The position numbers and the translations under genes were made by a program. Below the pieces are notes generated by a model that worked only from the letters and a program-made list of their open reading frames with translations, did no database searches and was not told the DNA's origin. 64,000 nt of DNA from Aptenodytes patagonicus (taxonomy: Eukaryota; Chordata; Aves; Sphenisciformes; Spheniscidae): the NCBI RefSeq assembly GCF_965638725.1, contig NC_134974.1, positions 2,998,143 to 3,062,142 of the forward strand. The letters are read 5' to 3'. Each line of letters opens with the position of its first letter. The first letter of the stretch is position 1. Positions 1 to 64,000 of the stretch are shown piece by piece.

Positions 1-641
1 CCCTCCACAAGGAGAGCGGGCAGGGCTGCCTGTCTCCTGCCTGCAGCGGCACCCCTGCCTCTCCATGATGCCCTTGGTGTTGGCGGTGTGTTCCTCTCCC
101 CGGCTTGTGGGGACCCCCCCACGGCCGCAGTGACCCCCCCCACGGCCACAGTGACACCCCCGTGGCCCTGGGGACACCCCCATGACCACAGCGACACCCC
201 TACAGCCCCAGGGACAGTGACTCCCCCACGGCCACAGTGCCACCCCCGTGACCACAGTGACTCCCCCCATGACCTCGGGCCCCCCCCCATGGACAAAGTG
301 ACACCTCTGTGGCCCTGGGGACCCCCCCACGGCCACAGTGACACCCCCACCTTCGCTGCCACCCCCACCCATGGTGCCCCCCCCCCCCCCAACTTGGGAC
401 ATCCCCCCCCCCCCACGCCTGTGGTGCCCCCCATGCCCATGCTGCCACTGGTGCCTGCAGTCCCCCCTGTGCTCACGGTGACGCCCTGTACCCTCGATGA
501 TGCCTGTGGCCACGGTGACCCCCATGCTGGCAGTGACATCCATGCCCATGGTAATGCCCATGCCCACGGCGAGGGCCGTGCCGCCGGCGGTGCCAGCCGC
601 GCCGGCGGTGCCAGCATGCCCACGGGGTCCCGCGCCCGCAG
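1..641. repeat. ATP1A2 intron 1 end with C-rich minisatellite
   Basis: No coding exon is visible before 642. From about 105 to 480 the DNA is a loose tandem array of a C-rich unit of about 25-35 bases built on 'CCCCCACGGCCACAGTGAC'-type words, with long C runs. The open frames here are low-complexity by-products. The first coding exon of ATP1A2 (a few residues in human) is presumably left of the window. Confidence 0.6.
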
Positions 642-4537
<3,896 letters not shown>

Positions 4538-4637
4538 NNNNNNNNNNNNNNNNNNNNNNNNNNNNNNNNNNNNNNNNNNNNNNNNNNNNNNNNNNNNNNN
4601 NNNNNNNNNNNNNNNNNNNNNNNNNNNNNNNNNNNNN
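4538..4637. other. Assembly gap of exactly 100 Ns
   Basis: A round-number N run is normally a placeholder for a gap of unknown size. It hides at least the C-terminal half of ATP1A2 and the 5' exons of TOMM40L. It is flanked on the right by an 18-base G run (4645-4662). Confidence 0.97.
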
Positions 4638-4793
4638 GGGTGACGGGGGGGGGGGGGGGGGGCGGCCTGTGGGTGGCCCTGGGAGAGGTGGGGTGGCACC
4701 GGGGGGGCTGGCCCGGGGGGGGGGGGGGCTGGCAGCGGCGGCCCCGGGAGGGGACGGCAGCGGCGGCCCCGCTCAGCCCCCGCTCTCCCCCAG

Positions 4794-6382
4794 AGGTTTT
4801 CCCGCAGCAGATGGAGGGGGTGAAGCTGATCGTCACCAAGACCCTGAGCAGCCACTTCCAGGTCAGGGGGACACACAGGGACCCGCGGGGCCGTGCTTGG
4901 GGGGGAGGGGGGGGGGGGCGCTGCCACCCCCGGGCCGCCTCCCCCCGTCCCCCGCTGACGCGCCGTCCCCGCAGGTGACACACACAGTTCACATGAGCAC
5001 CCTCGGCCCCTCCAGCTACCACTTCAACGCCACCTTCGTGGGGGACCGGCAGCTCGGCCCCGCTGAGGTGAGGCCCCGCGCCCCGGGGGTGGGCCCTGGG
5101 GCGGCCTCGGGGCGGCCCTGGGATGGTGGGTGGCCGCAAAGCTCTGAAATGGCACCAGGATGGGTGGGGGTTACCCGGGGGTGAGGGGGTCCCAGCCCGT
5201 GGCTCAAGCCGGGGGCGGGGGGTCCCTGTCCCCCAGCTGACCCCCACCCCTGTCCCCAGGCCTTCCCCATGCTGGTCGGGGACATGGACAACAGCGGCAG
5301 CCTCAACGCCCAAGTGCTGCACCTCGTGGCTGAGCGCATCCGCACCAAGGCTGTCTTCCAGGTGGGGCTTGGCGGGAGAGGACCCTGGGGCGGGGGGTGC
5401 CGGGGCGTCTCCGTCACCCCCGGGCAGTGGCGGGGACGGTGGCAGGACCCGCCGCGGTGCTCGTCCCCTTGCAGACGCACCAGCCAAGTTTGTGACGTGG
5501 CAGTTTGATGGCGAGTACCGGGGGGACGACTGCACCGCCACCCTCACGCTGGGCAACCCCGACCTCCTTGGCGAGTCCGGTGAGTGGGACGTTGTTCCCC
5601 CCCGCCCCGGCTGCCAGGCCCGGGGGGCGGGGGGGGGGCCGAGCGCTGAGGGCTGTGTTGTCCCCGCAGTGATCCTGGTGGCCCATTTTCTCCAGAGCAT
5701 CACCTCCCGCCTGGTCCTGGGCGGGGAAATGGTGTATCACCGGCGGCCGGGGGGAGGAGGGAGCCATCCTCACGTTGGCGGGCAAGTACACGGGTACGCG
5801 GGCGCCCCGCGCTCGAGGGGACCGTGGGCACGGCCCTGGGGGTCCTGCCCGCCGCGCTGGCCCCAGAGGGATGCCCCGGCTCCCCTCGCCCTCCGCTTTG
5901 CTTCTCTCTTCCAGCTCTGAAGTGGGTGGCGACGCTGAACGTGGGGTACGGTGGCGCCCATGCCAGCTACTACCACCGAGCCAACGAGCAGGTGAGCGTC
6001 CCCCACATGCGCCCCCGTCCCCCGTGTGTCCCCATCCCCCCCGGGGCCTCACGTTTTCTGCCGCCCAGGTGCAGGTCGGGGTGGAGCTAGAGGCCAACAC
6101 GCGGCTGCAGGACACCACCTTCGCCTTCGGCTACCAGCTCAACCTGCCGCAGGCCAACATGGTCTTCAGAGGTGAGCGAGGAGCCGCGCCGGCACCTGGC
6201 ACCCCTGGCGCTGCTCGGGCACTCATCCTGTCACCCCCGCAGGGCTCCTGGACAGTAACTGGAGCGTCGGGGGGGTGCTGGAGAAGAAGCTGCCCCCCCT
6301 GCCCGTCACCCTGGCTCTCGGCGCCTTCCTCAACCACTGGAAGAACCGTTTCCACTGCGGCTTCAGCGTCATCGTGGGCTGA
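4794..6382 (+). CDS. TOMM40L: TOM40-like mitochondrial import channel, 3' eight exons
   Basis: Beta-barrel protein of the Tom40 porin family in the outer mitochondrial membrane, an import channel paralogue. Exons: 4794-4861, 4975-5067, 5260-5361, 5475-5579, 5670-5793, 5915-5991, 6069-6171 and 6243-6382 (stop 6380-6382). Peptides matching the family include [91 protein letters not shown] and the C-terminus [16 protein letters not shown]40L is preferred over TOMM40 because NR1I3, PCP4L1, MPZ and SDHC follow in human order. The 5' exons fall in the gap. Exon 5475-5579 is one base short (near 5484) and exon 5670-5793 one base long (G run near 5750) relative to phase. These are probably sequencing errors, since everything else is intact. 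Confidence 0.92.
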
Positions 6383-6774
6383 GGGGCCGCGGGGGTGGGC
6401 GGCATGTGCCACCGTCCTGCTCAGGGAGCTGCTGCGTCGTGCCGTGCCGCGGGGGCGCCAGCCAGGCCCCGCTCTCGCGCCGCGGTGCCGGGGGAGCCCG
6501 CGGAGGGGGGACCCGGTCCCTCACGGCCAGGGGACACTGTGTGACAGCGCGTGGTGGCTGTTAGCGCCTTTGGGCTGAGGAGCGGCTGCCGCTGGGGGCC
6601 TCCATCCCCCCCGGCGCTTGCCTGCCCGTGCCTCGCCCCAGCATCGTGCTTCCCTCTGCTCCCACCGCTGTTCTGTTTCGGTTTCCCTCCGGCGGCGCAG
6701 GGGGTGGCTCCGGGCCGCGGCAGGCGCTGGAGGTGCCAGTGGTGGCACGTGCACACACCCACGGGGCCTGGAAA

Positions 6775-6780
6775 AATAAA
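6775..6780 (+). promoter_or_regulatory. TOMM40L: Poly(A) signal of TOMM40L
   Basis: AATAAA lies about 390 bases after the stop, just before the tail-to-tail NR1I3 gene begins on the other strand. It defines a compact 3' UTR. Confidence 0.8.
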
Positions 6781-6864
6781 GGAGCTTTACTCTGCCCTGT
6801 AAAGTGTACTGGTAGCCGGTGAGCCCCGCTGCTCGTAGCCGGGGGCCGGGGCTTGGCGCAGGCT

Positions 6865-7782
6865 CTAGCTGATTTCGGAGAACGGCGGCATCACGGAGGA
6901 CAGGTCCTGGATGTGGACAACCTGTCGCGTGTTCTCCACCTTCAGCGTCTGCAGCTCCGTCAGCAGCAGCTTCGCGTAGAGAAACCCTGGGGCAGGGGGC
7001 AAGCGCCCAGCTCGGACCCGGTGGCCGTCCGCACGGCGGAGGGGACTGCAGCTGTGCCAACCCCCCCCGGCACGTACCTGCCCTCGGGCACAGGGTGCCG
7101 GTGGTCGATGTAGCTCTTGAGTGTCGGGGCCGCCTTCTCCTGGAACTGGTCGATGTTCTGCTGGGTGATGCCGGTGTGGTCTGGGGGCACAGGACGGGCG
7201 GGTGGCCGTCAGCAGGGCTGAGGGGACGCCCCCGCCATGGCCACCACGGTCCCTACCTGGCGAGAAGAGCAGTACGGCCTGGAGCAGGACGTACTTGGCC
7301 TTGTGCAGCGGCAGCTTCTTCAGGCTCACGTGGAACTTGATCCAAGTAGATCTGCTGGAAGCCGGCTGGGGGAGCGCGGCGGTGATGGGCGAGCCGGAAT
7401 GGGGAACGGCTGTCCCCTGCTCCCTGGTGCTGCCATCGCTCCCGCTCACCCAGGGCACCCTGGATGGTGCCCGCGCTCCCGGGCGTTGGTCTCCGCGTTG
7501 AAGATGGCATTGAACTGGATCTGGCAGATCTCCAGGGTGGCCCCTTTGAGCGGCGAGATCTGGTTGTCGATGGGCAAGCTCCGGGGGGGGGGGGGGGGGG
7601 GGAGCAAGGGGAGGGCATCAGGGCCCGGGCAGAAGTGATGTGGAAGTGGTACCCGGTGGCGCGGTTCCCCGCACACTGCGCAGACCTTCTCCTCCCCAGG
7701 CTCCGCGTCCTCCCCTCTGGGGACCCGGGGGCCCGGCAGCGGGCGGGGGCTGCTCTCTGTGTCCACGGGGCTTGACTCGGAC
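6865..7782 (-). CDS. NR1I3: Nuclear receptor NR1I3-like (avian CXR), disrupted as written
   Basis: Ligand-activated xenobiotic receptor (CAR/PXR group; birds have a single CXR). Visible pieces on the minus strand: start codon at 7782 (MSESSPVDTE), first zinc-finger beginning KVCAVCG then ATGYHFH near 7620-7690, then LBD words SLPIDNQISPLKGATLEI and FNAIFNAETN (to about 7460), exon 7257-7365 (FQQIYL, KLPLHKAKYVLLQAVLLFSP), exon 7078-7180 (QNIDQFQEKAAPTLKSYIDH) and last exon 6865-6986 ending PPFSEIS. The second half of the DNA-binding domain, the hinge and the first LBD helices are missing. Only a 20-G run at 7583-7602 and flanks separate the parts. There is also an extra base after CAVCG, a frame change after ETNARERG and lost codons between IYL and KFHV. 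It is either a real decaying gene or a collapsed assembly. Synteny supports the name. Confidence 0.8.
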
Positions 7783-9739
<1,957 letters not shown>

Positions 9740-10285
9740 GCAGCTGCGGGGTCCCGTGACCCCCTGCCCACGGCGGGCACCCCGCTCTTGCACGTGGGCA
9801 CGGCCCCATCCTGACCTCCGCCATGCTGGGGCTGCCCTGTCCTCTGCGAGCAGGACTGGGGGGTGCTCAGTCCTTCCCTACCCCTCGCCCACCCCTGAGC
9901 CAGGTCCCTGGGTGAAGCTGGGGGGTTGATGCGGGGGGACACAGCTGAGTCCTGTGTCCCCCGGTGTGGAGGTTGCCCTTGTGCGAGGGAATGGCATGGA
10001 AATGCCCTTTTCCCTGGGGCAGCCTGCCTTTCCCCATCCATGGCGATGCTGGCTGCTGGGGACATGTGGGGTAGGGGGACACCGGTGTCCCCTGAGTGAG
10101 GGAAGCCCCTGTCCTGTCCCAGGGGGTTGGATGCTGCGGGGGGGACAGGTCTCGCTGTAGCCCACCACGGGGAAACCGGGTCTCCCCAGGCACTGGGATG
10201 CTCCCCATCCTCGCACTGCCCCCTCCCCGCACTCCTGTCATTGTCACCATCCCCTCCCCTAGGGAGGCTTTTAGCATGTGTAAAG

Positions 10286-10291
10286 AATAAA
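10286..10291 (+). promoter_or_regulatory. PCP4L1: Poly(A) signal of PCP4L1
   Basis: AATAAA about 550 bases after the stop codon. A second AATAAA at 10879-10884 could serve a longer 3' UTR. Confidence 0.75.
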
Positions 10292-10311
10292 CCATTGGGA
10301 AGAGGAGCTGG

Positions 10312-11865
10312 GCTGGTGCATAGTCTGTGGGAGGGGGTGTGGGGATGGTCCCCCACTTGGTGGGACCCCCAGGTCCCTGTTCTCTGAGGGAGCGGGGTGG
10401 AGCCCCCTGTTAAAAGCAGCCCCGCAGGTCCCCAGGGCCAGGCTGTCCCTGCCTGGGGGGGCACAGGCAGGGGTGTCCTCAGGATGCGGGTGGAGGGTTC
10501 CCCCCTTGGGGGGTGCTTTGGGAATGGCTTCATCCCCACCCCGGGATCGCGTATCACCCTCCGATTTGGGGTTTTCCCCGTGAAATTCTGCTTAATTTAT
10601 CAGCCACCAGGTCTCAGCCCCTGGAGCCGGGGCCTCGTTTCCCATTGTGCCACTCTTTGCAGCAGCGATGAAAGACGCCGCCACTTGCTCCTCTTCCTCG
10701 GGGGACGAAGGCCTTGTGGCGCCACGTCCCTCCAGGCATCAAAGTTTTGCTTGGGGCCAGCTTTGGTGGTGGTTCCCAGCCCCGGCTCCCACCGCAACAC
10801 CACCAAGAGCAGCCACAGGAGGTACCTGAGCTGCTGCTGGTGATGAGAGGAAAAAAAAAAGGTGTTTTGGGGTGGTTAAAATAAAGGCATTTGGGGGATT
10901 TGCACCGGGGTTTCTTGGCGCTCAGACGCGAGGTGGCTGCAGGGCCAGTCCCTGCGATGCCCGATGCTGTGGGGTGACGGGGGACCCTGGGACCTGGCGT
11001 GGAGCCGCAGCGCGTTGTCAGAAATAGCTCCCTGGAAAGAAAAACAGCGTTGGTGGCCAAAGGCAGGGCCCAGGGGATGCCCTGGGGGCGCGGGGGTCAG
11101 GCTTGGCCCCTGCTTGCTCTGCAGACTTATTAGGGAAAAGACAATTATAGCCCCAGCGGCAAGGCGGGGCGGGGGGGGGGGGGGGGGCCCCTCCCTCGTA
11201 GCCTCGGTCTGTGTCAGCGTGGGAGTGAGCGTTCCCGGTCTGCTCCCCCATGGAGTCGGATGGTGCAGCTGCAGGATGGGGCTGTGGGCTGGCACCGAGC
11301 CCTGGGGCAGGAGCGCTCCCGCTCCGCTCCAGCGCAGAGTCAGCTCATCACCCCAACTGCCTGCACCGACGCTGGGGCCGTGGTCCCTCCCCGAGCCCCG
11401 CTCCCAGGATGGTGACAGTCACCGCTGGGTGAGCGATGGCCACGGAGGGAGACCCCCCGCCTGCCCCGGGGGACCCCTACCCACAGGGCAGGACCCGAGA
11501 CTCGGCCTCTGCCTTAATTGGGGTGAGCTTTAATTAACGCAAATGCAATGGCTCGATGGGGATGAGGGGGAAGGTGGCCCTAGGGTGGGGCACAGCCCTG
11601 ATGGGTGGCCTTGGGGACAGCCCCCACCAGCTGAGGGGGTCCCTAGGGTGCCATGAGGATGCTCTTGAGACATCACCTCACCCCTGGGGAAACTGAGGCA
11701 CAGTGGCAGTGCCCTCCCCTTCTCTGTGGGAGCTGGCAGGCCTCCATGCAATGAGTTCACAAGTGCTCAGCCACACTCTGCCCCACCCCCACCCCAAGAC
11801 ACCCCCACCTCCAGCGGGGAACAGTGACAAGCCGGGGTGGACACTGGGCTCCTGGAGATGTGAGT
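10312..11865. other. PCP4L1-MPZ tail-to-tail spacer
   Basis: No exon recognised on either strand. Contains an alternative AATAAA at 10879, a 17-G run at 11171-11187 and short 'GGGGAAACTGAGGCAC' text near 11685, which is too short to classify as a SINE. Confidence 0.5.
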
Positions 11866-11871
11866 TTTATT
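11866..11871 (-). promoter_or_regulatory. MPZ: Poly(A) signal of MPZ (minus strand)
   Basis: TTTATT on the plus strand reads AATAAA on the minus strand. It lies about 880 bases after the MPZ stop and about 680 bases after the end of the readthrough frame. Confidence 0.7.
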
Positions 11872-12548
11872 AATGGCGCCATGGGGATGGGGGGGACACG
11901 GACAGGGCATAGAAAAACACGTCAAGGAGCGGCGCCTGGCTCTGGGGTGATGGGCACCGGCAGCTCCTCCAGCCCGGCCACAGCCTCTCCTCCTCCACGA
12001 GGCTCCAGCCAGCGTGGGGGGGCCGGGGGTTATGGGACGGGAGGGTTAATGGGGGACAGGAGCGGGACGGAGGGGACGGGGCGGGGGCCACCCCGCAACG
12101 TCATTTGGGCTCGGTCGCAGGAGAGACGAGAAAACGGCCAGAAAAGGAGCAACGATGGGGGCAGAGAAACCCTCCCGGAGACCGGTTTTGGGGGGAACAC
12201 GGGGAGGGATGGGGGCGGCGTGGTCCCGCAGGGACCCTGCAGGTCCCTGAGGAGGGGGGGACCGAGGCAGCCCGGGGGCGACAGGCCCAGAATTCAGTGG
12301 TTGCATCTTCAAATAGAAAAAATTACATCAGTGCCCAGGGCTGGGCAGGGCAGCGGTTGCGCAGAGGAAGGTACCGACCAAGGGGCTTCAGGTCGGGGCA
12401 GGGGGACACCGAGGCATCCCTGAGGCCAGGGGACCTGGGGCGAGGACCACACCCCGCTCCTCGCCGGGTCCCGTGCCCCAGGGCGGCCGCTTCCCGGAGC
12501 CGGGGGGGCGCCACGTCCTGGCCCTCTCCCTCCGCCGGCAGCCAGGCG

Positions 12549-12746
12549 TCAGGTCCCCGAGTTCGGCTTGATGATGTGCATCAGGGCGCTCTTGAGGCTG
12601 CCCTTGCTGGGGGAGCGGACGGCGGGCGGGGGGCGGGCGGCCTCGGCGGCCTCCCCCCGCAGCTCCATCTCGATGGTCATGACGACTTTGGGGGGCCGGG
12701 TGGCCCCGGCGCCCGCCCCCGCAGTACCTTCCCTGCCCGCTAACCG
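12549..12746 (-). CDS. MPZ: In-frame 65-codon extension after the MPZ stop (L-MPZ-type readthrough)
   Basis: Directly after the MPZ TAG the same frame stays open for 65 codons, then TGA at 12549-12551. The stop context is TAG CGG TTA. The encoded tail starts RLAGREG, then has PPKVVMTIEMELR, then RPPPAVRSPSKGSLKSALM and ends HIIKPNSGT. From memory, the mammalian L-MPZ isoform made by stop-codon readthrough carries LAGR, KVV-T-EMELR and RPAV-SPS-SLK-AL words in the same order, so this part of the 3' UTR appears to be conserved coding sequence. The tail is basic and serine-containing, fitting a cytoplasmic kinase-target extension. Readthrough in birds is inferred from sequence only. Confidence 0.8.
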   Translation of the reverse strand, partial: RLAGREGTAGAGAGATRPPKVVMTIEMELRGEAAEAARPPPAVRSPSKGSLKSALMHIIKPNSGT

Positions 12747-14508
12747 CTATTTCTTATCCTTGCGGGAGTCTCCCGGGGCTCCCTTGGCTTTCTTCTCGCT
12801 TGCTGCCTTGGTGCCACGGCTGTGGTCCAGCATGGCGTAGAGCACGGGCGCCTGCGGGGACGGGGCAGCATCAGCGCCACGGTACCCCCCTGCCCTGGAG
12901 GCTTCACCCCGCAGCCTCTCCTCCCACCCCAAAAGGTAGGAGAGGTGTTCGCCCCCCCCGGCTAGGCCATTTTGCCCCTTCCAACCCCTCGGCGCTCACC
13001 TGCCGGCTGCGCTTGGACGCATCCTTGGCTGATCGCTGCAGCTTTCCCTTCTCCATGGCACTAAAATTGGGGTGGAAAGGCAAAAAGGCGTCTCAGAAAG
13101 GCCAACCCCCCCCCCCCCCCCCCCGGTCCCTCCCAGCAGCCCCGTTTCAGGGTGGTTTTGCCCCAGTTGGGCAGTGGGGCTCACCTCAGCCGTCGCTGCA
13201 GGGCTGCCTGCCGCCGCAGCCAGCAGTAGCGGATGAGATAAACGAGGGCCACCACCACGGCCACCAGCAGCAGAGCCCCGCCAATGATGGAGCCCAGCAC
13301 GACGCCGTAGCGGGTGGGCACTGTGGGGACACCGGCGTCCCGTCAGCCCCCCCTGGCTGGAGCAGGGAAACTGAGGCGGGGAGGGGTGTACGCCGGCGCC
13401 GTACCTTTCTCGAAGACGTAGAGCGTGACCTGGGAGGACTTGCCCACAATGTCAGGGGGGTTCTTGACGTCGCAGGTGAAGGTGCCATTGTCGGTGTAGT
13501 CCAGGTTGTGGATGACGATGGAGCCATCCTTGCGGCGAGGGTTGCCCACCCACTCCATCCGCTCCTTGAAGCTGCCCACGTCATCGATGTAGGGCTGGCC
13601 CTTGGCATAGTGGAATATCTAGCAACGGGGACAGACACACAGACATCGGGGTCACGGTGCCTCCAAGCACGGCAGGGCCACCCCGCACCCCGAAGCAGAG
13701 CAGGCGCTTACGGAGGTGCTGTCGCGGGATCCCTCAGCTTGGAAGTGCCACGTGATGGAGATGTCCTCGGAGATCCACTCGCTGGACCAGAAGCTGCAGG
13801 AGAGGGTGACGTGGGAGCCGACGGTACCGTACACCTCCCGCTGCGTGTACACGTGGATGGAGGATGTCGGGGACGGCCCTGCCAGGGGGCACAAACCCGT
13901 CAGCCCCGTGGGGGACCCCGGCACAGGGATGGTGCCCATCACCAGGGCCGCCGGCTGGTCTGTCCCCCCACGCTGGCCCCGTGCTCAGCCCCGTGCTGCC
14001 ACCAAAGGACTTTTGTTGGCCCTGGAGAAAGCACAAGGACTGGCGGGGGACAGCGGCTCTTTGTGTCACCGCGAGTGCCTTTGCAGGGAGCCTCCGCCCT
14101 GGCATCCCCACTGCCAGCTCAAAGGGGACCATATCCCAGCGCCGGCTGACACCTGGGGATGCTGGCAGGGCTGGGTCTGGCTCCCAGCACCCCTCTCCCA
14201 TCCCCAGGGAGGTGGCTGGTGCCGGGATTCTCCTTGCAGCCCAGTGATGGGGACCGGGGCACGGCCACAGATACGGCCCTGGAGCATTGCCACCACCAGT
14301 GACAGTCCCAAAAGCAGATGTGTGGGTGGCCGCCAGCCCCACAACCACCTCCCGGGGGTCTGGAGTCCCCTGGTACCTCCCAGCATCCAGGATCAGAATT
14401 TCAGGACCAGCAGCCCTGGTCCCCCATCCCTGTCCCCAGCTTACCCAGCACCAAGAGGAGCCCGGCGAGGAGGAGGAGGCTGCTGCTGCCCCTGGCACCC
14501 TGCGACAT
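12747..14508 (-). CDS. MPZ: Myelin protein zero (P0)
   Basis: Single-Ig-V transmembrane adhesion protein that compacts peripheral myelin in Schwann cells. Six exons on the minus strand: 14445-14508, 13712-13878, 13405-13618, 13185-13320, 13000-13060 and 12747-12851. They sum to 747 bases, 248 residues, the same length as human. The signal peptide is residues 1-28 (SSSLLLLAGLLLVLG core). The mature start IHVYTQREVYG, Ig cysteines in TLSCSF and FTCDV, the glycosylation sequon in DNGTFT, a transmembrane stretch (GVVLGSIIGGALLLVAVVV) and the basic tail ending SRKDKK are all present. Exon 5 carries MEKGKLQRSAKDASKRSRQ and exon 6 the VLYAMLDHSR tyrosine motif. No frame break is seen. The stop is followed by a conserved-looking in-frame extension described separately. 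Convergent with PCP4L1 and divergent from SDHC. Confidence 0.96.
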
Positions 14509-15730
14509 GGTGGCTGCCTGTCACCGGCCGGCTCCGAGCCGCATGGAGGGCTGGCGGTGCGCAGGGCCCAGCGGCGTGCCGAAGGGTGCTGGCGGGACGG
14601 GGGCCGAGGTTTAAGAGCAAGCAGCGCTGAATGATGCCAGCGGCGCCCCGGCCTCGGGCCAATGGGCGCCAGGCAGCCGGGGCGGTGGGGGCCAGGGGGT
14701 GCCGGGTGCCCCGGGCTGAAAGGGGGCATTTAGTTTGGCGATGGGCGAGGAGGGGGAAGCATGCGGCGGGGGGGGGGGGGGGGCCAGGCACACAGCGCCC
14801 TTTGTCCGGCCGCATTCCCGCCCGTGGCGGAGGCGGCTCGGCAGGAATGTGGCCGGAGCTGGAGGGCACCAGCACACGGCCGTGGTCCCCGGTTGGTCCC
14901 AGGGACGGACCTGCCTGGCGGGGCTTGGGGTCTCGCACCAACTGTGCCATGGGCCACCGGCGCATCCCCTCCTGTCCCATGGCCGTGGGCTGGCTGCCGA
15001 CACCCTCCGGTGCGGTCCCCACTCCAGCCCCACAGCACGGGGCTCCCCAAGCTGGCACTGCCAGCTCCGGCCAAGTGCGCTCCCAGCAGCCTCTGCTCTG
15101 GCTCCATTTTGGGGTGAAAACACACCTTTGAGCGGGTGGTGCTGGATGTTCCCCCTGGGCACGGAGCTGGCTGGCTCCAGCTGCGGGACGCGGGGCACAT
15201 CCGTCCCCGCAGGGAGCCACCAAAGTGCCACTGCCCCGTGCAGAGCCCAGGGCAGGAATTTGCACAATGCCTCCCCGTCTGCTTTGCCGCCGGCTGAGGG
15301 GCGAGTGGTGTTTTGGGGTGAAAAGCTCCAAAGTGGGGTTTTCCTCAGGTTTTTGACCCAGAGAGTTCGCGGCTGGGGAAGGGAGGGCGCGGGACGGGGA
15401 CGGGACTCGCCCGGGAGCTGCGAGGTTTTCCTGCTTCCATGTCCTCCATCGGCTGCAGCTGCGGGCGAGAGGGTCCTGGTGGGCTGGGGAACCGGGGAGC
15501 CCCGGTCCTGCCCCCCGGCAGCTCTGGGGTGGACGGGCAGCCCCGGGGGGGGGGGGGGGGGGGGGTAACGGGCAGCCCCGGTAAGGGCAGCCCGGGGGGT
15601 AACGGGGAGCCCTGGGAGTAACGGAGGGGGGGGGGGGGATAACGAGCAGCCCCGGGGTTAACGGGGGGTAACGGGGGGTAACGGGCAGCCCGCGGGTATC
15701 GCGCAGCCCCGGGGGGTAACGGGCGGCGGG
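14509..15730. other. MPZ-SDHC divergent spacer with minisatellite
   Basis: Upstream of both MPZ (minus) and SDHC (plus). From 15545 a 23-G run leads into an array, to about 15725, of an approximately 20-base unit 'GGGGTAACGGGCAGCCCC' with 8-10 imperfect copies. A 16-G run lies at 14768-14783. No exon is seen. Confidence 0.6.
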
Positions 15731-15760
15731 GGCGGAAGTGCGTCACGGCCTCTTCCGGCG
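15731..15760 (+). promoter_or_regulatory. SDHC: SDHC proximal promoter with two ETS/NRF-2-type sites
   Basis: GGCGGAAGTG (15731-15740) and the reverse-oriented CTTCCGG (15752-15758) lie within 46 bases of the ATG in a CpG island. A CGTCAC half-CRE sits between them. Paired GABP/NRF-2 ETS sites close to the start are typical of nuclear genes for respiratory-chain proteins. Confidence 0.65.
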
Positions 15761-15776
15761 TGCGGGGCGCTCCAAG

Positions 15777-18700
15777 ATGGCGGCGCTGGCGTTGAGGTGA
15801 CTCCCTGGAGGGCCGGGCCGGGCCGGGCGCCGTTGCGGGAGCGGGAGCGGCTGCGCGGCGCCGCGGGCGGACGGGCCGGTTGTCCCGTCACGGTGGGGCC
15901 GGGTTCCGCCGCTCGGCCGGGCCGCGGTGCCGCCGGCCGGGGGCAGCCCGGTGGGGGGGGGGCGTCGCGGCGCCGGGGACGCCCCGGAGCCGCGCACGGA
16001 GCCCCGGGCGGGCCGGGCCGCGGGGTGCCCCGTCCCGGGACGGGTTCCTGCCCCCGGCCCGGCTGTGGGTGACGGGCCACGCCGCCCCACCTGCGACAGC
16101 CCCTGGGTCCGGTGCCCCCCCGGGTCCGGTCCCGGTCCCGGTCCCGCCCCGGTCCCTGCCTCCTCGGGCACGGCCGTTTTCCTGGGGCTCGCTGGGGCTC
16201 TGGAGGCGCTGACGCTTTGTGACTCGTCCCTTGCTGTGTTTAAGGCGGGGGACGGGGGACGGGGGCCGTGTCCCTGCGCTCCCCCCTGCCCGGTCCAGCG
16301 GCTGCAGGGAGCCGGTGAGGCATCGCCCCCTCGGGCGGCTGAACCGTGCTGCCCCTCCGCCGCAGCGAGCCCCGGGGTGCGAATGGTGAAGTGCGGAGCC
16401 GGGGCAGAGCAGGAGCCTGGACCCCCTTGGGCTGCGGTGGGGGGAACCGAGGCCCGGACGCTCTGCGGGGCCGAGATCAGCCCGGCTGTGGGCGAGGCTG
16501 TCGGCTTATCGCTGCTGAGAAGGGCAGTCCGGCTCCTTCCCGCTCCCTGCGTGCAGTCTCTCCCCATCCCTCGCTCTTGGTGGCCTTGACTGGGTGGACA
16601 AACATCGGCGTTACCACCCAGCCGGCGCTGGGGGGGTGCCCCCCTGCCTCGCAGGGCCACCTGACAGGGTGCTGGTGGCTTTGTAGGAGTTCAGTGGTCC
16701 CGTGCGGGAGTATGTCCCACCGTGCCCGTGGTGCTGAGCAGCAATGGGGAAGGGCGTTGTGTTTGCTTGGCCTGAAGGTGCCTCTTCCCATCTACCACCC
16801 CCACTGGAAAGTTTTGTGCCTCCTCGAGGCTGTGACCATCCCCCTCCCAGCCCCGTTTCCAACGTTCTCCTCTTTGATATCAGCCTGGAGACAGAGAGAT
16901 TTCATTCTCTTAATTTATTCTCTTTCTAGTGGCGGTTGGAGCCGTCATGCTTTTGTGGAAAGCTCTTTGTTGCGTGCGCGGGTTTATTTAAAGGCAGGAT
17001 CTGCCAGCAGCGAGAGAGGCGGGGGGCTCCGATACCTGCTTGGGAGGGTGCCCCGCAGCTGCTGCTTGAAAAACAAGAGAGAAGTCGCTCGCTCTGGTTT
17101 GAAGCCTGCGCCTGAGAACTTCATCTCGTGTTTGCTTCTGCTTGTCAGATGAAAAAGCATATATAATCGCTTCTCGTTTGCCTCCTCCCTAGCGAAATCC
17201 GAGTGATTTTTATAGACCCGTCTTGCAGGATAAATGTTAACGACGTCTATTGACGTGACACTGAGCTGATGCTGCTCCAGAGCTGTGCCCCGCAACTCTA
17301 GAAATTCTCCTCCTGAGCTGACGGAGCTGCATGGTGGGGCGTGTGCAGCCAGTGCTGTTCCACTGCTGGGTGTTTATAGACGTCTTGTTTGAGCTTGTCC
17401 TTCTCCAGCCCCGTGCAAGTGGCTGTGCTCTGTAAAGTCCTCGATGATTAACACTGTCCGGGGGTCCCCTGAGCCTTTGCACCCTCCTCGGGCGTGGGGC
17501 AGAGCGGGAGTTGGCTGGGGTGCCGTGGGAAGCTCTCAGCAGCGGTCCGGAGGATCCTCTTTTAGGGCTAATTCTTCTTCTTAAAAACCCATGTTTTTCA
17601 GTGATCTGGAAGAAAATGCAAGTTAATGGAGGAAGATCTGGAGAAGATGCAACAACTTAGAGAATGATAAATAATGAGGAGGACAGGTCCTTGGTACAGT
17701 GATGTTGATTGCTTAGCTGGAGGGCTGTGTTTTGCAAGCAATAGTCGTTGCACTGAAGCACGATGTAATGCTTTGCATCTGAAAAAAAATATTAACCTTG
17801 AGTCAAGAGGATGGGGAGTTCTTGCTGGGGAGTTTAGCTTTGAAAAAATGCAAACGCGTTGTGGATTTTATTCTTGTTTTGAATATTGTATGTGATTCGG
17901 AGCCAGCCCTCCCTCTTCCAGCGCCCCAGCCCCCAGAAGAGGTGTTGAGTGGCTTCCGTAGAAGGAGACATGCAGTAGGTTTGATCTTTTAATCTGGAAA
18001 AGCGGACTGAGGAGGGCAGGAGCGAGGTGTATAAATCATCAGTGGTCTGCGGGTAGAGATTTATCATTCACCTCCTGTCCCCTGCCCAAGAACCGGGAGG
18101 TGGTGGCCGGCGCTGCTCTGTGGGGGCTCGGGACAAGCAGGGAGCTGGTTCTCTGCATCTGGTTAAGCTGTGAGAATTCGTGTTGGAAGTTGGGGGGGTC
18201 AGGAGGTGGCAATGCAATTTCATGGTGAAAAAAGCCATTTATTACGGACTGAAACCCTCTGGCTTGGGAAGCGTGTGAGCTGCATGTGGTGGGGGGTGCT
18301 CCCGTGTGTTTCCTGAGACTTTTCTCTGGGGATCCGTGGTCGGCTGCTCTCGGACACGATGGTGGGCTTGGTGGAGGTTTGGCTGAAGTTCTCGGTCTCG
18401 CTGTCATGCCGCACTTCAGGGAGGGCGTTGATAAACTAGAGACGGTTCAAAGAAGGGTTTCCAGTCAGAAATGTTGCACTGCAGCATGGGGTGGATTCTG
18501 CAGTGCCAAAAATTCATGCATCCAGCCAGGACGTCTTCCTAAAAACCTGCTGTGTTTCAAGTCCAGCCTTTGAACGTGAGGGAGGATTTTGAAAGGAAAC
18601 ATCCTAACGATCATTTACACAGGAACTCGGAGTGGTTAATAATAATGACTTTTGTTTTGGATTTACACCTGGTGAAGAGCTGACCTCCAGATGTTTTTCC

Positions 18701-21700
18701 TACTGCATCCTCGAGACCGGCTGTAGGACAACTGAAGAGCAGCAGAGCTTCGTTTATCTACTGTTAATGAAACAGTGGGAGACACTGGTACAGATGCTTG
18801 CGTGTTTGACAAGATTAATTAGTGTTTGTTGCTGTGCTGCAGATGAGCACACGAAATGTTATTACACACCTTGTTCTTGTCATGTCGTCAGGAAAGGCAG
18901 CGCTGCTTGTTACGTGTTGTCCTGGAGAGGAGCGGGCGCCGCAGATTCCAGCCCACATCTGCAAACGCTCGAGCTGCGCTGGGCTGGGGGCCTGTTCCTC
19001 CCCGTTCCTGGAGAGATGCCCTTGAATGTCAGAGTTGCGGTTACTACAATCGCTCCGCAGAGAGTGGCACCCACTCCTTCGGGCACCACAAAATCCCTTT
19101 TTACCTCCCGCCCCGAGCCTCGGCGCGGCTGAAACGCTGCGTGCGCTGAGCTGCGACAGTGACCTCCCATCTCTCCGGTGCTTGGAGCTTAACGAATGGC
19201 GGCGGCGAAACGCTGTAATGAGAACAAGTGTTTGGAGGAAGGGGGGTTGATGTCTTCATCTTGGACGTGTGGAGAGTGGTGGCCTGAACCAGCCCTTTCC
19301 GTGGAGCTTGGCAGATGCGCCTTTCTGGGGACGTGTGCCGCCCGCCCCAATAATTGCTGTAGTGAGAGTGAAAAATGGACTGCCTCAGTGTAGCTGTGAG
19401 CTTAGAGTGCTGTTTATGTCTGTCTTACAAACAAGGTATTACAGCTGAGCAGACTTAATTACAGGGTGTTGTAAAGAATGAACCCCCAGGCAGAATCTAG
19501 AGACTGTAGTTAAGAGCTTAGCGTAAGAGAGAGAGGATTTGTGGAGGAACAGTCCAGATCCTCTCGTGTTAAGATTGATTTTAAGATACGAATCATCAAA
19601 GTGGCAAATCCCCTCCCCTGCCCCATCTTGCTGGCATTTTCAGGCGTTTATTTGGCACTCACAGAGCCTTTCTATCTTCTCTTGCAGATGTGTCGGTCGG
19701 CGATGCCTGCTGACTCGGCTTGGCCCCAGCCTTTCTGTGCGACAGTGAGTCCGAGGTTTTACTGAGAGTAACGGGATTAAGTTCTTCCCTGAGGGACCCT
19801 GTCTAAGGCTTTGGGGCATGTGTGCGCTCCATCCGCTTAGTAATTTTGGTCAATCAATGCCATGTGTTAGCTGGGCACTTACCGCCTCGTGCCACCACGA
19901 GGGCACGGCCTATTTACGGGGGATGTAAGTGGGTGAAGGGAGAGCCTGGCTGGCTGCTGAGGTGGGCCTGGGTCTCTTGCAGGGGTGGCGGTACCCCTGT
20001 CACCCCTCTGTGCCGCTCTGCGCGACAGCTTTGCACCTGAGGAGGGCTGGGAGCCACAGAAGCCTTCTTGTTCCTGTCCTTCGTGCTGCTGGGCTTAGGG
20101 AGAAATAGTTATTTTCTGCTAAATTGGTCTCTAAGTGTAATTGCTGTGTAATCTCAGGAACATTAAATTACAAGCTCTTTATTTGGTACAGTGTGCAATT
20201 ACCGTGGCAGTAAAGAGCAGGTTGCATGTTATCAGCATTATATAATGTGTTATCTGATATCCTATACCCTGATTTGGGTGGTGCTGGGGGGGGGGGGCGT
20301 GGCTCGGCTCTGCTGGCTGAGTGGATTCCAGTGCAGCAGCTTCCCATCCTGCTTATTATTATTAGTCACTCGGGAAAGCTGGCAGCGATCCTCTCCTTGC
20401 CTGTGTCCACGCACAGCTGGAGCCGTTCTTTGTACTGTCAAGGTCAGCCGGGAGCTCACGTCCTGCGAGATGGAAAGCTGCTGCAGCAAAGCCTGGTGGA
20501 GCGGGCAAGGGTAAAACGCTGCCCACCTCTCTGCACCTCCCGTCTCCTCTTCTTTTGCAGCATTGTCCCGATGGGAACAACGGCCAAGGAGGAGATGACC
20601 CACTTCTGGGAGAAGAACACCAAGTCCAATCGTCCCTTGTCCCCTCACATCACCATTTACAAGTAAGAGCCTCTTGGCCTCCTCAGCTTCGCACTGGGGC
20701 ACCCCCGGGCTCTGGCACACGACAGCCCTGTCCCCGGAGGCACCCACTGTCCGTTCCCACTGTCACTTCAGGTGGAGGATGGGGAGACCTTCTGCATTGT
20801 GCTGTGAACAGTCTGAGCTGTGTGTGGGAATCACAGCCTCTCCCACAGAGTTGATGACGCTCAACAACCCTTTTCATACAGGGTGTAGCGGAGGGGTACA
20901 GTCCCCCCAGAGCTGCGCCTTGGAGTGCTTGAGCAGGGCAGCGTTTCCAGACGTGCCGTTGAAAGGCAGCTGCCTCCGTGGAGGGTGGTTGCGCAGAACA
21001 GTGCGTCCCGCCGCAGAGTTGGCGGTCCTCGGGGGTGGAGGCAGGAGGCCAACTTGGGGCTCTCGGGTTCCCTTCTCAGAAAGGTGCCGGCTTCTTTGAG
21101 GCCGCCTCCGTCACTTTTCCAGGTTCTCTCGTTTATCCGTGAGCCTGGATGCCCAAACCCTGCCCCTTTGTTCCTCAACTGCAGGAGCATTACAGTCTAA
21201 CCCTGTTTCATCTCCCTTTAAGCTTTCTCAGCAGATGCCCTTCCCCTTCCCAAACCCGTGCCAGTGGCATTTGCCATTCCCAAGCTGCCTCTGCAAATTC
21301 CCCTGTCTCTCCCCTTTTGCTCTGACTGGATTCCTTGAATAACTCCGAGTACAGAAATACCCGCCCAGCAGCACAGAGCTCTCTAGGAATAGACGGGCTG
21401 TGCTTTGTCCTGCGGCCTTGGAGGCCTCCCTGGTGTTGTGCCCTGTTTTGCTGACGAGATTGGTTGTTTTGCAGGTGGTCCCTGCCCATGGCGATGTCCG
21501 TCATGCACCGGGGCACCGGTGTTGCGCTGAGCTTAGGTGCGTGCATCTCCCACCTGCTTCTGGTGACAGGGTGGGGGCTGCGGGAGGGAAGACCCCTCTG
21601 ACTGATTCGGAGACGTGACTACAGGTGGACGTTTTCTCTCCTCTGTCCCCAGCTTCAGGAATGGGTTTTCTCCTGGGAAACATGCGCTTTGTCCTCTCCC

Positions 21701-24700
21701 TTTCTCCATCCCCTGAATATCTCCCCATCCCCATTTCTCTGTCCCTGGGTCCTCTTGTGTTGTGAGTGGCTCCAGTCCCGCAAAGGCAGCGATGCTCCCC
21801 CGTATGTAAAAGCCTTCGAAGCCTTTGCAGCACTGTGGCCTGGCCTGGCTGCTTTCTTCGGGGCCTTCCCCAGCCTGGAGAAGGCCGATCTGCTGCTCCG
21901 GTTCTCAGCCCTTCTCTTCTGGGGCTGTTTTTTGCTGGTTTAGCCTTACAGGAGACCCTATGTGAGGGAAAGACTGACAGGCAGGCAGAGCTTAGAGGGT
22001 TTTCCTTAGCACAGGTGGAGGTTTTTCAGCTTCCTGGGAGTGGCAGCTGCTTTCCCAGAGATCCTGGTGGGAGAGAAGGCGGTGCCATCATCAAAACCGA
22101 TAAACTCCCTCCAGCAATTTGACTTGCATGGTTTGACTAAGCGATAGGATATCTAACTGTGAAAGGCTGTTTTACTTCCATTAATGCCCTCTCATGGCAG
22201 CAGGAAGGTGCTTCTCTGGTGGCTCCCTGTTGAGGGGGGGGAGCTGGGTTGGTGTTCGCAGAAGGGCAGAGAGTGAAGGGACTCAGAAAAGATGTGCAGG
22301 ACTGAGGACTTGTGTTCTTCACTTGGCAGAGTGAGAAGGAGCAGTGAGGGCTCCAGCCTGGCCTCCCTTGAGGGCTTGGGCTCCTAGAAAAGGGCACCCA
22401 TGTGCCCTCCTGCTCCCATATCTGCACGGCAGAGACCTGGTGGGGGCTCGGCTCTGCCCCCAGGCTCTGCTCCTCCCAGGCCAGCTGGCTTGTGTCCAGC
22501 TCTGCCTCGCGAAGAGCAGCACGCATCCTCTGTGGGAGAGCAGCTGACGGCTGCCTGCTCTGAGCACGGCAAGGTGACTTTGCCTGCGTGCATCCTGTGA
22601 GCCCAGCTGGCTCCTTCGGGGTGGCTGCGTGCCTTGCTCCGTGCGCGAAGCCAGGGCATTGCATGGCAGCCATGCTGGCACCACCCGGCTTTGGGATCTT
22701 ATCTCCAGGAGCTCAGGACATGCCTGGCCCCGTGGGCTGCGGCCCCCATCCAGCTTGCTGTCAGATGGGCCGAGCTGGCAGGTTCACTGTTGCCTTTCTG
22801 CTCCGATCCGTCAGCCTCTGCCGGAGGGGAAATCGTCCCCTTCCCAGGCCGATTGAGCACGAAGGAACATCGCTTCCACCGACCACAGCTCAGCAGCCGG
22901 GAGGAGGAGGGAGAAGTGTTCAACTCCTCTCCGTCAAGGCCTGTAATTACAGGAGCCTCTGACTTCCTGCGCTTCTTGCAGGGCGAACACAAAGGCCATT
23001 GAGGAGACAAGTGGCTGAGCGAGGAAGCAGCTGGTTGACTCGCGCTGCCAGTGCCGGCCTCAGCCGAGGTGCTTGAGCTAGCGTGCCGCAGTGTAATCAG
23101 GCGCTATTGAGCAGAGGGTGAACCGCGACTTGGCTGACTGCTGGCTGCGATTGTTCCCATTCTTTTGGCAGCATCATCTGGAGAAACCCTCTTGGCCTAT
23201 AAATGTGGAGGAGAAGCTGCTGCGGCTCCTGCAGCTAGCGCAGCCACGCATGTCAGGCTGTCTCTTTGTCTGCTGGTTCCTTTGCTGGTCCCCACTGAGA
23301 CAGCCTCGCTCCATCGCTGCCTGTGTCAGTGGCTGGTGGCAGAGGGGCTTCTGTCCTGAGATGTGGATCTGGGGACTTTGTTGAAGAGCTGCCACCTTAT
23401 GTTTCCGGACTTCGCTGTCCCTTTAACCTTGAATTTGGGCTGGTTTGGCTGCAATTGCATGAGCTCACACCAGTTTGGTCTCTGGGTGTTGTATGAGTAA
23501 TGCAGGACCCAGATTCGGTGTGTTGCTGCCCCAGTTTGAGTCCTGAGCACCCCAGGGTACACTGTCACAGTGCAGCTGGCTCTGCCACCAGATGGGCAGA
23601 GCCCTTCTCCCTCCTCCTTCCTCCGCAGGCCGCCATGAGCTGATGGTGGTTCAGGCCGTGTCACCAAACCAGAGATGTAGAGGTGGCCTGGGGCTCTTTG
23701 CGGGCAGCAAGGTGTTGGTAACGCTTCTGCTGGCTTGACCTCCGGGCTTTGTCTTTCTCAGGAGTCTCCCTCTTTGGTCTGGCTGCCCTGCTGCTCCCAG
23801 AACAGTTTCCCCACTACCTGGCTATGGTGAAGTCGCTCAGCCTGGGGCCCGCTCTCATCTACTCTGCTAAGTTCGCTCTGGCATTCCCCCTCTCCTACCA
23901 CACCTGGAATGGAGTCCGACACCTTGTGAGTAGCCCCTGCGAGGGGCCGTGCGTGTGCTTGGGGGTGCAAGGGAAGGGAAGTGTCTGCCGGCTGTGGGAG
24001 TGCTGGGTGTGGCATCTGGGAAGGTGCCCTTGGAAACGGGAATTAGTCACCTCAAGTGCTTCAGAACCTTGGTGCTATTTTTGGCTACATTAAACTTGCA
24101 AAGAGCATCGCTACGCTGGTACTTCACTGGGTGGCACAGCTGGCTGAAGCATCCCCCCGCATCTCCTCAGCTCCGGGAGAGGGACGAGGGGTGGCGGGAG
24201 CAGCATTGCAGCCGGGGGATGTGTCCGCAGAACCGCGGGCTCGAGCCCTGCAGAAGTGCCACCCGTTGCTCATTATCTCACCCTTGTCATGCAGCCGTTG
24301 CACTGTGATCTTCCAAGTGCTTTATAGTATTTAATGAGCCCAGAAGACATGTGGCAGAGGAGATGGTGCTGCCTGTGCAGAAAGTAACCTGTGATCTTTG
24401 CCCTGGGCTGAAGTGAGGAACAAGCAGCTCCGTTTAGCCGAGCTTCCTGTGTTTGACGAAGGAGGGGAGCTGGAGAGCTGGGAGTTTCTCGTTGGGAACA
24501 GTACAAGACGTGCTGCTTTTTGTAGCTGATTTTGTGTTTTCTGTAGCTCCAGATAGGTTAGGTTTTACGGGAGCAAATTGCAAAGGCAGCTGGCCCGGAG
24601 TGTGACATGATCCTTCTGCTCTGGGTGGGGGGAGCATCATGTGCGAAGCCACGCTGCAGATGTGGGCTCGCGCTGTGGGCGCTGATGGCTCCCAGTGTTT

Positions 24701-26037
24701 CCAGTGTGGAAACACAGGACTTGAGCACTGTTGGATGTTGTATCCTGTACTTGAGAGCAGCCATTACGAGGCACTCGTGTCAGCGTGCCGGGAGGCGCCT
24801 GGCCTAGCCGTTGGGGTGAACAACAGCAGTGTGCAGCAAGAGCAGCCCCCTCTGCAGGTCCTCGGGGCGGACAGTGGCCAGCCGGGAGCGGTGTGAGTGC
24901 TTGTTATCCGCTTTTCAAGCAGTTGGTGTCGGAGGAGGTCTCGGAGCTCGGGGCCTGCAGCTGGCTGAGCCCCACTCGCTCATGGAGACGCTGTTGGGCA
25001 AATGGAGCAGTCATAACCGGCTGCTTGTTCAGAGTGTCGTGAGTCGAATGCGTGCTGAAGTCTCTGACTGGACATATATGTTGGGATGCCAATTAAATTG
25101 TCTGAGAAGGAAACCAGCAGTGTTGGCCCCCAGCTGCGCTCAGCAGTGCAGCCCATCGATGACAGAAGGGGAGTCAACAGGGAACACGTTCAGTTTAGTG
25201 CCTCTGCCCCAGGTGCTTCTCTGCTTTGAGCCCTGGGGGCTTGCTGGCAGGCTGGGAGGAGGTGTGCACTCCCCAGGCTGTCCTCAGCTACCCTGCTTTC
25301 ACTTGGACAAAGTCAGGTGAGAGGTGCAAACCCACCTGCGATACCTGGGAACCGAGGGCACCGAGCTCCGGGGTGCCATTCCAGCATCTCTCCCTGCCAT
25401 CTGGGCTCAGCCTGGCCTTCACGGCTGGCACCGTACCCAGGGGCGTACACGGAGGTGCTGGGGGCTGAGGCTCATCCCCACCTGCTCGGCTCTGCCCGCG
25501 GGGATGTTAGCGCTGCCTCAGATCTGCGGCTTGCGCCGTGCTTTATAACCTATTTCTGTCAGCAGGAGAGAAGCAAGCGGAGAGCAGCTGCCGCTTTTGA
25601 AGTGAACCTGGTGCGCTGCGGCTGTTGGGGATTAGGGAGAGCTCACAGGCGGCTTTGCTGATAGATGCGGGGGCTTGGTGGGGGGTAAACTTCCTCTGGC
25701 ACGGTGCACACGTGCCTGCACCCAGGGAGACCCCTGCCCATTGCCCTGAGCAATGGACGCTTCTAGCCATCCCTCTGGTCTGTACCTGGTGGTCCAAAGG
25801 CTGGTTTTTGGGGTGGTCTTGCTAGCTTTTATCAGAAAGATGGTGCCTTTCTGCCTGCGTCTGGCACGTCCCCCATCAGGGACCGTCCCAGCCCTGTTGA
25901 ATTAATCCTGCTGTGTCTCTTCTCTCCTGCAGGCATGGGACATGGGGAAGGGGTTCAGGATCTCCCAGGTCAACCAGTCTGGGGTGCTGGTCCTGATCTT
26001 GACCCTGCTCTCCTCCGCGGGCCTCGCGGCGATGTGA
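15777..26037 (+). CDS. SDHC: Succinate dehydrogenase cytochrome b560 subunit
   Basis: Large membrane anchor of mitochondrial complex II. It binds heme b and ubiquinone in the inner membrane. Six exons: 15777-15796, 19688-19744, 20561-20662, 21475-21536, 23762-23925 and 25933-26037. Total 510 bases, 169 residues, identical in length to human. The N-terminus [15 protein letters not shown] is an arginine-rich targeting peptide. Conserved words are [24 protein letters not shown] (quinone-site region), SVMHRGTG (heme-ligand histidine), [38 protein letters not shown] and the last helix [17 protein letters not shown]. Phases join without error. It has the largest introns in the window (about 0.5-3.9 kb), and base composition there is noticeably less GC-rich. 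CFAP126 follows, as in human. Confidence 0.96.
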
Positions 26038-26880
26038 AGGTACCTCCCGGTTGATGGCCTCCCTTTTTTTGGAAGATTTGCTCTGTCCTGGCCTGCCTTA
26101 AAACATGCACGGAGAGGGAGGCGAGACGACAGGCTCCCGAGCAACTACAAATCTTTGGGGAAGATGGTGTTTCCCCTCCTTAAAAATCTTGTGGATGATC
26201 AGAGTTGCTTTTCATTAGCCGGGGTGATGTGCTAACCCCCTCTTCGTGGTGCGGGGGCAGGCCGGGCTGTCTCCTGCCATGCCACATGCCCAAGCAGCCA
26301 CGGAAAGCCGGGCACAAATTAACAGCTGATCCCAGCACGTTCAATCACTCGCAGAGAGCTGCCTAGCTTCTTCCAGGCAAACTCCAGGGCGTTTCTTTTC
26401 TCTGCTCTGTCCCCAAGCTTGAGACAATGCTGAATCTGTGTCCCCGCAGGTCTGAGTGGGCTCGGGGATGGCTGTAGTGTGTGTGTAGGCCTGGCGCAGG
26501 ACAAGCATCTCCATTGAGGCAGCCCGTGCCAGGGCAGAGAGAGCAGGCGGAGCTGCTGACACCAGCACCCGCGAGGGGAAGGGGTGATCAGTGCCGTCCA
26601 GGTGCCGCACCGGCTGCGGGACCCTGTGCTTTCCAAGCCTGGCAGCATGAGCCAGCTGGGATGGGGTGCTCGGACCTACAGAGGTTCAGTCCCCACTCCT
26701 TGTCCTTGAAATGTCATGATTCAGCCAGCTTTGGGGCCCTAGAGCCCCTGCCAGTGAAAACATCTGATTTTCCCCTGTTAGGAAGTTACTCCGTCTCCGG
26801 CACGATGGGAGGGACGTGGTTTTCCTGTCGTGCGTTGCCACCAGCTCTTGTTTCAGCACTTGTCACTCGTCCACCTTTGC

Positions 26881-26886
26881 AATAAA
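26881..26886 (+). promoter_or_regulatory. SDHC: Poly(A) signal of SDHC
   Basis: AATAAA about 840 bases after the SDHC stop. It is the first such signal after the gene on the plus strand. Confidence 0.75.
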
Positions 26887-26889
26887 GCA

Positions 26890-29670
26890 GCCTTGATCCT
26901 TCACACTGAGCCGCTGAGTTTGTCGTCTGTGCTCGACACTTCACTGAGGCGAAGTCGGCCGGGAAGGAATGTTTTTCTCTCAGATCCAGGGAGTCGCCAC
27001 TTCCCAGCCAGGCGATGGAAAAACAAACTGCAGCGCTTAGAGGCAGGTGTAGTGCCTGACCTTTGGAGCTGGCGGGTGAAATGCTGCCAGCCTGGCAGAA
27101 AGGAATTTCCTACCTGGACTGCGGTTGTTTCTGCTGGTACAAATGCCTGTGCGAGGTCCAGGAGGTTTTTGCTCAAATTGGCCAATTTTTAACATTTGCC
27201 AGTGGGAGCAAAGCTTTGCAAAGAGGATACTCCCTGTCAGGAGCTCTGTCCCGCTTTCCTGTCCCAGCGAGGGTCTCGGCTCTGTTTCAGGAAGGATCTT
27301 CCTTCCCATTCACATCATCAGCCGGCAAAATATCGGCTTTATGGGGAACTTCTGTTCTCCTCATTGGGCTTTTGATGGAGACCTGAAGTGGCAGGAGGGG
27401 AGCCGGTCCAATAACGTTCTCCGAGATCCCTCGCGCCGGCCAGGCTTGTTTCCACGCAATTGCTTTTACTTCCGCCACTGATCGAGCCCCGTCCCTCCCA
27501 CTCGCTCAGCTCCTCTGCCTGCCTGCTGGACCTAACAAATCTGCCACTCCTTTAATTAGCAGAAGGCATCGCAGCCCTGAGGGGACATGGAGCCTCGGAG
27601 ATGAGAAATCACAAAGGAGGAAAACCCGTCTGCTGTCAGCGTGGCAGAGGGAGAAGACTTACTGCCGAATCCCGTTCGGTGTAGCCGCATGCCCCAGCAG
27701 GAGAGAGCTTCTCCTGGGTGAAAACAAACGCATTTTAGCTTTAAACCAATTACTTCCTGCAGTTGCTGAAACGGCTTTTATTTGGAACCCACTTCTGGTC
27801 GCTAATGAGCTATTCTGTGGTGCGTGCCAGCTGCTAATGAAGTTAGACTTCGCTGCGGCTCTCAGCTGCACTTCACAGACTTTATTTCCCTTTTGCGAGC
27901 AGTGGTGGGGTGCTGGCAGCACTGCCCCACGGCTGGGGCAGACCCACCACTGCCGCTTTCCCAGCGACGGGAAACGAGGCCAGACCTGCCTCTCTTCCCC
28001 CCACAAGACACCGGTTGAGGAATGGATGAAACCAGCCTGCAGCGGTGGGATTTCTGCTGTTCAACGCAGGGAGAGGCTGGGTGAGCCGTGAGTGGCTCCG
28101 GGCCTGCAGCTGGTCCCACGTTTCCAGCACGAGGCACTATTAAATGAGACGAGCCAAGATACAACCCCGAGAGGGCACCGTGTCCAACACCGAAGCACCG
28201 TGCAGACTCACGCAGCCTGGACCTGCCTGGGGCTCTGCCCTGACCTACTGCAACCAAACATGTTTTTTTTGGTTTTTGGGTTTTTTTTTAAGTTTTATTT
28301 TTCCAATCACCATGAAAACACAACTGCGGGCTGTGGGGTGCTGTCCCAGTGTCAGCCTCGCTTAGGAGGAGAGCAAAGCCAGCTCAGAGCCCTGCGCAAG
28401 ATGGCTGCCCAGCTCTCATGCCTGTGGCTGTTCCTCTGGGACCGGCTTTCCCCCATCCCGCACAAGGTGATGCCCTCAGCCCGGGGGATCTGCTCCCCCG
28501 GGGCTCGGCCTCCGCAGAGCCCCCCCGGCTGGGAGCGGAGACCTGCAGCGGGGTGGCTTGCCGAGGGCTGGCCCCCTTCGGAGCAGGGTGGATCGAGGCT
28601 GGGATTTTGGGTGAGCCGGCATCCCCGCGTCGGAGGTCTGTCACAGCAGGCTGGTGGGAGCGTGGGGTTTGTCCCCCATCCTGGACCTGCTGGGAGCAAG
28701 GCTGGCGTGCAGGTGGGGGCTCCGGAGATGTGTCTGCCTTCAGCTGGACCTCCATGCAGCCGGGCTCACGGGAGAGTGGCACCGTGGCCGTGACTCCTGC
28801 TCCGGGGCCAGGCGGCTCCTCCAGCAGTGCCCCGGGAGAGGCCCCAGCAGGCTGGATGCCCTTGCTGGATGCCCGACTGCTCCTTCGGGAAGGCTCCTTG
28901 GCCGTTTGTGCGTCCGACGGAGGCTCTTGGGGCTGTGTGAGGGAGATGTGTGCTATGCTCGTGGTGCAAAGATGGGGACGGAGGGCAGCGGGAGAAGTGG
29001 GGGGGCGAATGAACCGGACAGAAACGCTGGGGCAGGTGGGTCTGGGCCAGCCCTCGCTGCCGTGGAGGGGCTCGCTGCAGGGCTGGGCTCTGTGCTGGGC
29101 TCACCGCAGCACTTGGGGCAGGGGCTGCTCTGCCTGGGGACGAGGCACCGTTGCAGCAGTCCCCAGGGAGAAGCAGAGAGGGGTGCTGGGGGCTCTGGGA
29201 ACCTTTCCACATCAGGGCAGCCCCTGTTCTTGGATGCTTTTCTCGGGGAGGAGAACGGCAGCTTGTGAGCTCCTCCTGCCGGCACAGCAGCGGCCACGGT
29301 GGCCCGGGCACCCAGCCAGCAGCGGGGAGACGAGCCCGGATTTGGGAGTGAAGCCGAGGGAGCCTCATCCCGAGAGCAGGGGGGGAGATAGTGGCCCAAG
29401 CACTGGGTGCTGCCAGGCCGAGTGCACCCGGTCGGATCTACCAGCAGGTGCAAACTGGGGATGTGTGAGGAACGAGTCTGAAACATCCCGTGGGAGAGAG
29501 GGAAGGGCCACAGGGAGCAGCAACTTCCCCCGTGCGGCTCCATCTCTGCTGCCTTCTCCCCTCTCCTGCCCTTCCCTGGCCTGGCGCAGGCCTGGGGTGC
29601 TACAAAATGCCCCTGAAATCTGCTCGTGGGCTGGGGTGCCGTCCCTGGACCCCCAGAGAGGGGCACCTAC
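26890..29670. other. SDHC-CFAP126 convergent spacer
   Basis: No confident exon. A T-rich tract near 28262-28300 contains TTTATT, which on the minus strand is a possible AATAAA for CFAP126. The last coding exon of CFAP126 should lie here on the minus strand, but I could not recognise it. Large plus-strand open frames at 28.3-30.1 kb are antisense, compositional frames. Confidence 0.45.
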
Positions 29671-30866
29671 CCTCCCGGTGATCTCTGTCCGGAGGCCGTT
29701 GCAGGCGTGGGTCAGGGCGGTGGGTTGGTGGATCCAGTCAATGAGCTGCGCGGCGGCAGCGTCCGAGCGGGAGGTCAGGTCCAGCCTGGCCGGGGGAATC
29801 CTCGGTGGCATCTCCCAGGTCCCCACAAACCTGCCCCATGGGGACACCTGGAAGAGGGGGACCGGGACCTGTCGAGGGCCTTCCAGCCCCAGGGAGCCCC
29901 AGTGCCGGCCGAGGGGGAGGAGCGGGCACCTCCAGCCCCGCCACGGGTGCCCGTGGATCTGGCTCACCTGGGAGCGGGGCACAGTGGGGAGCAGGTGCCC
30001 ACGGTCATTGGCGACGATCGGCGTGGAGCCCTGCCGCAGCAAGGGGCGCTGGGGGAGCAGGGGGTGTATGTATGGCTGGGGGTCCCAGGGCAGTCCAGGC
30101 TGGGGCTGAGAGGGGTCCCAGGGGTCAAGGCCAGGGCTGGGGGCATCCTAAGGGTCCCATGATGGTCCGGGCTGGGGCTGGGGGGGGTGCCCTGGGGGGA
30201 GGTCTGGGCCGGAGCTAGTGGGGTCCTGGGGGATCCTGGGGTCCAGGCTGGGGCTGGGGAGCCAAGGTGGGGGGTCTGGGATGGGGCTGGGGGTTCCCAG
30301 GGGTCCAGGCCAGGGCTGGGGGCATCCTAAGGGTCCCGCGATGGTCCGGGCTGGGGCTGGGGGGGTCCCAGGGTGCCCTGGGGAGGTCTGGGCTGGAGCT
30401 AGGAGGGTCCTGGGGGATCCTGGGGGTCCAGGCTGCAGCTGGGGGGCCCCGGGGGGGGGGGGGGGTGGTCTGGGATGGGGCTGGGGGGGTCCCGGGGGTC
30501 CAGGCCAGGACTGGAGGGGTCCTAAGGGTCCCGCGATGGTCCGGGCTGGGGCTGGAGGGGTCCAGGGTGCCCTGGGGGGAGGTCCGGACCGGAGCTAGTG
30601 GGGTCCTGGGGGATCCTGGGGGTCCAGGCTGGGGCTGGGGGGCCCCGGGGGGGGGGTCTGGGATGGGGCTGGGGGGGTCCCGGGGGTCCAGGCCGGGGGT
30701 ACCTGCCGGCCAGGCCGGGGCACGCTCCAGTTCTGCAGGCGGCGGGGGTTGAAGGCGTCCTCGTACTGCGGGGAGAGCGGGGCCGGTGAGAGCCTGGACC
30801 GAGACCGGCACCGGGCCCGGGACCCCCCCGCACCCCCACCTGCCCCGCGCCGTAGCGGGCCGCCAT
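29671..30866 (-). CDS. CFAP126: Flattop, cilia- and flagella-associated protein 126 (last exon not identified)
   Basis: Axonemal microtubule-associated protein of motile cilia and basal bodies. Minus-strand exons: 30840-30866 (MAARYGAGQ), 30703-30765 (YEDAFNPRRLQNWS), 29968-30048 (LLRQGSTPIVANDRGHLLP, TVPRSQ) and 29671-29847 (VSPWGRFVGTWEMPPRIPPA, then LDLTSRSDAA and ACNGLRTEITG). These match human CFAP126 (YEKAF, LQNWS, IANDRGHLLPSVPRS, WGSFMGTWQMP, KIPPARVTLTSRT) in order. Together they give 116 residues against 177 in human. The variable C-terminal exon is not recognised. The donor at 29670 (AGG then gtaggt) is good, but without splicing the frame runs on to 29365. Intron 2 is largely minisatellite. 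An RFX X-box-like element sits 15 bases upstream of the ATG. Confidence 0.9.
30055..30700. repeat. Higher-order minisatellite in CFAP126 intron 2
   Basis: G-rich array with about 30-base subunits ('GGTCCAGGCTGGGGCTGGGG') grouped into a higher-order unit of about 180-195 bases. A marker word 'GATGGTCCGGGCTGGGGCTG' recurs near 30162, 30340 and 30537. At least three higher-order copies are present, with high identity between the second and third. Confidence 0.85.
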
Positions 30867-30880
30867 GCGCCGCGCGCGCC

Positions 30881-30893
30881 GTCTCCTGGCAAC
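30881..30893. promoter_or_regulatory. CFAP126: RFX X-box-like element of CFAP126
   Basis: GTCTCC-T-GGCAAC fits the X-box (GTHNYY, short spacer, RRNAAC) with a one-base spacer, 15 bases upstream of the CFAP126 start codon on the minus strand. X-boxes bound by RFX factors drive ciliary genes. Confidence 0.65.
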
Positions 30894-30982
30894 CGCCCCG
30901 CGTGACCTCGCGCCGCGCGCTCCCCCTGGCGGCTGCGACGGGCGCTGCCGGCGGGGCGTGGCCGGGCGGGGGGCGTGGCCCG

Positions 30983-30990
30983 TGACGTCA
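30983..30990. promoter_or_regulatory. CFAP126: Perfect palindromic CRE
   Basis: TGACGTCA about 115 bases upstream of the CFAP126 start, in its CpG-rich promoter region. Confidence 0.6.
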
Positions 30991-31137
30991 GCGCCAGCTG
31001 TTCCGCGGCGGTGCGGCGGGTCCCGGTGCCGGTGCCCCCCCCCCCCCCCCGGGCGCGGGGAGCCCGGACGGGGGCTGGAGCGATGGCGGGGTCAGGGTGA
31101 CGGTTCAGAGAGTCACGGCTGGGGTCAGGATTCGTGT

Positions 31138-31660
31138 TCAGGCTCGGGCTGGGGTCGGGCTTAGGGTCAGGGTCAGGGTCAGGGTCAGGAGTTAAGGCCG
31201 TGGCTGGGACGAGGGGTATCTGCGGGGGGGGGGGGGGGGGGGGGTGTCGTGGGGGGGTGGGGGGGGGGTGGGGGTCGGGTTATGGCTTAAGCCCTTGGGG
31301 CCTGGTTCGGCCGGGGCAGCCCCCGCCCCGTGGGACCCCCCCCCCGACTCGCAGCCCTGGGGCCGGTGCGGGGTTGGGGTTAGGGTAGGGTTGGGCTTAG
31401 CATTAGGGATTGGATTAGCATTAGCGTTGGGGTTAGCACCTGGGTGAGGGTTAACATCAGTGTTAGGACTGACGTGATGCTTAGGGTTAGTGCTAGGGTC
31501 CAGGTCAGGGTCAGGGTTAAGGTTAAGGTTAGGGTTAGTATTAGGGTTAGGGTAGGGTTTATCGTTAGGGTCAGCCTTAGGGCAAGAGTCGGGCTGGGGG
31601 CTAAGTTTAGGATTGTGGGCAGCATTGCGTTAGGGTTAGGGTTAAGATTAGGGTTAGGGC
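31138..31660. repeat. Degenerate telomere-like interstitial repeat tract
   Basis: From 31150 the sequence is 'GGGTCA' hexamers, then from 31376 to 31660 variant telomeric hexamers with about a dozen exact TTAGGG words mixed with TTAGCA, TTAAGG, GTCAGGG and similar. All are in the same orientation (G strand on plus). A 21-G run (31224-31244) interrupts it. It lies between the CFAP126 promoter and the VSIG8 3' end, exactly where two human-syntenic blocks meet. Confidence 0.8.
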
Positions 31661-32170
31661 ACCCTGGGTCTGTGCACCTTTGCTGTTTGGGGCTGCCCTC
31701 TCTCCCTGTTGGAGGCTCGCCCTCCCTCCCTCCCTCCTTCTGCGGGGTGCTCGGGGGCTGCGCTGGCTGTTTCCCCCCCAACCCCTGCCAGGCTTCACAG
31801 CAGCCCCCAGGCGACTGCTCCCCGACAGGTCCTGTCTCACCTGGCGTCCTGGCCGGCGTGGGGCACCCGCAGCCATGTGGCAGCGTGCCCTGGCAGCAGC
31901 CCCAGAAAGCACCCATGGGTGCTGCAGGGTTGTGTCAGCAGCGTCTGCACGGGGACGCTGGGACGGGCGCTGCCAGGAGCGTGCCAGGTGCCTGCCGCTG
32001 CCATGGCATTAACTGACCCATCCCAGCATGAGCTTTCCTCCAGTGAATCAGTGCCGCCGACTCCCCGGGAGCTTCCCGATCACGGTGCCGGGGCCGGCAG
32101 CTGCCTCCTCCCTGTGCTCCCCAGCCAGGGAGAGGCGAGGCACAACAGGACAGCACTGAATTCACTTTAG
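31661..32170. other. Spacer downstream of VSIG8
   Basis: No exon or named repeat seen. C/T-rich at first, becoming mixed composition close to the VSIG8 poly(A) site. Confidence 0.4.
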
Positions 32171-32176
32171 TTTATT
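32171..32176 (-). promoter_or_regulatory. VSIG8: Poly(A) signal of VSIG8 (minus strand)
   Basis: Plus-strand TTTATT (AATAAA on minus) about 540 bases beyond the VSIG8 stop codon, followed on the minus side by telomere-like DNA. Confidence 0.7.
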
Positions 32177-32717
32177 TCTTTTCATTTTTTTTCTTGTTCC
32201 AAACTGCAAATCCTGGTGCCAACGGCATCTCGTCTCGAATAACACCCAATTGCTAAAGCCAATGCGGGGGCGCCGGTGGCGCCGGGCCGGAGGCAGGGGG
32301 GCTGCCGAGCAGCCAGTTTGGGCGATTCGGGGCTGTCACGTCCCTGCTCGACACCGAGGGGACGGGCTGGAGAGAAATAAATATTGCTGCACTATTGAGG
32401 GATGCCTCTGGGAGCGGGGCTGGGAGCCGCTTCGAGAGCCGGGCTGTGGCGAGGGGGGGGGGACATACAAAAAAGGGGCCAAAAAAAAGAAAACCAACAA
32501 AACAGACTGATGAACCCAAACGAAGTTTGCTGGAAGCCGGGGCTGTTTCGGGGAGGAGGAGGGAGCTGGATTCCTGACTTCAATTTGCACGGCGAGCCCC
32601 AGCAGTGCAGCCATGCGCCGCTTGGTGCCGGATCCTGGCGGTGCCGCCGGCTCTGGGCTCGCAGTCGCTCCCCCCTGTGGAGCCGAATCAGGGGCGGGCG
32701 CGGGGCTGGCGGGGGGG

Positions 32718-35594
32718 TTACAGCGCTGGGCAGGTGACCTGGTGCCGGATGCCCTCATTGCACATGAGGGCAGCTGCCCGCTCGTCGCCGTCGCCATGCT
32801 GGCACTGCATGTAGCTGATGCCGTGGGGCGAGTAGCTGTGGTGGGCGCAGACATTGCAGGCGCGGGTCATGGTGCCGCCTGTGCTGCTCCTGCGGGCAAA
32901 GGGGAGCCCCAGCGGCACCCGTCAGTGCTCGGCAGTGCCCAGTGGCACCCATCAGCACCCATCGGTGCCTGGTGGCACCCGTCGGTGCCCACCAATGCTC
33001 AGCAGTGCCTGGCAGTACCCAGTGGCACCCATTGGCACCCCACTGGTTTCCATCACTGCCAAACAGTGCCTGGTGGCACTCATCAGCACCCGTCGGTGCC
33101 CATCGGTGCCCTCTGGCACCCGTCAGTACCTGATGGCACCCACCAGTGCTCATTGGGGTCCATTGGTACCTGGTGGTTCCCAGTGGTGCCTATCAGCACC
33201 CATCGGTGCCCATCAGTCCCCATCATTGTCTGGTGGTACCCATAAGTGACCCACAGTGGCCATCAGTGCCTGGTGGCACCCAGCAGTGCCCATGGGTGCC
33301 CATCGGTCCCCAGTAGTGCCCAGTGATTCCCGTCAGTGCCCAGTGGCACCCGCTGGTGCCCGCTGGCCCTGTGCCCATCCTGTGCCCCTGTGCCCCTCAC
33401 CTGCAGTCGCTGCAGGTCCGCTGGCACTCCTTCCGACGGTAGCGGCAGATCAGCGCCCAGATGAGGAGCCCGAGCAGGCTGAGGAGCAGGAGGGAGCCCA
33501 GGATGGAGCCCACGATGATGCCCGCCTGCCTTCCTCCTGCCACAGGAGCACAGCCTGTCACCACCAGCCTCCCCACCGGCTGCCCACTGGTCACCATGCC
33601 CCTGGTGGCACCCTGGCATGCAGAGTCAGCCCCCGACAGCACCCTGACTGTGCTGTACCACCCCCCCCCCCCGCAGTGGTACTTACTTGGTGCGAGGTTG
33701 AGGTTGAGCTGGCACACAGAGTAGCCCACACGGTTGGTGACACGGCACTGGTAGACACCGGTGTGCACCACTGACAGGCTATGGATTAACAGGTCGCCAG
33801 GAGAACGTCCTGCAGTGGGGAGAGATGGCCCCATCAGCCCCATCACCGCACCCCTGCCAGCACCTGCACCCTCGGACACAGGTGCACAGGGACATGGGAG
33901 CACACAGACATGGGAGCACACGGACAAGGGCACATACAGGCATGGACACCCATGAACACAGGTGCACACAGACACCCACATACCTGGGTGCACACAGCCA
34001 TGGGCACCCACCAACACGTGCACCCACAGACAGGGACACACCCCCCATGAACATCCCCTGCACCTGGGTATCCCCTCCTCCCCCTGGGTGGGTGCAGCCC
34101 CACCAGCACCCACCTTGGATGGTGCCGGAGGGCAGGTGTCCCCCACTGTAGCCATCAGCCAACTTGGTCCAGTGGTAGGCGAATGGGGAGGTGCCGCCCC
34201 GGCTGTAGCACCGCAGCAGGACGCTGCTCCCCTCTATCAGCTCCCCCTCGGTCCAGCACTGCGGGATGGCCGGCTTCTCTGCAGGGAGAGGGACACTGTC
34301 ACTGCCAGGGCCACCAGGGGCCACCAGGGGCCACCCAGGGCACCTGGGAAGGGGACATGGGGGAGGGGGGGAGGGCTCACCTTGCACAGTGACGATGACT
34401 TCATGCACAGCCACAGTGTTTTTCTTCACCCGGCACTTGTAGGTGCCAGTGTCAGAGACCTGCAGGTCGGCCAGGTGGATGGAGGCGTCGTACTGGCTGG
34501 GGTCGTTCTGCACGAAGGCCACCCGGTCCTGCAGCCCTGAGCCACTGCCGTAGTTGACATGGTGGTCGTGGTAGGACAGGAACTGGGGGGAGCAAGCGGG
34601 GAAACTGAACAGGGCTGGTCTGGGTGGGGGGGACCCGGGACTGCCAGCTGGGGAGGGAAATGCAATGCCCAGTGCCTGGCTGGCTCTGCCTGCCCTGCCA
34701 GTTCCTTCCCTGCCCTGCCAGACTCTGCCTGGTCCTTCCCTGCCCTGCCTGGTCCTTCCCAGCCCAGCACTCCCAGACCCTGCCTGGCTCTGCCTGTCCT
34801 GCCTGGTCCTTCCCTGCTCTGCCGGACTTTGCCTGTCCTGCCTGCTCTGCTGGGCTCCATCTGGTCCGTCCCAGCCCTGCCTGCCCTGCCTGCATGGTGA
34901 GATGGCAGCTGCCGGGACGAGTGACACTCACCACATTCTCCGGGCCGGTCCGCTCAGGCGTGGTCTGGATCCACTCGATGCCCACGCCCTGGGGACCATT
35001 GTCTTCGGGCTCGAGGATGTAGGGGCAGCCCAGCTTCACAGAGTCACCCTTGGCCAGGTACAGCACCTCCCGGCCCTTGCTGTTGATCCTGACGGCCAGG
35101 AGGAGAGCTGGGGAGAGAATGGCACCCATCACACTGGCTGGGGAGCACAGGGGCATCCCAAACCTGCGCCTCAATGCACCCCAACCCCACATCCCACAGC
35201 ACCCGGACCTGCGGGGAGCAGGGACACGGCAGGGACCCATCTGCAGGGTCAGGCACCCACAGGGGCTCAGTGTCCCAGTGGGGTTGAGCACCCATCAGGG
35301 CTGGCATCCGCTGGGTCCTATGAAGTTGCATCGGGGACAAAGGGACATGGCAGGCTCAATGCCACCCGCCCAGCTCTGGCCAACACAGGTGGGTGTCGGG
35401 GCAGGACGAGCCCCAGCTGCGTGCTCTGCTGACCATGGGGTGCATCCGGCACCATGGGGTGCCCTGCGGCCGGGCAGGGACCCCTTCATCCTTGGTGGCA
35501 TTGCTGCAGGAGCGGGTCCAAGCGCAGGGATCCATCAGTGCCTACCTGGCATGAGACCCAGGAGCAGGAGCAGGCTGGCGCCGTGCCCTGCCAT
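32718..35594 (-). CDS. VSIG8: V-set and immunoglobulin domain protein 8
   Basis: Type I membrane protein of the CXADR-like Ig family with unknown ligand in birds. Exons: 35546-35594, 34932-35107, 34381-34582, 34114-34278, 33687-33809, 33401-33536 and 32718-32889. Total 1023 bases, 340 residues, no frame break. Signal peptide about 1-20 (GASLLLLLGLMP...LLLA). The V domain (about 22-140) has AVRINSKGREVLYLAKGDSV, GCPYILEPED, NVFLSYHDHH, DPSQYDASIHLADLQVSDT and YKCRVKK, close to human VSIG8. The C2-like domain (about 145-235) has CWTEGELIEG, LRCYSRGG and YQCRVTNRVGYSVC. TM is about 244-270 (GIIVGSILGSLLLLSLLGLL). It lacks the serine/tyrosine-rich insert of human domain 2. The tail is cysteine/histidine-rich (CNVCAHHSYSPHGISYMQC) and unlike the human glycine-rich tail. 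The neighbour CFAP45 supports the name. Confidence 0.88.
32925..33375. repeat. Minisatellite with 10-13 bp units, VSIG8 intron 6
   Basis: Several tens of imperfect 'CAGTGGCACCCATCGGTGCC'-type units, alternating GGTGCC and GGCACC words and therefore rich in short inverted repeats. Confidence 0.85.
33885..34060. repeat. CA-rich tandem repeat, VSIG8 intron 4
   Basis: About eight units of 17-25 bases with 'GGAGCACACAGACATGGG' and 'GTGCACACAGACACC' words. Confidence 0.75.
34655..34900. repeat. Minisatellite 'CCTGGTCCTTCCCTGCCCTG', VSIG8 intron 2
   Basis: About ten imperfect units of roughly 20-30 bases with a pyrimidine-rich plus strand, placed between exons 2 and 3 of VSIG8. Confidence 0.8.
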
Positions 35595-35599
35595 GACGC

Positions 35600-38281
35600 T
35601 GCAGCCGTGCCGGGCGGTGAGGAGGAGTGGGAGCAGAGGAGGCTCCGAGGCGACAAGGCAGCCGGCCGTGCGGGGCTGCTTTTACATGCTGGGCTGGGAC
35701 ACTCCTCCCTGTGGGGCGGATGCCTTTGGGATGACTGAGTGGCTCCAAGCTGTGCGTGAGCGATGCCGCCCTGCTCCACTCCCTACCTGGTAATTAAGCA
35801 TGGCCATGCCATGGGCTCCCATCCAGCCAGGCCCGGGATGGGGGCCACTGCAGGCAGTGCGGGCAGGGGGCACCATCATGACCCGGTGCACCCAGAGCAG
35901 CGGAGCAGAGACTGGGGGGGGGGGGGCTGTGAATCCCATGGTGCCCGGTGGCTGGTACCCTGGTGTGGGCACTGGCGGGATGAGTGTGGCCGGTGGGAAA
36001 AGGCTGCCTGGGACCCTGCGGGAGCAGCCCAAGCATGGCCGAGCACTGCAGCTGCATGAAAGTGCCAGTTTGGCCCCATTCAGGTCCTGAAAGGATTTTG
36101 GTCTTGGGGCAGGACTCAGGGTAGTTGGAAGAGCTTAAAGGTGTGGTTTGATCAAGGGCTTAAGCTCCTGCAGATCCCTCCTCCGGTCCTGCCCCCTCAG
36201 TGAGCGGGCATGGGGATGCCATAGCCATGTGGGGACTGTGGCACCCACCAAGCCCATGCTGGTGCTGGTGGCACTGCTGAAACACAGCGCGGAGGCCTGG
36301 CTGGTGCTCCAGGCCACGGCTCACTGTATGGGGACATGGTGGCATGGCAGCAGCAGGGGCAGCACACCCTGGGCCATGCTCAGCACAGCGGAGACATACA
36401 GTGTGGTTGGAGGAGGCTGGACAGCCAGAGAGGAAGAGAGGGGCCAAAACCTGCTGGGAACTGAGGGCAGGAGCTGGGGATAGGGATGCTCTGCAGCTGA
36501 TGGAGGAGTTGGGGACAGGGATGCTCAGCGGTGGAGGGAGGAGTTGGGACAGGGAAGCGTGGCAGCAGGCACTGGGGATGCTCAGCCCCGTGGGAAGCCC
36601 CAGCCATGGGCACGCTCCATGCCCATGTCCCCTGGGGGGGCTGAGCTGGCTGAGCCCCCACACTGGGCTGCTCTGGTGCTGTAGGCCAGGGCCCATGTCT
36701 GGCTCACCCGTGCAATGCCCTGCAGCACAGCTTGGCCATGCTGGTGCTCTCCAGACCACAACTGCCCCAGCCAGCTCGGCAGCACCGCCCAGCGGGTTCC
36801 AAACACTCCCGGGGGCCAAGAGCTGCTCCATTTACTGTCCCCAAGCTGAGCTCACTGCTGCCAGTTAACCCTTACTGGCCCCGTGCTGGGAATTGGGGCT
36901 GAGCCCAGCACGTGCTTTGGCGCGTCTGTGATTTCAGGGCCCCTGTGCGCAGCCTGGCCCCGGGGCAGCACCGACATGGCGAGGGGTGCCGCCTGCCAGG
37001 GCTGTTCCCACCGTGACAGGGCCGTGGCTCATGGCGGCTTGGGGCTCCTTGCCGGCACGGCGCTGGCTCCCCAGCTGGTGACTCCTGCATTCCTCGGCAC
37101 AGGGAGCCCCACTCATGCAGGAAGGGTGGGGAAGCCACTCCGCCCTGGCTGGCCACCCGCTGGTGGTCACAGCCCCTTTGGCACGGCCGGTGCGGTGGCT
37201 TTGAAACCCTCCGGGCTGAGCCTGGCCTAGAACAAGGCTGCAACTGCCTGGCCAAGGTGGTGACCGAGAGTGACACGGCCGGCGTGTGGCCACTGGAGAC
37301 CAGGGATGGAGGCGTGGGCAGCTGAGCCCGCCGCAGAACACCGCAGATGCTTTCTGGGCTGGCCACAGATGCCGAGGCCCCAGGGGGTCCAGAGAGCTCG
37401 GTGGCCGCGAGGGGCTTGCTTGAGGTCAGGTGGCAGATGCCCTGCAGCACCAGCAATGCCTTTCAGCCCCTGCCCCAAAAGGGATGGCGCAGCCCCGCAG
37501 TGCCTGGCTCCGTCACGACATGGGGACACACAGCAACTGGAGAAGAGACAGGGAAGAGATAACAAGAGGCTATGGCATTTCGTCCTCCCTATTTACCCAG
37601 TCTGGAGGAAGCTCAGGGCTCACAGCAGAGTCCTCTGAGCCATCCCCCTGCCCTGGGCAGTCTCGCCTTTGCCGGCTCTCCTTATTTTTCAGCTGCTCTG
37701 ACAATTAATCAGAGCCACTCCTACGGGATCCCAGCCCTCTGAAGCTGCCAGTCCCTATCCAAATGGATTTTAAATGTTTGCATCATGCTCTGGTCTCTTT
37801 GCTTTGCTCCTGAAGAAGGCCACTGCCAGAGGGCCTGGAGGTGACACCTCAGTGAGAAGGTGGCACTGCCAGGGCTGATGCAGCTGTGGGCAGCCAGGGC
37901 CAGGGCTGTGTGCGTGGAGAAGAGCCCACCTAGCTCATGGGGACCCTACCTGAGCCACCCCGCGCGGGCTGGGAACACCCACCTTCCTCCAAGCTGCTTC
38001 AGTGGTGACACCGAGCTGTGCCAAGGGCGTGGAGCCACTTCTGGCCCCTCCGAGGACACGGGCTACCTCTGACATCTCTCCCCCAGCAGATGTGGGGAGA
38101 CGGGCAAGGGGTGATCTCTGTCCCGGGAGTGTGGCAGGTCAGACAACGAGCCTTTGGGCTATTCCAGCCCTGAGGGCAGCTCCTGGCCCCAGAAACCCGA
38201 AGCAAGAGAAAGATGAAAGACACCATCTGCTCCATAAACATCTCTGTTCATAGAAAACTCAGCCTAAGAAAATGGAAACCC
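35600..38281. other. VSIG8-CFAP45 spacer
   Basis: Contains the presumed VSIG8 promoter: on the minus strand a TGTAAAAG TATA-like word lies near 35680, with the ATG at 35594. Around 36440-36560 there is a small tandem of 'GGAGGAGTTGGGACAGGGA'. I see no exon on either strand in the remaining 2.5 kb. Confidence 0.45.
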
Positions 38282-41200
38282 CTAAGTCACTGGGGAACCG
38301 GAGCTCCGCTCCTCATGGGGCTGAGCCTGGCCAGGCGCTGCGCTTGCTTGGCTCAGGGCCCTCCGCTCCACCTGGGCGCAGTACTTCTCAGGGATGCCGG
38401 AGGCTCTGCAGAGGAAAGAAATCATCAGGCACCCTGTGCTACACCGGAGCCGAGCTTTAGGACTGTGGCCCTGGAGCGGATCCTGTTTGATGAGGATGCA
38501 AAGGAACCTGTGAGGTGGCCCAGGGGTCAGGAGATGGTGGGAAGCCAGGAAGGACTTAGGGACATGCAGGGAACCAGGGAAGTAAGCAGCCGCTGGCAGC
38601 ACATCACCTGAGCTCCTGCATCTTCTGCTGCTTGAGCTGGGCTATGCGCTGGCTGCGCTGGCGGGCCTCCTCCTCCAGCCGCTGGCACTCCTCGAAGGCG
38701 GCCACCCGCTCCTGCGCCAGCTGTTGCTGACGCTCCCACATCTGGCGCCGGACATCGTTAGCATGGGCGAGCTGCAGACCTGCCCTCCGTGCTTCCTCCG
38801 CCTTCTCCTTCTCCATCTGCTCCCGCTGGGCCCTGTGGGAGAGCTCGGGGCAGATGAAAGGCCCCGCTCCAGCCCCTGTGCGTGCTGATAGCCTGCCTGT
38901 GGGGCCTCAGCCAGCACCAGAGCCACTGTGCTGGCTTGTCGCTGGGAACCCCCACAGCAGCACCCCTGCCACTCTGTCACACATCCCTCGGCCCCATTTT
39001 GCAAGGCAGGGCCTGGCCATCTCGCCAGCGAGCTCCTAGCACTGTGTCTCTCACCTGAGGATCCTCTCGAACTCGTGGCGGTCCTGCTGCACCTGCACGG
39101 CCATGCTGTGCTCCCGCTGGGCGATCTGCTCCAGGCGGCTCCGCTTCAGCATCTGCTCCATCTCGGCTTTCCTCTGTGTCGCCTCCTTCTCCTTGCGCCG
39201 CCACTCTCGCTCGGCAGCCTCTTGGCTGCGCTTGGCCCTCAGTGCGTCCTGCCAAAGGGGGACAGTGGTGATGCTGGAGGGGTTGTGGAGGGCTTCCCTC
39301 AGGGGGGAGGTATGGAAGCACTTGACCATAGTTTTGCCTCTCTCCCAGTGCCACAGCCAGCACTGCTCCAGGACGTCACCTGGCTCCAGGTGCTGGTCCA
39401 GACCTGCAATGCCCCAGTAGACCCACCACCTCCAGGAGAGCTTCCACTTTGCTGGGGTGGTGACGAGGAAGGTTGCAAGTGAGCCAGCATGGGAGCACAT
39501 CGTGTGTCAGCAAACTGCTCACCTGCTCTGCCTGGTGGTCCTGGGCCCTCTCTTGCATGGCCCTCAAGCGTGCCGTCTCCTTCTCCTTCTCCCGACGGAT
39601 TCTCTCCTGCTCAGCTTCGAACTCAGCCTCACGCTCCTGCATGGGACAGAGCCTCGTGGCAGCTCCCTGCAGCACCTCTGCTGCCTGTTGAACCTATGCC
39701 AGCGCCACACACGCTCAGTCCTATTACCATTTTCTGCCTCTGGTACTCAAGCACCCGTTCGTCTGCCATCCTCTCCTGCTCCCGCTGCTCCTCCTTGCGC
39801 CGCTGGTTCTCGTCATTGATGCGTTTAATCTCAGCCTGGATTTTCTTCTGTTGCTCCTGTCTCCGCTCCAAGTCCTGAAAACAGTGCAGAGGGTCCGAGG
39901 GTGACAGGACAAGTGCCACAGCACAGAGCGCTCCCTCCGCTCCTCCCTGTGTGCCTTCCTGAGGGCCCACCAGCACACTCGGGGTGAGGGAGGGCTCAGC
40001 GGCTCGAGTCACTTTCTGAGGATGCCTCAACTTCCCCAAGAAACCAGAGCTTTAATTCTGTCAGCTGTTGCCTCCACACACCAAGTCTGACTTACCCAGC
40101 ACTGGGTCACCCTTCCAACAAGGTGAAAATCTAACTCCAGCCCCCCCCTGCTCCCTGGTCACTGGTCGCACCTTCAGGTCCTCCATCTTCAGCTGCTCCA
40201 AGTACTCCAGCAGCTCCTGTGCCTCCTGGTCCCGTTGCTCGGCTCTCATAGCTTGCTCCTCCGCATTCTGCTCCATCTGCTTCACAAGCTCCTGCCTCCC
40301 TCTGGAAAGAAGAGAGCAGAAGGTTTCCCTCCGGCTCCGTCCCACTCCCAGAAGCAGAAATGCCGGCACGGGCATTGGGTGGTGTGTCTGCTGCCTCGTG
40401 CTGCCCAGCCCAGTCACTGTGACTGGGAGGCATGCTGTGGTGTGAAGCCGGCAGCCGTAGGTTATCCGAGCTCCTGCACAGGGCCTGGGAAGAGGACGGA
40501 TGCCTCCACAGGCAAGAGGGACCCTTTTGCAAACCTGATCAGCTCCTGCTTCCTCCTGCACTCCAGTTCCTCCTGCATCTCGTCGGCCTTTTTCCTCTCC
40601 ACCTCCATCATCTTGGCCAGGCGCTTCTCTTCTTCCTCCAGCTCTTTTGTGATGAGCTGCTTCTCGAGGATCTGCGTGTCGCGGATCATGTGGCACTTGG
40701 CACCAAGGATCAGCTGTGGGGACAAAAGGTCTCCCTGGTCTCCGAGCCAGACTTGGCAGTGGCAGCAGGGACAGACACACAGACAAGGAGGGGGAAAAGG
40801 GAAGGAGAGGATGACCCTGGGTAGCAACAAGTAGAGCAGGGTTTAGGTCTAGAGTGGCTAGATGAAGCTCGCGGGGGCTCTCAGCAGCCTGTCCGAGCAG
40901 GCAGCTCAGGCAGGTCTTAACACCCGCAGAAGGTTCTGCGGTGCCAGGTGACGCGAGGGAGCCCCTGGCCGTACCTCGTTGAACTCCTTGATCTCGTCTT
41001 CCTGCTCCATGCGCATCCTGCTCGCCCGCTGCAGCAGGTACTGGGCTCGCTCCTGCGCCTCCTCCTCCAGCTCGCTCAGCTTCCCCGTCTGCTGCTGCAG
41101 GACAGCCCTTTGCTTTGCCGCACTCTTGCGCTCACTCACTGCCTCCTGGGGGGACAGGCAGGGCTCCCAGAAGCTGGACGCCCTCCTGGGGCAGCCCCGT

Positions 41201-44200
41201 GAGGCTGAGCCTGCCCGAGGGTGCTGCGGGGCAGCCTGGCTCATGAGGGGCATGCTCCACTGCACCGTGTCCCTGGCACAGAGCCGAGGGGCAAGGCAGG
41301 CTCCTCCAGCCATGGCACAGGAGCTGGGTAGCCCCTTCCCACACCCCTATTAAGACACCCCACTCCCTTTGCAGGGTGGCAGAAATGCAACACACAGGCT
41401 TCATCACAGCCTCCGGAGTCACTGCAGGCTGGGGGAGCAACCAGTGTGGGATTGCTGGATGCAACCAACGCGGGCATTCCTTCCCCACCCACGGACCAGG
41501 CAAATCCAGGGATCCTGCACAGCCCTTCCTGGGCTGGGGATCAGAGGAGACCCAAGACACACAGCTGTGCTGCCTTCCCTGTACGCTGCCCCAGCAGCGA
41601 TGGGCGCACCGAAACATGGGTGAAAGAGAGATGAAGGTGGCGGCCCGTGAGCAGAGCTCCGGCGACAGCCCCAGCTGGCGTGTCTCTGATCCACAAGGTT
41701 GGCTCTACCTGGGCACATCCACCTCCACCCGCAGCCCAAGACCTGTCAGCAAGCAGGGAAAGAAGGGGCAGGAGGGGAAATGCCTACGAGAATGGCTTCC
41801 TTCTCCGCTTTGAGGGCTGCCAGCTTGGTCTCACGCTCCTCCTTGGTCAGGACTCGAGCTGCTTCTTTAATGCGCTGGAAATCCTCCTGGCCGATAATGA
41901 GGGATGCTGCTGGGTTCTCCGCAGGGACGCTGGGCAGAGAAAGAGAGTGGTCAGTGGCATGGAGTCTCCGACAGCTCCCTCTGTTCCCTGCCCCGCTGAC
42001 CTCCCTGCCTGGCCATGGGACCTGCCTGGGCTGCCCACACCAGGGGTGGCAGGAGCAGCTCCACGACCAGGAGTCACCAGAGAGCAATGCAGGAAGCGCC
42101 TGAGCTGTGGGGACCCGTCTCTCCCGGTCGGGGGGGGAGGAAGAAACAGAAAGTGCAGTGAAAGCAGCACCACGCTGTGATGCATGGGGGACAGGATGCT
42201 CGGCGGGGTGGCCAGGGGCCTCCCGGGAAAACCTCAAAATATTCAGCATGGGCCTAGTCAGCCCCAATAAAAAATGCTGAAAGTATTTCAGTCCAACCTG
42301 ACTTTCCCAGCCCTCATTTGGGAAAATTTTGACCACTGCCCTGACCCCTTTTCCAGTGGAACACGCTGCTCATCCCTGCCCCTAGACTGACTGCCGCTGC
42401 TCCTGCGTGCCAGGTCGAAACCTCTGTTCCATGCAGACAGATTTTGGGGAGCAGAAGTTGCCTTTTCACTCTGTTTCATGACACTCAGCCTGCTCCAGCT
42501 CCACATCTGCACAGCACAGCTCAGCTTCGGCTCCGCTGCTCCGGGAATCCACCCGGCACAAGATGAGGAAATGCTGTGCTGCCCAAACACGGAGCACCCT
42601 CTCCCCTCCCAGTGCTGGCAGGTGTCCTTCCAGCCGTCACCCCAGCTCTGCAGGACACTGCAGAGCCACAAACTCTGCCCGTGACTCACGCTGTAGTTTA
42701 GAGGAAATCACCGAAGCTCTTGGTGCCCCCATTTCCCCACTTGTAAAAATGTGGATAATAATACTGTTTTCCAGGAGAGTTGTAAGGAGTTAATTACTCT
42801 CTGTATTACTCAGATACCATGGTGACGCATGTGGTGTAGGAGCATATATTAACCAAATGCATAGAGCACTTTGAAGATGTTCAGGTCTAAGAATTTACTC
42901 ATTATTATTGTGTGTCACCTTTCATCCACCCTTGTGAATATGAACAGATACCTGCATAATGATCGTTCAAGAGCTGCATCACAGCATCGGATTCCAGGAC
43001 GCCTTAAAGAATGGCTAATGGTCACAACGGCACTAATAAATGTAATGATACAGTGGCCACTGCTTTAGTCGTCTCAGTGTTTGGGTGACCAGCCTGGGAT
43101 GTCCAGGGCCTGATTTTCAGGAATTAAACCAGCACAAACAGTTTCCATTAGCTTCAGTTGGACCTGCGGCTGTGCAACACATCTGGAAATTGGCCCTCAG
43201 CTTCATCAGCAGGGCTAAATAAGAACGTGAACATATAAAACCAGGTACCGGCCTCGAAAGCCTGAACCAGTGCCTCTGTGCCATTTCACTCTCCACAAAA
43301 CCTGAACCATCCGTGGGGCGGGTGTCACGTTTTACGGGGTGTAAGAGCATTACATGGAAGTTCAAAACAGGAAGCGAAGATGAACCTCGCACCGAGCGAC
43401 AACTACAAGGAAAATTTAGGGAGGTCAAAATGAGGCTAAATTGGAGCTGGCTGGGATAATGGCCCTATTCTCGTCTATGTGCTGCAGGCTTTTAACGAGG
43501 TGTAGTAATTAGGGCCAGGGTTCTTACAGTTCAGCCTTGCTTATAAAACATCCCTGTAGAGAAACACACAGCTCCTGGTGCGCAGGGGCTGCAGGCGATG
43601 CTCCACTGCCTTTCTCACATGGGGCTTTTCGGTATTGGGGTATGGGAGGCAGCGTTTGATACGTGATGGGGGGCAGGTGCCACCCTGGGGGGCTGTTCAG
43701 CCCAGAAGGAGCTTTTCTGGCTGCTGAGGTTTTATGTTGCTTTTTACTGGTTCTTACGATGATTCAGTTCCTCTGTAAAACGCCCAGTGCTCCATTGCCG
43801 CTCAAGCCAGGCATGTTGGAGCACTGCTGCCCATCCCTCCTCCCCTGAGGTGTCCCGGCAAACGGTGGGACAAACTCCGTGCACCGAGACAGTGCTGTGA
43901 CAGACACGCAGGGCCCCGAAAGCTCCTCAGAGCTGCCACTCAGGCACATACTTACACGACGTCACGGATGAAGTCCTTGGTGATGAGACGGATGGTCTCG
44001 GGCTTGTGCCTGCCAGCGGACGGTGCTTTTGGGGTAGTCTGCACATCCCGAAGGATCACGATGGGGCTGCCAGAGCGCGACTGCCGCAGGCTCTGCAAGA
44101 AAGGATGGCATTTCCTATGGCTTTCCTGCCACCACCCCGTGCTCAGCTCTCTGCCCCTGGCTCCTGGGCACAGAGGTGCTCTGGGCACGAGAGGCCCCAG

Positions 44201-47200
44201 GTTCCCGTGAACTTGGGACGCTTTCTGACAAACACCCTCTCACACCACCAAGACCAGTGAAGTCTGGGCACAGGAAAGGGTTTTTGCCTCAGCAGCCCCA
44301 GCTCCGAAGGCCTGATGAGAACATGGGGAGAACCAAAAATACCCCTACAGCACTGGTTTTACTATAAAAATCTGGGCATCAGTCTCTCACCCAGATCTGA
44401 AGTAAATGATGAGCTGACAGCTGCTCGCTCAGGGCAAGACCTTGCAAATGCTCAAGTATCATCTCGGCTACCTTGAGCTGACGGCAGCTGCCTCTGCCCC
44501 ACTCACCCGTGGCCACCGGCACCTCTGTCCTGCTGAGCCCCACGGACTCAGGAAAACCAACCCAGATTGACCCAAACTCGCTGGGGGCTGGCAGGGGGAT
44601 GCTGGGGAGGGGAAAGCGGGGACAGCTCGAGGTCTGGCCTTGCAGGGCAATCAACCGGCAGACGGCACTGGGTAGAAACCAGTACTCCCAGTACAGCCTA
44701 GACTGGTGCCGGTCCCTTTGCTCAAGCTGAGACTGCCACCTAGTGAAGTGTCCCCCAGCTGCTGGGTGACTCGGGGACCGCGCTCCACACCCCCCCGGGG
44801 CAGGGTGGGTGCTGGGTGCCCCCGGAGGGGTGGGAGCAGCCGAGGGATGTCCCACACACGTGGGGCTGCCCCACGGGAACCTCCGATCAGGCCGCAGGGT
44901 CTCCAATAGGCAGGAACAGACGTCCCGTCCATTCCGGGGTGAAGCCCTGCCGGGGCTGCTGACAATCCCACAGGAAAGAACATTTCGGAGCAGGTCCTGG
45001 TCTGCAGAGCAAACCTCCAGCAGCCGAGCGGGACAGTCCCCGGCCAGGAGACCCGAGCCCAGCAGGGCAGGTTCAGCTTCCCTAGTCCGGGGTCACTTCC
45101 CCGAGCCCAACCATGGTGTAGGCGTCCCAGTGAAATACTCACCCGGGTCAGGGAACTGCAAGAGCTAATCTAAGGTAACACACAAATGTGTGGTTTCTCT
45201 TGTACTTCTATCTACTAGTTCAGCTTTAAAATCCTAAGCAACTGCTGGAACAAATCCTACAGCCGGCTGGGCGCTGAGCAGTTCCCTGGGAACTTGCTGC
45301 TGGCAGTATTTCCATTTTACGGGTCTGCAATATTTCCATTTTACGGGTCTGCAATATTTCCATTTTACGGGTCTGATGACCCCAAACCACGGGCTCTCCC
45401 ACAGCCCAGCACAGCAGATACTGGAGCAGCTTCCCAGCCACCGCAGGCCCCAAGTGCGAGCTGTTGAATTAAAGGGTTTGGCACTGAAACATCCATGCAA
45501 ACAAAGATAATAGTGTTATTCACTGCAGCCAGCTCGCACATTGTCCCCAAAGTCAGGAGAACTCCTTGGACTAGACCTGGATTAATCTCAGGGAACTCAG
45601 TTAACACCCATATGAGTGTTACGACATTTTTATCTAACTGCCTTGAAGGCTTCCGAGATAACAGATCATAAACCTGCCTGGGGGTCCTTGGCTCACAGGG
45701 CATCCGAGGCACACGGACCTGGCAGCCCCGGAGCAGGTTGCTTGCCGGGAGCGCTCCCAACCCACGAGGCAAACCGTCTGCACAGACTCCAGTTGGGAGC
45801 GGAGGTAATCTTCATTACACGCTTCCTTCCTCTCCTCTGAAAAGCCAAAGGGTTTTGGCAAGTCTCTTCCGACAGATTTGTTTCAAGCGATAAGACCCAG
45901 GAGAGGAAATTACAGCTGCAAACACACACCCCCGCAGAGGGACAAGAGCCTCCAACACAGTGCGGTCCCCTCATGGCAGCCAGCCGCCTGCCACGGCCCC
46001 AGCGGCGATACCCCCAACATTTTATCAGCCAAAGAGGCGGCGAGCATGAGATGGGTCAAACTCTGGCAGCGTCCAGCCTGGCCCTTGTACCTCGATCTGT
46101 GTCAAAGACGACACAAAGCGTGGGGAGAGCCAACGGCTGCAGCCATAAACCCAACCTGCCACGGGGAGAGCAGCTGGAGACTCGATAAAGGAGGTGGGAG
46201 AAGCAGCAGCGGGGAAGGATGTCCAAAACATCACCCTTGCCTGGAAAATGCCATCGTCCACCTTGGTGACAGCGGTTGCAGCTCTCCCCTGGGCTCTCCT
46301 CAGCCGAGAGACGAGTGTGGAGGAAGCGAGCCTTTTCCTTACAAGACCAGAGAGGAAAGAGCTGTTGCTCTCTGTTTATCTCCTCTCTCAATGGCCAGGG
46401 CATCCAGCCAGGAGGTCAGAGACCTGCTGCAATTCTGCCTCGTCTCCAAGGGGACTGATTTCGTAGCTCCCTGATGAAAATCTAAATATGTTGGCAACAA
46501 GCTGCTCTAGAAGCTTCCAGCCCCGATCCAAGGACTCTCCATATATCCCACATGAAACAACCTCTGTCTAACGTATAGACCCCGTAATGCCGGCTCCTCT
46601 CCTTTACCAGGGTGTCTCACCTCCTGAGCCTCCGTTGTCTCACTAATTAACTAATTACCCTGTGAAAAGTGGAAGCTTGCGGTGTCAAGGAAGACAGAGG
46701 CACATGCAGCCCCTGGTCTGGTGACCTTGCCACGCTCCCAGGAGGCGGGGGTGGATTTTGCGCCCTCCCAGAAGGAATTGAACATCCAGCTCCCACAGCG
46801 CGGCAAGTAATTAAGAGTGCAGAGGTGGCAGGGCCTGGGGGGGGCTGGCGAAGGGTGCGACAGCATCCCTCACCCAGGAGGTTTGGAAAACAGGGACCAT
46901 GGAGGCAATATGGTGAAGAGCCTCTGGCGAGCAAGCCAGCGCAAGCAGGGTGGGATGAGGACCGTCAGAAGAGGTGCGAGGGGCCGAGGCACCGGGAGCT
47001 CCCTGCCTGGAGGGTGCCCGAGCCGGGGCCGAGGAGCACTGGGCAGGACCCCAGCACCACGGTGCCCTGGGCGGGATGGGGCTGACTTTGGCCTGGTGAG
47101 GTCCCAGCCGCCCCGACCCGTGGTGCTCCCCGGTATCCCGGCCCCCTTACCCGGCTCTCCCCGAACAGCATCTCATCCACCGCGGTGCTCCGGGCCCTCC

Positions 47201-47381
47201 TCCTGTACCGGCTGTGGGGCTGGCTGGGGGCACGGCTGGGGGGTGCGGGGACGCTGGCGGGCTGCGGGGGGAGAGGGGCCGTGAACGGGCTGCGGCGAGG
47301 GTGGGGGGAACCCCGGGGAGGAGGCGCCGGGGATACCGGGGGAACCGGGGAGGAGGGACCGGGACAAGCCGCACTCACCAT
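38282..47381 (-). CDS. CFAP45: Cilia- and flagella-associated protein 45
   Basis: Coiled-coil microtubule inner protein of motile-cilium doublets, implicated in adenine-nucleotide-dependent motility. Twelve coding exons: 47379-47381 (ATG only), 47151-47261, 43956-44092, 41788-41929, 40975-41145, 40535-40713, 40172-40301, 39728-39874, 39523-39636, 39055-39248, 38608-38832 and 38282-38405. They sum to 1677 bases, 558 residues (human 551). Diagnostic words are RSTAVDEMLFGES, SPIVILRDVQTT, KPETIRLITKDFIRD, QEDFQRIKEAARVLTKEE, AQYLLQRASRMRMEQEDEI, GAKCHMIRDTQILEKQ, QAEIKRINDENQRRKEEQ, EREAEFEAEQERIRREKEKE and, at the end, ASGIPEKYC. Phases close perfectly. Nearly the whole protein is charged coiled coil. 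Introns 2 (about 3 kb) and 3 (about 2 kb) carry old repeats. X-box-like elements sit 27 and about 58 bases upstream of the ATG. Confidence 0.96.
42700..42880 (+). mobile_element. Ancient MIR-type SINE fragment
   Basis: In CFAP45 intron 3, sense on plus. The stretch 'TTTCCCCACTTGTAAAAATG' (42732-42751), then GGATAATAATAC, then GAGTTGTAAGGAGTTAAT (42777-42794) follows the MIR core-to-3' order (TTTCCTCATCTGTAAAATGG, GGATAATAAT, GGTTGTTGTGAGGATTAAAT) as I remember it. It is diverged and lacks the tRNA-like head. Confidence 0.65.
43105..43197. repeat. Old MITE-like palindromic repeat
   Basis: In CFAP45 intron 3. The ends AGGGCCTGATTTTCAG (43105-43120) and, inverted, AGGGCCAATTTCCAG (reverse of 43183-43197) form imperfect 15-16 base inverted repeats around a 60-base core. 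Similar 'CCTGATTTTCAG' elements are widespread in reptile and turtle genomes as I recall. The family is not assigned. Confidence 0.5.
45308..45375. repeat. Three near-perfect 24-bp tandem copies
   Basis: Unit 'ATTTCCATTTTACGGGTCTG' plus 'CAAT', repeated almost three times without mismatch in CFAP45 intron 2. The lack of divergence implies a recent, probably length-polymorphic expansion. Confidence 0.92.
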
Positions 47382-47407
47382 CCCGCTCCGCTCGGCGGCC
47401 GCCGGCC

Positions 47408-47453
47408 GTCTCCACGGCAACGGCAACGGCCCCCCCCCCGCTCCCCTGGCAAC
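47408..47453. promoter_or_regulatory. CFAP45: CFAP45 promoter X-box and second half-site
   Basis: GTCTCC-AC-GGCAAC (47408-47421) is a full RFX X-box match with a two-base spacer, 27 bases upstream of the CFAP45 start on the minus strand. A second, weaker GCTCCC-CT-GGCAAC lies at about 47440-47453. This fits RFX control of a ciliary gene. Confidence 0.7.
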
Positions 47454-47559
47454 CGCCGCGCGGGCGGGGCGTTCCCCAGCGCGCGCACGGGGGCGGGGCT
47501 GAGGCCAGAGGGCCGCGCTGGGCGGTGGGAGGGCGCTTTATGGTGGGGGGCGCGGGGGC

Positions 47560-47935
47560 GTGTTCGCGCGCGGGTTGGTGCACGCGGGGACTGCGTGCAG
47601 GCCGTGCGCGTGCCCGGGCACACCCCGCGCGCACACCCGCGGGCTCACACGCGTTCACACTCGCCGCGCGCGCACCTGCGCACGCCGGCAGCTGAGGCCC
47701 ACGCGTGTGCGCACGGGTGGGCTCGCACGGGCACGCACGTGTTTGTGCACGTGGGCTGTCTCACACGCACACCGGTGCACGCGTGGGGGCTGGCGCGGGG
47801 AGCCAGGCAGATGTGTACGTGCCCAGGCAGGCACCGCCCTGCCCACGCGTGCACACGCAGCGAGGCTCACCCCGCGTTACCGATGTGCACACGCAGCACG
47901 CGCTCATCCTGCCCGCGTGTCCCACGCCGTGTCCC
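47560..47935. repeat. CG/CA alternating purine-pyrimidine tract
   Basis: About 375 bases dominated by CGCG, CACACG, GTGCAC and CACGCG words upstream of CFAP45. It is not a clean tandem array but has strong Z-DNA potential and very high CpG. Confidence 0.7.
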
Positions 47936-48029
47936 CCTGCCCAGCCACGCCCTCCGGCCACCCCCGCCCCCCGTGACCACCGCCAACGCCCCCCCCCCCA
48001 TCCCACGGAGGCCGGCAAGGCGTCGGCAG

Positions 48030-48655
48030 CGACTGCCCCGCCCCGCCCAGCCCTTGTCCCGCCCCGCCCTTGCCCCGCCCCCAGCCCTTGCCCCGCCCCT
48101 CCCAGCCCTTGCCCCTTCATGCCCGCCCCTCCCAGCCCTTGCCCCGCCCCTCCCAGCCCTTGTCCCGCCCCCAGCCCTTGCCCCGCCCCTCCCAGCCCTT
48201 GTCCCGCTCCGCCCCTCCCAGCCCTTGCCCCGCCCCGCCCCGCCCTTGTCCCGCCCCGCCCTTGTCCCGCCCCCAGCCCTTGCCCCGCCCCTCCCAGCCC
48301 TTGCCCCTTCATGCCCGCCCCTCCCAGCCCTTGCCCCGCCCCTCCCAGCCCTTGTCCCGCTCCGCCCCTCCCAGCCCTTGCCCCTTCATGCCCGCCCCTC
48401 CCAGCCCTTGCCCCGCCCCAGCCCTTGCCCCGCCCCTCCCAGCCCTTGCCCCGCCCCACCCCTCCCAGCCCTTGCCCCGCCCCTCCCAGCCCTTGCCCCG
48501 CCCCACCCCTCCCAGCCCTTGCCCCGCCCCTCCCAGCCCTTGCCCCTTCATGCCCGCCCCTCCCAGCCCTTGCCCCGCCCCAGCCCTTGCCCCGCCCCAG
48601 CCCTTGCCCCGCCCCTCCCAGCCCTTGCCCCTTCATGCCCGCCCCACCCCTCCAC
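48030..48655. repeat. 20-bp GC-box minisatellite
   Basis: Roughly 30 copies of 'CCCTCCCAGCCCTTGCCCCG' with variants (CTTGTCCCG, CCTTCATGCCCG) in a higher-order mix. Each unit carries a CCGCCC/GGGCGG-like Sp1/KLF word. It makes open frames of several hundred codons in more than one frame, all proline/leucine/cysteine/alanine low complexity. Confidence 0.92.
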
Positions 48656-48824
48656 GGGGCCTGGCTGCTGCCATGCTGTGGTGCGAGGCAGCGGGGTCCT
48701 TGCACCCCCAGGCCGGGGTCCCCCCACCCCAGGGTCTCCCCTCACCCAGGAGCCTCGTGCCTCCCACTCCAGCCCAGCAGCCCCCCCCCCCCCAACTGCC
48801 CAGGCCTGGAAAGAAGATGAGCCG

Positions 48825-48830
48825 TTTATT
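48825..48830 (-). promoter_or_regulatory. TAGLN2: Poly(A) signal of TAGLN2 (minus strand)
   Basis: TTTATT on plus, about 365 bases beyond the TAGLN2 stop and directly before the GC-box minisatellite. Confidence 0.8.
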
Positions 48831-49193
48831 GAGGCACGGGGGAGGGGGGTGCGCTGGGGTGGGGTGCCCCCCCCCCCCAAGCACAGCGGCAGGGCTGGGG
48901 GGGGCACCACGGCCCCCAAGGCACTGGGGAGTGCGGGCACAGCAGTGGGCGGGGCAGCGCAGCAGCCCTCCCCACCCCACCCCCACCTGCACCCAGCCTA
49001 ATAATAATAATAAAAAAAAGACTTTGGTCCTCGAAATACTGGCAGGGAGGCAGGCACCCGGGCAGGGGGGCACCCAGATGGTCCGCGGGGGTGGGGAGGG
49101 TTAAGGCAGTTTGGGGGCCGGCCCCGGGGGGCCCCTCGCAGGCAGGGCCCATGGGGGGCCGTGCTGGGGGCAGCCAGGGGGCAGTGTGGGTGC

Positions 49194-52264
<3,071 letters not shown>

Positions 52265-52345
52265 CTGCGGCGCCGATCCCGCGGTCCCGGTGCGGCAGTG
52301 GCGGATGCCGCCGCCCGCGCCCTTTTCACGGCTGATGTCAGCGCG
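52265..52345 (-). promoter_or_regulatory. TAGLN2: Candidate TAGLN2 first exon and CpG-island promoter
   Basis: On the minus strand a non-coding stretch ends GATCGGCGCCGCAG followed by a consensus donor GTAGGG (donor at 52264). It lies in a CpG island (about 51880-52480). This is an inference from splice-site quality and composition. Another promoter-like element lies at 54479. Confidence 0.45.
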
Positions 52346-52504
52346 GCCGGGGGCGGCCCGGTACCGCCCGCTCCCGGGGCGGGTCCGCCGGGCCGAGGCC
52401 GGGCCGCCACCGCGCCCCGGGCTGCCCCGCCCCGCCCGGCGGCCCCGCGGGGAAAGGGCTCCGGCCCGGGCCGGGATGGGCACAGGGGACGCGGTGGGGG
52501 GAGG

Positions 52505-53000
52505 GGTCATAGGGGGTCGTGGTGGCAGCGGGGGACGGGGTGGCCGTGGTGGCAGGGGGACAAAGGGGCTGTGATGGGGACAAGGCAGCTGTGGTGGCAG
52601 GGAGACATCGGGGTTTTGGCGGGGACAGGGTGGCCATACTGGCAGGGGGACACAGGGCTTGTGGTGGGGACAGGTTGGCTGTGGCAGCCGAGGTGAGGAC
52701 AGGGTGGCTGTGGTGGCAGGGACAGAGTGGTTGTGGTAGGGACAGGCTGGCCATAGCGTTTGAGGAACATCAGGGTTTTGGTGGGGACAGGGTGGCTGTA
52801 GTGGCAGGGGGATATGGGGGCTGTGGTGACGATGGTGGAGACATAGCCTGGCATGGTGGCAGTAGGGGACAAGGCTGTGATGGCGACAGGGCCTAGCTGT
52901 GGTAGCAGGGGTCATGGTCACCACAGTGGCAGGGGACATGATGGTGGGGACCACCAGGGCCTGGCCATGGTGGCAGGGGGACAGCTCGAGGGGCTGCAGG
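52505..53000. repeat. Minisatellite 'GGTGGCAGGGGGACA'
   Basis: Irregular units of about 35-55 bases with 'GGGGACAGGGTGGC' and 'TGTGGTGGCAGGG', immediately upstream of the candidate TAGLN2 promoter. Confidence 0.8.
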
Positions 53001-53279
53001 CCCCACAGGGACACGGTGTCCCCAGCATCTGCGGCGTCCCCAGCGGCGCAGGGAGGGACGATGACACTCTTGCACAAGTCCTGTCTCCATGGGAAGCATA
53101 ACCAAAACAACAAACAAAACCTTGTCCCGAAGCCACATCCGCCTCCAGAACGGGTGGCAGGGTCACCACCACAGCATCCCCGTGACCCCACCCCTCAGCA
53201 CCCAAAATCTGGCCCGGGCTCAGCACCCACTCTCCTGAGCCAGCCCAAGATGCCACTGTCCTCAGTTGCGAGGACACTG

Positions 53280-53400
53280 TCATGGTGGCGATCGGCCTTG
53301 GAGTGCCCCCCCCTCCCCCCCAGTGGCCAGTGTCCTCCTACACCCATGGTGGGGACCGGCCTTGGAGTGCCCCCCCCCCCCCCCCCCCCCCCGTGGTGGG
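53280..53400. repeat. Tandem duplication with long C run
   Basis: 'CGGCCTTGGAGTGCCCCCCC' occurs near 53290 and again near 53352. The second copy ends in a roughly 20-base C run. Confidence 0.8.
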
Positions 53401-53559
53401 TTGTGTGTTGTCCCTGTTGTCCCCCATGCCCCCCCCCCTTGGATTGTGGGTGTCCCCCGGGGATTTCCAGTGGGGTTTCCTGTGGCTTCGGTGCATGGCT
53501 GGGGCACACGCAGATGAGAGGACCAGGGTAGAGGGTGGCACATGACCAAGGGTAGCGGG

Positions 53560-54340
53560 GTGATCCGTGGGACAGGGGTGACATAGGGGGGACAAGGTCA
53601 GGGGGTGACATGGGGATGCAGGAATAGGGGCAGGGTTAGGGGTGACAGGATGAGGGTGGCACAGTAGCAGGACCTGGGGGAACAGCTTTAAGGGTGACAC
53701 AGGGAGGCAGGACCCATGCAGGGGGAGGCCCAGGGTGACACAGAGAGCAGGAGGGGGGTGATACGGGGGGGAACAGGTCCCATGGGGGGTGACATAGAGA
53801 TCACGAAAACGGTGACACAGGGGCAGGATTCTGGAAGGACTCGGCCAGGGGAGGCAGTGGGTAACAGAGGGTGATTTGGGGACAGGACCCCTGGGGGCAG
53901 CATAGGGGCAATAAAGGGGCAGGAGCTCCAGGGCACAGGGCCGGGGTGGCACGGGGCAGGACCCCCAGGGGTGGAACAGGGCAGGACCCAGGGGAGCGGC
54001 ATGGGGACAGGACAGCGGGGGACAGGGCTGGGGACGATATGGAGGTGAGGGAATGGTATAGGGCAGGATGCTCGGGGGATGCAGCCAGGGACGATGCTGG
54101 GGTGACACAGGCAGGACCCCTAAGGGACACGGGGGAGGACCTGGGGGACAGGGGCAGGGCTGATGCAGGGGACACGGGGGGACCCCGGGGACACGGGGCA
54201 GGACCAGGGGGCATGATGTGACAGGGGACAGATCCGGGGGGACAGAGCTGGGGGTGACCCTGAAGGGACACAGGGGACAGGCAGGGTGACACGGGGTAAC
54301 GCGAGTGGACGTGGGGGGGGCAGACGGGGGTGACACATGG
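53560..54340. repeat. Minisatellite 'GGGTGACACAGGGGCAGGAC'
   Basis: About 780 bases of diverged purine-rich units, 20-50 bases long, built on GGTGACA and GGACAGGA words, between TAGLN2 and IGSF9. No exon is evident. Confidence 0.8.
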
Positions 54341-54478
54341 GCGGGAGCCCGGGGGAGGCTCAGGGCGACCCAACGTGACCCGCGGCGCAGCCCACGAGCG
54401 ACCCCCCGGAACACTGAGGGGCGTGGGTGACGTAGTGCGCTCCGGGCCCCGCCCCCGTGACGCGCTCCCGCGGCATGG

Positions 54479-54488
54479 CCATATAAGG
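54479..54488. promoter_or_regulatory. Perfect CArG box / TATA-like element in a CpG-rich promoter
   Basis: CCATATAAGG fits the SRF consensus CC(A/T)6GG exactly and also provides a TATA-like core. Around it lie TGACGTA (54428-54434), GTGACGCG and GC boxes in a CpG-rich 120 bases. It may be a distal first promoter of TAGLN2 (minus), since transgelins are SRF targets, or the start of an unseen plus-strand transcript. Confidence 0.55.
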
Positions 54489-54938
54489 GAACGAGGCGCG
54501 CAGGCCCCGCCCTGCGCGAAGTCGCCGCCAGACGCCGCCCCGCCCGCAGCCCGCCCTGGGGAGGGCGGCAGCGGGCAGGGAGGAGGCTGCGGGGAAAGCC
54601 GGGGGGCACCGGGACCGGGACACCGGAACGGGGAGGGGAAGCGGGGGGAGACCAGAAGGGGAGCCTGCGCAAAGCATGGGGACGGGGAAGATGGGGGGGC
54701 TGCAGTGGGATTAGGAGGAGATGGGACGGGGGGGGGGGGGGAATGCAGGGAGCACGGGGGGTGGGGGATGATGGGGAGGGCCCCACAGGGGTGGGGAGAG
54801 CAGCAGGATGGAGGGGGTGGGCTGGGGGGGGAAGGGGCAGGACCCTGGAGGGGCCGAGGGTCTGGGCGCCCCGGGGCTGGGGACATGGTGGGCACCCATC
54901 CCCCTGCCACACACGAACCGCTGCTGCTCTCACGCCTC

Positions 54939-54944
54939 TTTATT
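54939..54944 (-). promoter_or_regulatory. IGSF9: Poly(A) signal of IGSF9 (minus strand)
   Basis: TTTATT on plus, only about 50 bases beyond the IGSF9 stop codon, giving a very short 3' UTR. Confidence 0.8.
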
Positions 54945-54990
54945 CCACCCCAACATCCTTCTCCCCCAGCCCAGGGGGTCCTGGGGGGCC

Positions 54991-57900
54991 CTAGAGCAGC
55001 GTGGCCAGCTCAAAGCGCTCAGCGCAGCACCCACGGGGGCCCAGCCGCTGCCGGGCCACCTCCCTGCGGCGCCGGGATACCACCAGCTCCTGGCACAGGG
55101 CTGTGCCACGCTCCAGGGGGCCACCCGCCGCTGCCAATGCCTCTGCTGACACCGAGCTCACTGGGGAGGAGCCGCCGCCGGGCTCTGCGGGGAGACAGGC
55201 AGCGTCCGGCCTGGCTGCATCACCCACCCGCGGGGCCACCCCCAGGGATGTGGGTGGCAAAGGGCCCTGCCACCCCCTTTTCCCAATCGCCTCACCCTGG
55301 GAAGGGCGGGGGACAGCCCCACAGGGCTATGATGGTCGGGAGGTCTGGGGGTGCCGCACTCACTCTGCCGCTCCAGGTCGCGCAGGGCGATGGTAGAGAC
55401 AGGCCGCGCCGGGTCCCCACTGCGGTAGAGCTGCAGCGCCTCAAGGATGTCTGACTCCAGGGCAAACTCTGCATCCCACTCGTAGTTCTCGTCCACCGAG
55501 GTGTTCCTCCTGTGGGGACGGGCATCAGGACAGTACCACAGAGCTGGGATGGACCCCAGGGGCGGGGATGGTGGGGACCCCATAAGGGGGTGTCCCCAGG
55601 GAGCAATGGCTGGGGTGCCTCCATGCCGGGACACCCCGGCCAAGCCCCGCGGCACAGGGTGAGAACTGTCCCAGCATGAGCGAGCTCATCCCCAGCATCC
55701 TGCCCGTTGCTCACCTCTTTCCAGTGCCACCGAGGGCTGGATTCATCCTCGCCCTGCCCTCCTCCGCCACCGAGCCTCTGCTGTGCCAGCTGCCCCTGTC
55801 CCCGAGGGGGGTGCCCAGGCAGTTGCCCCCCAGGGACGGTGCCAGTGAGGGGGGTCGCAGGAAGGAGGCGCTGCCCCGGCCACTGCTCTGGCTGGTCAAA
55901 CTGCCCCGCGGCAGCTTCTCCAGGGGGGGAGGATCCAGGGGCCCACAGGGTGCCCAGCTGGGCTCTGCGGTGCCAATTGAGGGCACAGCTTCAGTCCTAC
56001 CACCACCAGCAGGGAGGCGGTGAGCTGACTGGGTGGGGGGCCCCGGGCCGGCCCCGGAGCTGGGGGAGCCGGGCCAGGCAGCACTACCAGGCAGTGAGGC
56101 CTTGGCAGGACCCACCGGCAGCCTGGGGGGCTTGAGGAAAGCAGTGGCTGGGGGGGAGATGGCGTTGGCACATGTGTCAGTGGAGTCCGGGCACAGTGTC
56201 TGCCCCGTGTGCTGCAGGGAACCCCCAGCCCCCGGCAGGGCAGGGGGTGGGCTGTCAGCAGGCTCTGGCTGGCTGGCTGGGCTGGGCTCAGCCGGCTCCT
56301 CCAGGGGTGGCCAGTCGCCATCGACGCACATCTCCTTGAAGAAGGGCAGGCTCAGGTACTGGAGGATCCCGCTCTGGGCCGGGGGGCCAGCCAGCTGCTG
56401 GCTGCACCCAAGGCTGGGGGAGGCTGGGGAGCCGAGGGGCGGCGAGTCCCACAGGGTGCTGGCAGTGTTCTGGCAGAGCCTGGCGCTGCCGGGGTTGTCG
56501 CGCAGCTCCTCCACGGTACTGTAAGGCAGAGTCGCGGCAGAGGCCACAGGGCTGATGTTGATGATGCACAATGCTGCAGCCTCATCCACGGGGCTGCTGC
56601 TGCCGTAGCCAAAGTAGCGGCCCTGGCGGTAGCTGGCGGCCCGGGCTCCCCGGCGGGCCTGCCCTGTGGGCCGGGGGCGCAGCGAGACCCCCTTGCGCCA
56701 GATGGGCTCCTCCTCTGCGGGCAGCTGGAGGTAGGGCTCAGTCTGCGGCCCCGGGGAGTCCCGCTGGGGGTATGGCTTTGGCTCAGTGTAGGGCAGGGCC
56801 CCAAAGGCAGTCTCCTGCAGCCGTGTGTCAGTTTCCACCACAAAACGCCCATCAGGGCCACGGCAGATCCGCTCCAGGGGCACGTGCTCCCCAATGTGGC
56901 TCTCATACACGGCATACCGGGAGCCAGCCCCGGCGATGCTGAGACCCAGGCTGGTGCCAGCCTTCTCGCCCCACAGCAGCGTCTGGCGCAAGCTCCGGTA
57001 GGGAGATGGCTGCAGCTTCAGCTTCACAGTGCTGTCCGGGCTACCAGAGCCACGAGAATTGCTGTAAGGAAGAAGAGAGCTGCTGCAGCATCCCCGTCCC
57101 AGCTCTGGGCTCATCTGGCTGCCCCCTATGCCGGGAGAGCTTGTGCCGGGCATCTGGTAGCAGGTACCATAGAATCATTGAGGTTGGAAAAGACCTCTAA
57201 GATCATCGAGTCCAACCGTCAACCCAACACCACCATGCCCACTAAACCATGTCCCTAAGTGCCTCATACCTAAATACCAAGTCCCTAAATACCTCCAGGG
57301 ATGGGGACCATGACCCTACACTGCTACTGCAGGCTTGACAGACCTGCTCCTGTGCTTTCTGATCCTTTCTTTAGCCAAAACTCCCCAGAGGGAGCACCCT
57401 GGAAGAGCCCTACCCCATGGCAGACCCTGATCCCAGCACCCTGCTCCTAACGCCCCCTCTGTGACCAGCCCTTGGCCAATGATGGTGGGGGGGGGTGGCT
57501 GCCCCCTGGCCTGTCCCTCTGCCCCCAGCCAGTGGCGAGTGAATGATGGGGAGTGCAGCAAGACAGGGAGGGAGCAGGACAGGGAGGGAGCGTGGCATGG
57601 CATGACTTACTGTGGAGGTGGAAGCTTCTTGCTGGGGGAGAAGACGAGTGGTGGATCTGGAAGGTTATGAGAACACAAGGGGATCACACAGTGAGCAACT
57701 CAAAGTGATGATGAGGAGATGGCGGCGTCCACTACTACCATCCCTGGTAAGCCCCCCAGCCCCGGGCTGGCTTGTCCCCCTCCCTGGGGGGGGGACCCAG
57801 GGCACTGGGTCCTGCCACTCTGCACGTGATGTATTGAGCTCTCCGGGAGCTCCAGGATCCAGGTGCCTGCACCCAGCCAGCTGGGTCCTACCTTGCCTTC

Positions 57901-60900
57901 GCTTCTGGATGCGGGCAGCACGCCGGCGGTTCATGATGCAGGCGGCCATGGTGCTGAAGATGACAGCCACGCTGAGGAAGCAGATCCCCCCGATGACCCC
58001 GGCCAGCACCGGCTGCGGCAGGAGCTCTGGCAGCTGAGTGCGAGACGGATACACCTCCATGCCTGGGCCAGACAAGAGGCATGGTTACCCGTGGAGCATG
58101 CCAGCACAGTGGGCACAGCCTCCCCCACATCGCCAGCACCACAAGGATAAACAGCAAAGTCTTGGCTCTCTCTCCCCTCGGGGCTGGTCTGCCTTCAGGC
58201 AGACCCATGCCCTCTGCCGTGCTGGGTGCCAGGAGCAAGGATGCTCTGTGCAGAGCTCTCCCGCTACCTGGTCCATGAGACCGAAGTCACACCAGATCCA
58301 CAACTGGAGATGGCTCTGGACCCTGCATCCCCTGGTCTAGCAGCAGGGACACTTGAGGGCGGGAGCAGCATGAAGGGGTTTCTATTTGGGAAGATCCTAG
58401 ACCACACCGGGCACTTTACACCTCTGGTTTCTGTCCCCAGGGCAGGAAGAGCAAGTGGGCGGCAGCCCAGGCCTTACCTGCTGTGGAGACGTTCACCGTA
58501 TTGCTGGGATCGCTGATGTAGCTGCCAGCAAAGGCCACCAGTCGAAACTCGTAGAAGGCGTCCTGGGGGAGCAGAGGGCCATCAGCCTTGTTGGCACGGC
58601 AGCCAGCCAAGCCTCAGCCCACATTGCCACAGAGCCACTTGGCTATGCGGCATCGCCAGATGCCCCAGCTCCAGGTACCAGTGATGCAGATCTGACCCCC
58701 TCCCTTGCTGCGTCCCCTCAGAGCCGCCCCGCAGAACACCTGGTGAGATTCCCACCTTGATGAGTCCTGGCACCAGGACCTGGGTCTTCGTGCTGGGGAT
58801 AGAGCGGTCCAGCACCTCCCAGCCGCCCTTGTCCTGCCGCAGCTCCAGTGCGTAGCCGCTAAGTGCCACCGAGAACTGAGCCGGGGGGTCCCACTGCAGC
58901 AGGACCCCACGCAGAGTCTCATTGGCGGTCAGAGCCTGCGGCGGGGACAGGAAGACGCGCATGGTCATGGCTGGCGGCTCTGGAGGCACTGTGGTCACTG
59001 GGAAGCCTGAAGAGAAAGGGGATGCTGGTGTGGGAGCTGATATGAGGGGACAGCAGGGCAGAAACAGGAGCCTCCTAGGCGCTTGAGGGCTCTGGGGGGA
59101 ACGGGCACTGCTTTGGGGAGCACATGGGCCCCCTCTTACCCCTGGGCATGGAGGTGACAATCTGGCTGAAGGGGCCGCTGCCCAGCTTGTTCTGGGCCAG
59201 GACGCTGAACTGGTAGCTCATGTCTGGCTGCAGATTCTCCACCAAGAGGTGCTGAGCCCCCACCGGCACCGAGAGTGACACCCAGTCATGATGAGCCCGG
59301 GGCGGATGCTTCACCCTGAGGAGATGTGGGACCTGTGAGTCCAGAGCTGAGGGCCCCAGGTGGGACACCAGACCCTGCCCACAGCAGGGACTCACAGCGG
59401 TGTGTACCAGACGCTGAACCTCTGGAAATAGCCTCCATCAAACCCTGGCTCCCAGGAGACATTGGCTGCCAGCAGGAGCGGGAGCACAGAGACGTTGGTG
59501 ACAGCATGAGGACTGGTACCTGGCAGGGGAAGCAGAGAGAAGACCTATCAGACCAGGCGGCTCAGACAACAGCTGTGCAGGAGCCTTTCCACCCCTTCCA
59601 CCTGGTATCATCCACCCCAGGGCAGCCCAGCACCCATGGACAATGCGGGCCCACCAGGGACAGGCAACTCACCCAGCACGTGGACAGAAGTGGTGGTGCT
59701 GACGCTGGCTACCTGGTTGGTGGCCGTGCACTCCCAGACCCCATGCTGCTCCTTGATGAGCGGGCGGAAGATGAGGCTGCTGTTCCCATCCACCTGGGCG
59801 CCGCTCTTCCCCGCGCTGCCTACCTGCACGGTGAGGCACGGACACGCTGATGGTGGGCGACCACCCAGCCCGCCCCACCGCAGCACTGGTACAGTTGCTC
59901 TGCAGCAACCCTGCAAGACCAGGCCCTCGGGGAAAACGGGACTTGATGTGATCCACCACCCTGGGGCTAGTTTAGGAACTGAGGGGCAGGATTTTGCCCT
60001 GGTTTCTTAGAGGGCAACACAAGCAAAGTGCCCTGAGCCCATTCTCCCGCAGGAACCAGGAGAGATGTGATCCTGCAGCATCTGCGGGGACATGGACACA
60101 GGGACTGCCGCCCTAGAGTGATGCCCCAGAGGCCAAAAGCAGCATCCGCCCCTGAGGAGGGCTCAGCTGGTTCCCCAGAGTGGCAGCTCCTACCTTCAGC
60201 CAGGTGACAGTTGGGGGGGGATCCCCATGGGCCACGCAGGGGATCACCAGCTCCCGGCCCACCTCCTGGAAGTATTCCCCCTTGGGGCGCACTGTGAAGG
60301 CGGGGGGGTCCTGGAAGACAGGCATATACAGTGTGGGGCTTGGCAGCAGGCGGGACAGGGTGCAGACCTGCAGCAGGGCAGGCCAACAGGCACGGAGCGC
60401 ACCCGGGCTGCTTGACACAGCAGGGTGGGAGCAGCTTGGGCAAGGGACTCGGGCAGTGTGCCCACCTGCCCAGCCTCACCTTCAGCAGAACACGCGTGGG
60501 CTGGGACTCGCCAGCGGTGCCGTAGCTGTTGTATGGGGTACACGTGTACACTCCCAGAGCATCGTCGTTCCCCGTTGCAATGACAATGGAGCCATCCGGT
60601 CTCACAGACCAGCCAGGGAGCTGGGAGAGGCAGGCATGGGGTCAGGACAAGAGGCTCGTGGGGGTGGGAAGGCAGGGGAGGGCGCAAGCAGCGGTACCTT
60701 GTCCAGCTCCAGTGGGCGCCCGTCCCTCGTCCAGCTGACGGAGAGCAGAGGAGGGTTGGCCCTGGTGGAGCAGTGGATCACACCCTGCATCCCCTTGGGC
60801 AGGTGGGTCTCTGGGAGCATGGTGGTCACCTGCGCCGGATCTGTGAGGACAAACAGGGTGCTGGGGCCTGCGTGAGGGCAGCAGGGGGCTGGGGTCTCCA

Positions 60901-62499
60901 CGGCAGCTGAAGGGGTACCCCTTCCTACCATGGCCTGCAGGGACCCCCCTGGGCTGGCCCAGCAGAACCTTTCTGTGAGCGGAGCCACTGACAGCGTGGC
61001 CTGGGCTTGCGAGAGGCTGCAGGGCTCTTACACAGCACTGTGACGAAGGCCGAGGCAGAAGGTGGCTTCCACAGCCCGTTGCTGGGGATGCAGGTGTATT
61101 TGCCGGCATCATCTGGGGTTGTTCGCTGGAGCAAGAGACTCCCATCCACCAGGACACGGACCCGAGTCTGGAGGTGGCTGCAAGGGAAGGGGAGAGCAGT
61201 GGTGAGCAGCGTGGCTGGGACCACCCCCAGTGCCCCAGGATGAGTGAACGCCACCCGCCATGCACCCAGCCAGCCCACTGCGCTCAGATCCAGGCTTCGT
61301 GGGGCCACAGCAGCCTGCTGGCCCCAGCACTGCCGGCAGGAGCCCACAGCTGCCTCGGTACCATCCCTGTCCCCACCATACCTGAGGTGGAAAACGTTGC
61401 TGCTGCCCTGGAACCAGGTGTAGGTGAGGTTTCCCGGGTATGCCTCGGCCTGGCACGCCAGAAAGGCATCTTGAGAGACGTTGACAGTGACGTTCTGGGG
61501 TGGCACCACGATGATGGGTGGCCCTGCAGTGTGGGGCAGAGGGGACGGTGAGGGCTGGGGACAGAGAACGGCCTCAGCTGCTCCCAAAGCCCATCATTCC
61601 TGCGCCTGCCCCAAAACCAACCCCTGCGATGTGGCTCCTCTGTGCCCTGCGGCGGCACCCAGTGGGGTGGCCCATGCAGCCAGGGCTGGGAGAGCACTCG
61701 CTCTTACCCTGCACAAGCACACGGGTGGTGTGGGTGATGGTGCCCTCCTCACTGGAAGCATGGCAGGTGTAAGTGCCTGCACTGGCACGCTCCACGGCAG
61801 CGATGCTCAGTGTCCCGTTCTTCACCTGCAACGGCACCAGGCACGTGGCATGGCCACCAAGGGACAGGACACTCTCAGGAATGTGGCGCTGTAGGCAGAG
61901 CCGGTGGCAGGAGGGGGGTGCCACCGTGGTGGGGACAGGCACCCGCTCTCCAGCCAAGCAGAGTTGCATTGGGCTGCCCCACGAGACCCTTGCTGAGGTG
62001 GGGGGACACATCATGGGCTGGGGGGGGGGGCAGTAACGAGTGGCTTGCTGTCCTCACCTGCACTGTTTCCCCACTCTGGACAGCCAGGTCGCTCCTCTTC
62101 CAGATGACAACAGGCTGGGGGTTGCCGACAGCCGTGCAGGTAAGGCTCAGCGTGTCCCGGTCCCGCACCTCCACAAATGCAGGGGGGGTCTCCAGGAAGG
62201 TGGGGGGTGCTGTAAAGACAAGTCCAGACCCTCACTCCCAGGTGCGGCTCAGCTGGTCTTGGAAGACCAGTGGACCCAGTCCCAGCCCTGAGAGATCTTG
62301 GCTGGTGCTGAGCAGAGCAGCGACTGAGGGTGGGATCAGCCCGTACCATTGACGGTGAGGTGGATCCAGGTGCCGTTCTGGAAGTCAGCGTCAGTGCTGT
62401 GCCGGTCGAGGAAGAGCACGCGGCACTCGTACCAGCCTTGGTCCTCAGCACGCAGGAGGTTGATGCGCAGCGAGGCGCCTTCCTCAATCCGCACACGAC
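54991..62499 (-). CDS. IGSF9: Immunoglobulin superfamily member 9 (turtle/dasm family), exons 3-20
   Basis: Neuronal type I adhesion protein at synapses and dendrites. Eighteen minus-strand exons in window: 62347-62499, 62058-62209, 61708-61825, 61382-61523, 61032-61177, 60698-60840, 60480-60620, 60194-60310, 59673-59823, 59396-59519, 59140-59315, 58756-59006, 58478-58562, 57892-58062, 57611-57656, 55715-57061, 55364-55509 and 54991-55184. They sum to 1266 residues with no frame break. Order: second half of Ig1 (AEDQGWYECRVLFLDRH), Ig2-Ig5 (TLSLTCTAVGNPQPVVIW, YTCHASSEEG, LTYTWFQGSSNVFHL, YTCIPSNGLW, VSWTRDGRPLEL, EYFQEVGREL), two FN3 domains (FDGGYFQRFSVWYTPL, ALELRQDKGGWEVLD), TM (VLAGVIGGICFLSVAVIF), and a long tail with QYLSLPFFKEMCVDGDWPPL, RGSLTSQSSGRGSASFLRPP, NTSVDENYEWD and the C-terminus ATLL. 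These match human IGSF9. Exons 1-2 (signal, start of Ig1) are beyond the right edge. Confidence 0.96.
57168..57320 (-). mobile_element. CR1 LINE, truncated 3' end
   Basis: In the IGSF9 intron between exons 57061 and 57611. On plus it reads ATAGAATCATTGAGGTTGG, then GACCTCTAAGATCATCGAGT and CCAACC, i.e. the reverse of the CR1 3' end (GGACT..GATGATCTTAGAGGTC, ending ATTCTAT). It is therefore inserted in minus orientation with its 3' end at about 57168. It is 5'-truncated, as is usual, and moderately diverged. Confidence 0.9.
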
Positions 62500-64000
62500 C
62501 TGCACACCCAGAAGCAGCCGTCATGGCCAGCGCCGCTGGCTTAGGGGCAGCTGCATCCCTGGGCCACCTGCCTCCCCGGGGCACCCGCCCACGCAGCACT
62601 TGCCCCTGCCACAGGCTCAGCAGCTTCCCTGGGGAATGGGGCTGACTGGCCCACTTGGCAATGGCAGGGTCTGCCCGTGTGGCCAGGCCGTGCTGGGCTG
62701 CTTCTGCCTTGGCTGGCACCGCAGGGGGCTGGGAACGGCTGCAGGACAAAAGCCAGGGCAAGCCACGCTGCGGTGGAGGTTGGTCACACCGACATTTAGC
62801 ACTACACCTCTTGCTGTTGTCGGGGGAACAGAGGATGACATGGTGGTGGGCTCTGCCACCCACCCCTGCATAGGGTGGCCTCAGCAGGGACCCCCCAGCC
62901 CAGGCAAGGTGTATCCCTGCGCCCTGAGCATTGCTCCCAGCAGCTAGGCAAGAGAGCTGGTCCCACCGTGCCCTCCGCCTCCCCCTTGAACTGCCAGGCT
63001 GCCTGCAAAATCCCTCCCCGCACCCTTCCCCCTTGCCTTTCAGGGACTGTTCCCCCACAGCCTTGGCCACCCTTTCCCCGGGGAGCCCCCCAGCTGTCTC
63101 ACCCTTAGGAGCCCTGATAACACTGTTCTGTCTCCCTGCGGCACGGGGTGGGGTCAGGCCGAACCCCTCGCCTGCCTCGCAGGGACGAGCACTACAGACC
63201 CCTCGAGGGGCACGGCGGTGGGGGGCTCTCTCGGGTTGTGGGGCCCTCGCCCCGAGCAGGCAGCAGCCCCGCACCCCATGGCCTCTTGGATGAAGAGGAG
63301 GAGAAGGGCGCAAAGCGACAGCGAGCACAGCCCTTTAATCCCCTGGGCTATTATCAGAGCCATAATCGGCTCAGGCGTGCAGCAGGCAATTGGCTCAGCC
63401 CTGGCCGGGGTGCACAGCCAGCAGCACCCACTGCCCCGGCACCCCCGGGGCTACACACCCCCAACCCTGCTGCAGGCACCCACAGACCAGAGAGCTGCTC
63501 CAGGCTGGGGACGAGGGTTTAGCCCCAGGCATGCCATTGCCCAGGGTGGCCTCGCTCTTAGCACGCCGCAGCAGGGACACAGCCACGGTGGTGGCAGCAC
63601 TGCACACAGCTCTTGGCACCGGAGCAGCCCACAACACTCCTGTCAACATCCCAGAGCTCCCCGGGACCAGCATCTTCCTGAAGTATTTCCAACAAAGCAA
63701 GTTTTGCCAAACATTTCCCCCCCTCCGCCCCATCAGCTCTACCAATGAGCTCTGTGTCACAGGTGGTTCCCATGCACTGCCCCAGCCACCAGAGCCCAGG
63801 CCGGGCACTGAGCATGTGCTACCAGCAGCGGGAGGCTGCATCCCATCAGACGAGCCTGGCGAGGAGGAGGAGGAGGAGCGGTGGGACCCGGGCAGGCTGG
63901 TTTGGGCACAGAGGTTAGGTGGTTGAGGGACAGGATTGCACACTAAATGCTGGGGCCATGCAGCCCTGTGTGAACCCAGCACACAAACACGTGCAACCCC
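62500..64000 (-). other. IGSF9: IGSF9 intron 2 (5' part of the gene outside window)
   Basis: I searched the minus strand for the Ig1 first half (a GC-D/L motif and an N-terminal beta-strand pattern) and did not find it. The 1.5 kb show no named repeat. A minus-strand frame starting at 63363 has a signal-peptide-like stretch but no supporting donor. Confidence 0.5.

Follow-up and report, generated by a model that had tools for sequence, protein, structure and literature searches.

Introduction

L-MPZ is a form of P0, the product of MPZ, that occurs in the peripheral nerve of tetrapods and arises by readthrough of the P0 stop codon, as passages of PMC7070019 describe. Passages of PMC4973966 likewise state that L-MPZ is produced by readthrough and that it is increased by G418, and both papers describe conservation of the P0 stop context and tail between frog and human. 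An antibody to phosphorylated PKC substrates binds L-MPZ bands in mouse nerve, and the authors suggest that there are one or two PKC sites; mice with L-MPZ in place of P0 develop a neuropathy, for which a raised L-MPZ/P0 ratio is given as the cause (PMC7070019). Related cases are described in sections of PMC4132726, where a stop codon followed by C is treated as weak. The genes OPRL1, OPRK1, AQP4 and MAPK10 combine a conserved frame past the stop with a 3' C, as bird MPZ does, but they use UGA-CUAG where bird MPZ has UAG with CGGUUA. For a UGA construct of OPRL1, the same sections indicate that all six bases of the CARYYA readthrough hexamer appear to matter.

Here we describe the MPZ locus of Aptenodytes patagonicus in the window, by which we mean the whole stretch of 64,000 nucleotides that was analysed, and we compare the reading frame behind its stop codon with L-MPZ. 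According to the title of the L-MPZ paper, conserved sequences around the stop are reportedly essential for readthrough. The primary comparative paper on L-MPZ is Yamaguchi and Baba 2018; in the passages of open papers that were searched, nothing more on birds was found.

Results

The minus strand carries a complete MPZ (P0) gene from position 14508 to position 12747, with six exons, GT/AG splice sites and 248 codons that end at an in-frame TAG. Exon 1 (14445..14508) encodes a signal-like peptide with its ATG in GCCACCATG; it has a GTAAGC donor and shares its frame with exon 2. The Ig V domain is divided between exon 2 (13712..13878), which encodes its first half and was placed by splice sites and by the PF07686 match of the joined protein, and exon 3 (13405..13618), which encodes its second half and was placed by comparison of the joined protein with the P0 extracellular domain 1neu. 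Exon 4 (13185..13320), assigned from its splice sites and frame, holds the hydrophobic, transmembrane part. Exon 5 (13000..13060) is cytoplasmic, and the canonical coding part of exon 6 (12747..12851) runs to the TAG at 12749-12747; both were assigned from PF10570, which spans residues 183-248 of the joined protein. All six exons lie on the minus strand. In Pfam the joined protein matches PF07686 (Ig V) with an E value of 1.2e-21 and PF10570 (Myelin-PO_C) with an E value of 6.9e-30, and in the PDB three P0 structures rank best (1neu, E 8.1e-69). The protein therefore has the feature set of MPZ, namely an Ig V domain, one transmembrane segment (judged by eye) and a Myelin-PO_C cytoplasmic domain.

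The exon-intron structure of MPZ is intact and SDHC is its neighbour; in mammals, SDHC likewise adjoins MPZ. The SDHC exons lie on the plus strand at 20574-20660 and 21476-21538 of the window. Joined and translated, they give 51 residues with matches to 14 PDB sequences at E <= 0.001, and the best four matches are the SDHC chains 2fbw, 2h88, 1yq3 and 2wqy, which are tied at E 2.1e-26 and which we take to be avian; 1zoy, presumably porcine, has an E value of 2.5e-24. On the plus strand at about 9592-9739 there is also an acidic stretch with an IQ-like motif, which in our view resembles PCP4L1, and a Pfam search with this stretch gave no match.

On the minus strand the surroundings of the MPZ stop read AAG GAT AAG AAA TAG CGG TTA GCG GGC, and the stop context AAG AAA TAG CGG TTA GCG GGC AGG occupies 12732..12755. 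The initial annotation had described a frame that stays open for 65 codons after the MPZ TAG and had picked out words within it, and we confirmed both the coordinates and the words. The L-MPZ readthrough extension (12552..12746, minus strand), assigned from its match to a provisional human tail and from its GC3 excess, translates from 12746 to 12552 as RLAGREGTAGAGAGATRPPKVVMTIEMELRGEAAEAARPPPAVRSPSKGSLKSALMHIIKPNSGT and is closed by a TGA at 12549..12551, read from 12551 to 12549. An AATAAA at 11866..11871 on the same strand, downstream of the extension, is by sequence match only the likely polyadenylation signal of MPZ. Since it lies beyond the tail, the tail should be part of the mature MPZ mRNA.

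The reference for comparison was a provisional version of the human L-MPZ tail, at 63 residues, which is the length given in passages of PMC7070019. Six tail peptide strings were sought in the open literature and none was found, so the human tail is used here as a provisional sequence. Against this reference, 32 of the 63 aligned residues of the bird tail are identical, and each of the two gaps is one codon long. The local score is 125, compared with a mean of 25.3 and a best of 56 among 5000 shuffles, and the other five frames score between 20 and 29. The earlier claim that the words of the tail match those of mammalian L-MPZ in order is borne out, with the human side provisional: in the same gene, LAGR, PKVVM-IEMELR, PAV-SPS and SLK-AL follow one another in the same succession. 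Mouse MPZ ends in TAG (PMC7070019); the stop of the bird gene is also TAG, and here it stands within AAG AAA TAG CGG TTA. At 65 codons the bird tail is two codons longer than the 63 residues of L-MPZ in the same source, and its first third is rich in alanine and glycine. The net charge is +5 in the bird tail and in the provisional human tail, and the helical amphipathicity of the bird tail is unremarkable and placed differently from that of the provisional human tail. PKC-type sites have the form [ST]-x-[RK]; taken as a motif match only, the bird tail has one (SLK, tail residues 50-52) and the provisional human tail has three. The locus therefore has, in frame with MPZ, an extension close to 63 residues long that contains the conserved core (human side provisional) and, as a motif match, a PKC-type site in the tail. 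The differences between the bird tail and L-MPZ look like ordinary differences between orthologues.

These results argue strongly, with a probability that we put at roughly 0.94, that the tail is the avian orthologue of the L-MPZ extension and is reached by occasional readthrough of the P0 stop. Most ribosomes would halt at the UAG and release the 248-residue P0; in a minority, a near-cognate tRNA would decode the UAG and translation would run on through 65 codons until it reached the UGA. The UAG would be weakened by the C that follows it and by its CGGUUA context. In the product, the cytoplasmic tail of P0 would be lengthened and would contain one PKC-type serine (S-L-K) that also occurs in the provisional human tail. 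By analogy with mouse, L-MPZ would make up a small share in myelin and the ratio of L-MPZ to P0 would be important. That ribosomes read through this stop in this species, and that the tail has a function, we infer from published work on mammals and tetrapods.

The C directly after the stop implies a weak stop, by the rule given in sections of PMC4132726. By eye, CGGTTA fits the readthrough hexamer CARYYA, as given in the same sections, at five of six positions. The signal UAG CARYYA is of the tobacco mosaic virus type; the bird gene also has UAG, but the second position of its hexamer is G instead of A. Three RNA folds around the stop were no stronger than shuffles (z 0.25, -0.54 and -0.49), a 117-base fold gave a z of -1.80 and was equalled or exceeded in stability by 10 of 200 shuffles, and an Rfam scan of 11800-14800 found nothing at gathering score. 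An RNA stem-loop that stimulates readthrough is thus unsupported by the folds against shuffles and by Rfam. GC-rich hairpins were seen within the tail coding region (12630-12720, minus strand), the first long helix beginning 28 bases past the stop, and they probably reflect composition.

In the same genome, a further last exon (L016, reverse complement of about 2905-3003), which we take to be that of MPZL1, encodes GPVIYAQLDHSGGQHSDKINKSESVVYADIRKN followed by a stop. It lies directly behind a CAG acceptor, as does MPZ exon 6. Aligned with the coding part of MPZ exon 6 it scores 53, the best of 5000 shuffles being 38; the alignment is strong over the first dozen residues and weak from there to its end. 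On this alignment, the last exon of MPZL1 is homologous to MPZ exon 6. By eye, the residues past the MPZL1 stop look unlike the MPZ tail.

The initial annotation had laid stress on the frame being open in GC-rich DNA, which proved to be weak evidence. Starts matched for GC (0.70-0.80), taken at steps of 7 bases on both strands with coding sequence included, are open for at least 65 codons in 2090 of 3947 cases in the window, so that openness is not above chance. First-order simulations, with the tail placed one codon off, gave a chance of 0.35 to 0.44 for such openness, and the plus strand across the tail bases is open too. The counts and the open opposite strand would suit a frame that is a by-product of GC-rich DNA, where stops are rare and the translation is meaningless, but such a by-product would not be expected to align with the provisional human tail in this frame alone and with codon-sized gaps. 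The codon positions also argue against it. GC1/2/3 values are 0.66/0.63/0.92 in the tail, similar to the 0.58/0.46/0.86 of the MPZ coding exons; they are 0.80/0.815/0.68 in the 195 bases past the TGA and 0.63/0.615/0.71 in the following 195. The GC3 excess of the tail, 0.277, was matched by none of 100,000 single-base permutations and by 28 of 3471 segments of the window with matched GC, each read in a single frame and with coding sequence included. The codon-position composition of the tail is coding-like and is reversed right after the TGA, and we regard a meaningless frame as extremely improbable.

If the tail is translated, the UAG might instead be bypassed, either by A-to-I editing (UAG to UGG) or by splicing that removes the stop. 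Editing would be invisible in genomic DNA, and for splicing there are two GT dinucleotides in the canonical part of exon 6 and several AGs past the TAG. Neither GT, however, has a donor-like context by eye (CCCGTGCTC and GCCGTGGCA), and the published isoform is ascribed to readthrough, with the increase by G418 as noted in passages of PMC4973966, which makes a bypass very unlikely. We give next to no credence to a third reading, in which the MPZ/MPZL1 ancestor had a second MPZL1-like motif (VVYADI) and the tail is its remnant, cut off by a later stop. The last exons of MPZ and MPZL1 do start alike (G/A-P-V-x-Y-A-x-L-D-H-S), and in both the tail and the motif VV precedes acidic and hydrophobic residues, but the alignment of the tail with the last exon of MPZL1 scores only 12, where shuffles average 16.6, and a leftover of the MPZL1 tail is therefore unsupported.

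Searches for relatives of the tail covered several sources. No second copy was found among the candidates scored in the bird's own genome, the sole other match having an E value of 4.34. Among viral contigs, 170 pattern matches to the tail gave no confirmed relative, and 594 pattern matches to exon 6 with the tail among prokaryote genome contigs likewise gave none. A Pfam search with the tail returned no families, and a PDB search returned one chance match (E 1.8).

Discussion

On the readthrough reading, this locus is a further example of the L-MPZ tail, which other tetrapods are already reported to make, and no new phenomenon. The initial annotation had proposed that readthrough of P0 predates the split of birds and mammals. 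The match of the bird tail to the mammalian L-MPZ extension, with the human side provisional, indicates that the extension is older than that split and so lends the proposal support; because conservation from frog to human is already in print, the proposal is not new.

A gain of the tail after the split of MPZ and MPZL1 fits the comparison of the two last exons, on the basis of one paralogue in one genome. Tentatively, and with rather more doubt than confidence, we suggest that the MPZ/MPZL1 family may originally have ended at the P0 stop, since exon 6 aligns with the last exon of MPZL1 almost as far as its stop, if weakly in the second half, and that the tail may have been recruited later from what had been 3' UTR. 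In that case leaky termination alone would have preserved it in tetrapods, and the bird would have retained only the one PKC-type serine that matters.

With this locus, a case of readthrough that is already known and of medical relevance gains a clean sequence from a bird. The positions common to the bird tail and the provisional human tail point to PKVVM-IEMELR and SPS-x-x-SLK-x-AL as a working core.
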